A stretch of DNA of 64,000 nt from positions 62,001-126,000 of the forward strand of contig NZ_JSEE01000003.1 in NCBI RefSeq assembly GCF_001625355.1, written 5' to 3'. This document shows, one piece after another, positions 1 to 64,000 of this stretch. The translations under genes were made by a program, and so were the position numbers. Source of the DNA: Marinomonas sp. TW1 (GTDB lineage Bacteria; Pseudomonadota; Gammaproteobacteria; Pseudomonadales; Marinomonadaceae). The notes beneath the pieces are model-generated. The model searched no databases. It saw only the letters and a list, made by a program, of their open reading frames with translations, and had not been told where the DNA came from. Each line of letters starts with the position of its first letter. The first letter of the stretch is position 1.

Positions 1-861
1 TGCACCTCCACCAAACCAGACCTGACAGTTTTCAATATCAGTTTCTCTTGAAAAAATCTGCACGTAATTCGGGGCGTCTCGAAAACTATTTTGCTCTATT
101 TTTATCATCTCGCCATCCCACTTACCGTGCTTTAAGAGATAATAACCTAAAGCTGAATTTCCTGAACCTGTTGCTGGATCTTCAAGGTAACCAAATGTTG
201 GTGCGAAAACTCTCGTCCGATATGTACTCCCTTGAGTCACAGTTTTTGACGAATACAAGATAATTATATCCACTCCAATGTCTATGCAAAATTTGTTGAG
301 AGTTTGAAGGTCTGGCGTCACAGACAGTATGGACTCAAGTCCAGCTATAGGGACAATAAGAGTCTCAAGCCCGCCGTTTACAATTTGGATTGGTTGTAAT
401 TGGTCAATGTCATTAATGTGACAATCAAATGCTGAGACAACATCAGTTACGCTAATATTTTTTGAGGAGAATCGAGCAGGTGGTGCCGATATATAAACGC
501 TTTTCTCACTTTTGTAACGGTTTTCCACCATTAAACGATCAGTCATTGTCGAGATAGACAATATTGGCTTTTCCTGCATTGCCTTATTATTGGCGACGAT
601 GTCATTTAGCATAGCGATGGTTGCATGCCCGCAGAAGGCTACCTCTCTTTCAGAAGAAAAATACCGAAGATGGTAATCAGTATCCATCCCTGGACTGACA
701 TAACCAACTTCACTGACAAACCCTTTCAGTTCTTTCGCTAGTTGTAACATTTTCGCACTGGAAAGCTTTTCTGCTGAGTCAAGATATACGACAGCAGCTG
801 GATTCCCTGTTGAATATTGGGAGGCAAAAGCATCTATTTTTTTGAATCTTAATGTATGCAT
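1..861 (-). CDS. PhzF-family isomerase/epimerase-like protein (partial, C-terminus beyond the window)
   Basis: Reading the minus strand from the ATG at 861 gives 287 uninterrupted codons to the window edge, with no stop seen. The translation is typical of the PhzF (phenazine biosynthesis-like) family. It starts MHTLRFKKIDAFAS, has the early STGNPAAV segment, a central FCGHATIA motif, and the late signature DPATGSGNSALGYYL, followed by a VWFGGGA strand near the expected end of a ~290-300 residue protein. Family members are two-domain diaminopimelate-epimerase-fold cytosolic proteins that act as isomerases. The substrate cannot be told from sequence, and no phenazine genes are nearby. The first ~58 codons and the upstream DNA are repeated at 4185-4441. 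Only the end is missing; there is no sign of decay in this copy. Confidence 0.85.
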   Translation of the reverse strand, partial: MHTLRFKKIDAFASQYSTGNPAAVVYLDSAEKLSSAKMLQLAKELKGFVSEVGYVSPGMDTDYHLRYFSSEREVAFCGHATIAMLNDIVANNKAMQEKPILSISTMTDRLMVENRYKSEKSVYISAPPARFSSKNISVTDVVSAFDCHINDIDQLQPIQIVNGGLETLIVPIAGLESILSVTPDLQTLNKFCIDIGVDIIILYSSKTVTQGSTYRTRVFAPTFGYLEDPATGSGNSALGYYLLKHGKWDGEMIKIEQNSFRDAPNYVQIFSRETDIENCQVWFGGGA

Positions 862-944
862 GAATTTTCCTTGCGCCTAACGAAGCTGAAGATCCGAACA
901 AAATGATTGATAATGTGAGTTCATTTTTGAACATAATTTAGTAT
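687..944. repeat. Direct repeat copy A (5' end and upstream DNA of the PhzF gene)
   Basis: This ~258-bp segment covers the first codons of the intact PhzF-type gene and about 83 bp upstream of its ATG. It matches 4185-4441 in the same orientation with about 16 differences counted by eye, nearly all transitions plus one single-base deletion in the other copy. The repeats bracket a 3.2-kb block with a thioesterase-like gene, a hydrolase and a regulator. Confidence 0.9.
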
Positions 945-1000
945 ACCTTTTAGAAATCAATTTAATTGTCTTTTCAACTCGATAACTTCTTCAAAGTTAA

Positions 1001-1027
1001 GGGGAGCATCTAATTTTTATGCTCCCT
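1001..1027 (-). terminator. Hairpin at the end of the frameshifted gene remnant
   Basis: An 8-9 bp stem (ggggagcat paired with atgctccct) has a 9-base AT-rich loop. The stop codon of the remnant at 1010-1012 lies in the loop. On the minus strand the stem is followed by CTTAACTTTG, so the U-tract is poor and it may not be an efficient intrinsic terminator. Confidence 0.4.
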
Positions 1028-1292
1028 CAAATGGTAAATTACAGAATCGTATGGATTCTCTCCATTAAGCTCAGAATATGAATCTTTCAGATCTTGAAGA
1101 GTTTCAGATAAATCATCTAAATTGAACCTAAGAAGACTTCCTTTCACTATTTCTGGTGGTTGGTCAGGGTTCACTTAATGCTAGGTAACTCGAAAGACGC
1201 CAAATTACTTTTTGCTCCATTTCTAAAAATTTAATTGGTTTTGTTTCATCAAAACTTAACCACTTGTACATCTCTCGCCAAGCAGTTAGCAC
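1010..1292 (-). pseudogene. Small gene remnant with a single-base frameshift, unknown function
   Basis: Minus-strand translation gives two abutting open segments in different frames. The 5' part runs from a GTG at 1292 to about 1167 (VLTAWREMYKWLSFDE then MEQKVIWRLSSYLALSEP). The 3' part continues to TAG at 1010-1012 (DQPPEIVKGSLLRFNLDDL then DSVIYHLREHKN). Removing one C from the CCC run at 1167-1169 joins them seamlessly as ALSEPDQPPE, so this is one ~94-residue protein broken by a +1 insertion. A TGA stands just upstream of the GTG in that frame, so the original N-terminus may also be lost. I do not recognise the family. A sequencing or assembly error at the C run is the alternative to real decay. 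Confidence 0.45.
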
Positions 1293-1333
1293 CTCTCAAT
1301 TGTGCCGGTATTTATCTCTAATGACGTTTCCAT

Positions 1334-2113
1334 TTATCCAAACACCGCAACGGTTTGGCTTCCTGATGCAACCAGATTTTTATTTTCGTCCCAGATCTCC
1401 ATAGTTTGATACGAGTATCCATGAACCGAGTGTTGACTGGTCGAGCGCAACAAATGCCACTCACTGGCGTTGTTCGAATCGCTGGAGAAATCGATACTCC
1501 AAGTCATAGAGCTGATTGGCACCATGTCTGTAATTGTGGAAAGAACGGCCGGTGGTAAGGCATCGGCTAATGCAATTAGAGAAACTGTCGGTGCAACATT
1601 GGCAGCATCGCCATGACGCAGCCATGCTAATAACTCAGGATGAGTAGCGCCAGATAAAGGTAAGGTCGAGGTAACTGGTTTGAGTTCAAAATTTACCGAC
1701 AAAGCAGGCGCTGACGCTATGGGTATCATTGATTGATATGAAGTTGGATCACTCACTTTGGGGAATTCGTAAAGACTCTGCCTAATTTGACTAGTCCGAG
1801 GCTCTGCAAATAGAAATCCGGCACGTAGCACAGTATCTGAACCAACCAAACAATCTACAGATATGAACGTTGATGATTTTCCTCGTCGCAAAACTTGGGG
1901 TTTAAATCGCATTGGTCCCTTTACTGGACCAACAAAGGAAATCAATGCTGACTTTAGTGGCGGAAGCGTTTGATTTGGCATTTGCAAAATACTTTGCAGC
2001 GCAAGGGCAGCAGATAATCCGCCGTAGACAGTTCTCCCCTGCAACCACTCTGGAGGGGCGGTAAATTCACGGGTATAGTCGAATTGTTGAATAACATGAG
2101 AAAGTGAGGACAT
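1334..2113 (-). CDS. TesB-like acyl-CoA thioesterase-family (double hotdog) protein
   Basis: The 259-residue product has no signal peptide and fits a tandem-hotdog thioesterase (4HBT_3/TesB-like). The N-terminal half has GRTVYGGLSAALALQS (residues ~26-41), the substrate-pocket segment of such proteins, then the SALISFVGPVKGPM and SSTFISVDCLV strands. The C-terminal half has the matching SMTWSIDF strand and a final SYQTMEIWDENKNLVASGSQTVAVF strand. These enzymes hydrolyse acyl-CoA thioesters in the cytosol; the acyl chain preferred here cannot be read. The start is supported by AGGAAAATT just before the ATG. It lies 92 bp downstream of the hydrolase gene on the same strand, so the two are likely co-transcribed from the divergent promoter region at ~3060-3140. 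Confidence 0.7.
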   Translation of the reverse strand: MSSLSHVIQQFDYTREFTAPPEWLQGRTVYGGLSAALALQSILQMPNQTLPPLKSALISFVGPVKGPMRFKPQVLRRGKSSTFISVDCLVGSDTVLRAGFLFAEPRTSQIRQSLYEFPKVSDPTSYQSMIPIASAPALSVNFELKPVTSTLPLSGATHPELLAWLRHGDAANVAPTVSLIALADALPPAVLSTITDMVPISSMTWSIDFSSDSNNASEWHLLRSTSQHSVHGYSYQTMEIWDENKNLVASGSQTVAVFG

Positions 2114-2205
2114 AATTTTCCTAATTATAATTAAAGGTACAAGCGCATACAGTTAAAAAGCCTTAAAAAATTAGTGTTAAACGTGGATGGGATAGGTAAA
2201 GTGAA

Positions 2206-3039
2206 CTAAGTTCCAGTTAAAAATAGACTAATATATGAGGCTGCAAGTTCTGGATACTGATGTTGAGGCGCATGTCCTGCGGCTCCGAATAAAATCATCT
2301 GTGTAGTAGGTAATGTGCCGTTAAGGTTCGTCCAATCTATTGCCGCAAAGCACACATCGTCTTCTCCTATAAGCACTAAAATCGGCAATGTAGTTTGTTG
2401 CATTTTTTCAAGTGTGTTGTAGGTATTTTCTGCAAATCCCGCGACTTTTGTCAGCTTTTCAATTTGCTCCATACTCATAGGTATACTTAGATCATTTTTC
2501 CTTATTGCCAGCCTTTCATTAGAACGCTGTGCAGCAGCTTTGCTACTTTCATATTTGGGATTAAAGAAAAGCACGATTTCATCTTCGAGAGTATTAGTAG
2601 GTTTTAAGGCATGCTGAAAAAACTCAGATCTAATTGGTGAAACATTCAAACCTGGTGCTCTGGTACCAATTAAAATTCCATGACTTATTCTCTCAGGAAA
2701 TTCGGTCAGAACAATCTGCGCAACAAAACCTCCTAGAGACCAACCTGCAACTGTAAATCGGTTAATCTTAAGGCTATCAGCAAGGTCTATAACATCTTGC
2801 GCCATTTCCATGTAAGTTTTGGCTTGCTTTCCTGTCGATAAGCTTTTGCCAGAATATTCAAAAATAATTACAGTGTTAGTTTGTGCAATAGAGTCTAAAA
2901 ACGCAGGGTCCCACGAGTCAAGATTACCTCTAAAGCGGTTGGCAAATATAATGGGTTGGCCTTCGCCAAACATTCTATATGCAAGTGACTTATCTTCATT
3001 AATTTTGGCATATCGTGTTTCGGAATCGACAGTGCTCAT
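2206..3039 (-). CDS. Alpha/beta-hydrolase fold protein
   Basis: This is a single-domain alpha/beta hydrolase of about 277 residues with no signal peptide. The nucleophile elbow GWSLGG is near residue 100, an acid candidate sits in the VLIGEDDVCF strand, and the catalytic-His motif GAAGHAPQHQYPE is near the C-terminus. The early FANRFRGNLDSWDP loop fits an oxyanion-hole region. The frame stays open to an ATG at 3057, but I prefer the ATG at 3039 (MSTVDSETRY) because AGAGAGAA lies just upstream, while the outer ATG has no Shine-Dalgarno-like sequence. The substrate is unknown; haloperoxidase-like and esterase subfamilies share these motifs. It is divergent from the AraC-type regulator and next to the thioesterase-like gene. 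Confidence 0.75.
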   Translation of the reverse strand: MSTVDSETRYAKINEDKSLAYRMFGEGQPIIFANRFRGNLDSWDPAFLDSIAQTNTVIIFEYSGKSLSTGKQAKTYMEMAQDVIDLADSLKINRFTVAGWSLGGFVAQIVLTEFPERISHGILIGTRAPGLNVSPIRSEFFQHALKPTNTLEDEIVLFFNPKYESSKAAAQRSNERLAIRKNDLSIPMSMEQIEKLTKVAGFAENTYNTLEKMQQTTLPILVLIGEDDVCFAAIDWTNLNGTLPTTQMILFGAAGHAPQHQYPELAASYISLFLTGT

Positions 3040-3102
3040 GCTTGCTTCTCTCTTCATTTAAAAGGGAGGCTTAATATTGACAGCATAAATACAGACAAAA
3101 AA

Positions 3103-3118
3103 GTGGCAATATTGCCAC
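3103..3118. promoter_or_regulatory. Perfect 16-bp palindrome in a divergent promoter region (candidate operator)
   Basis: GTGGCAATATTGCCAC is its own reverse complement and lies in the 100-bp gap between the hydrolase gene (minus) and the AraC-family gene (plus), 22 bp before the regulator's ATG. A nearby ATGGCATAATTGACA repeats the TGGCA half. Position and symmetry suggest a regulator-binding site, possibly autoregulatory. This is inference. Confidence 0.45.
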
Positions 3119-3139
3119 ATTAGATGGCATAATTGACAA

Positions 3140-4120
3140 ATGAGAGAGAATCAAAACACCATAGAAGTAGCGCTTATTCTGCAACCTAATGCGCAGTTAT
3201 CTGTTGTTTACGGACTAATCGACCTATTCAAAATTGCTCAGTTTTGCAATGAGAAGCTCGAAGCAGATCTGTCAACAACTGTCAGAATTACACATTGGGA
3301 TATCGCTAAAAACGGTAAAACATTTGAGTGTGTTTTCGATTCCCAACCTGACAGCTCAAAAGCATCCCCTGATTTTTTGGTTATTCCTCCGACGCTTAAT
3401 CAGATTATTAGCTCAAGTGATGCTGTAATATGGACAGACTGGATAAAGCGACAACATGAAGAGGGCGCGATCATTTGCTCGGTATGCACAGGGGCATTTT
3501 TACTAGCAGAAACAGGTTTATTAAATGGCCGAAAAGCGACAACACATTGGTTTCAAGCAAACAGTTTTCAAGACAAGTTTCCGGCTGTAAGAGTCGACAC
3601 CAACAAGCTTGTTATTGATGAAGGGGACATAGTAACCGCGGGAGGCATCACTGCCTGGGTTGATCTTGGATTACATTTAACGGAAAGAATTTTCGGAAAA
3701 GCGGCAATGTTAAAAACCGCACAATTTATGAATGTTGATCCTACCGGGCGCGATCAACAGAATTATAATCGCTTTTCTCCGAAACTTGCTCATGGCGACG
3801 AAAACATCCTCATAGTCCAGCATTGGCTTAGAAAGCATTATATTGACAAGACCAGCATATCTGACATGGCTGAAAAAGCCGGTTTAGGTGAGCGGAATTT
3901 CATACGTAGATTTCAACATGTTACTCGATTAACACCTACCCAATACCTGCAAAAACTTAGAATAAACCAAGCTAAAGATCTTTTGGAATTGACCAAAAAA
4001 AATATTGAGCAAATTTCTTGGGAAGTTGGGTACGACGATGTTGCATCCTTTCGAAAAGTCTTTCATAAACACTCTGGATTAACTCCTGGAGAATATCGTA
4101 CAAAATTCTGGGTGGCATAA
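3140..4120 (+). CDS. GlxA/FtrA-type AraC-family transcriptional regulator with DJ-1/PfpI-like domain
   Basis: The 326-residue protein has two parts. Residues ~8-195 form a DJ-1/PfpI (class I glutamine amidotransferase-like) domain with the nucleophile-elbow segment ICSVCTGAFLLAETGLL and the following NGRKATTHW. Residues ~225-326 are an AraC/XylS DNA-binding domain with both helix-turn-helix units (SISDMAEKAGLGERNFIRRF and IEQISWEVGYDDVASFRKVF) and the ending SGLTPGEYRTKF. Members usually control adjacent catabolic genes and sense small ligands through the N-terminal domain, which normally lacks enzymatic activity. It is divergent from the hydrolase and thioesterase-like genes, its most likely targets. 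The effector is unknown. The ATG has no clear Shine-Dalgarno sequence. Confidence 0.85.
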   Translation: MRENQNTIEVALILQPNAQLSVVYGLIDLFKIAQFCNEKLEADLSTTVRITHWDIAKNGKTFECVFDSQPDSSKASPDFLVIPPTLNQIISSSDAVIWTDWIKRQHEEGAIICSVCTGAFLLAETGLLNGRKATTHWFQANSFQDKFPAVRVDTNKLVIDEGDIVTAGGITAWVDLGLHLTERIFGKAAMLKTAQFMNVDPTGRDQQNYNRFSPKLAHGDENILIVQHWLRKHYIDKTSISDMAEKAGLGERNFIRRFQHVTRLTPTQYLQKLRINQAKDLLELTKKNIEQISWEVGYDDVASFRKVFHKHSGLTPGEYRTKFWVA

Positions 4121-4124
4121 ATTT

Positions 4125-4358
4125 TCACCATGTTTGCAAGTAATAGCTCGAGGGTATGTTGTCAGCCTTATAAATTTGGGATTGTCCCTGGACTGACAAA
4201 CCAACCTCACTGACAAACCCTTTCAGTTCTTTTGCTAGTTGTAACATTTCCACACTGGAAAGCTTTTCTGCTGAGTCAAGATATGCGACAGCAGTTTGAT
4301 TCCCTGTTGAATATTGGGAGGCAAAAGCATCTATCTTTTTGAATCTTAATGTATGCAT
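4125..4358 (-). pseudogene. Truncated, frameshifted N-terminal fragment of a PhzF-family gene
   Basis: The first ~52 codons repeat the start of the PhzF gene at 861 almost exactly (MHTLRFKKIDAFASQYSTGN, then LAKELKGFVSEVG). A one-base deletion relative to the intact copy (GACATAACC has become GACAAACC near 4200) then shifts the frame. Homology ends at about 4185, and the rest of the open frame to 4125 is unrelated read-through. None of the later family motifs (FCGHATIA, DPATGSGN) remain, so it cannot make a functional enzyme. It is best read as a dead partial duplicate whose stop lies four bases from that of the convergent AraC-family gene. Confidence 0.85.
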
Positions 4359-4441
4359 GAATTTTTCTTGCGCCTAACGAGGCTGAAGATTCGAACAAAA
4401 TGATTGATAATACGAATTCATTTTTGAACATAATTCAGTAT
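4185..4441. repeat. Direct repeat copy B (broken PhzF start and upstream DNA)
   Basis: This is the second copy of the 258-bp segment at 687-944, in the same orientation and about 94% identical by hand alignment. It carries the single-base deletion that frameshifts the fragment. Confidence 0.9.
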
Positions 4442-4459
4442 TACTTTCAGTAATTAAAA

Positions 4460-4498
4460 GGGGGCAGAGTAGAATGATATTTAATTTCACTCTGCCCC
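4460..4498 (-). terminator. Rho-independent terminator of the orphan membrane-protein gene
   Basis: A perfect 10-bp GC-rich stem (ggggcagagt at 4461-4470, actctgcccc at 4489-4498) is followed on the minus strand by CTTTTAATTA. It lies about 40 bp past the stop of the minus-strand gene that ends at 4541. Confidence 0.7.
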
Positions 4499-4540
4499 TA
4501 ATTATTTGAATCCCCTTGAATCCCACAATTTTAGTCAAAA

Positions 4541-5314
4541 CTACTCCTTTAGTAATCTTGAGGTTAGATCTATTAGTTCTGGAAATTCTTCAATTGAAAT
4601 ATTTAGCTCTCGATAGGCTGTTTTAAAGAGTCGACAGCTTTTATTAGTCTCTATACAGTCTGATTCATTTCGAGCAAAATCAAACAGGTTATCAATTAAT
4701 ACCTGCAATTCGCCTAGGCTATATAGACAAGATATATAATATGAATCATTAAATGAGCTCGATTGAAGGGAGATTTCACACATTCTAGAGTGATGTATTT
4801 GTAATAATCTCAATATATTGGATAAATATTCGCCAAATTCTGGTGGTGCGTGCCTTATACAGTTTGTAAATATTTCAGCATAGGAATGTGGTAACTCTGG
4901 AATATTATTAATTTCAATCTGAGGAGTATTAAGTCCTGTAACTATTTCTATTCCCTCTGTTTCTCTCATTCCTGATCTTGGGTTTAAAGAGTGCTTATAA
5001 GCTTTTATGAATATCTGACTGCTTGAATTTAAATAGCTACAAAGTTCACTTAATGCATGAGGAAGAAATGCTTTCGAGGCAGTGAGCTCTCTATTTCTTT
5101 GTTGGTCTGAATTATAGCGTGAAATATAAAAGGCAATACAACTAGATATGAATGCAAGTATACCTACATTCAATGCTTGCCATCGATTCCATACATTCTG
5201 AAGGTGCTGCCAATCGAAGTTGCTTTGGACCAATGGAGCTATAAGCATACATATTGCGTAGATTGATACTGTAAACGTTATAATCCAAGGTCCTAGCTTT
5301 ACCAGTTTTTTCAT
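4541..5314 (-). CDS. Membrane protein of unknown function
   Basis: The product has 257 residues. Two hydrophobic helices lie near the N-terminus (about residues 8-29, PWIITFTVSIYAICMLIAPL, and 48-66, LNVGILAFISSCIAFYISRY). A ~190-residue, mostly helical, polar C-terminal region follows, probably cytoplasmic, with several Cys residues and no motif I can assign. The DNA is more AT-rich than the housekeeping genes to the right, and the gene stands alone between a dead PhzF fragment and a repeat-rich spacer. This fits acquired DNA, but no mobility gene is visible. The layout (short TM hairpin, helical soluble tail) resembles many small accessory membrane proteins, and I cannot name a role. The ATG at 5314 is preceded by a weak GAGACTAGA. 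Confidence 0.65.
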   Translation of the reverse strand: MKKLVKLGPWIITFTVSIYAICMLIAPLVQSNFDWQHLQNVWNRWQALNVGILAFISSCIAFYISRYNSDQQRNRELTASKAFLPHALSELCSYLNSSSQIFIKAYKHSLNPRSGMRETEGIEIVTGLNTPQIEINNIPELPHSYAEIFTNCIRHAPPEFGEYLSNILRLLQIHHSRMCEISLQSSSFNDSYYISCLYSLGELQVLIDNLFDFARNESDCIETNKSCRLFKTAYRELNISIEEFPELIDLTSRLLKE

Positions 5315-5651
5315 TCTAGTCTCATACTCATAAAAAGTTCTTAAAGTTTAATCTAATAGCAAAGAAAATCTATGGCTGTGTTTGTGTTTATTTTCTGGTG
5401 GTGAATTTTTTTGTGTTAGAGGGTACTATTTCTTGATCTGACTCCAACTACTGCTTTTGCAATTTATAAACCCCCTCCACACTTTCTGAACTCATACTTA
5501 AAGAAGAAAGAACTTCGATTCAATCCTGATTGAACGATCATGAGCAGTTTCCGAGTCACGGTAACGCTGAGCTTTCACATCAATGAATATCCACTATGCC
5601 TTACGCTATCGAACGTCTTGCAAAACCTTATGTTAAATAAAGTAGACGACA
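5315..5651. other. Intergenic spacer with no recognised gene
   Basis: AT-rich spacer upstream of the orphan membrane-protein gene. It must hold that gene's promoter, but no convincing -35/-10 pair was picked. A small dyad (ttcaatcctgattgaa, near 5519) lies before the hairpin repeat. An open frame of 65 codons from 5540 to 5737 overlaps the repeat and is not thought to be a gene. Confidence 0.5.
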
Positions 5652-5735
5652 TGTTTTGGGCTGAAAGTCCGACAAGAGACCTTTTGGTAACTTTTGCGGC
5701 TCTGGGCAAAAGTTACACGCCCAGCAGGGCGGAAT
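5652..5735. repeat. Interspersed hairpin repeat, two stems
   Basis: GTAACTTTTGC (5687-5697) and GCAAAAGTTAC (5706-5716) form a perfect 11-bp stem with an 8-base loop. A second stem, CGCCC/GGGCG (5718-5722 and 5727-5731), follows at once. The surrounding wording (ttttgggc, gaaag, gagaccttttggtaact, then cagggcgga) resembles an intergenic repeat I recall from several marine and pseudomonad gammaproteobacterial genomes. That recollection has not been checked. The stems make it more likely an RNA- or DNA-level repeat than a coding sequence. Confidence 0.5.
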
Positions 5736-5851
5736 AAAGCTTATGAATACAAAGCGTTTGAATGGAAACTAGAGAAGAGAGTAACCCCACCCTAACCCTC
5801 CCCTTGGAAAGGGGAGGGGATAAGAGATTTGGTTTGGTGGTTTTAGATTAA

Positions 5852-5877
5852 GTCTGATGGCGCTGCGCTGATCAGAC
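5852..5877. repeat. REP-like palindrome, unit 1
   Basis: GTCTGAT and ATCAGAC are perfect inverted arms around ggcgctgcgctg. The tetranucleotide after the palindrome is CGAT rather than the CTAC seen in units 2 and 3. Confidence 0.65.
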
Positions 5878-5995
5878 CGATATTTTTGCGCGGTTTACTC
5901 TGAATTTGTCTGAGGGTGCTTGGCTAACCCAATCCTAGCCTTCCCCTTGGAAAGGGGAGGGGATAAGAGATTTGGTTTGGTTGTCGCTGGTTTTT

Positions 5996-6025
5996 GTCTG
6001 ATGGCGCTGCGCTTATCTGACCTAC
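5996..6025. repeat. REP-like palindrome with flanking CTAC, unit 2
   Basis: GTCTGAT, then GGCGCTGCGCTT, then ATCTGAC, is followed directly by CTAC (GTAG at the 5' end on the minus strand). GTAG next to an imperfect palindrome is a hallmark of REP elements mobilised by RAYT transposases. Confidence 0.7.
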
Positions 6026-6137
6026 ATTTTTCGCTGTTTACTCTTAATTTGTCTGAGGTTGCTTGGTTAACCCCACCCTAACCCTCCCCTTGGAAAGGGG
6101 AGGGGATAAGAGATTTGGTTTGGTGGTTTCAGATCAC

Positions 6138-6167
6138 GTCTGATGGCGCTGCACTTATCTGACCTAC
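6138..6167. repeat. REP-like palindrome with flanking CTAC, unit 3
   Basis: Same structure as unit 2, with one change in the centre (GGCGCTGCACTT), again followed by CTAC at 6164-6167. Confidence 0.7.
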
Positions 6168-6278
6168 TTTTATTTTGCTGTTTGCTCTCAATTTATCTGA
6201 GGTTGCCTGACTAACCACACCCTAGCCAAAGGGGAGGGAATTGAGCGACTGTTGGTGCTTTTCCTTGGAAAGGGGGGA

Positions 6279-6917
6279 TCAAAAGGGCATTGGCGCCACA
6301 AACGCAACCCAAGCCCCCGTAAATGGATGGCGAAATTCCAATCGATAGGCATGCAGTAATAATCTGGCGTCCGAGCTGGCATATTCAGGATCATAGAATT
6401 CGTCGCCTATGATGCTGTGCCCCAGGCTTTGCATGTGAACTCGCAGTTGGTGCGAGCGGCCGGTGTGAGGGGTTAAGCGAACTCGAGTGGTGTTGTCTTG
6501 GTAATCGAGGATGTGCCAAAAGGTGATGGAGTCTTTGCTCCATTCGTCGGTGCAGACAATTTGTCGAGGACGATTGGGCCAATCACAGCGCAATGGTTTG
6601 CGTACTTCGCCGCGTTGGCCTTGAAGACGACCGCGCAGCAGGGCGCGGTATTCTTTTTTTACTTCTCGCTCACGAAAATGCGCGTACATGCGCTTTTGGC
6701 ATTCGTGAGTTTTGGCGACCAGAATCAAGCCGGAAGTGGCTTCGTCCAGTCGGTGAATGGCAAAGGCTTCGCCAAAGTGTTGTTCCGCACGATACAGGAT
6801 AGAGTCCTGTTTGTCTGGGCCACGACCGGGCACAGACAAACAATTCGCTGGTTTGTTGATGACGGCAAACCAGTCATCTTCATACAGAATCTCCAACAAA
6901 GCGGTGTTGTCGATCAC
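6279..6917 (-). CDS. rluA: RNA pseudouridine synthase RluA
   Basis: The 212-residue protein matches E. coli RluA (219 aa) in length and motifs. RluA isomerises U746 of 23S rRNA and U32 of several tRNAs. It has VINKPANCLSVPGR near residue 20, the catalytic-Asp motif HRLDEATSGLILVAKT near residue 55, FREREVKKEY, the RluA-type LRCDWPNRPRQIVC segment, and the LTPHTGRSHQLRVHM and GDEFYDP motifs of the RluA/RluC/RluD superfamily. There is no S4 domain, as expected for RluA. It is the next gene after rapA on the same strand with five bases between, an arrangement also found in E. coli. Its 3' end abuts a tandem repeat array. Confidence 0.93.
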   Translation of the reverse strand: MIDNTALLEILYEDDWFAVINKPANCLSVPGRGPDKQDSILYRAEQHFGEAFAIHRLDEATSGLILVAKTHECQKRMYAHFREREVKKEYRALLRGRLQGQRGEVRKPLRCDWPNRPRQIVCTDEWSKDSITFWHILDYQDNTTRVRLTPHTGRSHQLRVHMQSLGHSIIGDEFYDPEYASSDARLLLHAYRLEFRHPFTGAWVAFVAPMPF

Positions 6918-6922
6918 TGAGC

Positions 6923-9751
6923 TTATTCCGGTTTCGTCGTTAAGATGATGCGAATCGCGTCGAGGCGAATTTGGTGCTCATCAATGCGTACTAGACCTTC
7001 TTGCATGTTGTGTTCTAAGGCTTCGATGTCTTCGTCACGAATCAAGCTGTTGTAGGCTTTGAGTTCACGCAGACGGTCGATTTCGTTTTCACAACGATGC
7101 TGATAAGCCGTTTTGGCGGTGTGCACAATAGGGCGCGCTTGGTCTTGAGCGTTCAGTTGGTGCGCTTGCAATACTTCGATCAAGTTTTTGCGTAATGCTG
7201 CGACCCATTGCTCGGCGACACGATTTGGCACGCCTTTCAATTTTTCGGCCCATTTGTCTGCGGTAAACTGCTGGTGTAGGAATTTGCCGTTGGAATCTGA
7301 CAATTGCCACATAGGCGTCATGGGTAACGACTGTGCCAGTTTAAGACGAGGATGCGCGGTGGCTTCAATCACGAACATACTTTCAATCAGCACGGTGCCT
7401 TCTGGAAGAGCGGCGATCGGTAAGATTGCGGACGTCAGTTTGCCTGAGTCGAAGCCTTGGACTTCGTCCATTAACATGGTGATCAGCGGGTGTTCCCAGG
7501 TGGCGAAAGCAACGTTTTCTCGTTGGCTGGCTTGGCGGCGATCCAACATCAGCATTTTACCTTCTTCTTCAATGCCAGGTAGGGCTTCGAGCATCATGTC
7601 GGTAGAAGGGCGGATAAACCAAGCGGCCGTGTCAGCATCGTCATTTTGGCAATCTGCGTAAATGTTAAAGGCATGAGTCACTTGTTCAATGTAATGATGC
7701 AAGCCTTTGTTGGCTTGATGATTGATTTGATCAATCAACTGGCGCGCTTGCTCAGGACGACAAGAACTCATTTCCAACAAACGGTTACGGCCTTCGTCCA
7801 TTTGCTTGAGCAAGGCTTCGTGATAAACGTGTGCTTCTTGCAATAAATCGCTGTCGTCGTCTTGTCCGTGTAAGTAAGCGTGTAAACTGTCGCGGAAGGC
7901 TTCTTCGACTTTGTCGCCGGAACCTGTGGTACGGCAAAACGCATTGAGAGCATGGTGATACCAGTTAAACAGGCGTTCTTGAACACTGTCCTTTAAGTAG
8001 GGAACGTGAATTTGAACGTCGTTTAATTGGCCTAAACGGTCCAAACGACCAATACGCTGTTCCAATAAATCTGGGTGTTCTGGTAAATCGTACATGACCA
8101 GATGATGGCTGAACTGGAAGTTACGACCTTCACTGCCAATTTCTGAACACACGAGGATTTGCGCGCCGTCTTCGTCCGCGAAGTAAGCGGCGGCACGGTC
8201 ACGGTGGATCAGTGGCATTTGTTCGTGGAAGTCGGCACTTTGGAAACCAGCAAAGGTCAGTTGGTCGTTCAACCATTGCGCCATGTCGGCGCTATGACAA
8301 ATGACTAAGACTTTGTCCGCCTGACACTCAAGGAACTCTTTTAGCCATATCCAACGCGGGTCTTTTTCCCATAAACCATGTGCCACGTCGTGTTCCGGCT
8401 GCACATGGTGTGTCGCTGAGGCAAACAATTCGTTGTTGTCTAATGCGTATGAGTGTAGGTAACGATCGGGGAAACCACCCACCGCAGCACGGGTATTACG
8501 GAACATTTCACGGCCCGTACCATGACGGTCAATTAACCAGCTGATGGCTTCTTGAGCGGCTTCAATGTGTTGTGTACCTTGGCTTTTCTCAAGTTGGGTA
8601 AACCAATCTTTGTTTTGCACTTCGCTTAGGTAGTGGCTAAATTCGGCACGCCAATCTTTGGCCGCTAGGCCATGATTTTCTTGGCTATATGGCAATAAAA
8701 TTGCGGCCAATTCTGCTGCTTGTTTGAATTCCTGCTGTTGTGCTTGGTAACGTTCAAAACTGTGGTAATGATCTGGATCCAATAGCTGCAAGCGCGAAAA
8801 GTGTTCGCGTTCACCGGTTTGTTCTGGGGTGGCGCTGAGCAGCAGTAAGGATTCTGAATTTGCCGCCAAACGTGACACCACCTGATAGCCAATGCTCGGT
8901 GTTTCAGGGTGCCAAGCAAGGTGATGCGCCTCATCGACAATGACCATGTCCCATTCGGCATCGAGCATGTGTTGCGCGGCTTTCGGGTGTTGGCTAGCCC
9001 AATCGATCGGTGCAATGACGAACGGTTGTTGTTCAAACGGGTTGTCATCGCCCTCCATGAAGTCTTCGTAGACAGACTCGTTGATCAAGGAGAATGGTTG
9101 GTGGAAGCGACGCAGCATTTCCACTAGCCATTGATGTTGTAAATTGGTTGGCGTCAAAATTAAGGCGCGCTTACACAAGCCATTTAATAGGCGTTGATGA
9201 AGGATCAAACCTGCTTCTAAGGTTTTCCCCATGCCCACTTCGTCGCACAACAACGCGCGAGCTTTTGAACGATTGGCAATGTCGTGAGCTAGGTAAATCT
9301 GGTGCGGTAACAGTTCGGCCTTTAGGCCCATTAAACCGCGTACCGGAGACGCCGCGTTCGCCGCTTGATGTTCTAAGGTGTGACGACGCAGGTCAAACCA
9401 CATGCGACGCGCAGGGGACAAGGCGAGCAGTGAATCAATTTCGTTTTTATCATTACGAGGGAATTGAATAATGGACTCTTCTAACCAGTCATCTTGATCA
9501 CTAATGCGGTATTCGATCAAGCCATCGATCTCTTCGACTTCTAACACGGTGAAGGTGTCATCTTGGAAGTGAAGTTGATCGCCAATTGTCAGTGTGCGTC
9601 GCACAAGACTGGTTTGATCGTGTGAGTATTGACGGTCTGCTTCTGCGTCAGGGAAGTGCAGAGTAAAAGATTTGGCTTGTTTTTCGACTATCATGCCAAC
9701 GCCGAGATCAGGCTCGTTGCGGCTACTCCATCTTTGTCCAGTTTGGTACAT
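6923..9751 (-). CDS. rapA: RNA polymerase-associated protein RapA (HepA), SWI2/SNF2 ATPase
   Basis: 942 residues (E. coli RapA has 968). RapA binds core RNA polymerase and uses ATP to help recycle enzyme stalled after transcription. In order, the sequence shows Tudor-like N-terminal domains (~1-110, starting YQTGQRWSSRNEPDLG), Walker A in LLCDEVGMGKTLEAGL (~170), the DEAH box in VIVDEAHHL (~272), LLLSATPEQTGEREHF (motif III region), and the C-terminal helicase lobe with ILVCSEIGSEGRNFQF and LEQRIGRLDRLGQ (motifs V and VI). The remainder is the RapA-specific region. It starts two bases after the yigZ stop and is followed by rluA, so the three probably form one operon. Confidence 0.96.
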   Translation of the reverse strand: MYQTGQRWSSRNEPDLGVGMIVEKQAKSFTLHFPDAEADRQYSHDQTSLVRRTLTIGDQLHFQDDTFTVLEVEEIDGLIEYRISDQDDWLEESIIQFPRNDKNEIDSLLALSPARRMWFDLRRHTLEHQAANAASPVRGLMGLKAELLPHQIYLAHDIANRSKARALLCDEVGMGKTLEAGLILHQRLLNGLCKRALILTPTNLQHQWLVEMLRRFHQPFSLINESVYEDFMEGDDNPFEQQPFVIAPIDWASQHPKAAQHMLDAEWDMVIVDEAHHLAWHPETPSIGYQVVSRLAANSESLLLLSATPEQTGEREHFSRLQLLDPDHYHSFERYQAQQQEFKQAAELAAILLPYSQENHGLAAKDWRAEFSHYLSEVQNKDWFTQLEKSQGTQHIEAAQEAISWLIDRHGTGREMFRNTRAAVGGFPDRYLHSYALDNNELFASATHHVQPEHDVAHGLWEKDPRWIWLKEFLECQADKVLVICHSADMAQWLNDQLTFAGFQSADFHEQMPLIHRDRAAAYFADEDGAQILVCSEIGSEGRNFQFSHHLVMYDLPEHPDLLEQRIGRLDRLGQLNDVQIHVPYLKDSVQERLFNWYHHALNAFCRTTGSGDKVEEAFRDSLHAYLHGQDDDSDLLQEAHVYHEALLKQMDEGRNRLLEMSSCRPEQARQLIDQINHQANKGLHHYIEQVTHAFNIYADCQNDDADTAAWFIRPSTDMMLEALPGIEEEGKMLMLDRRQASQRENVAFATWEHPLITMLMDEVQGFDSGKLTSAILPIAALPEGTVLIESMFVIEATAHPRLKLAQSLPMTPMWQLSDSNGKFLHQQFTADKWAEKLKGVPNRVAEQWVAALRKNLIEVLQAHQLNAQDQARPIVHTAKTAYQHRCENEIDRLRELKAYNSLIRDEDIEALEHNMQEGLVRIDEHQIRLDAIRIILTTKPE

Positions 9752-9753
9752 GG

Positions 9754-10371
9754 TTATGCGTTGTCCGGTTCTATTAAAGTTAAGCTACCTTGGCAGAGGT
9801 CCGTCAGGGCGGTTTGTTGCTCTGGCCAAGTTCGTTCAATGACAGCAAGGTCGAGAATAATGCTGTCACTGTAAGTTTTATCAGTGACTTCAATGTCGCT
9901 TTGTTCTAGCCAGTATTCTACCTTGCCTAGTAAAGGGTAGGCGATTTTTAGCTGAACAGGGCGACGTGGGTAGATATTTTCATATTCGGTTTGGGTCAAT
10001 GCTTCCTGAACCGCTTGGCTGTAAGCTCTGACTAATCCACCGGCACCCAGTTTGATGCCCCCAAAATAGCGTGTCACCACTAGGGTGATTTCGCCAAAAT
10101 CAGAGTGTTGCAAGACGTTTAACATGGGTTTTCCTGCGGTGCCCTTTGGCTCACCATCGTCACTTTGATCCCACAGGTGGACGTTATTTGGTGCACCGGC
10201 GACAAAAGCCCAACAGTTGTGATTGGCATCCGGAAACTCGTTACGGATCTCGGCAATAAATTGCTTTGCCGCATCGCGACCTTGGGTACGACACACAGTG
10301 GTAATGAATTGGCTGTTTTTGATTTCCAATTCAAAGCGTTGTCTGTGTGTTGGGCTGAGATAATAATCCAT
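9754..10371 (-). CDS. yigZ: YigZ family protein (IMPACT domain)
   Basis: Taking the ATG at 10371 (MDYYLSPTHRQRF) gives 205 residues, the same size as E. coli YigZ. The frame stays open 35 codons further to 10476, but that stretch (rich in Leu/Ile, MHHVMETVKRLDYHSL) is unlike the family. The IMPACT/UPF0029 domain is clear: NSQFITTVCR, ANHNCWAFVAG, then SDDGEPKGTAGKPMLNVL, and TRYFGGIKLGAGGLVRAYS. The C-terminal ~70 residues form the second (DUF1949) domain. Its function is unsettled; proteins of this family have been linked to translation or stress responses. It is the first gene of the yigZ-rapA-rluA run. Confidence 0.88.
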   Translation of the reverse strand: MDYYLSPTHRQRFELEIKNSQFITTVCRTQGRDAAKQFIAEIRNEFPDANHNCWAFVAGAPNNVHLWDQSDDGEPKGTAGKPMLNVLQHSDFGEITLVVTRYFGGIKLGAGGLVRAYSQAVQEALTQTEYENIYPRRPVQLKIAYPLLGKVEYWLEQSDIEVTDKTYSDSIILDLAVIERTWPEQQTALTDLCQGSLTLIEPDNA

Positions 10372-10509
10372 GTAAACTTGCTTGCTTGTTGTTTTCGCTA
10401 TAAAAAACGGTATTAAGGTAAGACGAATCAATGAATGATAGTCTAGTCTTTTCACCGTCTCCATGACATGGTGCAACTGTCTTTATTTTAATTAGTGGGT
10501 TTATGTTTT

Positions 10510-11835
10510 ATGACAGATTGGCTTTGGCAATCCGTTTGGGCTTTTTCAGGCTTTTTCACTGGCACCTTGTTGGCGTCCATTATTGCGGCGCTTATTGTAC
10601 AGGCTATGCGTCGTCAGTGGCAGCAGTCACAAGCAAAAATTCAGCAACAAAATGAAGAATTACAACGACTTTTAGGACAATCCAAGGATCAACTGCATTA
10701 TTTGGAAAAAGAGTCCATCACCTTAGAGCAACAATTTGCCGCCGCGCAACAGGTATGGCAAGAAAAAGAGGCGTTTTATCGGGAGCAAAAAAAGCAGAAT
10801 GAGGTGGAGTTTAAGCAGCTAGCGCAAGACATTCTGAGTCAGCAAGGCGTGAAATTGGCGAAAGAAAACGAGCGTCAATTGGGTTCATTGTTGACGCCAC
10901 TTGGCACTCAGATTCAGAAATTTCAGGAACGAGTGGAAAAAAGCTATGAAGCTGAAGCTCGTGAGCGCTTTTCTCTCGCCAAAGAAATTAAAAACCTACA
11001 ACAACTTAATCAGAAAATCAGTGACGATGCGGTGAATCTGACCCATGCTTTGAAAGGTCAGAATAAATTACAAGGCGGTTGGGGGGAAGTCATCTTAGAG
11101 CGTATTTTGGAACGCTCTGGGTTGGAAAAAGGTCGAGAATATCAGGTTCAAGCATCTTATCAGACGGAAGAAGGGCGTCGTTTACAGCCTGATGTGGTGA
11201 TTCATTTGCCTGATAATAAGCAAATCGTGGTGGACTCGAAGATGGTGTTGGTCAGTTATCTGGCTTACATGGAAGCCGAAACAGAGGAAGACCGTCAACG
11301 AGCCTTGAAGCAGCATTTGGACGCGGTGCGTCGTCATATGAAAGAGTTGAGTGCCAAGTCGTACCAAGATTTGCCCGGTGTGGCATCGTTGGATTTTGTG
11401 CTCTTGTTTATTCCCATTGAAGCGGCGTTTGGTTTGGCATTGCAGGCGGATAATGGTCTCTTTAGTGAAGCGTTTGAGCACAACATCATCATTGTTGGGC
11501 CGTCCAATTTGCTGGCGACTTTGCGCACGGTACAAAACATTTGGCGCAATGAAAAACAGAGCCAGAATGCCATTGAGATTGCCCGTCAGGCTGGAGCTAT
11601 GTATGACAAGTTTTCAGGCTTTGTACAGGATATGGATGATATTGGTAATAAATTGGAGGCGGTGAATCGCAGTCATGATGCCGCATTGAAAAAATTAAGC
11701 ACTGGTCGGGGCAATCTGTTGGCCCGAGCGGAAAAGCTGAAGGTGATGGGGGCGAAAACAACCAAGGTGTTGCCAGAAGCGCACCTCAACCAGGCCATAG
11801 AAAGCTCAGAGGATGAGGCGCGTGACGAGGACTAA
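10510..11835 (+). CDS. rmuC: DNA recombination protein RmuC
   Basis: From the ATG at 10510 (MTDWLWQS) the product has 441 residues; a GTG 15 bases upstream is an alternative start. The N-terminus has one membrane helix (~residues 4-27). A long Gln/Glu-rich coiled coil (~30-150) follows, then the RmuC domain with the nuclease-like core QGGWGEVILERILERSGL, RLQPDVVIHLPDNKQIVVDSKM, FIPIEAAF and IIIVGPSNLLATLRTV. RmuC limits recombination between inverted repeats in E. coli, and the fold belongs to the PD-(D/E)xK group (established knowledge). It is divergent from yigZ and ends one base before the stop of the convergent CDF transporter gene. Confidence 0.92.
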   Translation: MTDWLWQSVWAFSGFFTGTLLASIIAALIVQAMRRQWQQSQAKIQQQNEELQRLLGQSKDQLHYLEKESITLEQQFAAAQQVWQEKEAFYREQKKQNEVEFKQLAQDILSQQGVKLAKENERQLGSLLTPLGTQIQKFQERVEKSYEAEARERFSLAKEIKNLQQLNQKISDDAVNLTHALKGQNKLQGGWGEVILERILERSGLEKGREYQVQASYQTEEGRRLQPDVVIHLPDNKQIVVDSKMVLVSYLAYMEAETEEDRQRALKQHLDAVRRHMKELSAKSYQDLPGVASLDFVLLFIPIEAAFGLALQADNGLFSEAFEHNIIIVGPSNLLATLRTVQNIWRNEKQSQNAIEIARQAGAMYDKFSGFVQDMDDIGNKLEAVNRSHDAALKKLSTGRGNLLARAEKLKVMGAKTTKVLPEAHLNQAIESSEDEARDED

Positions 11836-11836
11836 G

Positions 11837-13012
11837 TTACGCCTTCTTGGACGAATAAATCCAATGCACACTGGCGTATTGAATGTAGCTGGTGTTGCTA
11901 AGGATAAATAAAATTTGTTGGCTGGCCGCGGCTTGCTGTTCTGAGGTGAGTTTGTCGGCTAGGGCGATGATTTCGATATCGAGCTGTTTGTTTAGGTAAT
12001 GCAAGCGGGTATTGTCGATGTCCAAGTAAGTCTTGTGTTCTCTCAGCAAGTAACCCAAGTCCGCGAGAATTTGTTGTCTTGATGGCAGCTTTAAATGAGA
12101 GGGTTTGCCCGTTGTTTCTTTGCGGAAACTGTCGGTTTGAATGGTGTCGTCTGTGTCCACGTGTACCATGACATCGGCCACTTGTGGATGAGCTTGTTTG
12201 ATGGTGTAAGCCACGAGATCACCAAGATAATGCCCTTCACTCACCGTAGCGTGGCTAGGCACGTGGATGTGCATGTCGAGATAGATTTTACCCGCCATGG
12301 AACGAGCGCGCATATCATGTGGTGCCATGACATTTTTTAGACCATTTGCTGTTTCTTTGATCTGCGCCATCAGTTTTGGGTCTGGGGCGGTATCGACCAA
12401 TTCGGCAAGGTTTTCCCAGATCATACCAATGGCCATTTTGCCGATTAATAAGGCGACAAAAATGGACGCCGCCATATCGGCCCAAGGTAAGCCTAAATAT
12501 ATTCCCACCAAGCCTGCTAATACGGCGACAGAGGAGAGCGCATCACTGCGACTGTGCCATGCATTGGCGACCAGCATTTTGCTCTGAATCTGCTCACCAG
12601 CGTGTTTGGTGTAATGGAAAATGGCTTCTTTCACGACAATGGTTAGTAGGATGGCGGCCAGACCATACCAGGTGAATTGCGCATTTTGGCTGTTGTTCGT
12701 TATGGCGTCTAAGGCAATGCCAATGGCGACCAACATGAGGACAAAACCAAGTAAAACGGTGGTGAGTGTTTCAAACCTTAGATGGCCGTATGGGTGATTT
12801 TCATCTGGCCCACGGCGTGCGTTCGCTGAAGTAACATAGACAAACACATCGGTGACTAAATCGGAAAGAGAGTGAATGCCGTCTGCGAGTAAGGCTTGGG
12901 ATTGGGAAAAGTGGCCAGCGATGATTTTGGCTAAGCCCAATAAGGCGTCCCAAACCGCGCCAACCAGTGTCACTTTTTTGGCTATCTTTTGTTCTTGCAG
13001 AAGTTTTGACAT
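11837..13012 (-). CDS. Cation diffusion facilitator (CDF) metal efflux transporter, extended C-terminus
   Basis: The 391-residue inner-membrane protein has about six helices in residues 10-205. The transport site is visible as HSLSD in the second helix (His47, Asp51) and HSRSD in the fifth (His153, Asp157). That His/Asp set is the one linked to Zn-preferring CDF members, whereas FieF has Asp at the first position. ENHPYGHLRFE in the first cytoplasmic loop is also typical. The cytoplasmic regulatory domain (SMAGKIYLDMHIHVPSHATVSEGH, ending in VHVDTDD) covers ~215-300. A further ~90 residues (about 302-391) are beyond the usual CDF length and may form a second ferredoxin-like metal-sensing domain. 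The metal is probably Zn, but this is inferred. Confidence 0.88.
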   Translation of the reverse strand: MSKLLQEQKIAKKVTLVGAVWDALLGLAKIIAGHFSQSQALLADGIHSLSDLVTDVFVYVTSANARRGPDENHPYGHLRFETLTTVLLGFVLMLVAIGIALDAITNNSQNAQFTWYGLAAILLTIVVKEAIFHYTKHAGEQIQSKMLVANAWHSRSDALSSVAVLAGLVGIYLGLPWADMAASIFVALLIGKMAIGMIWENLAELVDTAPDPKLMAQIKETANGLKNVMAPHDMRARSMAGKIYLDMHIHVPSHATVSEGHYLGDLVAYTIKQAHPQVADVMVHVDTDDTIQTDSFRKETTGKPSHLKLPSRQQILADLGYLLREHKTYLDIDNTRLHYLNKQLDIEIIALADKLTSEQQAAASQQILFILSNTSYIQYASVHWIYSSKKA

Positions 13013-13169
13013 TTATCCACTCTAGGGTTTGATAAAACGGTTTTTAAGGCGGCAATGGGCTGTGTTTTTATTGTGCTATTTAAGGTGCGATACCAGCTTA
13101 TCTGGCTTGGCGAGCTTTCTCCCCAAGCTTATCCACGAAATCTGTGGAAAAGCCTAGGGAGGCCAGAGA

Positions 13170-14066
13170 TTACTTGATCTCGAACCATAAACAGAAGGAT
13201 TCGAAAAACTCTCGCATGGTCAGTGACATTAGGGAAAAGTTAGCGTCCATATCAGACAGGCCGCCGCCTTGTGAATCGTTAAAGGCGGCTTCTTTCAAAG
13301 CGTCGTCAAATTTGATCTTACGTAAGGTCAGATCATCGTGTAGCACAAAGCTCATTTTGTCTGTCCAGCGTAACGCTAGATTTTTGACCGACATGCCTTG
13401 TTCTAGGTGGCGAGTCACGTCTTCGGAAAGTGGCTCTAAGGCTTTGAAACGGATGCTGGCTTTGTCTTCGGAGCTGTCTTGGATTTCACATTCTTCGCCA
13501 GTTTCTAGGCTGGCGGGCACTTCGTTTTTCGTCAACCAATCCGTCATTAAACTGGCAGGTGATACTTGTGCTTGTAGCGGTGTCATTGGGAAGCTGCCAA
13601 GTGTGGTTTGCAGGTGCTTGAAAAGCAACTCTGTCATGCTGGCATTGGTGCTGTTGAGCACCACGATCTTGGCTTTAAGGTCGATATAGGCCCAAATGTC
13701 AGAACGTTTGGAAAAGGCTTTCGGACGAAGAGTGAAGACGAGTTCGTCTTTCATGTCGGCCTTTTCTTTGCGGCCCACTTTACGGCCTTCAATTAACTCG
13801 ATTTCCGCCACTTTGGCTTCCAGTTCTTCGCGAACCACAGCCGAGGGTAAGACTTTTTCTTCTTTACCCGCACGGAACAGTAAACAGCGATCACTGGCTA
13901 GGCTCCATTGCTCACTGTTGCGAATCAGTGGTAACCAGCCGAAAGAGAACTCTTCTTGTGAACCGCATTCTTGTAACGGAAATTCTGGTATTTTTTTAAT
14001 TAGCTCATTGGTATCCAGTGACTCCGTGTCACTTAATTGGAATATTTGGGCATTTTTAAACCACAT
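13170..14066 (-). CDS. rdgC: Recombination-associated protein RdgC
   Basis: The 298-residue protein matches RdgC from end to end: MWFKNAQIFQL at the start, LRPKAFSKRSDIWAYIDLK in the middle, SPASLMTDWL, KNLALRWTDKMSFVL, and a C-terminal MREFFESFCLWFE. RdgC forms a DNA-encircling dimer that binds double-stranded DNA without sequence preference and restrains RecA activity. The ATG is preceded by GAGAG. It starts two bases after the tdk stop, so translation of the two genes is probably linked. Confidence 0.95.
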   Translation of the reverse strand: MWFKNAQIFQLSDTESLDTNELIKKIPEFPLQECGSQEEFSFGWLPLIRNSEQWSLASDRCLLFRAGKEEKVLPSAVVREELEAKVAEIELIEGRKVGRKEKADMKDELVFTLRPKAFSKRSDIWAYIDLKAKIVVLNSTNASMTELLFKHLQTTLGSFPMTPLQAQVSPASLMTDWLTKNEVPASLETGEECEIQDSSEDKASIRFKALEPLSEDVTRHLEQGMSVKNLALRWTDKMSFVLHDDLTLRKIKFDDALKEAAFNDSQGGGLSDMDANFSLMSLTMREFFESFCLWFEIK

Positions 14067-14068
14067 AG

Positions 14069-14647
14069 TTAATCTCTCACAGCTTCTTTAAAGTGTTTTC
14101 GACACACAGATAAGTAACGATCATTGCCGCCAATTTCTACCTGAGCTCCTTCTTTTACAGGAATTCCTTGCTCATTAACCCGTATTACCATAGTGGCTTT
14201 GCTGCCACAATGACACACGGTTTTTAATTCAATCAGTTTATCAGACCAAGCCAATAAAGCTTGGCTGCCTGGGAATAACTCGCCTTGAAAATCAGTGCGA
14301 ATACCAAAGGCCAAAACCGGAATGCCCATTTTATCGACCACTTCGGACAAAGCATAAACTTGTTGTTTGGTTAAAAACTGAGCCTCATCAATTAAAATGC
14401 AACTTAGGCGTTGTTTGGCGCTTTCGGTTTTAATCAGTTCAGTGATGTTTGTTTTATTATCAAACAAGCTAGCTTGCGCGGAAATACCAATACGAGACGC
14501 GATTTTGCCCGTTTCAAATCTGTCGTCAATGGAGGCGGTTAATAATAAAACCTGCATGCCTCTTTCTTGATAATTATGGGCAGATTGAAGCAGTACGGTC
14601 GATTTTCCTGCATTCATCGCTGAATAATAAAAATAGAGTTTTGCCAT
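14069..14647 (-). CDS. tdk: Thymidine kinase
   Basis: The start at 14647 ([17 protein letters not shown]) gives 192 residues and has AAGGTAAT just upstream. The frame is open 17 codons further, but that part lies over AT-rich non-family sequence. Type II thymidine kinase features are present: P-loop SAMNAGKST, the DEAQF Walker-B motif ([11 protein letters not shown]), the lasso-region [16 protein letters not shown], and zinc-binding Cys pairs (VCHCGSKA, and a later SVCRKHF). It phosphorylates thymidine to dTMP in the salvage pathway. It is followed by rdgC. Confidence 0.94.
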
Positions 14648-14734
14648 ATTACCTTGTGTCGTTGCCAATTGAATAAAATGGGCCGGACAGTATAGCAAAA
14701 CTCTAATATGAATGGCGGGTTTTCTATGGGGGGG

Positions 14735-15031
14735 TTATTTTGGACTTTTGATAGACCGTTTTTTCAGCTGTTTAGCGCCGTTTTCAATTTGTTGGAGGAG
14801 CCATTCAGAGCGCTTCAATCCGCCCATTTCACACAACTGATCGAGTGTGTTGATGGCTTCCTGCTCGATGACAAGCTCTAAACGCTTTAAGCCCAATTTC
14901 TTTTCTTTCTGACGTTGTGCGCGTTTATTCAGCTTTAGTTGGTCTTTGCGGTTTAGGGTGCTGGTTCTTGGTCGACCAGGGGCTTTGCCAAACAGGTCGA
15001 TGGTATTACGGTCGGTGGACGCTTTAGCCAT
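14735..15031 (-). CDS. ybfE: YbfE-like (LexA-regulated family) small protein
   Basis: From the ATG at 15031 the product has 98 residues and begins MAKASTDRNTIDLFGKAPGRPRTS, close to E. coli YbfE (MAKEQTDRTTLDLF then RRPGRPKT, from memory). It continues with a basic NKRAQRQKEKKLGLKRLEL stretch and ends in a ribbon-helix-helix-like segment (LKRSEWLLQQIE). The charged, compact form suggests DNA binding; the role is unknown. The frame stays open upstream, but those 16 codons run toward the terminator hairpin at 15062-15094, which supports the inner start. I see no clear CTGT-N8-ACAG LexA box in the short upstream region, so SOS control as in E. coli is not supported here. Confidence 0.8.
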   Translation of the reverse strand: MAKASTDRNTIDLFGKAPGRPRTSTLNRKDQLKLNKRAQRQKEKKLGLKRLELVIEQEAINTLDQLCEMGGLKRSEWLLQQIENGAKQLKKRSIKSPK

Positions 15032-15061
15032 GTTGTTTTCGGTTATGTCGAGTGGGTCTTG

Positions 15062-15094
15062 AAAAAACACTGACCACAAGGCTTGTGGTCAGTG
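15062..15094 (-). terminator. Rho-independent terminator after prc
   Basis: CACTGACCACAAG and CTTGTGGTCAGTG pair perfectly (13 bp) around a single central base, so the real loop opens a few pairs. Six T residues follow on the minus strand. It sits 10 bases past the prc stop and separates prc from ybfE. Confidence 0.92.
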
Positions 15095-15104
15095 TCGATT
15101 AAAT

Positions 15105-17153
15105 TTAGTTTTGAGCCGTTTGTTTTTCCGCTTGTTTTTGTGCCATCTGGTTGGTGGCTATGAAATCAAGCAGAATTTCAGACGCTTCTTTTGCGTAAGT
15201 ATCTTCTTCACTGGCTTCAATGTCATCAACAGACGCGACGGGCTCTAAACCTAATGCTTTGAGTCGGGTATTTTCACGATCCAACTCACGCTGCTCGTTT
15301 TCTTCTCGCTGTTGAATGCGGGTGTTTTCATTTAGCGAAATGGTTTTGTATCTTTCCACTTGCTGCTTGAAGTAATCAATCTGATCATTAAGGGCAATGA
15401 AATTCGGATCTTTTGCCATTCTTGCTTCATGACGTGGCGTCAAAATCGGCAAGTAAGCTGGCATGTTCCAATACACTGGGTAGCGAGTGTCATGGATTTT
15501 GTCCCACGGTAGCGGATTGTCCAATGCACTCTCACCGACAGACTCTTTGTCGATCAAAGAAGGGAAGGCAATGTCTGGCATGACACCCTTGTGTTGGGTA
15601 CTTTCGCCAGACACACGGTAAAACTTAGCTTGGGTGACTTTAAGCTGACCCTTGTCAAGTTCTTGCAGTACTTGCACTGTGCCTTTACCAAAGGTCTGGT
15701 CGCCCAGAATAAGGGCTCGACCATAGTCCTGCAAGGCGCCCGCAACGATCTCGGATGCGGAAGCGCTCATACGGTTCACCAACACCGCCATCGGCCCACT
15801 GTAGGCAATGCTTGGGTCAGAATCACCCAATGGGGTGACACGACCACTTTGATCACGAATTTGTACGGTCGGCCCAGACGGAATGAATAAACCGGCTAAG
15901 GCGTTGGCTTCTTGTAAGGAACCGCCACCATTATTACGCAGGTCTAAGATTAAGGCGGAAATGTCTTCTTTTTGTAGCTCTTCAATCAGCTTTTTAGTAT
16001 CTCGAGTGGAGCTTTTGTAGTCTTTCTCGCCCGCTTGGATAGCGGCAAAATCTGAGTAGAAAGTGGGCAGCGAAATGACACCGACCTTGTAGGTTTCACC
16101 ACCGCGTTCGACTTCGACGATTTCTTTTTTGGCAGATTGGTCTTCCAGTTTGACTTTTTTGCGCACTATGTCGATGACTTTACTGGTTTGCGTGTCCCCT
16201 TTGCTTGGGGTGATTTCCAGTCTTACTGTGGTGTCGCGTTCGCCGCGAATCATGTCGACCACATCATCCAGTCGCATACCGACTACATCAATCATAGGGC
16301 CATCTTCTTGACCAACGGCAATGATTCTATCGTTCGGTGCTAATTCGCTTTGTGTCGCGGCTGGGCCACCTGGGACTAAGCGCACAACCTTGGTGTAATC
16401 ATCGTCCATCTGCAACACCGCACCAATGCCCTCTAGTGACAGGCTCATGTTGATGTTGAAAGTTTCCGATGCGCGTGGGGCGAAATAGCTGGTGTGTGGA
16501 TCCAGTGATGCGGTGACGGCATTGGCAAAAATTTGGAATACATCAACGGCGTTGGTTTGATCCACTTGTTTTAGTTGGTTTTTATAGCGACGTTCCAATA
16601 CTGAGACAATTTTGTCTTCGTCTTCACCATTCATTTTTAGAATCAAAGCACGATTCTTCAAACGTTTACGCCAGTAGTCATCTAATTCTGTCTGTGAGGT
16701 GGCCCAATGTTGGTTGTCTGGGTCTGCGTTTAGGCTTTCATCAATGCTGTAATCAAAAGATTTGACCATGTCTGGCAAGTTGGCTTGTAGGCTTTTCACG
16801 CGATCTTCAAAGCGCTTTAAGTACAAGTTGTAAATGGTGTAGGCCACTTGGGTATCACCATTTCGAAGAGCGTCATCGAATTCATAGCGATACTTTTCTA
16901 GGTCATCAATGTCACTTTGTAAAAAGAAACTCTTGGTTGGATCCATGGCATCGATATAATAGTCGAATGCTTTTGTCGAAATGGCATCATCAATTTCAGG
17001 TCTGTTGTAATGAATGCCTTCCAGCATTTCAATCAGCTCTTTAGAAACTTGATCGTACTCGTGAGGAGGTTGTAACTCCTGATAGGCGGATACGGGGGTG
17101 ACGGCAAAAGAATAGCCTGAAAGTAGGCAAAGTAGTAAGCGTTTTAGGTTCAT
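15105..17153 (-). CDS. prc: Carboxy-terminal processing protease Prc (tail-specific protease)
   Basis: The start at 17153 (MNLKRLLLCLLSGYSFAVTPVSA) gives a signal peptide and a length of 682 residues, the same as E. coli Prc. The frame is open 19 codons further without a family match. The order is a long helical N-terminal domain, a PDZ domain (LSLEGIGAVLQMDDDYTKV then GPAATQSELAPNDRIIAVGQ), and the S41 peptidase core with LILDLRNNGGGSLQEA, catalytic Ser in NRMSASASEIVAGALQDYGR, and catalytic Lys in FGKGTVQVLQ. A charged DUF3340-type tail follows (FKQQVERYKTISLNEN onward). Prc trims C-termini of periplasmic proteins such as FtsI and degrades ssrA-tagged proteins. It is transcribed away from apeB. 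Confidence 0.95.
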   Translation of the reverse strand: MNLKRLLLCLLSGYSFAVTPVSAYQELQPPHEYDQVSKELIEMLEGIHYNRPEIDDAISTKAFDYYIDAMDPTKSFFLQSDIDDLEKYRYEFDDALRNGDTQVAYTIYNLYLKRFEDRVKSLQANLPDMVKSFDYSIDESLNADPDNQHWATSQTELDDYWRKRLKNRALILKMNGEDEDKIVSVLERRYKNQLKQVDQTNAVDVFQIFANAVTASLDPHTSYFAPRASETFNINMSLSLEGIGAVLQMDDDYTKVVRLVPGGPAATQSELAPNDRIIAVGQEDGPMIDVVGMRLDDVVDMIRGERDTTVRLEITPSKGDTQTSKVIDIVRKKVKLEDQSAKKEIVEVERGGETYKVGVISLPTFYSDFAAIQAGEKDYKSSTRDTKKLIEELQKEDISALILDLRNNGGGSLQEANALAGLFIPSGPTVQIRDQSGRVTPLGDSDPSIAYSGPMAVLVNRMSASASEIVAGALQDYGRALILGDQTFGKGTVQVLQELDKGQLKVTQAKFYRVSGESTQHKGVMPDIAFPSLIDKESVGESALDNPLPWDKIHDTRYPVYWNMPAYLPILTPRHEARMAKDPNFIALNDQIDYFKQQVERYKTISLNENTRIQQREENEQRELDRENTRLKALGLEPVASVDDIEASEEDTYAKEASEILLDFIATNQMAQKQAEKQTAQN

Positions 17154-17274
17154 CCGGTGTCGTATCTCTCTGTCTATTTTGTACATCATTGGTAAAATCA
17201 TATTAGACACAGGGCGTTAAGGCTAGCCTAAGTGTTAAAAAGTCACTTTTAAAGCATTTTGCTTATGGAAAAAT

Positions 17275-18573
17275 ATGGAATATTCACAATTTAATGATTC
17301 ATTGTTGTCCTTTCTTCAAGCGTCACCCACGCCTTTCCATGCGACAGACAGCATGCGTTCGGCTCTGCTTGCAGAAGGTTATGTTGAACTAATTGAAGAT
17401 GAAAACTGGGTTATTGAAGAAGGTGGGAAGTATTTTGTTACGCGTAATGAGTCTTCCTTAATTGCGTTTACGACGCCAGTGTTGGACGTCAGTCAAACGG
17501 GTTGGCGTATGATTGGGGCGCATACGGATAGCCCATGTTTGAAATTGAAGCCGAATGCGCATGTGAACCGCTTTGGTTACCACCAACTTGGCGTTGAAGT
17601 ATACGGCGGGGTGCTGTTACACACTTGGTTGGATCGTGATCTATCGATTGCTGGTCGTGTTACGGTAAAAACAGCCGCGGGCGACATTGTCAGTCGCTTA
17701 GTGGATTTCAAAGAGCCGATCGCCGTGGTGCCGAATTTGGCCATTCATTTAAATCGTAAAGTAAATGAAGGTTTTTCAGTAAACCCACAAGAGGAAATCT
17801 TGCCCATCTTGTGTGGTGCGGATAACGAGTTCGAGCTTCAGCAGTTGCTGATAGCTCAGCTGCGACAACAGCATCCTGATTTGCCGGTTGCACAGGTGTT
17901 GGATTTTGAATTAAGTCTTTACGATACTCAGCCAGCGGCTTTGGTTGGTTTGCATAAAGAGTACATTTGCTCCGCTAGGTTGGATAACTTGTTGAGCTGT
18001 TACGTGGGTCTGCAAGCCTTGTTAAGCTCCAATAATGAGCGTCCTAGTTTGTTGATCTGTACCGATCATGAAGAGATTGGCAGTTTGTCGGCGTGTGGTG
18101 CAAATGGGCCTTTCTTGGACGATGTGTTACGACGTTTGTCACCTAATCCAGAGCAATTTGTGCAAGCGATCCAGCGTTCTATGTTGGTGTCGGCGGACAA
18201 TGCTCATGCCTTGCACCCTAACTATGCCAATCGTCATGATAACAATCATGCGCCAGCGATCAACAAAGGGGCGGTGATTAAGGTCAACGCGAATCAACGC
18301 TATGCGACCAACAGCGAAACGGCGAGTATTTACCGCGATGTTGCAGCACAAGAAAATTATGACGTACAAACCTTTGTGGTACGCAGCGACATGGGGTGTG
18401 GCAGTACAATTGGGCCAATTACGTCAGGGGAAATTGGTGTGCCAACCATAGATATCGGTTTGCCAACCTTTGGTATGCATTCGATTCGGGAGTTGGCTGG
18501 TAGTCATGATGCGTTTGGTTTGTACAAGGTGCTGGCGCGATTTACTAAACGAGATAAGTTGATGACCCGCTAA
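17275..18573 (+). CDS. apeB: M18 family aminopeptidase
   Basis: The 432-residue metallopeptidase of the aspartyl-aminopeptidase (M18) family shows zinc-ligand motifs in order: GAHTDSPCLKLKP (His/Asp), CTDHEEIGSLSACGANG (bridging Glu pair), MLVSADNAHALHPNY (Asp), and the late TFGMHSIRELAGSHD (His). It is a tetrahedral or dodecameric cytosolic enzyme that removes N-terminal residues. The ATG at 17275 is favoured because the ATG ten bases upstream is out of frame and soon stops. It is divergent from prc across ~120 bp, and ends before a bidirectional terminator shared with tolC. Confidence 0.92.
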   Translation: MEYSQFNDSLLSFLQASPTPFHATDSMRSALLAEGYVELIEDENWVIEEGGKYFVTRNESSLIAFTTPVLDVSQTGWRMIGAHTDSPCLKLKPNAHVNRFGYHQLGVEVYGGVLLHTWLDRDLSIAGRVTVKTAAGDIVSRLVDFKEPIAVVPNLAIHLNRKVNEGFSVNPQEEILPILCGADNEFELQQLLIAQLRQQHPDLPVAQVLDFELSLYDTQPAALVGLHKEYICSARLDNLLSCYVGLQALLSSNNERPSLLICTDHEEIGSLSACGANGPFLDDVLRRLSPNPEQFVQAIQRSMLVSADNAHALHPNYANRHDNNHAPAINKGAVIKVNANQRYATNSETASIYRDVAAQENYDVQTFVVRSDMGCGSTIGPITSGEIGVPTIDIGLPTFGMHSIRELAGSHDAFGLYKVLARFTKRDKLMTR

Positions 18574-18649
18574 GGAATAACGGCACTGAGCCTGTCTGCT
18601 GAAAGCAGCAGGCAGAGCGAACCATTAGGTTTGTGTCAGACAGCAAGTA

Positions 18650-18687
18650 TAAAAAAACCACCGCATAACAATGCGGTGGTTTTTTTG
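18650..18687. terminator. Bidirectional rho-independent terminator between apeB and tolC
   Basis: A run of A residues, the stem ACCACCGCAT/ATGCGGTGGT with an AACA loop, and a run of T residues form a textbook two-way terminator for the convergent genes. Confidence 0.95.
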
Positions 18688-18703
18688 AGCCAAATACAGA
18701 GCG

Positions 18704-20029
18704 TTAGTTTTGAGCAATCAACCATTTATCAAGTTGTTTGATCTTATCTTCCGTTAAGTCACCAGTTGCTTCTAACAAGCTAAGTTGTTTTAGAACGAAG
18801 TTATAACGGTATTGCTCATAAGTATTTTGCGCATCGTACAAATTTGATTGCGCGTCTAGTAGTTCGACTAGGTTACGAGTACCCACATCATAGCCGGCTT
18901 TTGTGGCTTCTAAGGCGCTGTTACGAGAGCGAATTAGTTGCTGTTGCGCTTCGATTTGAGCCACGGCGGTTTGCAAATCAAGGTACAAGCTACGAATATT
19001 TAACTCAATGGATTGCAGTGAGCTGGCTTTCTGTTCGATTGCCGATTCCGCTTGAGCAGAGGCTTGACGTACCGATGCGTTAATCGCACCACCACTGTAA
19101 AGTGGAATGCTGACGCCAAGGGAGACTGCGGTTGTGTTCGTTGCACCACTGGTCAATGAACTGGAGGCAACGCTGTAGTCATTGTCGGTACGAGAAAGTG
19201 AACCCGTAATAGCAACCGTTGGCGTACGACCATTGGATTTTTGAATGCTGATATTGTTTTCTGCACTTTCTACTGCTAAATCCAGGATTTTCAGTTCTTT
19301 GTTGTCTTTTTGCGCTTTCGCGATCAAAGCATCAACGGTCATGTCTGGGTCTAAACGAATAGGGTAATCCGCAGATAAGGCCGGAATGCTATTGATGACA
19401 CGGCCAGTTCTTTGGTACAAGGCTTTTTGAGCGTAGGCCACACTCGAACGCGCACTTAACTCGGTGACTCGAACCGCATCGTACTCGGCTTGAGCATCTT
19501 GTAGGTCGGTGATGGACGCTAAGCCCACTTCGTATTGTTTCTTGGCACGATCTAATTGACTGGCGGTGCTTTTCACTAACGCTTCGGTGGTTTGCAGCGT
19601 AGATTGAGCAATCAGCAAATTGAAGTATTCATTTAGAGTGGTCAGCGCCAAGTCTTCTTCAGAGTTTTCGTAGCTGATGCCCGCACTGACTGAGCTGATT
19701 TCGACCGCATCAACAGCATAACCAAGTGCCGGTGAGTAGATGGGGTAATTCAGTTCTAGTGCCAATGAGTTTGAATTATTGTCGTATTCAATAGAGGGAC
19801 TGTCTATGTTGGTATAACCCAAGCTACCACTGAAACTAATTTGTGGGTAAAGATTACCCTTAGTCACCGTGACACCTTCTTTTTGTGCCTGATAGGTTGC
19901 GGCAGCGGCACGCAAGCCTGGATCATTTTGCTTCGCCAGTTTATAGATTTCGTAGATACTTTCGGCTTGAACGGCTGTACTGCTCAACACAGCGGCCGTG
20001 ATCAAAGATGAGATAATATGCTTTTTCAT
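18704..20029 (-). CDS. tolC: TolC family outer-membrane channel protein
   Basis: From the ATG at 20029 (MKKHIISSLITAAVLSSTAVQA) the protein has 441 residues with a clear signal peptide; an ATG six codons upstream adds MSLQKS. It has the two OEP repeats of the TolC fold, each starting with a strand/helix set (IYEIYKLAKQNDPGLRAAAATYQAQKEG; later LKILDLAVESAENNISIQKSNGRTPTVAITGSLS), alternating Ala/Gln-rich coiled-coil stretches, and a C-terminal GTRNLVELLDAQSNLYDAQNTYEQYRYNF motif. It forms the outer-membrane exit duct for efflux pumps and type I secretion. It lacks the extended tail of E. coli TolC (493 aa). No pump genes adjoin it, which fits a general-purpose TolC. Confidence 0.9.
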   Translation of the reverse strand: MKKHIISSLITAAVLSSTAVQAESIYEIYKLAKQNDPGLRAAAATYQAQKEGVTVTKGNLYPQISFSGSLGYTNIDSPSIEYDNNSNSLALELNYPIYSPALGYAVDAVEISSVSAGISYENSEEDLALTTLNEYFNLLIAQSTLQTTEALVKSTASQLDRAKKQYEVGLASITDLQDAQAEYDAVRVTELSARSSVAYAQKALYQRTGRVINSIPALSADYPIRLDPDMTVDALIAKAQKDNKELKILDLAVESAENNISIQKSNGRTPTVAITGSLSRTDNDYSVASSSLTSGATNTTAVSLGVSIPLYSGGAINASVRQASAQAESAIEQKASSLQSIELNIRSLYLDLQTAVAQIEAQQQLIRSRNSALEATKAGYDVGTRNLVELLDAQSNLYDAQNTYEQYRYNFVLKQLSLLEATGDLTEDKIKQLDKWLIAQN

Positions 20030-20212
20030 AGATTTCTGTAGGCTCATAGTATGAAATTTAGTTATAATACTAGCGTAACTTCTGGCCTTGTGGCAGTGCC
20101 ATTTTCGCTATATCTATTATGACTACTGACCATATCATAACGAAATGCTTTGAATAGGCTTCTAATGTGGAAACTTATTGCAAGCCACTGACTTCCTTGT
20201 CTTTATAAGGCG

Positions 20213-21439
20213 TTATTTTTTCACCTCAATCGTATAAGTGATGACTTTTTCTTGTTGCGGAGCCAGTGTGCCTTCGATAAGCAAGCCATTTGCAGAGTAT
20301 TTAGTGACTTGATTCGCTTTAACGATGTCGACAATGCCATTGGTATTCTGCTGCAAGGAGAATTTCGCCATTTTGGTATCATGATTTTTCACTGTCAGCT
20401 GCCAAACTTGTCGACTAGGTAATTGCTTAGAAGAGGCGTTAAGTAAGGTTAGATGACCACTGATGGCTTGGCTTTTATTGGTTATCACCTCTTTAGTTTG
20501 ACCTGCGCGCATCTGATTAAAACTGACTTGATTCGCCGGAATTAAGAGCGGACCTTGCTGCCAGAAGGTTTTGTAACGCCCCGGCATGCTATCTTGTTTT
20601 AAGGTAAAGGTGAGTTGGTTATAGAAACTCAGAGGGATACGGTCTAGCTGTCCGCTGTGGGTAAACTGCGTCGCTGTGTGACGTTGATCTTGTATCTTCA
20701 ATGTGTCGCTGGGGAGGGCATATAAGGTACTGGAGTAAGGTGCTAATTCGACTTGGTTAGCGAGTGGGAACACCACTTCATTGTCTTGATAACTGACTTG
20801 TGGCGAAGCCGAGTCGAGCATCATGCTGGCTCGTTCGGTTTTGAATTGTGGGTTGGGTTGCTGATGAGAGTAATGCAACAAGCTAGAATCTAACACCAAT
20901 GCTTGGTTGGACTGATTGGTAATTAAAGCTTGCTGAGTAAGGGTTAGCTTATTGCCGTTAAAGATTAGGTTCAGTTGTGGAGTCCAAGAAAGCTGATCTG
21001 TCTGATAGCTGATGGGCATGTTATTGGCATTTTGTACTGGTTTGTCATGGGATTCGAGTGGAATGAGATAAAAGTCATTCATTGGTAAGGTGACAGGTCG
21101 ATTATTTAGGCTGAGAGTGACGCTCTGTTGAGCTTGATTGACCTGAGTGAGTAAGCCGGTGTAGTTGAGGTCTCTGTGTTTATGCTCAACACGAATTTTT
21201 CTGTCCACTTGGTTGATCCATTGTCGCTGAGACGCATCGCCAAGGTATTCAATGGGACTGAACTCTGTCGCCAATGGTAAGACACTGCCAGTGACTGGGG
21301 GCAAGGTCAGTGTGTTGTTGTCTTCGACAATTTGGCTGTTTTGTAGGCCAATGACGGCTTTAATTGGCTCAGCCAGCACAGGCTGACACAAAGCGCTTAG
21401 TATTAAACCTGTCATCATTTGAGCGTGTGATTTATGCAT
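20213..21439 (-). CDS. Secreted beta-rich protein of unknown function, DUF4139-like
   Basis: The 408-residue product begins with a signal peptide (MHKSHAQMMTGLILSALCQPVLA). The rest is rich in beta-forming repeats and polar residues and has no catalytic motif I can see. The middle (LSWTPQLNLIFNGNKLTLTQQALITNQSNQAL, split over residues ~150-180) and the end (KVITYTIEVKK) recall the DUF4139 group, whose role is unknown. That match is from pattern only and is weak. It is probably periplasmic or outer-membrane associated. It is divergent from xni and stands alone. Confidence 0.55.
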   Translation of the reverse strand: MHKSHAQMMTGLILSALCQPVLAEPIKAVIGLQNSQIVEDNNTLTLPPVTGSVLPLATEFSPIEYLGDASQRQWINQVDRKIRVEHKHRDLNYTGLLTQVNQAQQSVTLSLNNRPVTLPMNDFYLIPLESHDKPVQNANNMPISYQTDQLSWTPQLNLIFNGNKLTLTQQALITNQSNQALVLDSSLLHYSHQQPNPQFKTERASMMLDSASPQVSYQDNEVVFPLANQVELAPYSSTLYALPSDTLKIQDQRHTATQFTHSGQLDRIPLSFYNQLTFTLKQDSMPGRYKTFWQQGPLLIPANQVSFNQMRAGQTKEVITNKSQAISGHLTLLNASSKQLPSRQVWQLTVKNHDTKMAKFSLQQNTNGIVDIVKANQVTKYSANGLLIEGTLAPQQEKVITYTIEVKK

Positions 21440-21544
21440 AACTCAGAATCCTTCTCTTGTTTGTAACATCTTATGATCGTGCCGTCTGCTTACCCATGTT
21501 AACCTAATAGCAACGAAATATTGTTGGAAATATAGGTCATTTGT

Positions 21545-22336
21545 GTGGATAAAACATTACTGATTATTGACGGTATGAATTTGATTCGACGACTGTATGC
21601 GGCGCTGGAAGCCGAGCAAGATGCGGTTCGGCGGGTTGAGCGTACGCAGAGTATTGCGATTGATGCGTTAAGTAAGTTAGCGCATCAGTTTGAGCCTGAT
21701 TATGCCGTTGTGGTGTTTGATTCAAACGGTAAAACTTGGCGTCATGAGGTTTATCCTGAATACAAATTGGGCCGCGTTCCCATGGATGACGCTTTATTGG
21801 AAGCGTTAGACGATTTTGCCCGAGTGTTCCGTTTTAATCGTTTTCCCTGTCTGCGCATGGCGGGGTGGGAAGCGGACGATTTGATTGCCACCCTGGCGGT
21901 TAAAGCTTCCCAGCACAAGGTGACCTCTTATATTGTCTCGACCGATAAGGGATTCACTCAATTATTGGGTGATGAATGCATACTTCAGTATGACTATTTT
22001 GCCAAATTGGGTTACAACAAAGCTTGGGTGCCTGGTAAATATGGTGTTCAGGCAGAGCAATTGATGGATTATTGGGCCTTAGTGGGGGATACCACCAATC
22101 GTATTCCAGGAGTAAAAGGCATTGGTCCGAAAACGGCGTTGAGCATCATTGCGGATGCCCCGACCATTGAAGACATTTATGCCAATCTGTCGCATTTTCC
22201 TGAACGCATTCAAAAGCTCCTATCTGGTGGTTATGAACAGTGTTTATTGTCGCGCTCTTTAGTGTCGTTAAAGACGGATGTGTCGTTGGGCTTTTCTTTA
22301 TCAAAACTCAAGTATCAACCAAAAAATGAAACTTAA
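21545..22336 (+). CDS. xni: Flap endonuclease Xni (ExoIX)
   Basis: The 263-residue protein, GTG start, corresponds to the 5'-nuclease domain of the PolA/FEN family standing alone, as in E. coli Xni (251 aa). Metal-site motifs are present: LLIIDGMNLIRRLY, VVVFDSNGKTWRHEVYPEYKLGR, GWEADDLIATLA, VSTDKGFTQLL, and the H3TH loop VGDTTNRIPGVKGIGPKTALSII. It is predicted to cut 5' flaps and gapped DNA. Its stop overlaps that of the convergent NIT-like gene by 4 bp. Confidence 0.88.
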   Translation: MDKTLLIIDGMNLIRRLYAALEAEQDAVRRVERTQSIAIDALSKLAHQFEPDYAVVVFDSNGKTWRHEVYPEYKLGRVPMDDALLEALDDFARVFRFNRFPCLRMAGWEADDLIATLAVKASQHKVTSYIVSTDKGFTQLLGDECILQYDYFAKLGYNKAWVPGKYGVQAEQLMDYWALVGDTTNRIPGVKGIGPKTALSIIADAPTIEDIYANLSHFPERIQKLLSGGYEQCLLSRSLVSLKTDVSLGFSLSKLKYQPKNET

Positions 22337-23151
22337 CGAACCGCTTGCTTGAGTTCAATCAAGCGATGATTAACGACGTCAAACAATTGGTTGATGATCT
22401 GGCTAGCGTCTTGAAACAAACTGTCTGGATCCCGCTGGCTTAGCGTATTTTGCTCCACACTGTGTGTTATCTCTCGAACAAACTGTTGCAGAAGGTGATT
22501 GCTGTTTGTGGGCAGTAACTGGCTTAATTTAGCATGATGTTCTGTGATTTTTTCTAAGGTAAAAATAAGTTGTAGCTTTTTATCTGAACTCAGTTCCTGC
22601 TTACTGGCCACTTGTACGCTTAGGGCGCGAATTTGGCCTAGGGCCTCGGCCAACTCGGGTAGCGTTTTAACCAATTGCTGTGAGGTCTGACGTACCGTTT
22701 TTTGGCGGCTGGTGGTGAGAGCAAACTCATCCGCAAGATCCCATAAGGCTTCTAGTTGGCGGTTGATTAAGCTTGTATGCAGCTGGAAACTCTGGCTGCT
22801 TTGAATATTGTCTTTTTGTAATAGCTTGAGCCATTGCTTATGGGCATATTGAATGCTCAGTTGAGCTGGATAACCGTATTTTTTTTCGAAACTCAGTAGC
22901 GCTTCGTATTGAGTTTGAATGTCTTTTTCTACCTGAGTTAATTTGTCTTTAAAGTCTAAGTTGCCATTTAAGAAACCGCTATGCATTCCCCTATGTTGTT
23001 GTGTCAATTTGATGAGTTCAACAAAATAATGGACGCCTTGGAGGCCTTCTATTGTGCGTTTTTTGGCATGGCTTTCACTGTAAAAGTGTCTGATAAGCGC
23101 CAGCGTGATGATCGTCAAGCTGGTAATAATGAGCAGGAAGATTGCATTCAT
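22333..23151 (-). CDS. NIT (nitrate/nitrite-sensing)-like membrane-anchored protein, partner of the adjacent chemoreceptor
   Basis: From the ATG at 23151 the product has 272 residues. It overlaps the upstream chemoreceptor stop as TAATG, which argues for this start over the GTG/ATG codons further up and for translational coupling. One N-terminal membrane helix ([20 protein letters not shown]) is followed at once by basic residues, predicting an N-out, C-in topology. The rest is a helical bundle with VELIKLTQQHRGMHSGFLNGN, which resembles the Q-x-E-R-G-x-S motif of NIT sensor domains, and a later QIRALSVQVASKQ. It has no signalling output domain. Since its neighbour is a receptor without an obvious sensor, it may supply sensing in trans (inference). 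Confidence 0.6.
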   Translation of the reverse strand: MNAIFLLIITSLTIITLALIRHFYSESHAKKRTIEGLQGVHYFVELIKLTQQHRGMHSGFLNGNLDFKDKLTQVEKDIQTQYEALLSFEKKYGYPAQLSIQYAHKQWLKLLQKDNIQSSQSFQLHTSLINRQLEALWDLADEFALTTSRQKTVRQTSQQLVKTLPELAEALGQIRALSVQVASKQELSSDKKLQLIFTLEKITEHHAKLSQLLPTNSNHLLQQFVREITHSVEQNTLSQRDPDSLFQDASQIINQLFDVVNHRLIELKQAVR

Positions 23152-24311
23152 TACAAGGTTTCCTTTTGGTCCAAGCGGGATGAAAGCCATTCCAGATATT
23201 TGACCATGTCCTTTGCGTCCTGGCTGGCTTTGCTGTGTTGTTCACTGACGCTGCTAATGCTTTTTAGTCGGGCTGACATCGTGTTGTTCGTTTGTTGAAA
23301 CTCACTAATGCCTTGCATAGATTGTTTGACTTCTCGTTGAGTGGACTGAGCGGCGTCGTAAATGGCAGAGAGGGCGGAATGTGCTTCTCCTGATCCTTGT
23401 GAGGCAAGGTCAGCGAAGTTGATTAATTTTAAGCTGGTTTGTTCAGAGGCGTGCACCTGAGTGGCAATGGAGTTCACCATTAAGCCAATATCTTGAGCCG
23501 CTAATTCGGTGTTAGCCGCTAAACCTCTTACTTCGTTTGCGACAACGGCAAAGCCGCGACCCGCTTCACCAGCTCGGGCGGATTCAATGGCGGCATTGAG
23601 TGACAATAAATTAATGTTAGAGGTGATTTGTTCTATGGTGGCAACGAAGCCTTTGATTTTCTCTGTGGTTTGAATGAGTTCCTGCATTTGAGCTTGGTTT
23701 TCCGATACGGTGGCTTGCATGCTGGTAATTTGTTGACCAAGGTTAGCCAACGCGACTTGACCATTCTCTGAGTGATGGTGTGTTTGGTGTGCCATGTCTA
23801 ACGTCGTTTGTATACGAGCCAAGATCTCATCAATGGCAATACTCATTTTGGCACTTTCCTGTACCAAGGTATCCAGCGCCTGATGCTCTTCGGCGGCCCC
23901 TTGAGCGACCATGTTAGACGAATTTTGTAATTCATTTGCTGTGTATTGGGTTTCTTGCGAGCAACTGTTGAGTAGATGCTGTTTACGATTAAGGTGGCGC
24001 AGCAGGTTATTAATCTGACTGGCAAGGTGGTTGAATTCTTTATCATTGTGGGACAGTTCTAACGTGTGGTTAGAGTCGAGTGTCTGCAAATGCTGGTTGA
24101 GTTCTTTGATGCGTTGCTGAGTTAAGTGATTGGCTGACATGGCAAAGTACATCAACAGGCTAGTGCAGATTAAAATGATGGTCTGAGCTTGGGGTTGTAA
24201 AAAGGACAAATACAGGGCGGAGATAGCAAGCGCGCCGGGGAAAAACAGAATGCTGAGACGAGCATAATAGGGAAGAGCGGTGATGAGTATGGTTCCTGGT
24301 TTCAGTAGCAT
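23151..24311 (-). CDS. Methyl-accepting chemotaxis protein lacking a periplasmic sensor domain
   Basis: 386 residues. Two membrane helices (about 18-40 and 45-63) are separated by only a few residues (QPQAQT), so there is almost no periplasmic loop. A short HAMP-like segment ([24 protein letters not shown]) leads into the cytoplasmic signalling helices. The kinase-coupling hairpin tip is intact: [33 protein letters not shown] (residues ~235-268). The first gene of a two-gene operon; the next encodes a NIT-like protein and its ATG overlaps this stop. The stimulus is unknown. Confidence 0.88.
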
Positions 24312-24746
24312 GTTGGTCCCTCATTGTCATGATAGAGTGTTTATCAAAGCAATAAACAGACCAGCAAGGCTGAATGTGAATTCATTTAGTGCGAAATACT
24401 GTCTCAGTGTGAAACATAAAGAGGCATGGCTCGGGAGCTTGAGTGCGTGTTCGCCAGCTGATTTTTTGTCATCAAGCGTGAACTCACTTCTTGTTGTGCC
24501 TTTTGAGGTAACGAGGTCAACCGAAAAAGAGTGGGGGATAATCGGGAAGCGTGCTTGATTTTTGTGCGTGGTTGATTATTGAGGGGCGATTTTGAGCACA
24601 CTAAAACCACTGGACTGGTTTGTACCTTCTTCACATAGCGAAATATCCGCTCAAGAGCGGAAAAGATGATCGCAGCCCCTTACTCATCGTAGTCGAGATG
24701 CTTATAATAGGCGCATCTTTGTAGAAAGCGGATAATTGAGAACATT
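24312..24746. other. Intergenic region between a chemoreceptor and gltX
   Basis: This 435-bp gap holds the divergent promoters of the minus-strand chemoreceptor operon and gltX. A 6-bp stem with AA loop (ccgctc/gagcgg, 24647-24660) lies ~40 bp before the gltX -10. No tRNA, gene remnant or repeat was recognised. Confidence 0.5.
24680..24708 (+). promoter_or_regulatory. Candidate sigma-70 promoter of gltX
   Basis: TATAAT at 24703-24708 with TTACTC 17 bp upstream, and 38 bp to the gltX ATG. The -10 is perfect and the -35 weak. Confidence 0.55.
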
Positions 24747-26228
24747 ATGTCTGAGGTAAGAACACGTATTGCCCCGTCACCAACGGGTGATCCTCATGTT
24801 GGTACGGCCTATATTGCATTATTTAATATGGCGTTTGCACGCAAAATGGGCGGTAAGTTTATTTTGCGTATTGAAGACACCGACCAGACTCGTAGTACGC
24901 CTGAATCAGAAAAAATGATTCTCGATGCTTTGCGTTGGTTGGGATTGGATTGGGCAGAAGGTCCAGACGTTGGTGGTGAATACGGTCCTTATCGTCAAAG
25001 TGAACGTGGTGACATTTATGGTCAATACGCCCGTGAGCTGGTCGAAAAAGGCCACGCATTTTACGCTTTTGAAACACCAGAAGAGCTGGATCAAATGCGT
25101 GCTGAGCAAAAAGAACAAGGTCTGCCGCAAAAATACGATGGTCGAGCACTGACACTGTCTGATGAAGAAGTGCAGGCCAAATTGGATGCTGGTGTGCCAT
25201 ACGTTATTCGTATGAAGGTACCAGAAGACGGCGTGTGTGTAGTACAAGACATGTTGCGTGGCACCATTGAAATTGACTGGGCTCAAGTGGACATGCAAGT
25301 GCTACTGAAAGCCGATGGTATGCCAACGTATCACTTAGCGAATGTTGTGGACGATCATCTAATGAAGATCACTCACGTGATTCGTGGTGAGGAATGGATC
25401 AACTCTGCGCCTAAGCACATTTTGTTATATCAATACTTTGGTTGGGACATGCCAACATTATGTCATATGCCTTTGTTGCGTAATCCTGATAAATCTAAGC
25501 TGTCAAAACGTAAAAACCCGACCAGTATTTTGTACTACCAACGTATGGGTTACATGGCGGAAGCTGTGATCAACTACTTGGGGCGTATGGGCTGGTCGAT
25601 GCCAGATGAGCGTGAAAAATTCTCATTAGATGACATGATTGAGCATTTTGACATTCAGCGCGTTTCACTTGGCGGCCCTGTATTTGATGTGGAAAAGCTA
25701 AGCTGGTTGAACGGCATGTGGATACGTGAAGATCTGACTCCAGAAAGCTTTGCACAGAAGTATGTAGAATGGGCTTTGAACCCTGAATACTTGATGAAAA
25801 TCTTACCCTTGGTCATACCACGAGTAGAGACTTTCTCGGACGTGGCGGATGTGGCGGGCTTCTTCTTGAAAGGTTTGCTGCCACTGACCAAAGAAGACTT
25901 TGCTAGCATCAAGATGGAAGAGGAGACCCTTCGCAAAGCCATGCAGTTTGCTTTATGGCGTTTAGAGGCATTAAACAAGTGGGAAAAAGACAACATCTTT
26001 AACGAAATGAAATCTTTGGCGCAAGCGATGGAAATCAAGCCGAAAGATTTCTTTGCTCCTTTGTTTGTGGCCATTTCAGGCAGCACGGCTTCGGTATCGG
26101 TATTTGATGCTATGGCGATTTTGGGGTCAGACATTTCCCGAGCTCGTATGCGTACCGCAGTGAACGCACTTGGTGGACCTTCTAAGAAAGAAACTAAGCG
26201 TTGGGAGAAAGAATACGCCGCTCTATAA
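24747..26228 (+). CDS. gltX: Glutamate-tRNA ligase
   Basis: 493 residues, usual for a bacterial GluRS. Class I aminoacyl-tRNA synthetase signatures are present: the HIGH-type motif in [20 protein letters not shown] (residues ~7-26) and the KMSKS-type motif [13 protein letters not shown] (~250). [17 protein letters not shown] and [23 protein letters not shown] are conserved GluRS segments, and the C-terminal anticodon-binding domain ends in [17 protein letters not shown]. It charges tRNA(Glu). It is single, with its own promoter and a terminator at 26298. Confidence 0.96.
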
Positions 26229-26297
26229 GCAGAAGGCGATTCCATTAAAGGGGATTTGTCGAGATTGATATCATCGTCTTATTGCTCTTAAAACGCA

Positions 26298-26328
26298 TAA
26301 AAAAACCGGCCATTGGCCGGTTTTTTTG
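26298..26328. terminator. Bidirectional rho-independent terminator between gltX and a chemoreceptor
   Basis: A-run, stem AACCGGCCA/TGGCCGGTT around one central base, then seven T residues. It serves both convergent genes. Confidence 0.94.
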
Positions 26329-26354
26329 TTTCTATAGCAAATGTGAGATCAGTA

Positions 26355-28241
26355 TTATTTCGTGGTGAAAACGCTGGTCTTACTGTCTAGGCTAGAGACT
26401 TGGTTATGGATGTCTCTGGTATTACCTTCAATGCTGTTGATGAAGCTATTGTCACGTTGTAGCTGTTGCGCAATCTTATCCATTTCTTCACTCATATGAA
26501 TGGCGGTTTTAGCGACTTCTTGAATGGATCGTGCCATTTCAACAGAAGAGGAAGAGCTGGTTTGTGCGTTTTGCTCGATTTCACGAATAGCCAGTTCGGC
26601 TTTTTCACTGAAGTCTTCGATAGCATGCAGATTCTCTTGACCATTTTTCATGGTTTCAATGGCATTTTGAGTAGAAGACTGAATGGTGCTAACAATGTCC
26701 GTGATTTTCGCTGTGGCATCGACTGTTTTCTCTGCCAATGAGCGTACTTCATCCGCAACAACCGAGAACCCACGACCAGCTTCACCCGCACGAGCGGCTT
26801 CAATGGCAGCGTTCAAAGCGAGTAGGTTCGTTTGGTTAGCAAGGTCATTGATCATCGCAATTACATTATCAATGTCTTTTGATAATTGACCAAGTTCGTT
26901 TAGTTGTTCGCTGGTTTTGTTCACTACTTGGATCGTTGTTGATAAATTAGAAATCGCCCCATTGATGGTTTCAGCGCCTAATTTAGCCGACTCATAAGTA
27001 TTTTGAGACTGCGAACTTAAATCCTCTGTGGTATGAGAAATACTCGAAATGGTCGTTGAGATTTCTTCTGTCGCTGCCGCAAGCGAGTTCGTTTGTTCGC
27101 TCACAGAACGGTTACTTTGGGCAATGTTCGTCACGGATGTGTTCAGTTCGGTGACCATGCCACTGACGTCTCGGGTCGTTGTGACAACATCGCCGATAAC
27201 CGCTCCTAAGCCTGTGGTCATTTCGTTGACTGAGCTACACAATGAATCAAACTCATCGTTACGTTTGTTATTCACCGTCAAACGTGCCGTTAAGTCGCCA
27301 CTTTTAACCTTGCCTAAATCTGAGATGATTTGGCTTAGGGTTTTTTTCACGTTACTACCAATACTTGCCATCATTAAGGCCGCAATGATCGCAACAGCAA
27401 TACTGACAATGATGACACTAATGCTGGCTTGTTGTGAGCTTGTTGAGGCTTGTTGGCGTGCTTCCGTAACCGCTTGTTGCATGTAATTGGCGGCCGCTAA
27501 ACGAGTCTCATTGAAGCTCTTTTTAGCTGAGCCAAAAGCGTCTTGCATTTGACTAAGGACTTGATTTTCTTGGTCAAAATTTCCTACGGCCGTGAAGTAT
27601 TGGTTGATTACTTCACCAAAGCGTTCTTCAAGACCAAAGTTGGTAACGCGCTTATAAAACTTCTCGTATCGTTCCATGAAAACTTGTTTGTTTTCTGTAT
27701 TTGGTTCGAAGATGTAGTTTTTTTCTGCTTCACGTACTGGTAGGAATTCTTGTTTAACCAGACTTAGGAATGAAATTTCTTCAGTCACTTTTTCACCTAA
27801 GCTGGAGATCGTACCTTTTAAACCAGAGGTACCATTAAATCCTACTTTTTGTTTCTGAATGACAAGTTGTTTTAAGGCGGTATTGTATAGATCCAAAGAA
27901 GAAGCAATTTGAGTTAGGTTTTCTTTGGCGCCTTCATCTTGAAGCAATTCAAGGTCTTTGTTCAGAATGACGGTGAAGTCTTCGTAATTGGTATCGAGTG
28001 TTGTGATAAAAGTATCAAAGCTTGAATCATCAATACTGGAAAGTGACTCGTACTCTTCCATTAAAATAATGGTGAGGGATGAGAGATCTTTATCGACTGT
28101 GGTGAGTCGGTCAAATTGTGATGAGGATGTCTCTTGTACATTTAATCCCTGCAATGCGACGGCGGTAACTACCACAAAGCCAAGAACTGCTGCTATCAAG
28201 AGAGAGAGTAACTTGGTGCGAAAACTTAGATTTGCCAACAT
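26355..28241 (-). CDS. Methyl-accepting chemotaxis protein with long periplasmic helical sensor
   Basis: 628 residues. A membrane helix (~8-30) is followed by a periplasmic domain of about 240 residues, all helical, with [22 protein letters not shown]. Its size and the R-x-x-E-K-x-Y pattern suggest a bimodular helical (HBM-like) or long four-helix sensor. A second membrane helix (~276-298), a HAMP domain ([15 protein letters not shown]) and the signalling domain follow, with the tip [45 protein letters not shown] precedes the ATG. The protein ends in SKTSVFTTK without the NWETF-type CheR/CheB docking tail. HBM receptors known elsewhere sense TCA-cycle acids; the ligand here is unknown. Confidence 0.9.
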
Positions 28242-28410
28242 ATGATATCCTGCATTTATTATTATTCATCAAACAGATATTTATCCATAAAATCTTATGG
28301 TTCTGTCTAAACCATTTCAATTAGAGTCATCTAAATAGCTGTGTAGCTATATTATTGCTTCCTCTATCGTTTTTGCAATCTTATTAAGAGCTTTATAAGG
28401 AATTTATCTC

Positions 28411-28725
28411 TTAAATATCATGCGGGCTGAGCCAAATGTCCGCTTGGTTTTGTCCAATATAAGTAATAGTGCCAGAATATCGTGCAACCCCCGATGAACT
28501 GAATTCAAATTTATACACACGTTTAATCATCAAATTACCTTGATGCCAGCAAGGCCACCATTTTATGCCGGCAATGCTTTGGTCTAGCAGTTGTAAGTTA
28601 TAGGACTCACAATGTTGTTTTGCGGACAGCGTTGCGTGTTCTCGAATGGCGATGTTACGCCACCATGCATAAACAATGCTGGCAAATACAAGAACGATGA
28701 TGATGTCGGTTAGCTGCAGATTCAT
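28411..28725 (-). CDS. DUF3301 family protein, membrane anchored
   Basis: The 104-residue protein has an N-terminal membrane helix (TDIIIVLVFASIVYAWW) and a small soluble domain with the pattern I associate with DUF3301: AKQHCESYNLQLLDQSIAG, then KRVYKFEFSSSGVARYSGTITY. The function of this gammaproteobacterial family is unknown. No operon partner is evident. The long 5' gap (368 bp) before it carries structured DNA. Confidence 0.75.
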   Translation of the reverse strand: MNLQLTDIIIVLVFASIVYAWWRNIAIREHATLSAKQHCESYNLQLLDQSIAGIKWWPCWHQGNLMIKRVYKFEFSSSGVARYSGTITYIGQNQADIWLSPHDI

Positions 28726-28916
28726 AATAGTGGGTTCTTAAAATCAGGAATGTTCAACATGATAACGAAATTATCGAATTAAGATAACCAAAAGCTGGAA
28801 TGGGTTTATTGGAAAGAGATTTATTTTTACTGAATAACGGATGGCGTTTGTGTCGCCTAAATTTAAGCTAAAACCGGAAGTGCGTCCTGATCAGGATGAC
28901 TCAGGTAGAAATAAAT

Positions 28917-28960
28917 ACGTGGCTACCTCCAAGCAGGAGAGAAAGGAGAGGTAGCCACGT
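28917..28960. terminator. 13-bp perfect stem-loop downstream of flavodoxin
   Basis: ACGTGGCTACCTC pairs with GAGGTAGCCACGT over an 18-base purine-rich loop. On the minus strand ATTTATTTC follows, an imperfect U-tract, so it could end the flavodoxin transcript. Its symmetry also allows a DNA-level role. Confidence 0.45.
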
Positions 28961-28962
28961 TC

Positions 28963-29070
28963 TTTACGCAACGAAGAGCAAGTCGTATAATAACCTCATT
29001 GCTACTAAGTAAAATTTGGGCATTCGGGGCAGCGAATGTGTGGGAATCCAAATTGAGTCGTTTACTTAAT
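28963..29070 (+). ncRNA. Candidate small RNA antisense to the 3' region of the flavodoxin transcript
   Basis: TTTACG (28963-28968), a 17-bp spacer and TATAAT (28986-28991) form a plus-strand promoter candidate with no plus-strand gene after it. The predicted transcript start (~28998) lies just before a nested set of inverted arms: aagtaaa/tttactt (29007-29013 with 29061-29067), aatttgg/ccaaatt (29013-29019 with 29048-29054) and cattcg/cgaatg (29021-29026 with 29033-29038). The fold can equally be part of the flavodoxin 3' UTR. Evidence is pattern only. Confidence 0.3.
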
Positions 29071-29093
29071 ATCAATGGCCAGTCAGTTGGTTA

Positions 29094-29630
29094 TTATGCG
29101 GCCTCCACAGCTCTTTCAGCGTAAAGCTGGATAACCCACTGCTCAATGCGTTCGTCAGTGAGTTCAAATTGTTGGTCTTCGTCAATGGCGAGACCAATGA
29201 AACTTTCCTTATTTTCAACACAAGCTCGTGACGCTTCAAATTCGTAACCTTCGGTTGACCATTGGCCAATGAAAGTGGCTTTGGTTGGTAATAGCTTTTC
29301 ATACAACCAACCCATCGCATCAACAAAATAATCACCGTAACCAAATTGGTCACCTAGGCCATACAAGGCAACGGTGGTGTTCTCAAGAGAGAGCTCAGTA
29401 AGCTGATCTTCTATGTCTTCCCAGTCAGATTGGATGCCGCCAAAGTCCCATGTAGGGATGCCAAGTATTAACGTGGCGTATTCTTGTAACTGGCTGACTT
29501 CAATGTCTTTGATATTGAAGATATCAACCTGTTCACCCAATTCTTCCCATTGTTTTGCAATCTTGTTTCCGACTTCTTCTGTGTTATTGGTGTCGGTACC
29601 GTAAATTAGGGCTATTGATGCTTGAGCCAT
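29094..29630 (-). CDS. fldB: Long-chain flavodoxin (FldB/FldA type)
   Basis: 178 residues. The FMN phosphate loop IYGTDTNNTEEVG (T/S-rich with Thr at the usual places) is at residues ~9-21. The isoalloxazine contacts are in LGIPTWDFGGIQSDWE (Trp) and YGLGDQFGYGDYFVDAMG (Tyr). The ~20-residue insertion STEGYEFEASRACVENKESFIGL marks the long-chain class. The text LGIPTWDFG-x-IQ-x-DWE and ALYGLGDQ is closer to E. coli FldB than FldA as I recall them. It carries single electrons in place of ferredoxin, classically under iron limitation. It is 21 bp after an AraC-type regulator gene that is headed by a strong Fur box, so the pair is probably iron-repressed. Confidence 0.88.
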   Translation of the reverse strand: MAQASIALIYGTDTNNTEEVGNKIAKQWEELGEQVDIFNIKDIEVSQLQEYATLILGIPTWDFGGIQSDWEDIEDQLTELSLENTTVALYGLGDQFGYGDYFVDAMGWLYEKLLPTKATFIGQWSTEGYEFEASRACVENKESFIGLAIDEDQQFELTDERIEQWVIQLYAERAVEAA

Positions 29631-29651
29631 TTTGTAATCTATTCCTATTTC

Positions 29652-30539
29652 TTAATGAATTTGGCCGTAATGATGACTACTGACGCCAAAATGTTTAATA
29701 AAAGCGGCTTCAAACTGATCTTCAGAAAAGCCACTTTCTGCCACGATGTGAGATTTAGCTGTTGGATCTTGTCTTAATCTCGCTGCAGCGTATTTTATCT
29801 TGCTTTGAGTGCAATAGCTTTCAATTGATTGCCCAACAACCAAATAGAAGCCAATCATCAATGCTTCGGTATTTAAACCGGTTAAGGTTGCCAGTTTTTG
29901 GACCGTAATTTTGTCGTGTTCTGGTGCTTCAATCAGGTTCTGGGCATGGAACAATTTACTCTGGCAATCTTCACAGCGAGAGAGGTGGCTGAGCATTTGT
30001 AATTGCTCAATCAAAGTAAAAATAACCGAATAAATATGACCTGCTAGGCTAATGGAATGGCCGTTATGAGTTAAAACAGGTTCAATAGTTTGTTTTGTTT
30101 TACTGGTCATTGGAAGGCTAATGGTCGTTCCATTATCCGATAACGCTTTTTGCATAGAAGAAAAATGCTGGATGATTTGATCTTCCGTTTCACCCAATAC
30201 AGAAGCCAATAAACTTGGGCTAATGCAAATTTGCAGTAGACTTTGTTGCTGGTCTTTTGTCATCTCGAAATGACCACTTATTGGACTTGCTTGGTAGCGT
30301 ATTTGTACAGATTGAATGTCTTCAACTGAACGAATGGCTTGAGTACCAAGAAACGAAAAATACAATCCCGTCTGAGCTTCTTCTTGCAAGGTAACGTCTT
30401 GTTGAGCCTGTATGTGGTGGTTCAACAAGGTTAAGTTTGGCAGTAAAGACAATAGATGCTTATGCCCAGATAAGACATCAGCAACAGGTTCTTTTACCTG
30501 TCCTTGGTTGTCGTAAATATCTTGCATGTGAATTTGCAT
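29652..30539 (-). CDS. AraC-family regulator linked to iron limitation
   Basis: 295 residues. The N-terminal ~190 residues are an unassigned ligand or sensor region. RCEDCQSKLFHAQNLIE leads into an AraC-type DNA-binding domain with ITVQKLATLTGLNTEALMIGFYLVVGQSIESYCTQSKI and SHIVAESGFSEDQFEAAFIKHFGVSSHHY. The layout is like the PchR/YbtA siderophore-uptake regulators of the AraC family. The promoter carries a 14-of-15 match to the TGATAATnATTATCA Fur core. Flavodoxin follows after 21 bp, so a shared iron-starvation operon is likely; whether this protein also controls flavodoxin or outside genes is unknown. Two cysteines in the CEDC linker could sense metal or redox state (inference). Confidence 0.75.
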   Translation of the reverse strand: MQIHMQDIYDNQGQVKEPVADVLSGHKHLLSLLPNLTLLNHHIQAQQDVTLQEEAQTGLYFSFLGTQAIRSVEDIQSVQIRYQASPISGHFEMTKDQQQSLLQICISPSLLASVLGETEDQIIQHFSSMQKALSDNGTTISLPMTSKTKQTIEPVLTHNGHSISLAGHIYSVIFTLIEQLQMLSHLSRCEDCQSKLFHAQNLIEAPEHDKITVQKLATLTGLNTEALMIGFYLVVGQSIESYCTQSKIKYAAARLRQDPTAKSHIVAESGFSEDQFEAAFIKHFGVSSHHYGQIH

Positions 30540-30557
30540 CTCGTTGTGCCTCTAACT

Positions 30558-30572
30558 TGATAATGGTTATCA
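30558..30572 (-). promoter_or_regulatory. Fur box overlapping the -10 of the AraC-flavodoxin operon
   Basis: On the minus strand TGATAACCATTATCA differs from the 7-1-7 Fur core at one position. It lies 19 bp before the regulator's ATG and adjoins the -10, so bound Fur-Fe would block transcription. Confidence 0.85.
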
Positions 30573-30600
30573 TTAAAGAGGTTTTTTAAAATGAATGCAA
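30572..30600 (-). promoter_or_regulatory. Sigma-70 promoter of the AraC-flavodoxin operon
   Basis: Minus strand: TTGCAT (30600-30595), a 17-bp spacer and TTTAAT (30577-30572). It lies between two Fur-like sites. Confidence 0.65.
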
Positions 30601-30613
30601 GTGATTCTCATTA
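30596..30613 (-). promoter_or_regulatory. Second, weaker Fur-like site upstream of the -35
   Basis: TGAGAATCACTTGCA matches about 10 of 14 core positions and overlaps the -35. It could extend Fur binding from the strong site. Confidence 0.4.
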
Positions 30614-30686
30614 AATATTTTGTATAAATTTATGGGGGCGGATATTTTGCCTGCATGACCCACTCAGAAAGCGGTTAAATAATGGG

Positions 30687-32054
30687 TTATTTCAAATAGT
30701 CTGCCCTGTTAAGACCGTACTTTTGCATTTTCTGGTTTAAGGTTCGTCTTGGTAGTTGTAGTTGTTCTAAGACTTGTTGGATATTACCTTCTTGCTGGTT
30801 CAAGCTGGCTTCGATCAAACTACGTTCGTACTCTTGTACTTTGACACTTAAGGGTAATGGGGTTTGTGTGTCGATGTGTTCTTGTGCTTGGTAGCCCGCC
30901 AAAATTTTGGCGATGCTGGTGTTGGCCTCAAGAGCATACCGCAGGGCGACATTTCTTAATTCTCGCACGTTTCCAGGCCAGCCATAAAGCGTTAAGGTTT
31001 CCAGATCGATGGGGCTGAGAGGTCGAAATTCGCCGCCTCTTTCTTCAATGGCCTCTCGACAAAAATGTTCGAATAACAAGGGAATATCTGAGCCCCTGTG
31101 CCTGAGTTCGGGTAAGTGTATTTGCGATACATTTAAGCGAAAGAATAAGTCTTGTCGAAAGTCTGCTGTGTTTTGTAAATCTTGTTTCGCGGCCGCGACC
31201 ACGCGAAGGTTGATGCTGATGGTTTGGTTGCTGCCAATGCGTTCGACTTGGTTCTCTTGTAAGACTCGCAACAGCTTAATCTGCATAGCAAGGGGCATGC
31301 TTTCAATTTCATCAAGAAATAGGGTGCCGCCACTGGCTAATTCCAATTTTCCAATGCGTTGTTTGTGGGCACTGGTGAAGGCACCCGCTTCATGTCCGAA
31401 GAGTTCGCTTTCAAATAGGTCAGCTGGGATTGCCGCACAGTTAATGGCGACAAAAGGTTTTTCTCGACGTGGGCTGGCGTCGTGTAATGCCTTCGCGACC
31501 AGTTCTTTACCACAACCCGTTTTACCATAGACAATTACATGCGCATCAATGTTAGCGAAAGTCTGAATTTGGTGGCGTACTCTTACGATCTGTTCATCTT
31601 GGCCAATTATGGATTCTTCTAAACCATGCAGATCACCGAGATATTGGCTTTGATTCGCCATCTGTAATTGTGTTTTTCGAGCTTGTTTGGCTTTTTCAAC
31701 GGTCTGGATTAAACGATTCGGGTCGAATGGCTTTTCAAGAAAATCAAAGGCGCCATCGCGCAATGCATTGACCGCCGTATCAATGTCGCCGTGTCCGGTG
31801 ATTAAAATAAAGGGCAAAGAGGGGTCTTGTGCGAGGCATTGGTTCATTAACGTCAGGCCATCCATTGGTGACATGCGAATGTCACTGACCACAATACAAG
31901 CCTGATCGGGTTGAAATTGATCGAGCAAGGTTTGTGCTTGGTGGAACTCTCTGACGTCATAATCAGAGAGTCTTAGCCACTGTGCTGTAGTGGAGCGTAC
32001 GATCTCGTCGTCATCGAGTAGCCATATTTCAATTGAAGAAATGTCGTTTTGCAT
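30687..32054 (-). CDS. dctD: DctD-like sigma-54-dependent response regulator
   Basis: 455 residues. The receiver domain (~8-122) has the acidic cluster LLDDDE, phospho-Asp58 in VVSDIRMSPMDG, and the Lys in FLEKPFDP. The AAA+ domain (~145-370) has Walker A GKTGCGKE, Walker B GGTLFLDEIESMPLAMQIKLLRVLQE (the wording typical of DctD), RQDLFFRLNV and YGWPGNVRELRN. A Fis-type helix-turn-helix (GNIQQVLEQLQLPRRTLNQKM) is at the end. Unusually, the sigma-54-contact loop reads GAFTSA (Ser228, codon AGT at 31371-31373) where GAFTGA is almost invariant. It pairs with the kinase gene that ends one base upstream. DctBD systems control C4-dicarboxylate uptake; no transporter of that kind is in the window. 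Confidence 0.85.
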   Translation of the reverse strand: MQNDISSIEIWLLDDDEIVRSTTAQWLRLSDYDVREFHQAQTLLDQFQPDQACIVVSDIRMSPMDGLTLMNQCLAQDPSLPFILITGHGDIDTAVNALRDGAFDFLEKPFDPNRLIQTVEKAKQARKTQLQMANQSQYLGDLHGLEESIIGQDEQIVRVRHQIQTFANIDAHVIVYGKTGCGKELVAKALHDASPRREKPFVAINCAAIPADLFESELFGHEAGAFTSAHKQRIGKLELASGGTLFLDEIESMPLAMQIKLLRVLQENQVERIGSNQTISINLRVVAAAKQDLQNTADFRQDLFFRLNVSQIHLPELRHRGSDIPLLFEHFCREAIEERGGEFRPLSPIDLETLTLYGWPGNVRELRNVALRYALEANTSIAKILAGYQAQEHIDTQTPLPLSVKVQEYERSLIEASLNQQEGNIQQVLEQLQLPRRTLNQKMQKYGLNRADYLK

Positions 32055-32055
32055 T

Positions 32056-34131
32056 TTATGCCTTTAATAAACGTAATCGGAAAACCAATTCTGTCGCATC
32101 ATTATAACTTGCTTGCAACTTGCCATTCATGTCTTTGGCTAGGTTGGCGCTGATCGCCATACCTAAGCCCAAGCCTTTGCCAATGGGTTTGGTGGTAAAA
32201 AAAGGTTCAAATATATGCGCTAGCTTGTCTTTCTCAATACCCGGGCCATTGTCTTTAAACTGCATTTCTATATAGCGATCATCGGAACTCAATGAAATAT
32301 CGATGGCGGGTGTGATGTTGGCTTCTGCACACGCTTGGATGCTGTTGCTGATCAAATTAGAGAAGATCTGTTCGAGACGGCTCGGCTCGGCTAAAACGAG
32401 GTCATTACCATGACTGTGTAACTGATGGGTGAGGCCGTGCGTTTCGTCGCCTAGGTGATGAAGCGCATTTTGAAAACATTGGTTAATCGACGTTGGCGTC
32501 AGTTGTTCTGGTCGACGATAAGCAAAGACCTTTAACTCACTGGTGAGTTTTTGCATTCTCACCACCAAAGACTCTAGGTCAGAGACGACCTTGAGTGCTT
32601 GTTCAGAGTCTTGTCGTTTTAACAGCAGTTCGGCGGTGTAGGTGAGTGTACGAATGCCTGTTAAGGGTTGATTTAGTTCATGAGCAATGGCGGTAGACAT
32701 TTGGCCGATGGCCGCCAATTTTTCGGTTCGGAGAAGTTCTTTTTGTGCGACTTGTAGGGCTTGGGTTCGCTCCAATACCCTGTCTTCCAATCTTGCGTTG
32801 GCTTCAAGCAAACTGAGTTCGGCTTTTTTACGTTTGCTGATGTTAAGTAGGGTGACTAGATAACCTAATGAGTGATCCCACTGTAAAGGCGATACAGATA
32901 ACAATGCAGGAAAAGTATCACCATTATGCTTTTGTAGAATCACTTCTTGTTCGAGAAGGTCCTCGTTGTTATGAATGTCGCCGCTACTCAGTGCATTTAG
33001 AAAACGTCGCGCGGTCTGGTTTTCAGCGCGTTCTGGTAAAAACGTCATCAGATTGTGTGAGATCAGCGGATGAGGTTCGCCAAAATAACGCTTGCCCATT
33101 GGGTTAACAAATGAAATGTGACCTTGATTGGTGAGCAGCAGTAAGCCGACATGGGTGTTTTCGATCAGCACTCGTTGTTGTAAGACACTGTTGGCAATGA
33201 GGTGTTGATTTTCTAACTTGGAAGCAATTTTCAGTGATCTTTCTCGTCGGTACAACCAGAATACAAAAATCAAAGCAAAGAGCCCCAAGCTGACCCAAGC
33301 TATATTATGCGCTGTTTTTTGTATGTTATTTAAACTAGAAAGATAATGGATTTGCCATTTTAAATCGTCCAGTAACACATCTTGCAGTAGGTAGTGCTGG
33401 TCATTCAGGCGATAGGTTTTTGCGCTAGTATGATCAAGAAACTGAATGGCTTTAGGGTTATTGAGCCAGTCACTGGTGATGACACGGTTGAGTTTGTTGG
33501 CGACAAATACCAGATCGTTTTGATCGGTCATGACCACAAGGTCGTCTAGTAGGTTCCAGCGTTCAATTAAATCGCTGACATTGATTTTGACTGCAATGGC
33601 CCCGGACAATTTGCCTGTTTGGCTGTAAACCGGTGCCAGAGCCAGATGTGCGGATTGAAACGCTGTTGGGCTGTAACCAGAGATAAGCAGGTATTCTCCC
33701 TGATATTCCTTAAGCGTGTCACTTAGATCGGCCAGATTAAAATAGTCTTCTAGTTCAAAATTAAGGGATTGTTCACTGGACAGCATTTCTTCCCCTTTGG
33801 CCGATAAGATGAACCAATCTTGGGTTTTAGAGACGTGTGTTAAGTCTTCAAGCTGTCGCTGCATTTGTTGCTTTACCGTCTGCTCATTTGGGTCTTGCAT
33901 GAAAGCTAACAAGGTAGGATTGTCTGCTAAAGCGTATGGGAGGATCTGGTAATTTTTAAGTTCATTGCGTAGTTCAATGACATAATCCAGCAATCTATCT
34001 TGGCCTTCGTTATGTTTTTCGATAATGAGAACCTGATAGGCTAGCTTGTTCACGATGAAAAACAGTAATGCCATGCTAGCCAGTCCTAGGCTGACAAACG
34101 ACAGTCTGTGCTTTTGAAATAATGCGATCAA
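32056..34131 (-). CDS. dctB: DctB-like sensor histidine kinase with an added PAS domain
   Basis: 691 residues, longer than usual DctB (~600). Two membrane helices (~12-30 and ~281-298) bracket a periplasmic sensor of ~250 residues in the double-Cache style. A cytoplasmic PAS domain follows (VLIENTHVGLLLLTNQGHISFVNPMGKRYFG to SKRKKAELSL), and a coiled coil leads to the dimerisation box IGQMSTAIAHELNQPLTGIRTLTY, where phospho-His is residue 484. The ATPase boxes are N (IFSNLISNSIQAC), D (FKDNGPGIEKDKL) and G (GKGLGLGMAIS). The HELNQPL wording is typical of DctB-type kinases. The PAS domain probably accounts for the added length. Confidence 0.82.
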   Translation of the reverse strand: MIALFQKHRLSFVSLGLASMALLFFIVNKLAYQVLIIEKHNEGQDRLLDYVIELRNELKNYQILPYALADNPTLLAFMQDPNEQTVKQQMQRQLEDLTHVSKTQDWFILSAKGEEMLSSEQSLNFELEDYFNLADLSDTLKEYQGEYLLISGYSPTAFQSAHLALAPVYSQTGKLSGAIAVKINVSDLIERWNLLDDLVVMTDQNDLVFVANKLNRVITSDWLNNPKAIQFLDHTSAKTYRLNDQHYLLQDVLLDDLKWQIHYLSSLNNIQKTAHNIAWVSLGLFALIFVFWLYRRERSLKIASKLENQHLIANSVLQQRVLIENTHVGLLLLTNQGHISFVNPMGKRYFGEPHPLISHNLMTFLPERAENQTARRFLNALSSGDIHNNEDLLEQEVILQKHNGDTFPALLSVSPLQWDHSLGYLVTLLNISKRKKAELSLLEANARLEDRVLERTQALQVAQKELLRTEKLAAIGQMSTAIAHELNQPLTGIRTLTYTAELLLKRQDSEQALKVVSDLESLVVRMQKLTSELKVFAYRRPEQLTPTSINQCFQNALHHLGDETHGLTHQLHSHGNDLVLAEPSRLEQIFSNLISNSIQACAEANITPAIDISLSSDDRYIEMQFKDNGPGIEKDKLAHIFEPFFTTKPIGKGLGLGMAISANLAKDMNGKLQASYNDATELVFRLRLLKA

Positions 34132-34198
34132 AAAAAGGCTCTATCTGTATTAGCGATGATTCATTACCAGCACCTATCTTAGGTCGCGATCAGTCGCG

Positions 34199-35149
34199 TT
34201 AGATAAGTGCCAAACTGCGTAACAAGGTAACGCCAATGCTGGTGGTAATCAAGGACGCCAAGGTGGTGATGACAATGATGTTCGCAGCAAGAGTGGAATT
34301 GCCGTTCATGGCACGCACCATAATATAACTGGCGGAGGCGCTGGGTGCAGAAGACATGAGGAAAAGAACCCCGAGTTCCATGCCTCGATATCCCAATAAA
34401 TAGCCACCAAAGGTCAGCACAACAGGAATAAAGATGAGTTTGCCAATGGAGGAAAGTACGGCGCCAAATACATCCTTACGCATGGCGCTAAAGCTCAATG
34501 ATGCACCCGCGCAGAGTAGGGCTAACGGTAACGTCATTTGAGCAAAGTAGTCTCCCGCTTTGTGCAGGGTGGCCGGAAGGTGAAGTCCAAATATGGAAAA
34601 CACAAAGGCGGCCACAATGGCAATGATCAAAGGGTTTTTTGCAATGCCTTTGAAAATACCTTTGAAATTGGTACTGCCGCCAAGGCCGCGAGTCAAACCA
34701 ATGACTGACAGTATATTGAACAATACCGTGACACCACCCAAATACACTGATGCTACAGCGAATACGGCATCGCCATAAGCATTCACACAGTATGCCAGAC
34801 CTATGATGCCCATGTTGGAGCGAAACGCCCCTTGAACCAGTACCGCACGTTCCGCTTTGTCTTTGATCCAGATCGGCATGATCAGTTCTAAGGCAAGGTA
34901 GGTGACGACCACGGCCAGCATGGCATAGATAACCAGTGAAAAGTCCGTTTCACTGGTTAAGCTGGTTTTTGAAATACTGATAAAGAGTAGGGCAGGTAAG
35001 GTGACGTTGAACACCAATTTAGACGCAGTATCGATAAAATTGTCATTAATGATGCGAACTCGGTAGAGAACGATCCCCAATGCCAATATTAAGAATATTG
35101 GCATAGTTATGGAAAACGAAAATGCCAATACGTCTAAAAAGTTGTCCAA
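34199..35149 (-). CDS. AEC family transporter (auxin efflux carrier fold)
   Basis: 316 residues with about ten membrane helices in two five-helix halves. The broken-helix motifs of the fold show as FNVTLPALLFISI in the first half and LPLALLCAGASLSF plus MSSAPSASASYIMVRAMNGN in the second. AEC carriers in bacteria move organic acids such as malate or malonate, or other anions; the substrate is unknown. It lies between the DctBD-like and BaeSR-like pairs on the same strand, with 67 bp to DctB-like, and could be a target of the dicarboxylate sensor (inference). Confidence 0.85.
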   Translation of the reverse strand: MDNFLDVLAFSFSITMPIFLILALGIVLYRVRIINDNFIDTASKLVFNVTLPALLFISISKTSLTSETDFSLVIYAMLAVVVTYLALELIMPIWIKDKAERAVLVQGAFRSNMGIIGLAYCVNAYGDAVFAVASVYLGGVTVLFNILSVIGLTRGLGGSTNFKGIFKGIAKNPLIIAIVAAFVFSIFGLHLPATLHKAGDYFAQMTLPLALLCAGASLSFSAMRKDVFGAVLSSIGKLIFIPVVLTFGGYLLGYRGMELGVLFLMSSAPSASASYIMVRAMNGNSTLAANIIVITTLASLITTSIGVTLLRSLALI

Positions 35150-35183
35150 CTTGTGTCCCTTTTACTGGTTGCGTTCGTGAGGT

Positions 35184-35861
35184 TTAGTCGTTGTTTTCGA
35201 AGCGGTAACCAGCACCATAAACAGAGTGAATGACGTTAAGCTCTGGTGCCACAGCCGAAATCTTCTTACGCAATTTTTTAATGTGGCTATCAATTGTACG
35301 GTCACTTACCACACGACTGTCGGCATAGATGCTCTTCATAATGAGGTCACGACCAAATACTCGTCCAGGTTCTTTGATCAGTAACTGAAGTAATTGGAAT
35401 TCGACTGTGGTGAGGTCGATCAATTCGCCTTTGTAAGTCGCACGTAGGCGATCCACATCAAGATCAAAACCGTCTGTGCGAGGCGATTCTTCTTGGTCAA
35501 GTTCAACTCGACGTAGGTTGGCTTTTACGCGGGCAACGATTTCACGAGGACTGAAAGGTTTACAAACGTAATCGTCTGCGCCCATTTCAAGGCCGATCAG
35601 GCGGTCAATTTCTTCTGCTTTAGCCGTTACCATAATGATTGGAACGCCACTGAATTGACGTACTTGTTTACAGATTTCGACTCCGTCTAAACCTGGCAAC
35701 ATGAGGTCAAGCAAAATCAGGTCAACCTGATTGTTTTTAATGTAATTTACGGCCACGTCGCCACGGTCAAGGTGATGATGCTCGTAACCTGCTTGTTCTA
35801 GGTAAGCTCCCATCAACTCCGCTAATTTTGGTTCATCTTCAATAATCAGAATCTTGCTCAT
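35184..35861 (-). CDS. baeR: OmpR/BaeR-type response regulator
   Basis: 225 residues. The receiver (~3-118) has IIEDEP, phospho-Asp in LILLDLMLPGLDG, VTAKAEEIDRLIGLEMGADDYVCKPFSPREIVARVKA (wording very near to E. coli BaeR), and an OmpR-type winged helix at the end (LTTVEFQLLQLLIKEPGRVFGRD, VSDRTIDSHIKKLRKKI, VYGAGYRF). It is followed upstream by its kinase gene with 18 bp between. BaeSR responds to envelope stress in E. coli and turns on efflux and spy; the role here is inferred. Confidence 0.82.
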   Translation of the reverse strand: MSKILIIEDEPKLAELMGAYLEQAGYEHHHLDRGDVAVNYIKNNQVDLILLDLMLPGLDGVEICKQVRQFSGVPIIMVTAKAEEIDRLIGLEMGADDYVCKPFSPREIVARVKANLRRVELDQEESPRTDGFDLDVDRLRATYKGELIDLTTVEFQLLQLLIKEPGRVFGRDLIMKSIYADSRVVSDRTIDSHIKKLRKKISAVAPELNVIHSVYGAGYRFENND

Positions 35862-35879
35862 AATGTTACTCGTTCCATA

Positions 35880-37286
35880 TCAGTTTAAAGGGAGTTCTAT
35901 TTTTATGCCTAAACCGCCAATTGGAGAATGGTAGGCGTTAATTTTACCTTGGTGACCATTCACAATGTTGGTGCAAATGGCAAGACCTAAACCGCGTCCA
36001 CCTGTGGCCCTGTTGCGTGAATTTTCAATGCGATAGAATTGCTCGAAGATCCGCTCTTTCTCTTCTTCGCTCACGCCTGGTGCACTGTCTTCAAATAGGA
36101 TAACGGCTTTTTTGCTTTGTTTCGATAGGCTAACTTTCAGTTTTCCTGGGGCATTTGTGTATTTTAGTGAGTTATTGATTAAATTCGAGAAAAGTTGATG
36201 CAAACGATCAGCGTCCCCGGTCAATGTAATGGGTTTACTCTCTAAATCTTCAAACTCAATTTCCAGTCCGGCTTCATTGAACGGAAAGGTCATAGTTTGC
36301 ACCGCTTGCTCAACGATGTCGTTTAGTTCTAGTTCTTCCATATCATAGTTCAAACTGCCCACATCATGCATAGACAGCTGATTTAGATCGTCAATCAAAC
36401 GCGTGATGTGGATGGTTTCGTGTTGCAACGACGCCAAGCTTTCTGGAGTTACCTTGATGATGCCATCCTGCATGGCTTCAATTTCGCCACGTAAGATCGC
36501 GACTGGGGTTCTTAGTTCGTGAGCTGTATCGGCTACCCAGCGTTTGCGAGCTTCGCGGGTATTTTCTAAGGTGCAAGCTAGGTGATTAAAATCGTAGCTT
36601 AGGTCGGCTAATTCGTCCGTTCCTTTTACTTCAATACGAGTGTCGAAACGCCCAGCGGAAAGTTTCTTAGTGGCCATTCGCATAGAGCAAAGAGGGCGAC
36701 TCAACCACTGTGCCAAAGGCCATGTCAGCAAGGCGGCAATGGCCAACATGAAGGCAGAGATTAATAAGAAGGCTTCGCCTTGTTGTTTAACAAAGCGCAG
36801 GGTTTGATCCTGAACTAGTTCACGTATGGACCTCAATCCCACATAACCAACCACTTCGTCATCGACTTTTACCGGATATGTCTCAGCGCTAGCAAAAGGT
36901 GTGGAGCCGATAATAGGACGTTCTTGTAGATCAAACAGTAAAAAGCGTTGGCGATAATATTGCGATGGATAAATAAGGTCCAAATTAGGTGTGCTTGGCG
37001 GTGGCACAAGATCACGTAGGTTTTCCAATTTGGCTTTATGCCACTCTCTTTCCATACGACTTTCTTGTACTAAGAAGTACCAGTCATCATAGTAGATGTA
37101 TAGGTTGGCTGTGCGGTTGGCCATTTGCTCTAAGAAATCTCGGTCTCGTTCTGTTGCATAGGAAACAAAGCCTCGATCGAAACTCCACTGAAAGACTTGC
37201 CACATGGAAACAATCAATAAAATGTTACTAAGAACAAAAACGGCAAAGAGCTTGTGTCGAATCTTTAAGCCTTTTAATGCAGTCAT
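35880..37286 (-). CDS. baeS: BaeS-type sensor histidine kinase
   Basis: 468 residues. Membrane helices are at ~12-32 and ~175-195, with a ~140-residue periplasmic part (rich in aromatic residues, LYIYYDDWYFLVQE). A HAMP domain (RMATKKLSAGRFDTRIEVKGTDELADLSYDFN) follows, then the H box VADTAHELRTPVAILRGEIEAMQDGI, N box LFSNLINNSLKYT, D box LFEDSAPGVSEEEKERIF, and G boxes GGRGLGLAICTNIV. The catalytic half reads very much like BaeS. It lies 18 bp upstream of the baeR-like gene, on the same strand, and is divergent from an acyltransferase gene. Confidence 0.82.
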   Translation of the reverse strand: MTALKGLKIRHKLFAVFVLSNILLIVSMWQVFQWSFDRGFVSYATERDRDFLEQMANRTANLYIYYDDWYFLVQESRMEREWHKAKLENLRDLVPPPSTPNLDLIYPSQYYRQRFLLFDLQERPIIGSTPFASAETYPVKVDDEVVGYVGLRSIRELVQDQTLRFVKQQGEAFLLISAFMLAIAALLTWPLAQWLSRPLCSMRMATKKLSAGRFDTRIEVKGTDELADLSYDFNHLACTLENTREARKRWVADTAHELRTPVAILRGEIEAMQDGIIKVTPESLASLQHETIHITRLIDDLNQLSMHDVGSLNYDMEELELNDIVEQAVQTMTFPFNEAGLEIEFEDLESKPITLTGDADRLHQLFSNLINNSLKYTNAPGKLKVSLSKQSKKAVILFEDSAPGVSEEEKERIFEQFYRIENSRNRATGGRGLGLAICTNIVNGHQGKINAYHSPIGGLGIKIELPLN

Positions 37287-37521
37287 GGTTGAGCTTGAAT
37301 TCCTATTTATTATCCAGCAAAGCGTCGCAGGAAATGGGTGAAGGCGATATGAGAACGGGTCTTATACCAAGCTAATATTTGATAAATACGCTAATCGTAT
37401 GTTTACTATACAGTTTCTTAGCAAAACTTGGCTACTTGTCAGACGTGTAAATAATGAGGATTTCCATTCTGCCACTAGCTTTAGTATTATGCGAAAAAAT
37501 TATTCCGATAGAGTTACGATA

Positions 37522-38415
37522 ATGCCCAAATTACCTGCTGTTCGAGCAGTCATTTCCCTTTCTTTGATCGTGTTAAATACCTTGTTTTGTTTCTTGCCTG
37601 TGATGTTTTTGGCAATCCTGAAGTGTCTTTTACCAATCGCGTCGATTCGAGCCCGTTTGAATTTATTATTGGATCACATTGCCACCTTCTGGATAGGGGT
37701 GAACAACTTAAACCAACGTTGTTTGGGGCGATCTCAAATTACCCTGTCAGGGCAACAAACTTTGCTCGAAAAAGATTGGTATATGTTGGTCGCTAACCAT
37801 CAATCATGGGTGGATATATTGGTCTTACAGCGAATGTTCAATCGTCGTATTCCGTTTATTAAATTCTTTCTAAAGAAAGAGCTGATCTGGGTGCCTTTTA
37901 TTGGTTTGGCATGGTGGGCATTGGAGTTTCCTTTCATGAAGCGCTATAGCCCAGCGTTGTTAAAGAAACGTCCTGAATTAAAAGGTAAAGACATCGAAGT
38001 GACCAAAAAAGCCTGTGAAAAATTCCAGCATTTTCCAGTGTCCATTATGAATTTTTTGGAAGGAACGCGTTTCACTGCCGAGAAGCATCAACAACAAAAT
38101 AGTCCCTTTAAGCATTTATTGATGCCGAAAGCGGGCGGTTTGTCGTTTGCATTAAATGCAATGGACGGAAAATTGCATCAGTTAATTGATGTCACCATTG
38201 TCTACCCAAATGGCGCACCAAGCTTTTTTCAATATCTATCAGGTAAGGTTGAGGAGATTAGGGTGCACGTTCGCACTATGCCAATCGATTTGAATTTACT
38301 GGGTGACTATCAAAACGATGCAGACTATCGACACCATTTTCAACAATGGGTCAATGCGTTGTGGTTGCAGAAAGATAAGCAATTTGACGACTTGTTAATG
38401 TCTAATAAATCGTAA
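37522..38415 (+). CDS. yihG: YihG-like lysophospholipid acyltransferase family protein
   Basis: From the ATG at 37522 (MPKLPAVRAVISLSLIVLN) the product has 297 residues; the frame stays open another 41 codons without family character. It has N-terminal membrane helices, then the acyltransferase motifs NHQSWVD (the NHxxxxD catalytic motif), the FLKKELIWVPFIGLAWWALEFPFMKRYS block, and NFLEGTRFTAEKHQQQ, closely like E. coli YihG. Enzymes of this fold move acyl chains onto lysophosphatidic acid and related lipids at the inner membrane. YihG has been proposed to do so for unusual acyl chains. Standing alone, it is divergent from baeS. Confidence 0.82.
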   Translation: MPKLPAVRAVISLSLIVLNTLFCFLPVMFLAILKCLLPIASIRARLNLLLDHIATFWIGVNNLNQRCLGRSQITLSGQQTLLEKDWYMLVANHQSWVDILVLQRMFNRRIPFIKFFLKKELIWVPFIGLAWWALEFPFMKRYSPALLKKRPELKGKDIEVTKKACEKFQHFPVSIMNFLEGTRFTAEKHQQQNSPFKHLLMPKAGGLSFALNAMDGKLHQLIDVTIVYPNGAPSFFQYLSGKVEEIRVHVRTMPIDLNLLGDYQNDADYRHHFQQWVNALWLQKDKQFDDLLMSNKS

Positions 38416-38541
38416 GTGATTCTGGCTCAACAACCGATTAACCTCTACAGAGTGCGTATTTTATCCCTCTATTGGAGTTCCTTCTTCTGGTGGTACGAGT
38501 TAGAATCTTTCTTTTAAATGGGTAATCAATAGGAATAAGTA

Positions 38542-39258
38542 ATGGGCAGAGCCTTTCAGAATCGCAAAGAGTCCATGGCAAAAACTTCTGACCAAAAAGC
38601 CAAGGTTTACAGTAAATACGGCCGTGAAATTTATGTTTGTGCCAAGTCCGGTGGTATTGATCCAAATGGCAATCTTGCGCTGCGCTCATTGATTGATCGC
38701 GCGAAGAAAGATCAGGTGCCAACGCACGTTATCGATAAAGCAATTGATAAAGCCAAAGGTGGTGGCGGCGAAGATTTTGATACGGCGCGATATGAAGGTT
38801 TTGGCCCGGGTAACACCATGGTTATTGTGGACTGTCTTTCCGATAACCCAAACCGTACCTTCGGTGATGTGCGCACTTGCTTTAACAAGGTAAAGTGTAA
38901 AATTGGTGGTCAGGGCAGTGTGAGTCACATGTTTGACCACAGTGCGATCTTTGTCTTCAACGGTGATGATGAAGAAGCCGTGTTGGAAGCTTTGATGATG
39001 GCTGACGTGGATGTGACGGATATTGAGCTGGAAGACGGCAAAGTCACCGTATTTGCGCCACACACAGAATACGCTAAAGCAAAAACAGCCTTAACGGATG
39101 CCTTTGGCGAGATTGAATTTGATGTCGATGAAATTCAATTCGTGGCTCAGAATATGACTGAAATCTCAGGCGAAGAAGTTGAGCAATTCGATCGTTTCCT
39201 AGATTTGTTGAATGACTTAGATGATGTTCAGCGTGTCTATCATAACGCGGAATATTAA
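38542..39258 (+). CDS. yeeN: YebC/PmpR family protein, YeeN type
   Basis: 238 residues, the same as E. coli YeeN, and with AGGAA before the ATG. Family blocks are visible: [16 protein letters not shown], the segment [49 protein letters not shown], and [19 protein letters not shown], with an acidic C-terminal domain ending in [10 protein letters not shown]. YebC-type proteins act either as transcription factors or as ribosome-associated factors easing translation of difficult motifs; which applies here is open. The gene stands alone. Confidence 0.9.
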
Positions 39259-39328
39259 ATGACTTGGCACCTTGTTCCGTTCAGCGGGTTAGGGTGCCAA
39301 TTTCCCCTTGTATTGGTTGGAGACAGCA

Positions 39329-39526
39329 ATGAATCATCATGAAAATAAGGTGCCGTCCCCATGCGTTAATGTCTGTTTTCTAAACGAAGACGATGTATGT
39401 GTTGGCTGTTATCGTACTGGTCATGAAATCAGTCAATGGGGACGAATGGATGTCGCGTCTCAGCAAGCGGTCATGGAAAAAGTGCGCGAGCGAGAAGCGG
39501 CCAGTCAGTTTGTTAGTCAATCCTAA
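39329..39526 (+). CDS. DUF1289 domain protein
   Basis: The ATG at 39329 has TTGGAG 8-12 bases upstream, giving 65 residues; an earlier in-frame start lacks this. The sequence holds the four-Cys DUF1289 pattern: PCVNVC, then VCVGCYRTGHEISQW. The Cys residues could bind a metal. Function unknown. It is convergent with the glycosyltransferase gene, whose stop lies 18 bp away. Confidence 0.82.
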   Translation: MNHHENKVPSPCVNVCFLNEDDVCVGCYRTGHEISQWGRMDVASQQAVMEKVREREAASQFVSQS

Positions 39527-39543
39527 TCACACTTTCTTAGTGA

Positions 39544-40770
39544 TTACTCCTGTTTGTTTTTCAGTTCAATCCATTGTGACATATATTGTGTACTTTTTAG
39601 GCTGTGATGCCTGAGCATTAGGCCTAAAAAATGCTGTTGGCGTAGAGGTGTCTTAAGCTGAATTTGTCGCGTCAATCGATTGATTAGTTTGCTTTCCCAT
39701 TCGCTGGCTTGATAGCGAGCGTGTAAAATCTGCAAACCATTTTTCTGCATCAGTTGCCAGCTTTGTTGGTCTTCATAAAGAGATACGGCAGCATTCACAA
39801 ACTCATCCATGTCGTCTGTAATAATGCCGTTCCATGGCCATTCACCATGCATGGATTCGGCGCCAATAGGAGTGGTAATACTGGGTGTTCCGACTTCCAT
39901 CGCTTCGACTAATTTGCCTTTAATACCTGCGCCAAAACGCAATGGTGCTAAGCAAATTCGAGCGCTTGCCATAACCTGTTTGGCATCCTCTGCCCAGCCT
40001 TTAATGTGAAAGCCTTGTTTGGGGTTATGCAGTTGAGTGGCTTTAGGGGGCGGGTAAGCACCGTAAACATGCAGTTCGGCCTGTGGCAATCTTTGACGTA
40101 TTTTGGGCCAAATTTCCGTTTTTAATTGCAGTACGGCATCCCAATTTGGTGCGTGGCGAAAGTTGCCTATGCTGATGAAGTGTTGGCGTTGCTCAAACGC
40201 AACGAGTTCTTCGGCTTCAGTGGGTGTGTTTAGCATAAACGGCAAATGCATCAGATGAGTCTCTGGCACATGAAACTCATCTTTTAGTAACTGAGTTTCA
40301 AACTCCGAAATCATCAGGGTTAAATCACAACGGTGTATGGCGGCGATTTCTCGGATGCCTTGTTCACTGTATAGATCCGTCAGTTGGAACTGGCGTTGCG
40401 CTTTCAGTGCGTTGTGTCTGGCTTGTCTGAGTGAATGTAGGTCTTCTGTATTTAATACGCGCAGTGACTCAGGGCTGAATTTTTCCACTCGCCAGCCAAA
40501 CTGCTCTTCCATCATGAATCGATCGAAGATGACAATGTCTGGTTTTTTGTCGGCAATATAGTGGTCAAAGCTATCACTGTTGAGTTCGATTTGGTCTTGT
40601 TGGATGTTAAGTTGGCTGAGGTCAGCCATGTGATCACTGAGTTGCGCAGGACTGGCAAAGGTGATGTGCCACGCTTGATTATAAAAGCTTTGCAGTAATT
40701 GCATCATGCGACTGCCGGCGGCAGATGAGTTGGGTTCTGGCCAAACATAGCCAATTACTAATACTTGCAC
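39544..40770 (-). CDS. Glycosyltransferase family 4-like protein
   Basis: 408 residues, GT-B fold. The N-terminal lobe starts MQVLVIGYVWPEPNSSAAGSRM and has FDRFMMEEQFGWRVE and a VLNTEDLHSLRQAR helix. The C-terminal lobe has FISIGNFRHAPNWDAV, ELHVYGAYPP, FHIKGWAEDA, and the donor-binding CLAPLRFGAGIKGKLVEAMEVGTPSITTPIGAE, where the second Glu of the usual EX7E motif is in ..IGAE. It moves sugars to an unknown acceptor; the context gives no clue. Confidence 0.82.
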   Translation of the reverse strand: MQVLVIGYVWPEPNSSAAGSRMMQLLQSFYNQAWHITFASPAQLSDHMADLSQLNIQQDQIELNSDSFDHYIADKKPDIVIFDRFMMEEQFGWRVEKFSPESLRVLNTEDLHSLRQARHNALKAQRQFQLTDLYSEQGIREIAAIHRCDLTLMISEFETQLLKDEFHVPETHLMHLPFMLNTPTEAEELVAFEQRQHFISIGNFRHAPNWDAVLQLKTEIWPKIRQRLPQAELHVYGAYPPPKATQLHNPKQGFHIKGWAEDAKQVMASARICLAPLRFGAGIKGKLVEAMEVGTPSITTPIGAESMHGEWPWNGIITDDMDEFVNAAVSLYEDQQSWQLMQKNGLQILHARYQASEWESKLINRLTRQIQLKTPLRQQHFLGLMLRHHSLKSTQYMSQWIELKNKQE

Positions 40771-40938
40771 TTGAATCTCATCAATGTTTGCGGAGGAAGA
40801 TTTTGATTCTGTATTTAAACGAGAATCAGGACATATTGTTTCGGCTATTGTATCATGGCGGTCACATTTGTGTTGCCTGTCTCATTTGAAGGGATTGTCA
40901 GGCAAGACGTAAGCAAAACATGATGTTGAGAAAATACT

Positions 40939-42141
40939 ATGATCATTAAACCAAAAATTCGTGGATTTATTTGTACAACGACTCATCCAGTGGGCTGTGA
41001 GCAAAATGTAAGAGAGCAAATTGCGCTTACAAAGAAAAATGGTGCCATTGAAAATGGCCCTAAAAAAGTACTCGTGATTGGTTCTTCTAGTGGTTATGGT
41101 CTTTCTTCACGTATTGCCGCAGCGTTTGGATCAGGCGCCGCCACAATTGGTGTGTTCTTTGAAAAACCAGGAACAGAGAAAAAGCCAGGCACAGCGGGTT
41201 GGTACAATGCAGCGGCATTTGATAAAGCGGCGAAAGAAGAAGGTCTGTATGCGAAAAGCATCAATGGTGATGCATTCTCTAATGAAGCCCGAGATAAAGT
41301 GATTGAGTTGATCAAGGAAGACCTTGGTCAAATTGATATGGTGGTGTATTCATTGGCGTCGCCAGTACGTAAATTGCCTGAAACAGGTGAAGTGATTCGT
41401 TCTGTATTGAAACCAATTGGTCAGCCATACCGCTCTACAGCCATAGATACTAACAAAGATGTCATCATCGAAGCGGAAATTGAACCAGCTACGCAAGAAG
41501 AGATCGCCGCAACTACCACCGTAATGGGTGGGGAAGATTGGGAATTATGGATGTCTGCGCTACAGGAAGCAGGCGTCTTGGCTGAAGGTGTTCGCACTGT
41601 TGCTTACTCTTACATTGGTTCTGATATCACTTGGCCTATTTACTGGCACGGTGCTCTAGGGAAAGCGAAAGAAGATTTGGATCGTGCTTCTACCGCCATC
41701 AATACACAATTGTCTGCCTTGAAAGGTGGGGCAAATGTGGCAGTTCTTAAATCTGTGGTGACACAAGCGTCTTCCGCTATCCCTGTTATGCCACTGTACC
41801 TAGCGATGGTGTTTAAGGTGATGCGTGAAAAAGGTCTGCATGAAGGGTGTATGGATCAAATTTATCGCATGTTTGCGGAGCGTTTGTTTAATAATCATAA
41901 CCCTGCAGAACTTGCTGATGAAGCGAATCGTCTGCGTTTGGATGATTGGGAATTACGTGATGATGTGCAGCAGGCGTGTCGTGATCTTTGGCCACAAGTG
42001 AATGATGAAAACTTGTTTGCGAAAACCGATTACCAACTTTACAAAGACGAATTCTTGAAGTTGTTCGGTTTTGGAATCGATGGTGTGGATTATGAAGCGG
42101 ATGTGAATCCAGTGGCCGATTTTGAGGTGATTACCCTGTAA
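40939..42141 (+). CDS. fabV: Trans-2-enoyl-ACP/CoA reductase FabV (NADH)
   Basis: 400 residues. It opens [20 protein letters not shown], has the NADH site [40 protein letters not shown], and the FabV-type active site Y-x8-K in [25 protein letters not shown]. It performs the last step of each fatty-acid elongation cycle. FabV is insensitive to triclosan relative to FabI (established for the family). It is monocistronic, with a terminator at 42176. Confidence 0.96.
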
Positions 42142-42171
42142 TCGACTCAAGCTATTGAGATACATTCCGAT

Positions 42172-42206
42172 AAAAGGAGTTCAGAGGTTATCTGAACTCC
42201 TTTTTT
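42172..42206 (+). terminator. Rho-independent terminator of fabV
   Basis: Stem GGAGTTCAGA/TCTGAACTCC with a GGTTA loop, followed by six T residues. Confidence 0.95.
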
Positions 42207-42257
42207 ATTATGGGGATATCTCTTATAGTGTGTTTGTTGGATTTGCTTGGTAAGACT

Positions 42258-42794
42258 ATGAAGCTTGTTTGTTATGTGTTGTGCGTCTTTTCTTCGGCTG
42301 TTTATGCGCAAACAGTTGAACGCCAGCCTGTGGAAATTATTTACGGCAATCAAGTGATTCGGGCGGAGCATCAAGTTGTTTTAAGTTCAAAAGATGAAGT
42401 GTCGATTATTCCGGTTGATAAGGCCTCTCAAGAGCGTAAGCCAAATGTGGTGGTGTCTTCTAATGCATCAGAAGCGTCCTACTTGGAAGAAAATGCCATT
42501 GCTCAGCGTGAGCAAGAAATCTACGACGAAGTTAATCAGCGAACCAAAGATGCGCCGTTTACGGTTTTGTTTACCGGAAATGTGCCAGACGAGATTGAAG
42601 AGAGAAGGTTGCGTATGATGCCTGAAATCGGTCTATTGAATGAGCGCGGTGATGCCGTATCGGCGCAAGATGTGAAACCTGAGGTGGGCGACTTTTCGCC
42701 AATTGGGCAGGGTGTGACACCGATTCCTTCTGGAAAAACAAGTGAATCATTACAATCCAAACAGAAAAAATTAGAGACTCTGATCGGTGGCTGA
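42258..42794 (+). CDS. Small secreted or lipoprotein-like protein of unknown function
   Basis: The ATG at 42258 gives 178 residues starting with a signal-like MKLVCYVLCVFSSAVYAQ; a further 16 codons upstream run toward the fabV terminator and are discarded. The mature part is polar and low in complexity, with no Cys after the signal peptide. It has IIYGNQVIRAEHQVVL near the start and VLFTGNVPDEIEERRLRMMPEIGLLNERGD in the middle. I do not recognise a family. It ends inside the convergent M16 protease gene (24-bp overlap). Confidence 0.6.
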   Translation: MKLVCYVLCVFSSAVYAQTVERQPVEIIYGNQVIRAEHQVVLSSKDEVSIIPVDKASQERKPNVVVSSNASEASYLEENAIAQREQEIYDEVNQRTKDAPFTVLFTGNVPDEIEERRLRMMPEIGLLNERGDAVSAQDVKPEVGDFSPIGQGVTPIPSGKTSESLQSKQKKLETLIGG

Positions 42795-45700
42795 GGCTTC
42801 TTGCCAGATTGTTTGATCACCATTTAGCTCATCTGGAAAGGCCTTGTTGTGTACAATGATTCGAGTGGTCTGATTGGACTCAATTTTCTGTTTTACAAAA
42901 TGTACAAAATCCTCTTTTTTAATCTGCTCTATGACATCAATCCATTCTTCTTTGGTTTTAAAGTTAGGTTCGGATTTGGCGATTTGAGGCCACTCTTTTA
43001 GGGCATTTTCACTCAGATTTTTGGCTTCTCGTATGACGTTTGTCAGCATGGCATTCTTTGCTGTTGTGAACGCTTCATCAGTTAAGTTTTTCAACTTGAC
43101 TTCCTGTTCATCCAAAAAGCGCTCAATGGCTCTGATTATGGTTAGGTTATCTTTGTTAGGGGATTGCACCAGCAAGCCTAAAATAGGGGTATTGCGAATG
43201 CTTAAATTTTGCGTGCCGACAATGTAGCCCATTTGTTTTTCTGTTCTCAGTTCTTGGTAGAAAGCACTCTTTAATAACGTATTCAGTAAGGTGAAGTAGC
43301 ATTTCTGAGCGATTGCGGTTGGGGATTCGTCTTGACCTTGATGGCTGGTGTCAATCAGGGTGTAAAGAATGACACTGTCATCGCTGCTGGATGTAAAGGG
43401 GGTATGCAGTGTTTGCTGTGGCAAAATAGTTTTGGTTTCTATTTTTACTGGTGCACGCTCAACAAGGCGGCCAATGAAGCGTTGGTATAAGGTTTCAGCA
43501 AGCTTTTTGGTGTTTGCTTTGGTGGTGTTGCCAGTACTGTAACCGACTATGTTGAAGCTCTCTCTAGCTTGTTTGGTGAAGCTTTCGTAATCGCGAAAGG
43601 ATAAGGCCTGTAATGCTTGCTCTAGGGCGTCTGTGGTGTAGCTGTTTTTGGTGATGAGTGTATTGAAGGCTGTGTTCGCAATACGAAACGCTTGGCGATT
43701 TTGTTGGTTTTTAAAATCTTTTGCTAATTGCTGTTTGGCTTGTTCGAACCTTTCTCGGTTGGGGCGATAAAGAAATAACTGGTCGACCAACCAAGTTAAA
43801 TATTCACCTTGCTTGTCAGAGTAGCCGTTAGTGCGCAGGGTGACGCCATTGACGTGTGGGTAAAAGCTGTAACCCAGGCCAGCAACATAGGGTGAGTAGG
43901 TGGCTTCACTGATGCTGGCATTGAACAGTCGTGTCCATAATCGATTGGCAAGCATGTGTTTGGCGGTATCGCCGGCATGATCAAAGCGGATTGCTAAAAA
44001 ATTCATGGCGGTTGGTTTGTTAAAGCTCGGATCGGATTTATTCCAGAAGCGGAAGCCTTGCTCTTCAAATACCACCGTCGGTTTGTCGTCCACTTCCTCT
44101 ATCAGTTCAAGGCTATTGGGAATGAAGAGGTTTTTTTGCGGAAGGCTAACGAAAGTGCTTTTTACCGCTAAGGTCATCATGTCCAAAAAAGCTTGGCTGA
44201 AATGATGGTTGCTATATTGGGTCTGGTACCAAGGCTCTTCTTGCCAATGAGAGGGTTTGGCAGCCCAGTCTTCTGGGAAGGGTTGTTTGCTGGCAATTTG
44301 TATTAGTAGGTTATTGGGCGTTAGTTGCTTTAAAAGTGCTTGAACGTCTTCTTTTGGGGCGGTTTTTTCAATTCTGTAGCTGCTAAGTAAGTCGGTCGGG
44401 CTGACGTTTAGCATGCGTGCTGAAAGTGAGCGGGCCAAACGGATAGGGGTAACATAGCTTTGGTTGTTAAACATCAAACGGCTGAGTTTTAGACCTTCAT
44501 CCAAGTACATGGGGTTCACGGGGGAGGATTTAAGTAGACTGATGGTGGCGAAAAAGTGTTTCGCGACATCGTTTATGTGTTTCATGCCCTTATTGGTCAA
44601 GTTGATGTTGACGGTGAAAAAGGCGTTGTGACCGTAATCATTGCTCGTAGACGCTGAAATGCTGGTGATTAGGTTCTCTGACTTTAAGGTTGAGTAGAGA
44701 GACTGCTTGTTCTCGTTTCCCAAAATGTAGGACAGATAGCGTGTGGGCTGGGTTTTGTAATTCTGTCCTTGCGCTGGGATTTGGTAGTGAAAGCGAATGC
44801 TGTTGCGATCAGATAATGAGCGTACAAACTGAAGTCTTGGTGACGCTAAATCGTTTTTGATTAAGTCTGGGTAAATCTGATCCTGGCTGGGCTGTCTGGC
44901 GTGTTGTGGAATGTCAGAAAAATAGCGTTTTGCAAGGCTGGCCAATTGCTCATGGCCAAGATCGGCGACCAAAACCAAGGCCATGTTTTCGGCGTAATAA
45001 TGCTGTTGGTATAGGCTCAGTATTTGTTCTCTCAGTGGTTGGTTGGGTCTGTCTTTGAGTGTTTTTAAGTTTCCCACTGTAAAGCGGCTGTAGGGATGCT
45101 CTGGGTTGATGAGTGTTTTGAGGGCTTGGTTATTACGACGGCTGTCTGTTTTGATTTTGGCTTTGTATTCTGCATCAACGGCATTTTTTTCCCTTTGAGT
45201 TAGGGATTCGCTAAACAAAGGGGCTGTAAAAAACTGTGAAAACCTATCGAGAGCGCCTTCATAGGCAGACGGTTTAACGTCAAAAAAGTAGTTGGTGTTG
45301 TCTGTGCTGGTATAGGCATTGTGTGTCCCCGCGTGGTCATGTATGAAATATTGATAGTCGCCAGATTCTGGGTACTTTTCGGTGCCAAGAAACAGCATGT
45401 GTTCCAATAAATGAGCAAGTCCGAGCTGTTGGTTTGGGTCTTGGAAGCTGCCAACCTTGACGGAAAGTGAGGCGGCAAACTTTTCGGCTTGCGGGTCACT
45501 AACTAAGGTGACTTTGAGTCCATTGGGTAGGGTGATGAAGTGGTATTGGCTTTGATCGGTGCGACTTTTATGTGGCATCTCTTCAATTTTACCAATTAAG
45601 TCATGATTGGTGGTCAGATTTGTCGCTTGGTTTGCAGTAGGTGTGTCTATCTCGGTTGAGGCGGCTTCTTGTCTTTGTGTGTTGCTTTGCGGTGTGTCTG

Positions 45701-45881
45701 TATTGGTGTGCGAAGGCGGCTTGAGGTGTGACGGCGAAGTGTTGTCCTCGGCAGAGATAGGCTTCGCGGCTTGTGCGTCATCAACTTGTCTTTCAGACGG
45801 ATTGGTCTCTTGTGCTGAAACTAGAGCACAACTAAAGGTAAGGCTAAACAGGTAGAAAAGGATGGTTACGGCTTTAATCAT
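42771..45881 (-). CDS. M16 family zinc metalloprotease (insulinase/pitrilysin-like)
   Basis: 1036 residues. A signal peptide (MIKAVTILFYLFSLTFSCALVSA) and a ~75-residue Thr/Ser/Pro/Gln/Glu-rich linker lead to four M16 domains. The catalytic site is HLLEHMLFLGTEKYPESG (inverted zinc motif HxxEH), with the third ligand Glu in KNAVDAEYKAKIKTDSRR. The third or fourth domain has the R-Y motif region (RTEKQMGYIVGTQNL). It corresponds to Ptr-type proteases, periplasmic in E. coli, which cleave peptides under about 7 kDa. The low-complexity N-terminal spacer is unusual and could extend the enzyme from the membrane or support release. Confidence 0.9.
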   Translation of the reverse strand: MIKAVTILFYLFSLTFSCALVSAQETNPSERQVDDAQAAKPISAEDNTSPSHLKPPSHTNTDTPQSNTQRQEAASTEIDTPTANQATNLTTNHDLIGKIEEMPHKSRTDQSQYHFITLPNGLKVTLVSDPQAEKFAASLSVKVGSFQDPNQQLGLAHLLEHMLFLGTEKYPESGDYQYFIHDHAGTHNAYTSTDNTNYFFDVKPSAYEGALDRFSQFFTAPLFSESLTQREKNAVDAEYKAKIKTDSRRNNQALKTLINPEHPYSRFTVGNLKTLKDRPNQPLREQILSLYQQHYYAENMALVLVADLGHEQLASLAKRYFSDIPQHARQPSQDQIYPDLIKNDLASPRLQFVRSLSDRNSIRFHYQIPAQGQNYKTQPTRYLSYILGNENKQSLYSTLKSENLITSISASTSNDYGHNAFFTVNINLTNKGMKHINDVAKHFFATISLLKSSPVNPMYLDEGLKLSRLMFNNQSYVTPIRLARSLSARMLNVSPTDLLSSYRIEKTAPKEDVQALLKQLTPNNLLIQIASKQPFPEDWAAKPSHWQEEPWYQTQYSNHHFSQAFLDMMTLAVKSTFVSLPQKNLFIPNSLELIEEVDDKPTVVFEEQGFRFWNKSDPSFNKPTAMNFLAIRFDHAGDTAKHMLANRLWTRLFNASISEATYSPYVAGLGYSFYPHVNGVTLRTNGYSDKQGEYLTWLVDQLFLYRPNRERFEQAKQQLAKDFKNQQNRQAFRIANTAFNTLITKNSYTTDALEQALQALSFRDYESFTKQARESFNIVGYSTGNTTKANTKKLAETLYQRFIGRLVERAPVKIETKTILPQQTLHTPFTSSSDDSVILYTLIDTSHQGQDESPTAIAQKCYFTLLNTLLKSAFYQELRTEKQMGYIVGTQNLSIRNTPILGLLVQSPNKDNLTIIRAIERFLDEQEVKLKNLTDEAFTTAKNAMLTNVIREAKNLSENALKEWPQIAKSEPNFKTKEEWIDVIEQIKKEDFVHFVKQKIESNQTTRIIVHNKAFPDELNGDQTIWQEASATDQSL

Positions 45882-45913
45882 GAGTTCAGATTAACTGATG
45901 CCGCTGAATGGAT

Positions 45914-45939
45914 GCAATGGGGGAGTGTGCCCCCATTGC
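45914..45939 (-). terminator. GC-rich hairpin between yciK and the M16 protease gene
   Basis: Perfect 10-bp stem GCAATGGGGG/CCCCCATTGC with a 6-base loop, 17 bp past the yciK stop. No T-run follows, so it may be a weak terminator or stabilise an mRNA end. Confidence 0.5.
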
Positions 45940-45955
45940 TGAAATTACGAATTAT

Positions 45956-46699
45956 TTATTGTGCATTGATGGATTGGCCGTTGATTGTCAGGCTGTCTTT
46001 ACCCATTAGATACAGGTAAAGCGGCATGATGTCGTCGGCTGTCGCGAGGGTTTGAGGGTCTTCATCTGGATAAGCAGCTGCACGCATGGCCGTTCTAGTG
46101 GCGCCAGGGTTAATGGTGTTGGCACGGATGTTAGGGTTGCTGTCGCTCAGTTCACTGGCAAACAGTCCCATCATGGCTTCAGTGGCAAATTTAGAGACAG
46201 CATAAGCGCCCCATTTGGCTTTTACTGTGCGACCTACTCCAGAAGACGTAAAGATAATGGAAGCCGCAGGTGATTGTTCTAGTAGCGGAAAAAGAGCTTG
46301 TGTCAGCATGAGTTGGCTCATGACGTTGACACGCATGACTTGTTCAAACAGGGTTGGGTCGTAGTGTTTAAGGGCGACTCTGTCTCCCAGTAAGCTGGCG
46401 TTGTGTAAAATGCCATCAAGCTGGCCGAACTCACTTTTTAAGGTGTTGGCCAGTTCTAAATATTCATGCTCGGAAGCGCCGTCTAGATTGAGCGGTACGA
46501 TGGCGGCTTGAGGGTAGCCATTGCGCTCAATTTCGTCATAAACCGCTTCTAGTTTCTTGGTTGTGCGGCCTAATAGAATAACCGTAGCGCCATGTTTGGC
46601 GTAAGCGAGGGAGGCGGCTTTACCTATGCCGTCTCCTGCGCCTGTGACTAAAATAATTTTGCCTGATAGTAGTTGGCTTGGGGCTTGATAATCGAACAT
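45956..46699 (-). CDS. yciK: YciK family short-chain dehydrogenase/reductase
   Basis: 247 residues of the classical SDR fold: the Gly-rich VTGAGDGIGKAAS, HNAS, Ser in FTSSGVGRTVKAKW, and the YxxxK pair in GAYAVSKFATEAMM, with INPGATRTAM. It matches YciK along its length. The substrate is unknown. AAGGAGGAGAT before the ATG is a strong ribosome site. It follows ubiG by 21 bp, and in pseudomonads mupP lies between those two genes but is missing here. Confidence 0.88.
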   Translation of the reverse strand: MFDYQAPSQLLSGKIILVTGAGDGIGKAASLAYAKHGATVILLGRTTKKLEAVYDEIERNGYPQAAIVPLNLDGASEHEYLELANTLKSEFGQLDGILHNASLLGDRVALKHYDPTLFEQVMRVNVMSQLMLTQALFPLLEQSPAASIIFTSSGVGRTVKAKWGAYAVSKFATEAMMGLFASELSDSNPNIRANTINPGATRTAMRAAAYPDEDPQTLATADDIMPLYLYLMGKDSLTINGQSINAQ

Positions 46700-46720
46700 A
46701 TCTCCTCCTTATGCCTTGTG

Positions 46721-47443
46721 TTAGGCGGTGGGTTTCTGGGTGTGCATTAAGTAGTTAACGGACACGTCTTTATCAGTGAGCTTGTAGACTTTAGTTAGTG
46801 GGTTGTAAGTCATGCCTGTCATGTGCTGAACGTCTAATCCGGCCTCGCGCGCATAGCTGTTTAATTCGGCTGGCTGAATGAATTTGGCGTAGTCATGTGT
46901 CCCTTTGGGTAGCATGTTGAGAATGTATTCAGCGCCAATGATGGCAAACAGATAAGCTTTCGGGTTGCGGTTGATGGTCGAGAAGAATACGTGACCACCT
47001 GGCTTGACCAGTTTCATGCAGGCGCGAATGACCGATGCTGGGTCTGGAACGTGTTCAAGCATTTCTAAACAAGTCACTACGTCGTATTGTTCGGCTTCGC
47101 GTTCGGCGATTTCCTCGGCAGTGATGCGCTCGTAATCAATCGCTAAGTTAGATTCTTCGCGATGAAGTTTGGCCACTGCAAGCGGTGCTTCGCCCATGTC
47201 GATGCCCTTCACTTGAGCGCCATGCTGGGCCATGGCTTCAGACAGAATGCCGCCACCGCAGCCAATGTCGATGACTTTTTTGCCTTCTAGCCCCGCGCGC
47301 TCATTAATGTAGTTGGTGCGCAGTGGGTTGATATCGTGTAATGGTTTGAATTCATTTTCGGTGTCCCACCAACGGCTGGCCAGGGCTTCAAATTTGGCAA
47401 CTTCATCAAGATCGACGTTGGTTTGTTGAGTATTCGTTGTCAT
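46721..47443 (-). CDS. ubiG: Ubiquinone biosynthesis O-methyltransferase UbiG
   Basis: 240 residues. The SAM site is [52 protein letters not shown] and the UbiG-specific [32 protein letters not shown] follow. It makes both O-methylations in ubiquinone synthesis, on membrane-bound intermediates. AAGG lies before the ATG. It is divergent from gyrA, a neighbour order common in gammaproteobacteria. Confidence 0.96.
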
Positions 47444-47550
47444 GGATATGCCTTATGTACATTGGATGAGTGATGCGTCCGGTGAGTTGGACTCAGGTTG
47501 TTATGGCGGTCAAAGGTGCGAAAGAAAGGCCGCCAGTGGTCATTAAGATA

Positions 47551-47580
47551 AGTATAGCGTTAAGACTTTATAGAGACCAA
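47551..47580 (-). promoter_or_regulatory. Candidate promoter of ubiG
   Basis: Minus strand: TATACT (47556-47551), with TTGGTC 18 bp upstream (47580-47575), about 110 bp from the ATG. The -35 is weak. Confidence 0.35.
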
Positions 47581-47722
47581 TAACAATTCTTATTTTGCAC
47601 TTTTCATGGGTAAGATTTTGACCCCGGACAAAGAATTTTACGGGGCAACATTGCAGTGAGATCATAATTACACGAATAGGCAACAAAACATCTTGCTGGA
47701 AGGGGTGTTATTTATTTCCTTG

Positions 47723-47731
47723 TGGTATAAT
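47723..47731 (+). promoter_or_regulatory. Extended -10 promoter of gyrA
   Basis: TGGTATAAT, an extended -10 (TGn plus a consensus TATAAT), lies 68 bp before the gyrA ATG. No convincing -35 is visible, as expected for this promoter class. Confidence 0.7.
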
Positions 47732-47757
47732 GCGGCGCTTATAAAAAAGATATTAGG

Positions 47758-47772
47758 AAGCCCTTCGGGCTT
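47758..47772 (+). promoter_or_regulatory. UUCG-type hairpin in the gyrA leader
   Basis: AAGCCCTTCGGGCTT forms a six-pair stem containing the stable cUUCGg turn, 26 bp before the ATG. It would fold in the mRNA upstream of the ribosome site and may protect the 5' end. Confidence 0.6.
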
Positions 47773-47798
47773 ACGAGGCATAAGGATCGATTGTATCT

Positions 47799-50453
47799 AT
47801 GGGTGAATTAGCCAAAGAAATTATTCCCGTCAGTATCGAGAATGAACTTAAAGGGTCTTATCTCGATTACGCGATGAGTGTTATCGTGGGTCGCGCATTA
47901 CCAGATGTACGAGATGGGTTAAAACCTGTTCACCGTCGCGTTCTATTTGCGATGAATGAACTTAAAAACGATTGGAATAAACCGTATAAAAAATCAGCAC
48001 GTATCGTTGGTGATGTAATCGGTAAATATCACCCTCATGGTGACTCTGCAGTTTACGATACGATAGTCCGTATGGCGCAACCATTTTCCATGCGCTACAC
48101 CCTAGTCGATGGCCAAGGTAACTTTGGTTCGGTGGATGGTGATAGTGCCGCAGCGATGCGTTATACAGAGATCCGTATGGAGAAGATTTCTCATCATCTT
48201 CTCATGGACTTGGAAAAGGAAACGGTCGACTTTGTACCTAACTACGACGGTACTGAGTTCATGCCTGAAGTCTTGCCAGCTCGTGTACCTGGGCTCTTGG
48301 TAAATGGCTCAGCGGGTATCGCCGTTGGTATGGCCACTAATATCCCACCACACAACTTAGGCGAAGTGATCGATGGTTGTTTGGCTGTCATTGACAATAA
48401 TGACATCACTATTGATGAGTTGATCGAACATATCCCAGGGCCTGATTTTCCAACAGGGGCCTTTATTAATGGCCGTGCTGGCATCATTGAAGCCTACAAA
48501 ACAGGTCGTGGCCGTATTTACATGCGTGCTCGCCATCACTTTGAAGACATGGAAAAAGGCAATCGCCAAGCCATCGTCTTTACTGAAATTCCTTATCAGT
48601 TGAATAAAGCTAAAGTGATCGAGAAGATTGCTGAGTTGGTCAAAGATAAGAAACTTGAAGGCATTAGCGAGTTGCGTGATGAGTCTGATAAAGACGGTAT
48701 GCGCATCGTGATTGAACTGCGTCGTGGTGAGAACCCTGATGTAGTGGTAAACAACATCTTCACCCAAACTCAATTGCAGTCTGTGTTCGGTATGAATATG
48801 GTGGCCTTGGTTGATGGTCGTCCTCAATTGCTTAACTTGAAACAAATTTTAGAATGTTTCGTTAAGCATCGCCGTGAAGTGGTGACTCGCCGAACCATTT
48901 TTGAATTACGTAAAGCGCGCGAACGTGGCCATATCTTAGAAGGTTTGGCGGTGGCGTTGGCGAATATTGATCGCGTGATCGAGTTAATTCGAAACTCACC
49001 TACGTCTGCGGAAGCCAAAGAGAAGTTGGTTGCGGAATCATGGCAGCCAGGTAACGTCATGGCCATGCTCGAACGTGCTGGTTCGGATGCGTGTCGTCCT
49101 GATGATTTGGCTGTAGAGTTTGGTTTTGTCGATGGTACTTACCATTTGTCGCCGGAGCAGGCACAAGCTATCTTGGATTTGCGTTTGCACCGTTTGACCG
49201 GTCTAGAGCATGAAAAATTAATGGACGAATACCGTGCATTAATTGACTTGATTGGTGAGTTGCTAGAAATTCTGTCTAACCCAGATCGTTTGATGGAAGT
49301 GATTCGTGAAGAATTGGAAGACGTGCGTGAAATGTTTGGCGATGCTCGTCGTACCGAAATTCTGACGTCTCGCCAAGATCTGACCATTGCGGATTTGATC
49401 GATGAAGCACCAATGGTGGTGACCATTTCGGATACGGGTTATGCCAAATCACAGCCGCTTGAGGAGTACAAAGCTCAGCGTCGTGGTGGTCGTGGTAAGT
49501 CAGCGTCGGCAATGAAAGAAGAAGATCACATTAACCACTTATTGGTGACCAGCAGTCATGATACCGTCATGCTGTTTACCAACTTTGGTAAAGTGTACTG
49601 GTTGCGTGTGTTTGAAATTCCGGTGGCCAGTCGTTCTTCGAAAGGTCGTCCGATTGTGAATTTATTGCCATTGGCTGAAGGCGAACATGTTTCTGCGCTA
49701 TTGCCATTAACCGCACCTGAAAAATCCGATTCTGATGAAGAAGAGGATGTACAAGAGGCAAGCAGCTATATCTTTATGGCAACGGCCAACGGTACGGTGA
49801 AGAAAACGGCGATGGAGCACTTTGCTCGTCCGCGCTCTACAGGTCTGATTGCGCTCAATTTAGATGAAACTGACGCCTTGGTTGGTGTAGCGCAAACGTC
49901 TGGTGAGAACGACATCATGTTGGTTTCAAGCTCAGGCAAAACCATTCGTTTCTCAGAAGGTGATGTGCGTCCAATGGGTCGTACGGCTGCTGGTGTACGT
50001 GGTATTCGCCTAGGTGAAGATGCGAAAGTGGTTTCTCTTATTGTTCCGCAAGAAGGCACGGCAGTGTTAATGGCTTGTGAGAATGGTTACGGAAAACGTA
50101 CTTTGGTTGAAGACTTCCCAGTGTATGGTCGTGGTGGTCAAGGTGTTATCGGTATCCAAGTGTCTGATCGTAACGGTCCAGTGGTTGGTGCGACTCAGGT
50201 CGAAGAAACCGATGAAATCATGTTGATTACGGATCAGGGTACGTTGGTTCGAACTCGTGTTAGTGAAGTGTCTTGTCAAGGGCGTAATACCCAAGGCGTG
50301 ACATTGATTCGTTTAACCAATGATGAACACCTAGTGGGTGTGGTTCGCGTTGAAGAAGACGAAGAAAGTGATGACGAGGATGACGAACTACAGGTACCTG
50401 AGGCTGAGAATCAAGCCGCGGCGGCAGAAGAGCCCGACGCAGCAGAAGATTAA
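47799..50453 (+). CDS. gyrA: DNA gyrase subunit A
   Basis: 884 residues. The breakage-reunion core carries the catalytic Tyr122 in [10 protein letters not shown]. The quinolone-resistance region reads [18 protein letters not shown] with Ser83 and Asp87, the susceptible state in E. coli numbering. Six beta-pinwheel blades make up the C-terminal half, with the GyrA box in [11 protein letters not shown] (residues ~565). An acidic tail ([13 protein letters not shown] onward) closes the protein. With GyrB it adds negative supercoils to DNA. It is followed by a terminator hairpin. Confidence 0.98.
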
Positions 50454-50461
50454 GTAGTAAT

Positions 50462-50493
50462 AAAGCGGCGCACTTGATGCGTCGCTTTTGTTT
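50462..50493 (+). terminator. Terminator hairpin after gyrA
   Basis: AAAGCGGCGCA/TGCGTCGCTTT (one G-T pair), loop CTTGA, then TTTTGTTT. It precedes the serC ribosome site closely, so partial read-through into serC is possible. Confidence 0.7.
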
Positions 50494-50527
50494 AGATTGG
50501 ATCCTGATTTTTAGAGGTAAACAGGGG

Positions 50528-51607
50528 ATGAGTCGAGTATACAATTTTTGTTCTGGTCCAGCGGCACTGCCAGAAGCAGTATTGAAGAAGGCCCAAGCTG
50601 AGTTGTTGGATTGGCATGGTGCTGGTGTCTCTGTTATGGAAATGAGTCACCGCAGTGCTGAGTTTATGTCAATCTTGGCGTCGGCAAAAGCACGCTTGAA
50701 GCGCTTGCTTGAGATTGGTGATGACTACGAAATATTGTTTGTGCAGGGCGGCGCGTCTACTCTGTTTGCTCAAATTCCAGCGAACTTGGCTAAAGGTTAT
50801 GATTCGGCTTGTTATTTAGACACGGGTGCTTGGTCGACGAAAGCAATTAAAGAGGCGAAAAAATACACCAAGGTGAATGTGGTGGGCTCCTCTAAAGCAG
50901 ATAATTACACTTATGTGCCGAATTGGTCTGACTTAGAGTTAGATGAAAGTGCGGCGTATTTGCATCTTTGTCCAAACGAAACCATTGGTGGTTTAGAGTT
51001 TGCGGATTTGCCTGAAACCGATTTACCGATTGTGGCGGATTTGTCTTCAACCATCTTGTCACGCAAAATTGATGTCAGTAAATATGGCGTTATCTACGCA
51101 GGCGCGCAGAAAAACGTTGGCCCTGCTGGGATTGTGATTTGTATTATCCGCAAGGATTTGTTGGCGCGATGCGATGATGCCTTGCCGTCGATCTGGAATT
51201 TTGCCAATTTGGCGAAACACGATTCTATGGTTAATACGCCGCCGACCTTCGCTATTTATTTGGCTGACTTGGTGTTTGAGTGGTTGGAAGAGCAGGGCGG
51301 TGTTGTGGCCATGGAAGCCGTTAACCAAGCGAAAGCGAAAGCCTTGTATGATTTCATTGATCAAAGTGCGTTTTACGCTAACCCTATCGCGCCAGAAAAT
51401 CGCTCGCGTATGAATGTGCCTTTTACCTTGGCAGATGAGGCGTTAGAAGCGACGTTTTTGGTAGAGTCTGAAGCCGCTGGTTTACGTACTTTGGCGGGGC
51501 ATCGTTCTGTTGGCGGTATGCGTGCCAGTATTTACAACGCGATGCCAATGGAAGGTGTTCAAGCCTTGATTGATTTCATGAAAGCCTTTGAGAAACGTTA
51601 CGGGTAA
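50528..51607 (+). CDS. serC: Phosphoserine aminotransferase
   Basis: From the ATG at 50528 (MSRVYNFCSGPAALPE) the product has 360 residues (E. coli 362), with GAGGTAAACAGGGG upstream. The frame is open 18 codons further but over the gyrA terminator. PLP motifs are present: FVQGGASTLFAQIP, the Schiff-base Lys in VIYAGAQKNVGPAGI, and HRSVGGMRASIYNAM. It catalyses transamination of 3-phosphohydroxypyruvate in serine synthesis and the matching step for pyridoxal phosphate. It is the first gene of the serC-pheA-tyrA run; its stop lies 5 bp before the pheA ATG. Confidence 0.96.
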   Translation: MSRVYNFCSGPAALPEAVLKKAQAELLDWHGAGVSVMEMSHRSAEFMSILASAKARLKRLLEIGDDYEILFVQGGASTLFAQIPANLAKGYDSACYLDTGAWSTKAIKEAKKYTKVNVVGSSKADNYTYVPNWSDLELDESAAYLHLCPNETIGGLEFADLPETDLPIVADLSSTILSRKIDVSKYGVIYAGAQKNVGPAGIVICIIRKDLLARCDDALPSIWNFANLAKHDSMVNTPPTFAIYLADLVFEWLEEQGGVVAMEAVNQAKAKALYDFIDQSAFYANPIAPENRSRMNVPFTLADEALEATFLVESEAAGLRTLAGHRSVGGMRASIYNAMPMEGVQALIDFMKAFEKRYG

Positions 51608-51611
51608 TGAT

Positions 51612-52733
51612 ATGTCTAATTCAAAATCGGTAGTGCCGGACACGCTACCGCTGTTGCGGGATCGCATTGATAGTATTGATTCGCAAATCCAGTCCTTGAT
51701 TAATGAGCGTGCCCGCTGTGCAGAGAAAGTAGCCGAAGTGAAATTGGCTGAGCAGGGTGATGAAACGGTTGTTTTTTACCGGCCTGAACGAGAGGCTCAA
51801 GTATTGCGTCGCGTTATGGAGCGTAACGAAGGGCCGCTGGGTAATGAGGAAATGGCAAAGATCTTCCGTCAGGTCATGTCTTCATGTTTGGCATTAGAGA
51901 AACCGATGCGCATTGCCTTTTTAGGACCGGAAGGGACTTTTACTCAGCAGGCTGCATTGAAGCATTTCGGTAAGTCGATTATCAGTGCGCCTATGGCGGC
52001 AATCGATGAAGTGTTTCGTGAAGTGGAATCTGGTGCGGCTAACTATGGCGTGGTGCCCGTTGAAAATTCTACCGAAGGGGTGGTGAATCACACTTTGGAT
52101 ACCTTCCGTGATTCGCAATTGAAAATATGTGGTGAAGTGGAAGAGCGTATTCATCATCATTTATTGTTAAGTCCAAATGTGAATGCGGATGATGTTACGC
52201 ATATCTACTCGCATCAACAATCTTTGGCTCAGTGCCGTGCTTGGTTGGATCGCTATTGGCCACATGTGGAGCGCGTGGCGGTGAGTTCTAATGCTGAAGC
52301 CGCTCGCTTAGCCGCAGAGGCGGGGCGCAGTGGTCAAGCGATCGCTGCGATCGCTGGAGAAGTGGCGTGCGAATTGTACGATTTGGTGAAGGTGTCGGCC
52401 AATATTGAAGACCGCCCTGATAATACCACTCGCTTCTTAATCGTGGGCACACAGGATGTGCCTGCAAGTGGTAAAGATAAAACCTCGTTGTTGATTAGTG
52501 CGAAGAATGAACCGGGTGCTCTGTATCGTTTATTGGAAGCATTTGAGCGTCACGGTGTCGACATGACTCGTTTGGAAACACGTCCATCCTTAATGAGTCG
52601 TTGGGGCTACATCTTCTACATCGACTTTGTTGGACATTATCAAGATCCAGAATGTCAGGCTGTCATAGAAGAGCTGCGAAGCCGAGCGTCTGAAGTAAAA
52701 GTGTTGGGTTCTTATCCTGTGGCGGTGCTGTAA
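51612..52733 (+). CDS. pheA: Chorismate mutase/prephenate dehydratase (P-protein)
   Basis: From the ATG at 51612 the product has 373 residues, with GGGTAA upstream. Domain order: AroQ chorismate mutase (~8-95, LLRDRIDSIDSQIQSLINERA), prephenate dehydratase (~105-280, FLGPEGTFTQQAALKHFG, NSTEGVVNHTLD, and the catalytic DNTTRFLIVG), and an ACT domain (~295-373) with the Phe-binding GALYRLLEAFERHGVDMTRLETRPS. It takes chorismate to phenylpyruvate and is inhibited by phenylalanine in the family. It overlaps no gene and is 6 bp ahead of the tyrA fusion. Confidence 0.96.
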   Translation: MSNSKSVVPDTLPLLRDRIDSIDSQIQSLINERARCAEKVAEVKLAEQGDETVVFYRPEREAQVLRRVMERNEGPLGNEEMAKIFRQVMSSCLALEKPMRIAFLGPEGTFTQQAALKHFGKSIISAPMAAIDEVFREVESGAANYGVVPVENSTEGVVNHTLDTFRDSQLKICGEVEERIHHHLLLSPNVNADDVTHIYSHQQSLAQCRAWLDRYWPHVERVAVSSNAEAARLAAEAGRSGQAIAAIAGEVACELYDLVKVSANIEDRPDNTTRFLIVGTQDVPASGKDKTSLLISAKNEPGALYRLLEAFERHGVDMTRLETRPSLMSRWGYIFYIDFVGHYQDPECQAVIEELRSRASEVKVLGSYPVAVL

Positions 52734-52739
52734 TTAGCA

Positions 52740-54977
52740 ATGAGTGAATCTAAGTTGACAAAAGATCGATTGAAGCACGACCAACTTTCATTTGGTAAAG
52801 TCATGATTGTTGGCTTGGGGATGATTGGCGGTTCTTTTGCGAAGGCGTTAAAAGAAAGAGGCTTGGCAGAACTTTATGCGGTTGATCGCCGTGAAGGAGA
52901 ATTGGCCTTAGGTGTGTCAACAGGGGTGATTGATTATCCAGCTGAATTGACCGAGCAATTCATCGCTCAGATGGATGTCATTGTGCTGGCAACGCCAGTG
53001 CGTGCCATGGCCTCCGTATTGGCTGATATTAAACCGTACCTTGCTGAGCATACTTTGTTGACCGATGTGGGTTCAACGAAAGGCAGTGTGGTGGAGGCCG
53101 CGGTTTCTGTATTTGGTCATATGCCGGCTAACTTTATTCCCGGTCACCCGATTGCTGGTGCAGAGAAAAGCGGTGTATTGGCCGCCAACTCTCAATTGTT
53201 TGAAAAACACATGGCGATTGTAACGCCTGCCGCCGATAGTGATCCTGTGCTAGTGGATCGTTTGCATCGCTTGTGGCGCGCGATTGGTGCCGACGTTGTG
53301 AGTATGGATGTTGAACACCATGACCATGTGTTGGCATCGTCTAGTCACTTACCTCATTTGTTGGCCTATACCTTGGTAGATGCTCTAGCCAACAGTGATC
53401 GCAGTCAAGATGTCTTTAAGTTTGCCGCCGGTGGTTTTCGTGATTTTACGCGAATTGCTTCCAGTGACCCTGTCATGTGGCGAGATGTGTTCTTAGCCAA
53501 TAAAGAGGCTACCTTAGCGACGCTTGACCAGTTTACGGCGCGTTTGGCGGATATGCGTGAGGCCATTGAACAAGGTGATGGCGCGAGTATGTTTGGTGTC
53601 TTTACTCGCGCAAAGTCTGCTCGAGATCATTTCTTAAGGTTGCTTGAGCAGCGTACTATTGCGCCGCAAAAAGATACTAGTTCGGTTTCTCTGTCGGTTC
53701 TGCCTGCGTCAGTTGTAAAAGGTGAGGTTTCTTTGCCGGGTGACAAATCTTTGTCACATATTGCGATTACTATGGCTGCGCTTTCGAATGGCGTGAGTCA
53801 ATTAACGAATGTTTGTCTTGATAACGGCGTTCGAGTCACGATTCAGGCGTTACGTGATATGGGCGTGGTTATTGAGACGCTGTCCGAAAGTTCGTTGCGA
53901 GTACACGGTGTTGGTTTGCGAGGTTTAAGAGCGCCAATTGCACCGATTAATTTGCATCGATCTGAATTAAGTTTATATGTCTTATTACCTGTTTTAGCAG
54001 GGCAGCCTTTTGCTGTTTCTGTGACGGCGGACGATCCTCTTTTAAATCGCGTTCGAACGGATGTGTTTGATTTAATAAGGGCCATGGGGGTTGAGTTAGC
54101 ATTTGAGCGTGAGGATTGTTTGCCAGTTAAAATGACGCCAGCAGTGCCCAAAGCTTTGTCTTTTAGTTTGGACGGCGCGTCGCAAAAATTAATGGTCAGT
54201 GCCTTTATGGCGTGTTTGTTTGCTGAACAAGATGCGAGTTTGACGCATGCGCCGCAAGACGTCACTCAAATGGAAGTTTTATTACAGCGCTTTGGCGTGG
54301 TTGTTACTCGTTCTGAAGCGACAATATCGGTTGTATCGGGTGAGCTGATCGCAACGGATGTTGAGATCGTTGCGGATATGTACAGCTCGGCTTGGATGGC
54401 GTTATTGGCCAGTTTGTTGCCGGGTTCTGAGTTGGTGATGACGAATTTAGGCTTAGATGCCAGAGCGTTTGCGTATTTTGCTTTGCTTAAGCAGATTGGC
54501 GCCGATATTGACATGCCTGCTAAGGGGTCCTCCGGTTTATATGAAGGGCAAGTTGTGGTGCGCTTTGCTGAGTTGTCAGCGTTTCAGTTGTCAGTTGAGC
54601 AGACCAATCAGTTAAGGACCCTAATGCCGTTGCTTTGTGTGGCGGCGGCTTATGCTAAAGGTCAATCTCGAATGGATGGTATTGGGCAATTGCCTTATTA
54701 CCATGAAGACAGAGTCTTAGCCCTGATCGACGCTTTTGGTCTGGTGCAAGTGAATGCGCAGATTGAAAGTGGTTGTTTGAGTATTGATGGCGGTGTTCCA
54801 CAGGGAGGGGAATTGGACTGCGCGGGTGATCAATATTTGGCGCTTGCTATGTTGGCGCTGGGGGTAAGAAGCAAAACGATTACTCAAATAGAAGATTGCC
54901 AAACATTATTAGAAGAATTTAGTGAGTTAGACGCGCAGGCTAAGCAATTAGGTTTACATTGCTCAGTGGCGCAATAG
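52740..54977 (+). CDS. tyrA: Prephenate dehydrogenase fused to a degenerate EPSP synthase-like domain
   Basis: 745 residues. TyrA (~20-300) looks active: [14 protein letters not shown] (NAD site), [23 protein letters not shown], and the [19 protein letters not shown] segment with the catalytic His. The rest (~318-745) aligns with AroA (EPSP synthase), as in the known TyrA-AroA fusion of pseudomonads. It keeps PGDKS (Lys336, Ser337), [18 protein letters not shown] and GADI. But in E. coli numbering Arg27 is Ile341, Asn94/Gly96/Thr97/Arg100 are Arg407/Glu409/Leu410/Tyr413, Gln171 is Lys483, Asp313 is Thr627, Glu341 is His655, and His385/Arg386 are Gln698/Tyr699. Arg124 (437) and Arg344 (658) remain. 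No frameshift is present. The second half is probably not an active EPSP synthase, so a separate aroA should exist. It probably makes 4-hydroxyphenylpyruvate for tyrosine. Confidence 0.9.
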
Positions 54978-54996
54978 TTTTTTAAGAGGAATAGTT

Positions 54997-55680
54997 ATGA
55001 TTAACCAAGGCCCAGTTATTACGATTGATGGTCCAAGTGGTGCTGGTAAAGGCACAGTAAGTCAATTGGTAGCAGAAAAGCTGGGATGGCATTTGTTAGA
55101 CAGTGGTGCTTTGTATCGACTTTTAGCGTTGGCAGTGTCACACCACGGTATGTCTGAAAATGATGTGGAAACACTAAAGGTATTGGCTGAACATTTGGAT
55201 ATTCAGTTCCAGCAGTCGGCTGAAGGTAAGGTTGAAATTGTGCTTGAAGGTGAGGTGGTCACTCAGGCCATTCGAACTGAAGAAGTTGGCAACGCGGCAT
55301 CAAAATTAGCAGCGATCCCAGAAGTTCGTCAGGGTTTACTGCTTCGTCAACGAGCGTTCGCTCAAACGCCAGGTTTGGTGGCGGATGGTCGCGATATGGG
55401 GACGGTCGTTTTCCCATCAGCGCAAATTAAAATCTTTTTGACGGCTTCCGCTGAAGAGCGAGCACAAAGACGTCTTCTGCAATTGCAGCAAAAAGGCGAA
55501 ACTGTTAATCTAGAGACATTAGTTAAAACGATTAAAGAGCGTGACGAGCGTGATGCAAATCGTGTCATCGCGCCACTTGTCCCTGCGGCTGGTGCGCTTG
55601 TAATCGATAGTACTGACTTAACCATAGAACAAGTTGTTGAAATCATCCTTGCTGAAACAGCCAAGGCGGGTTTTGCATAG
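54997..55680 (+). CDS. cmk: Cytidylate kinase
   Basis: 227 residues, GAGGAA before the ATG. The P-loop is in [36 protein letters not shown] and [32 protein letters not shown] follow, with the CMP-binding insert (~60-110) of the long form. It phosphorylates CMP and dCMP. The position between tyrA/aroA and rpsA is the classic order in gammaproteobacteria. Confidence 0.95.
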
Positions 55681-55721
55681 CTTGTTCTTTTTCGCATGTG
55701 TTCTTTTTTGTGCGTTAAGTG

Positions 55722-55730
55722 TGCTAAAAT
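55722..55730 (+). promoter_or_regulatory. Candidate extended -10 promoter of rpsA
   Basis: TGCTAAAAT lies 132 bp upstream of the rpsA ATG and matches an extended -10. The long leader fits the autoregulated rpsA mRNA of E. coli, but no fold was worked out here. Confidence 0.45.
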
Positions 55731-55861
55731 AGTTTAAATGTTGACCAAGTCGATATGGGGGCCAGTAAACCTGTATCGCAAATTTTATAAAAATTGACCC
55801 ACATCTTGCTGGCAGTGTGGTTAAGACTTAGTTCAACTAGGTCGATTATATAGGAAATACA

Positions 55862-57544
55862 ATGACTCAAAGCTTCGCAGAACTGTTTGAAGAAAGCCTA
55901 CAAAGCGTTGAAATGGCGCCAGGCTCAATTGTTACTGGTATCATTGTTGATATCGACAATGAATGGGTAACTGTTCATGCAGGTCTTAAATCTGAAGGCG
56001 TAATTCCTCGTTCTCAGTTCCTAACGGAAAGTGGTGAGTTCAACTTAAACATCGGTGACGAAGTTAAAGTTGCACTTGACGCTGTTGAAGATGGTTTCGG
56101 TGAGACTAAATTGTCTCGTGAAAAAGCTAAGCGTGCAGAGACTTGGTCTGTGCTTGAAAAAGCTTACGAAGAAAATGCCATCGTTAACGGTGTGATTAAC
56201 GGTAAGGTCAAAGGTGGCTTCACTGTTGATATCGCTAACATCCGTGCTTTCTTGCCTGGTTCTTTGGTAGATGTTCGTCCAATCCGCGACACGTCTCACT
56301 TGGAAGGTGTGGATCTAGAGTTCAAACTTATCAAGCTTGATCAAAAACGTAACAACGTTGTTGTTTCTCGTCGTGCCGTTATGGAAGCGACTAACAGCGC
56401 TGAACGTGAAACATTGCTTGCTTCTCTTGAAGAAGGTCAAGAAGTTAAAGGTATCGTTAAGAACCTTACTGACTACGGTGCATTCGTTGATCTTGGTGGT
56501 GTTGATGGTCTTCTACACATCACTGACATGGCTTGGAAACGCATTAAGCACCCAAGCGAAATCATTGCTGTTGGCGATGAGATCGATGTTAAAGTTCTTA
56601 AGTTCGACCGTGAGCGTAACCGTGTATCACTAGGGCTTAAGCAGTTGGGTGAAGATCCATGGGTTGCAATCAAAGCCCGTTACCCAGAAAACACTAAAGT
56701 AACGGCTAAAGTTACTAACTTGACTGACTACGGTTGTTTCGCCGAGTTGGAAGAGGGTGTTGAAGGTCTTGTTCATGTTTCTGAAATGGACTGGACTAAC
56801 AAGAACATCCACCCATCTAAAGTTGTCCAAATTGGCGACGAAGTTGAGGTTATGGTTCTTGATATCGACGAAGAACGTCGTCGTATCTCTTTGGGTATCA
56901 AGCAGTGCACAATGAACCCATGGGAAGAATTTGCTACTTCTTTCAACAAAGGCGATAAGATCTCTGGTGCCATCAAGTCTATCACTGACTTCGGTGTGTT
57001 CATCGGTCTTGACGGCGGCATTGACGGTCTAGTTCACCTATCTGACCTATCTTGGGATGAAGCTGGTGAAGAAGCGGTTCGTCAATACAAGAAAGGCGAT
57101 ATGCTAGAAACAGTTGTATTGTCTATCGATGCTGAGCGCGAGCGTATCTCTCTAGGTGTTAAACAACTAGAAGAAGATCCTTTCCTAGCTTACGTTGCTG
57201 AAAACGACAAAGGCACTATCGTAAATGGTACTGTTTCTGAAGTTGATGCTAAAGGCGCTGTTGTAACACTTTCTGAAGGTGTTGAAGCGACTCTTAAAGT
57301 ATCTGAAATCAGCCGCGAACGTGTTGAAGATGCAACAACGGCTCTTAAAGAGGGTGACTCTGTAGAAGCGGCGATCATTAACGTTGATCGTAAAGCTCGC
57401 ACTATCACGCTTTCTATCAAGCAGAAAGATGCTACTGAAGAAAAAGCGGCGATGAAGTCTCATTCTGAGAAGCAACAAGTTGAAGCAAATGGTCCAACCA
57501 CTATCGGTGATTTGATCAAAGCACAATTGGAAGGCCAAGAGTAA
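55862..57544 (+). CDS. rpsA: 30S ribosomal protein S1
   Basis: 560 residues (E. coli 557). Six S1 motifs follow in order, from [29 protein letters not shown] through [34 protein letters not shown] (the third, RNA-binding) to [30 protein letters not shown]1 recruits mRNA to the 30S subunit. The codon choice is clearly biased compared with the surrounding genes (e.g. many GTT, AAA, GAA, CGT), typical of high expression. ihfB, which often follows rpsA, is missing here. Confidence 0.97.
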
Positions 57545-57566
57545 TTTTTACTCTTTCGTCTTGATG

Positions 57567-57595
57567 AAAAAGCGAGCCTCTGGCTCGCTTTTTTT
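57567..57595. terminator. Rho-independent terminator of rpsA, possibly two-way
   Basis: AAAA, stem AGCGAGCC/GGCTCGCT with a TCT loop, then a run of T residues. The A run upstream could also end minus-strand transcription from the gene that stops at 57678. Confidence 0.95.
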
Positions 57596-57677
57596 ATGCG
57601 TATTTTTTGATGGATAATCTTGACAATAAAACTATACACAGAACATGTGGATAACCATGGGTATAGCTAGCCTAAGC

Positions 57678-57941
57678 TCAATTTAACGAGTCTAAAAGTG
57701 CTTTTACGTCCTCTTCGTCCCACTCATCTTTTTTAATCAATATTTTTAACTTATTGTTTTTCTTGGTTTTACTTAAGTTTTCTTGGAACTTCGCATAATG
57801 GAAATCTTTAATTAGCTTTTCATCTTCTTTTGATCGATAAATGTTCGCTGTAGGCTCGTCAGGGATTGGATCTTGACGGACATTCTTTGGGTCAAGTTGG
57901 TTGATTTTCTTATAAGTATTTAAAAATTGTTTTTTGATCAT
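57678..57941 (-). CDS. Small charged protein of unknown function, coupled to trmO
   Basis: The ATG at 57941 (MIKKQFLNTYKKINQLDPKNVRQ) has GAGG six bases upstream, giving 87 residues; an ATG four codons earlier overlaps the trmO stop. It is Lys/Asp/Glu-rich and soluble, with TKKNNKLKILIKKDEWDEEDVKALLDSLN at the end, and shows no known motif. The ribosome site lies at the very end of trmO, so it is likely co-expressed. I do not recognise it. Confidence 0.6.
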   Translation of the reverse strand: MIKKQFLNTYKKINQLDPKNVRQDPIPDEPTANIYRSKEDEKLIKDFHYAKFQENLSKTKKNNKLKILIKKDEWDEEDVKALLDSLN

Positions 57942-57949
57942 ACTTAACC

Positions 57950-58672
57950 TCACTTCACTTGTTCAATTTCGATGATTTCGAAATATTGATCCTTTGCTTG
58001 CCATCTAATGTTTAAATCCCACAGGCTGATGCCGTGTTCTCGATCGATTTGATTGGCTAAATAAGAGGGTCTTGGGTCTTGTTCTATGATTTGTGTAATT
58101 AAAGTATATAGGTCTTTTTCTAAGTTGGCTGAAAAAGCGGCACATTGCTGTTGTGCTTTTTCGGTAAATACGACGGGTTTAGGTTGGCTTCTTTCTGTCG
58201 TTGGCGTAAATGAACTGGTCGCTTGAGGAAGGCAATCTGAATAGGGTAAATAGGGCTTTATGTCTAGGATAGGGGTGCCATCCAGTAGATCGGCACCATG
58301 AAGATCAATCAAAATGCGTTTATCTTGTTGGTGTATCTTGCCTATTTTGACTACGGATAATCCAATGGGGTTTGGGCGATGCGTTGACCTTGTGGCAAAG
58401 ACGCCCATTTTGCTTTTTCCGCCTAATCTGGGTGGTCGTACTTTGGCTTTCCAACCTTCGCTGATGCAGGCGTGAAATACGAACTGCACCCAAATGTGAG
58501 AATAGGCTTCGATGCCATCCAGTGTATCAAGTCGATTATAGGGTGGCAGCAATTCCAGTTGCGCGGTAGCCATGGTGACGAGCCCGGGCTGTCTAGGGAT
58601 GCCAAATTTTTCTTGGTAACACGAGTGGACAATGCCAATGCTGGAGAATTGGAAGGCGTCAGTTGAGGGCAC
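57950..58672 (-). CDS. trmO: tRNA t6A37 methyltransferase TrmO (TsaA/YaeB)
   Basis: 240 residues with the TsaA/UPF0066 pattern: SIGIVHSCYQEKFGIPRQPGL at the start, LDGIEAYSHIWVQFVFH, PPRLGGKSKMGVFATRSTHRPNPIGLSVVKIG, and LDIKPYLPYSD. It uses S-adenosylmethionine to methylate the N6 of t6A at position 37 of tRNA(Thr). It is divergent from proA and is followed by a small unknown gene. Confidence 0.9.
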   Translation of the reverse strand: MPSTDAFQFSSIGIVHSCYQEKFGIPRQPGLVTMATAQLELLPPYNRLDTLDGIEAYSHIWVQFVFHACISEGWKAKVRPPRLGGKSKMGVFATRSTHRPNPIGLSVVKIGKIHQQDKRILIDLHGADLLDGTPILDIKPYLPYSDCLPQATSSFTPTTERSQPKPVVFTEKAQQQCAAFSANLEKDLYTLITQIIEQDPRPSYLANQIDREHGISLWDLNIRWQAKDQYFEIIEIEQVK

Positions 58673-58803
58673 GTTTGGATCCTTTCATGTAAAACTGCAC
58701 GGGATGAATAAATATATTGTGATAGTATACTGTTTCGCATAGAGGTATTTGACAGATTTTGTGGTCAGATGCGTATTTTTTATTATTTAGTTTGAGATGA
58801 AAA

Positions 58804-60063
58804 ATGTCTTTAGAATCGTATATGAATCAAATTGGACAGCAGGCAAGGGCGGCGTCACGTTTGCTTGCTAAGGCGTCAACGGAACAAAAAAACATGGCTC
58901 TCTTTGCCATGGCTGAAGCGTTGGAAGTTGCTCGCCCCAAATTGATTGAAGAAAATGCGAAAGACATGAAAAGCGGTGAAGAAAAGGGTTTGGATACCGC
59001 AATGTTGGATCGCTTGCTGCTCACAGATGTGCGTATTGACAGTATGATTGAAGGCCTAAAACAAGTGGCTTCACTGTCGGATCCTGTGGGTGAAATTTCC
59101 GATATGGCGTATTTGCCTTCTGGTATTCAGCGAGGTCAAATGCGAGTGCCACTCGGCGTGGTCGGCATTATTTATGAGTCTCGTCCTAATGTAACCATTG
59201 ATGCGGCCAGCTTGTGTTTGAAATCGGGTAATGCAACGATTTTACGTGGTGGTTCAGAAGCGTTTTATTCTAATCAGATGATTGCCGCGGCCATTTCAGC
59301 GGGGTTGGAAAAAGTCGGTTTGCCGGCGACCGCAGTGCAGGTGATCAACACCACGGATCGAGCGGCGGTGGGTAAGCTGATTACCATGCCGGAATTTGTT
59401 GATGTCATTGTCCCTCGTGGTGGCAAGGGCTTGATTGAACGCATTAGTGTTGATGCGCGAGTCCCAGTGATTAAGCACCTTGATGGTAATTGCCATGTCT
59501 ATGTCGATGACGAAGCGGATTTTGATAAAGCCCACAAGATTGTTATTAATGCTAAAACCCGTCGTTACGGTGTGTGTAATGCGATGGAGTCTTTGTTGTT
59601 GCATAAGGACATCGCCGCGGATTTTTTCCCTCGTATTCTGACAACCTTTGAAGAAAAAGGGGTGGAATTACTAGGTTGTCCTGCCACGCAAGCGTTGTCA
59701 GATAAAGTTGGCGTGGCCACTGAGGACGATTGGTACACAGAATACACCGCCCCTAAATTATCAATCAAAGTCGTTGAGGATATGGATGAGGCGATTGCTC
59801 ATATTAATAAATATGGTTCTCACCACACGGATGCCATAGTGACTCAGAACTACACAAAAAGTCGGGCTTTCATGACAGAGGTCGATTCCTCGTCGGTTAT
59901 GGTGAATGCTTCAACCGCTTTTGCAGATGGTTTTGAGTACGGTTTTGGCGCTGAAATTGGTATTTCAACGGATAAAATACATGCTCGTGGGCCGGTTGGT
60001 TTAATCGGTTTGACCAGTCAGAAATACATCGTGCTGGGTGATGGCCATACCCGTGACAATTGA
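58804..60063 (+). CDS. proA: Glutamate-5-semialdehyde dehydrogenase (gamma-glutamyl phosphate reductase)
   Basis: 419 residues. It has [63 protein letters not shown], and the catalytic Cys in [14 protein letters not shown]. It reduces gamma-glutamyl phosphate in proline synthesis. It overlaps nadD by about 23 bp and starts the proA-nadD-rsfS-rlmH-mrdA-rodA run; proB is not next to it. Confidence 0.96.
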
Positions 60064-60718
60064 TTCAAGCACCGCTCTTAAGAAAAAAGGCGTGGCCATT
60101 ATGGGGGGCACATTTGATCCTATTCATAATGGTCATTTGCGCACCGCAGTGGATATCTTAGACGGTTACCATTATGCCAGTTTAAGGCTAATTCCGTGTT
60201 TTCAGCCCGTGCACAAAAGACAGCCTAGCATTACCCCTCAGCAGCGATTAGATATGGTCAAGCTGGCCATTAGTAGTCATGATGGCTTGTTGGTCGATGA
60301 TCGGGAAATAACCCGTGAAGGGCCGAGTTATACCGCTGATACTTTGCGGGATATTCGTGCTGAAATTGGTCCAGATGAGCCTTTAGTGATGGTGTTGGGC
60401 ATGGACAGTTTTCTGTCTTTACCCACTTGGCATAATTGGCAAGACCTAATCAAATTTGCGCACTTGTTTGTGGTGTCTCGTCCAGGTTGGGAGCCGGATC
60501 TGATTTCTGAGTTAAGTCGCTTTAGTGAAAACTATCGTGCCGCCTCGCCGCATGAGTTACAATGCAAGCCGTCAGGGCTAGTCTGGTTTGAAACCTTAAC
60601 GCCATTGGGCATTTCTTCTAGCATGATTCGATCGTTAGCGAGGAAGAATAAGTCCATAGCGTATTTATTGCCCGAGCCCGTACAAAACTACATAGAAACA
60701 AATCAACTATACCGATAG
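60041..60718 (+). CDS. nadD: Nicotinate-nucleotide adenylyltransferase
   Basis: 225 residues from the ATG at 60041, inside the end of proA; a GTG at 60053 is another possible start. The nucleotidyltransferase signature is [21 protein letters not shown], then [54 protein letters not shown], and the [11 protein letters not shown]-binding motif. It makes deamido-NAD from nicotinate mononucleotide. It precedes rsfS by 14 bp. Confidence 0.94.
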
Positions 60719-60732
60719 GAAAATGTAAATAT

Positions 60733-61086
60733 ATGAGTCAAATTAATCTCACAGCGGATCAAATCTTAGCCTTTGCTGTCGAAGCGTTAGAAGATGTCAA
60801 AGGTGACAAGATCACTGTGTTGAATGTAGCAGATCATACAGACATGATGGACTACATGGTCATTTGTACCGGTACCTCGAAAAGACACGTTCACTCATTG
60901 GGTCAAAATGTGTTCGAATTTCTAAAGCAAAAGGGCTTGCAGCCTTTAGGTACAGAAGGTCGTGATATGGGAAGTGATTGGGTGCTAGTGGATCTGCATG
61001 ACGTTGTGGTGCATGTGATGACAGAAGAAGCTCGTACTTTCTACGATCTAGAAAAGTTATGGGATATTAAGCCAGAAGAAAGATAA
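60733..61086 (+). CDS. rsfS: Ribosomal silencing factor RsfS
   Basis: 117 residues, with DVKGDKITVLNVADHTDMMDYMVICTGTSKRHVHSL and DWVLVDLHDVVVHVMTEEARTFYDLEKLW. It binds uL14 on the 50S subunit and prevents joining to 30S when nutrients are short. Its place between nadD and rlmH is conserved. Confidence 0.95.
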   Translation: MSQINLTADQILAFAVEALEDVKGDKITVLNVADHTDMMDYMVICTGTSKRHVHSLGQNVFEFLKQKGLQPLGTEGRDMGSDWVLVDLHDVVVHVMTEEARTFYDLEKLWDIKPEER

Positions 61087-61097
61087 GGCTTCGTTAG

Positions 61098-61565
61098 ATG
61101 CGTGTGCGATTGATTGCTGTCGGAAACAAAATGCCCAAATGGGTTGTCCAGGGTTATGAGGACTATGCTAAGCGTCTTCCGAAAGATTTTGCGTTAGAAA
61201 CTGTGGAGATTCCAATGTCGCCACGGGGTAAAAATACTGACATAGCGAAAGCCATTCGCAAAGAAGGCGATGCCATGTTGGATGCGATTCCAGCTGGTGA
61301 CAAAGTCATTGCGATGGAGGTTTTGGGTAAAGAGTGGTCAACTGAGCAGTTAGCAGACCAAACCGGACAATGGCGCATGGATGGCTATAATGTCTCTTTG
61401 TTGGTTGGTGGGCCTGATGGTTTAGACCCAAGGTGCACTGCACGAGCAGATCAAGTCTGGTCCTTATCGCGTCTTACCCTTCCTCACCCTATGGTGAGAA
61501 TCATATTGGCCGAGCAAATATATCGAGCTTGGACTCTAATGAACAATCATCCGTATCACAGGTAG
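61098..61565 (+). CDS. rlmH: 23S rRNA (pseudouridine1915-N3)-methyltransferase RlmH
   Basis: 155 residues, same as E. coli. SPOUT fold with the knot: [30 protein letters not shown], and a C-terminal [28 protein letters not shown]. It methylates pseudouridine 1915 in the ribosome. Confidence 0.96.
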
Positions 61566-61574
61566 GTGTCGTAG

Positions 61575-63455
61575 GTGAGTCGTCAACATCAGCAATTTCG
61601 TAATTATCGTCAAGAGCAGCGCCTCACCCAGCATAGGGTGATTGCCGCTGCGATTTTTGTCATAGTTCTCGTCTGTATTTTGATGGCTCGTCTATTTTAC
61701 CTACAGGTAATTGAATACGACTTGTACCAAACCAAAGCCGATGACAACCGGGTTATGCTGGTTACCGATCCGCCTCCTCGTGGTTTAATCTATGACCGCA
61801 ATGGTTTGGTGCTGGCGGATAATCGTCCTATTCACAGTTTGACTGTGACGCCTGAACGGGTTGAGGATTTTATCGAGCTAAAAAAAGCATTGTCTAGCAT
61901 CATCGATATTTCTGATAGTGAATGGGAAAATTTTGACATCCGTTTGAGGGAATATCGTCGTCCTTATCAATCCATCACCCTAAAATCTCAATTAACGGAC
62001 GAAGAATGGGCACGCGTTTCGGTTGATCTTTATCGCTTGGATGGCGTGCAGGTTGAGGCGCAGTTAACCCGTTACTATCCATATGGTGAAGCTTTTGCTC
62101 ATGCAATAGGGTACGTGGGGCGAATTACCGCCAATGATTTAAAGCGTGTTGATCAGCAAGCTTATCAGGGCGCTTTGTTTATAGGTAAAACGGGCATAGA
62201 AGGCTTTTATGAGAAAGAGCTGTTTGGCGAAGCAGGTTTTAGTAAAGTCGAAGTCAATGCTCGTGGTCGTATCATGTCTCAATTGGAGCGTCAGTCTCCT
62301 GTGCCGGGTAAAGATCTGCACCTGTATTTGGATGCTCGTCTGCAGCAATATGCCTATGATTTATTAGGGGATTATAAAGGCTCTGTAGTGGCGATTGACC
62401 CTGAAACTGGCGGTATTCTTGCCTTGGTCTCTAAGCCGGGCTTCGATCCCAATTTATTCGTTCGTGGTATTTCAGTCGCGGATTATTCGACCCTTAGACA
62501 GTCCAAAAAGCTGCCTTTGTTTAACCGAGCTTTGCGTGGTGGTTATCCACCCGCTTCGACCATTAAGCCTTTCATGGCGTTGGCGGGCTTAGATTATGGC
62601 TTTGCTTCTTGGACTGAACGATATTTTGCTAAAGGGTATTATCAGATCAATCCAGATGGTCGTCGTTATCGAGATTGGAAACGAACGGGTCATGGTTGGA
62701 TTAACTTAGAGCGTTCTATTATTGAGTCGGTTGATACCTATTATTATCAGCTGGCCAATAAAATGGGCATCACGCCCATTCATAATTTTCTTTCCCGTTT
62801 TGGCTTTGGTCGCAGTACCTTATTGGATTTGAACGGCGACAGTTCTGGATTGTTGCCGTCTAACGAGTGGAAAAAAGCCAAATATAATGAGCCTTGGTAT
62901 CCAGGAGACTCGGTTAACGTGGGGATTGGGCAGGGGTTTATGGTGGCAACGCCTATGCAAATTGCCTCAGCCACGTCTGCTTTGGCGAGTCGAGGTCGTT
63001 ATTTTTATCCGCGTATGGCCGACAAGATTGGTAATGAGGCGGCTCAGTTTGAAGGCGATTTGGGTGGCGAGCACGATATTATTCTCAAGGATCAAGGTAA
63101 TTGGGAGCGGATGGTGAACGCCATGCGCAAAGTGATTACCGATTCGTTGGGAACCGCACGACGACTGCAGGGAACCAAATACGATATCGCAGGCAAAACA
63201 GGAACAGGACAAGTGTTTAGTCTTCAAGAAGACGAAGAGTATGATTCTGAAAAACTGGAAAAGCGTCTTCATGACCATGCTTTGTTCATTGGTTTTGCGC
63301 CTGCAAAAGCACCGAAGATTTCGGTCTTTGCTATTTTCGAAAATGGGGGGAGTAGCTCTAAACCCGCCGATCTGAGTAAAAAACTGTTTGATGCTTACCT
63401 CTATGATAAGTACCCACCGCACTATGATTATTTAAAAGGGAAAGGCAATGAGTGA
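61575..63455 (+). CDS. mrdA: Penicillin-binding protein 2 (peptidoglycan transpeptidase)
   Basis: 626 residues, GTG start after GGTAGGTG. A membrane helix (~24-43) is followed by the pedestal domain (VTDPPPRGLIYDRNGLVLADNRP) and the transpeptidase domain with active Ser in PPASTIKPF, the SVD motif in IESVDTYYYQLAN, and KTGT in DIAGKTGTGQVF. It makes the lateral wall in the elongasome. The end overlaps the start of rodA by 8 bp. Confidence 0.96.
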   Translation: MSRQHQQFRNYRQEQRLTQHRVIAAAIFVIVLVCILMARLFYLQVIEYDLYQTKADDNRVMLVTDPPPRGLIYDRNGLVLADNRPIHSLTVTPERVEDFIELKKALSSIIDISDSEWENFDIRLREYRRPYQSITLKSQLTDEEWARVSVDLYRLDGVQVEAQLTRYYPYGEAFAHAIGYVGRITANDLKRVDQQAYQGALFIGKTGIEGFYEKELFGEAGFSKVEVNARGRIMSQLERQSPVPGKDLHLYLDARLQQYAYDLLGDYKGSVVAIDPETGGILALVSKPGFDPNLFVRGISVADYSTLRQSKKLPLFNRALRGGYPPASTIKPFMALAGLDYGFASWTERYFAKGYYQINPDGRRYRDWKRTGHGWINLERSIIESVDTYYYQLANKMGITPIHNFLSRFGFGRSTLLDLNGDSSGLLPSNEWKKAKYNEPWYPGDSVNVGIGQGFMVATPMQIASATSALASRGRYFYPRMADKIGNEAAQFEGDLGGEHDIILKDQGNWERMVNAMRKVITDSLGTARRLQGTKYDIAGKTGTGQVFSLQEDEEYDSEKLEKRLHDHALFIGFAPAKAPKISVFAIFENGGSSSKPADLSKKLFDAYLYDKYPPHYDYLKGKGNE

Positions 63456-64000
63456 GAGTTTGTATCGTCGCATGCTGACCTTTGCCAATGCTCGGCTTTG
63501 GCAGTTAGTTCACATCGACATTTTGCTGATTGGTTCCTTGTTGCTGTTGATTGGCGGTGGCCTGTTTGTGCTGTATTCCGCATCAGGTCAGAATGTCGCC
63601 ATGGTGGAACGACAAGTTTTTCGTTTTGCTGTGGGGATGATGGTGTGTTTGGTATTAGCGCAATTACCGCCTAAATACATGCGCCGGGCCTCACCTGCCT
63701 TGTATGTTTTTATTGTTTTTTTGCTTATTGGTGTATTGATGTTTGGGGTTGGCGCAAAGGGCGCTCAACGTTGGCTATCTTTGCCAGGCGGTTTGCGTTT
63801 TCAGCCGTCTGAAATTATGAAGATTGTCATGCCGATGATGGTCGCTTGGTATTTTTCTAATAGGGCTTTGCCTCCTAGTTTTAAGCAGATCTTGACGGTC
63901 ATCGGATTAATTGTGATGCCTGTCTTGTTGATTGCTAAGCAACCCGACTTGGGAACCTCCTTGCTGGTCGCAGTGTCTGGTATCTTTGCGTTGTTTTTGG
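63448..64000 (+). CDS. rodA: Peptidoglycan glycosyltransferase RodA (partial, runs past the window)
   Basis: The ATG at 63448 lies inside the end of mrdA, preceded by AAGGGAAAGG. 184 codons are visible with no stop. The translation (MSESLYRRMLTFANARLWQLVHID, then LLLLIGGGLFVLYSASGQN, GAKGAQRWLSLPGGLRFQPSEIMKI and AKQPDLGTSLLVA) has the SEDS-family RWL and QPSE motifs and the catalytic Asp in QPDLGT. RodA polymerises glycan strands together with PBP2. Confidence 0.94.
   Translation, partial: MSESLYRRMLTFANARLWQLVHIDILLIGSLLLLIGGGLFVLYSASGQNVAMVERQVFRFAVGMMVCLVLAQLPPKYMRRASPALYVFIVFLLIGVLMFGVGAKGAQRWLSLPGGLRFQPSEIMKIVMPMMVAWYFSNRALPPSFKQILTVIGLIVMPVLLIAKQPDLGTSLLVAVSGIFALFL

Follow-up and report, generated by a model that had tools for sequence, protein, structure and literature searches.

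The EPSP-synthase half of the TyrA-AroA fusion of Marinomonas is a putative pseudo-enzyme maintained by purifying selection

The tyrA-aroA fusion gene of Marinomonas sp. TW1 raises the question of why an enzyme half that has lost most of its catalytic residues should still be encoded at full length. The window analysed here, a stretch of 64,000 nucleotides from contig NZ_JSEE01000003.1, carries on its forward strand, at 52740-54977, a single open reading frame (ORF) of 745 amino acids in which a Pfam search recognised PDH_N and PDH_C, followed by PF00275 (residues 324-723, E=5e-43). The TyrA half (residues ~1-305, 52740-53654, +), delimited by PF02153, PF20463 and its invariant columns, can be classified as a prephenate/cyclohexadienyl dehydrogenase from the presence of both PDH_N and PDH_C with their conserved motifs (34 protein letters) retained. 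The EPSP-synthase half (residues 317-745, 53688-54974, +) is full length and free of stops and frameshifts, as an earlier sequence-only reading of the locus had stated.

The fusion gene, which we call tyrA-psi-aroA and identified from its ORF and from Pfam and NCBIfam models, has an orthologue in each of the 49 genomes of our genus sample (Marinomonas and Maribrevibacterium), open and full length in every case. It is preceded by gyrA (47799-50453), serC (50528-51607) and pheA, encoding a chorismate mutase-prephenate dehydratase (51612-52733), and followed by cmk (cytidylate kinase, 54997-55680) and rpsA (ribosomal protein S1, 55862-57544), all on the + strand and assigned from ORFs and synteny. 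The resulting order gyrA>serC>pheA>tyrA-psi-aroA>cmk>rpsA is conserved in 49/49 genomes and matches the ancestral supraoperon described in PMC1173090. Against the NCBIfam model of bifunctional TyrA-AroA (NF011381) the window protein scored 843.8 bits, below the curated cut-off of 902 that marks a protein with both activities; it is orthologous and syntenic with those proteins and has lost the residues of the second activity. With TIGR01356, which describes functional AroA, it reached 158 bits, under the cut-off of 287.25, and the corresponding halves from all 49 genomes scored between 129 and 203 bits, every one under the same cut-off.

Alignment of the window protein with E. coli K-12 AroA revealed the changes R27I, N94R, G96E, T97L, R100Y, Q171K, D313T, K340Y, E341H, H385Q and R386Y, with K22, S23, R124, S169 and R344 retained (E. 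coli numbering). The five retained residues and ten of the substitutions are exactly those given by the sequence-only reading, whose list lacked K340Y, a change of comparable damage to E341H. Asp313, Lys340, Glu341 and His385 matter in EPSP synthase catalysis, and of the catalytic residues Lys22, Asp313, Lys340, Glu341 and His385 the window protein has Lys22 only. Two active-site segments appear re-made in the alignment: residues 404-424 (53949-54011, +; 21 protein letters) replace YLGNSGTSMRLLxGLLAGQxF of the intact copies, and LPYYHEDR (residues 651-658, 54690-54713, +) replaces LRVKESDR, with K340 and E341 gone and E656 (window numbering) newly fixed in 49/49 genomes. H385Q and R386Y lie in a C-terminal block (residues 690-745, 54807-54974, +) distinguished by its conservation, dN/dS and synonymous sites.

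Relatives with an intact site, which would have pointed to a damaged or misassembled sequence, were absent from the genus, R100, K340, E341 and H385 being present in 0/49 genomes. Assembly damage or a recent pseudogene was thus ruled out by the same state in all 49. Retention of the other residues ranged from high (R344 48/49, K22 47/49, S23 43/49, S169 42/49) to patchy (D313 19/49, T97 14/49, R27 13/49, R386 11/49, R124 10/49, N94 8/49), position 313 being D or E in 35/49 genomes. Because some of the changes are peculiar to the clade of the window, the shared inactivation rests on Arg100, Lys340, Glu341 and His385. The substitutions are not alignment noise, since in other genera (Pseudomonas, Marinobacter, Microbulbifer, Salinicola, Hahella and others) all the listed residues are present in 67/67 intact AroA domains, fused or related. 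Parsimony on the TyrA tree, whose backbone support is moderate, placed the losses of R100, K340, E341 and H385 as one stem change each and assigned 10 changes to D313, 7 to R124 and 7 to R386 after the stem inactivation; together with the alignment, this indicates that most of the other contacts to the substrates were lost afterwards, in separate events clade by clade. With residues lost on the ancestral branch, an ORF that was kept and dN/dS well below 1, the EPSP-synthase half is predicted to be a pseudo-enzyme across the whole genus.

The source genome contains two further PF00275 genes, namely a MurA (L002), which scored 566 bits with TIGR01072, and a stand-alone AroA (L083:5301-6590), which reached 479.5 bits with TIGR01356 against the cut-off of 287. 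The second intact aroA that the sequence-only reading had called for is therefore present, which rules out the fusion as the only aroA copy of the genome. A stand-alone E. coli-type aroA above the TIGR01356 cut-off was detected in 48/49 genus genomes, the one without it being a 77%-complete draft (G042), and was unbroken in 47/49. In the draft G027 the gene is frameshifted (L082, about 2820-3000), either through an error in sequencing or through a genuine lesion that would leave the strain without EPSP synthase. The full catalytic set was found in all 38 genus copies of the separate AroA examined, and the copies placed in the tree formed one clade (support 100/100), the backbone of the AroA tree resolving no donor. 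The separate aroA is located away from the gyrA-rpsA cluster. G019 (99% complete in 5 contigs) gave no MurA-type match to PF00275; MurA is normally essential, and an assembly gap is the probable explanation.

Other lineages of the same order, each of which also has an intact E. coli-type AroA at another locus, were found to carry the fusion in graded states. It is still intact in G149, G055 and G105 (1043-1151 bits with the bifunctional model), whereas what appear to be early lesions were seen in G085 (N94H, G96A, R344P, H385L) and in G096 and G157 (K22R, N94Q, G96A, H385P), with 860-982 bits for the three; for G096 against G157, dN/dS of the AroA half was 0.053. G092 (L130:1949-3889) and G156 (L131:1709-3643) encode TyrA with an open frame of ~330 amino acids behind it (341-372 bits) that shows traces of the EPSP synthase start, no recognition by PF00275 and 24% identity between the two, and in G121, G183, G053, G131 and G115 TyrA stands alone with about 300-330 amino acids. 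Seen side by side, these states are each likely to reflect an independent replacement, on which the AroA tree gives no resolution.

In every species examined the fused EPSP-synthase half is whole and under strong purifying selection. Its pairwise dN/dS by GY94 was 0.036-0.125 in the 60 closest pairs (likelihood ratio test, LRT, against neutrality 81-416), all below 0.13, and pooling of 12 independent pairs yielded 0.091 (LRT against 1 = 2495); on the same pooled basis the TyrA half had 0.026 and the stand-alone AroA 0.031. Relaxed selection, which the sequence-only reading had named as a sign of mere decay, is thereby ruled out. Intact fusions show the opposite order, with medians of 0.057 for TyrA and 0.028 for AroA (43 pairs), indicating that constraint on the Marinomonas half was lost in part and for the most part persists. 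A stop in this half would leave TyrA complete, so a useless half should tolerate truncation. Neutral simulation at the observed dS produced 7-13 stops per pair and no stop-free run in 300, against zero stops observed; these values, together with dN/dS, rule out simple decay. Even the middle segment, with normal synonymous sites, gave a dN/dS of 0.137 (LRT 391), and every segment was far below 1.

The remaining constraint is unevenly distributed. Mean conservation in the genus and in the intact set was 0.80/0.87 for Ec21-86, 0.73/0.81 for Ec87-152, 0.48/0.79 for Ec153-239, 0.58/0.82 for Ec240-309, 0.66/0.82 for Ec310-376 and 0.76/0.70 for Ec377-427, of which the pattern along the domain tells more than the levels because the intact set is taxonomically broader. 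As conservation and dN/dS show, selection now guards the fold, the N-terminal lobe (about residues 335-425) and, at the C-terminus, a block (about 690-745) that is more conserved in the genus than in intact fusions, and constraint has been released in the middle (about 465-543) and in the catalytic cleft. At a threshold of 85% fixation, 72 positions were newly constrained (at 37 the fixed residue had changed, and another 35 had become fixed). N404, L412, P417 and E656 are invariant in the genus (49/49), and the newly fixed positions sit in segments such as one of 20 protein letters, LPYYxEDR and DCQKLLEEFxELE. Residues N404, H406, R626, Y653 and E656, polar or aromatic, are newly fixed at the old cleft; overall, newly fixed positions showed no enrichment around the old active site (p 0.10-0.29, windows of 2-4 residues, with sequence distance as a proxy for distance in three dimensions). 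Two cysteines, C460 and C741 (window about 54117 and 54960), are also newly fixed, in 46/49 and 47/49 genomes, respectively.

Synonymous divergence is reduced at the 3' end of the gene (codons about 662-745, window 54723-54974), with 0.27-0.28 compared to about 0.42, and also falls at the start of the fused half. Part of the C-terminal conservation may therefore act on DNA or RNA, although no promoter-like site or known RNA element was found in the 3'-end region before cmk-rpsA. In intact fusions (L177-L243; 14 pairs) four-fold sites at the TyrA-AroA junction (codons about 240-329) diverged by 0.11-0.21 versus about 0.36 elsewhere, and third positions of codons 270-299 were markedly conserved in Marinobacter, which suggests that the junction of intact fusions holds an embedded promoter, RNA or translation element.

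AlphaFold2 modelled the EPSP-synthase half with higher confidence alone (pLDDT 92.6, pTM 0.90) than within the whole fusion protein (pLDDT 88.4, pTM 0.67), in which no interface between the halves was seen, their predicted placing being uncertain. The model of the half matched EPSP synthases with VIA Z of about 44 (4gfp, Z 44.4, rmsd 2.6 over 405 residues); rmsd was lowest for 3rmt, 4gfp and 5bs5 (2.3-2.6 Å) and higher, about 3.5 Å, for ligand-bound enzymes. As the AlphaFold alignment includes intact enzymes, the model speaks for compatibility with the fold, and the assignment to the EPSP synthase fold (PF00275) is based on homology over the whole domain together with the predicted two-domain structure.

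Since it is kept whole under strong selection in every species, the fused half probably serves the TyrA half in a non-catalytic manner. The idea that it is a pseudo-enzyme kept for another job was borne out as far as retention under selection is concerned. The account we tentatively favour, and would back almost as readily as doubt, is that the domain is a structural partner of TyrA after the displacement of its own activity. The starting point would be the gammaproteobacterial TyrA-AroA fusion in its ancestral form, which has remained in the original gene cluster and whose EPSP-synthase activity was presumably displaced on or before the genus stem by the separate E. coli-type aroA, given that nearly every genus genome has this gene and that its copies form one clade. 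The separate gene would have arrived before the fused half lost its function. That half dropped Arg100, Lys340, Glu341 and His385 on the stem and later, in individual clades, most remaining contacts, as alignment and parsimony show. Decay may have been avoided if the folded domain was by then acting, newly or from the outset, as a structural partner of TyrA, packing against its helical dimerisation domain through surfaces of the N-lobe and the C-terminal block, and lending stability to the fold or the oligomer of a prephenate dehydrogenase that is otherwise ordinary. The scaffold would not be generally required, since TyrA stands alone in lineages with the same separate gene.

The same retention could reflect control of TyrA by a pathway metabolite (tyrosine, shikimate-3-phosphate (S3P), PEP, prephenate or other) bound in a re-made cleft, an allosteric role that we consider unlikely but worth keeping in view. 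The persistence of K22, R344 and S23 and the new polar residues of the cleft (N404, H406, R626 and E656) would also be explained by ligand binding, to which the newly fixed Y653 can be added, and inactive shikimate-pathway proteins, namely fungal QutR and relatives, are thought to be regulators (a working hypothesis, PMC10512348). However, the S3P and PEP contacts D313, R124, R386 and Q171 were lost repeatedly and differ among clades, which, combined with the lack of cleft enrichment among newly fixed positions, weighs against a conserved ability to sense the former ligands and leans slightly towards a structural role; the lack of enrichment likewise fits a scaffold better than a cleft sensor. 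It seems to us rather doubtful that, on the stem of this one genus, the EPSP-synthase fold was converted into a novel domain for allosteric regulation of TyrA, with a ligand site of its own in the re-lined cleft. It is improbable that the half is a docking platform recruiting the separate AroA, PheA or an aminotransferase for channelling: its conserved blocks are specific and partly new, and the fusion gene adjoins serC and pheA in 49/49 genomes, but the separate aroA is unlinked to this cluster. We give as little credence to a functionless passenger, retained because cutting it off would impair the folding of TyrA or because its DNA serves cmk-rpsA. The synonymous slowdown at the 3' end and at the start of the half hints at nucleotide-level elements, and cmk and rpsA lie directly downstream; against this stand the low dN/dS throughout, including the middle with its normal synonymous rate, the absence from all 49 genomes of the truncation or loss seen in other lineages, and the missing promoter-like site. 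A still-active or altered enolpyruvyl transferase is hardly credible, for despite the intact predicted fold and the retained K22 and R344, four key residues (K340, E341, H385 and R100) are lost in 49/49 genomes and D313 in 30/49, and the genome already has an intact AroA and MurA.

Compared with the bifunctional TyrA-AroA proteins of pseudomonads, Marinobacter and Acinetobacter (NF011381), the Marinomonas protein is the same orthologous fusion with the same gene order and predicted fold, the solved structure of the EPSP-synthase half from Acinetobacter (5bs5, numbered 312-756) matching our model with VIA Z 43.7-43.9; it differs in lacking the catalytic residues, the activity having apparently moved to a separate gene. 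The closest parallel is the truncated TyrA-AroF remnant of P. syringae reported in 2005, whose fused EPSP-synthase half was likewise discarded after a separate gene came (PMC1173090); about 200 residues are deleted there and the passage on it reports no selection, whereas in Marinomonas the half has its full length, occurs across the genus and shows purifying selection by measurement. The authors of that article suggested the remnant as a new regulatory domain, so this idea, raised also by the sequence-only reading, had been proposed already. TyrA-ACT and other TyrA-REG proteins (PMC1173090) similarly join TyrA to a non-catalytic C-terminal domain, but ACT and REG domains are regulatory folds and, unlike the Marinomonas half, do not derive from an enzyme of the same pathway. 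The fungal repressors QutR, GaaX and TanX (inactive C-terminal half of AROM, PMC10512348) are also inactive shikimate-pathway domains with another role, although composed of shikimate kinase, dehydroquinase and shikimate dehydrogenase domains and standing alone rather than fused to an active enzyme. Searches of the open literature brought up no full-length, genus-wide and selectively maintained pseudo-EPSP synthase on TyrA, and Marinomonas-specific open sources yielded nothing relevant, an earlier mention in a subscription paper (on TyrA cohesion groups) being possible. The general phenomenon is thus already known, and its full-length, genus-wide and selected form is new in the open literature searched.

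The locus offers a natural case of the fate of one half of a bifunctional enzyme once another gene takes its activity. In Marinomonas this half was neither lost nor left to decay and was retained instead as a putatively inactive domain under a new constraint, and since related lineages stand at other stages, the making of a pseudo-enzyme domain is open to comparative study. Annotation of the gene as a 'bifunctional EPSP synthase' would mislead for the whole genus, an error with consequences for reconstructing the pathway and for studies that target EPSP synthase.
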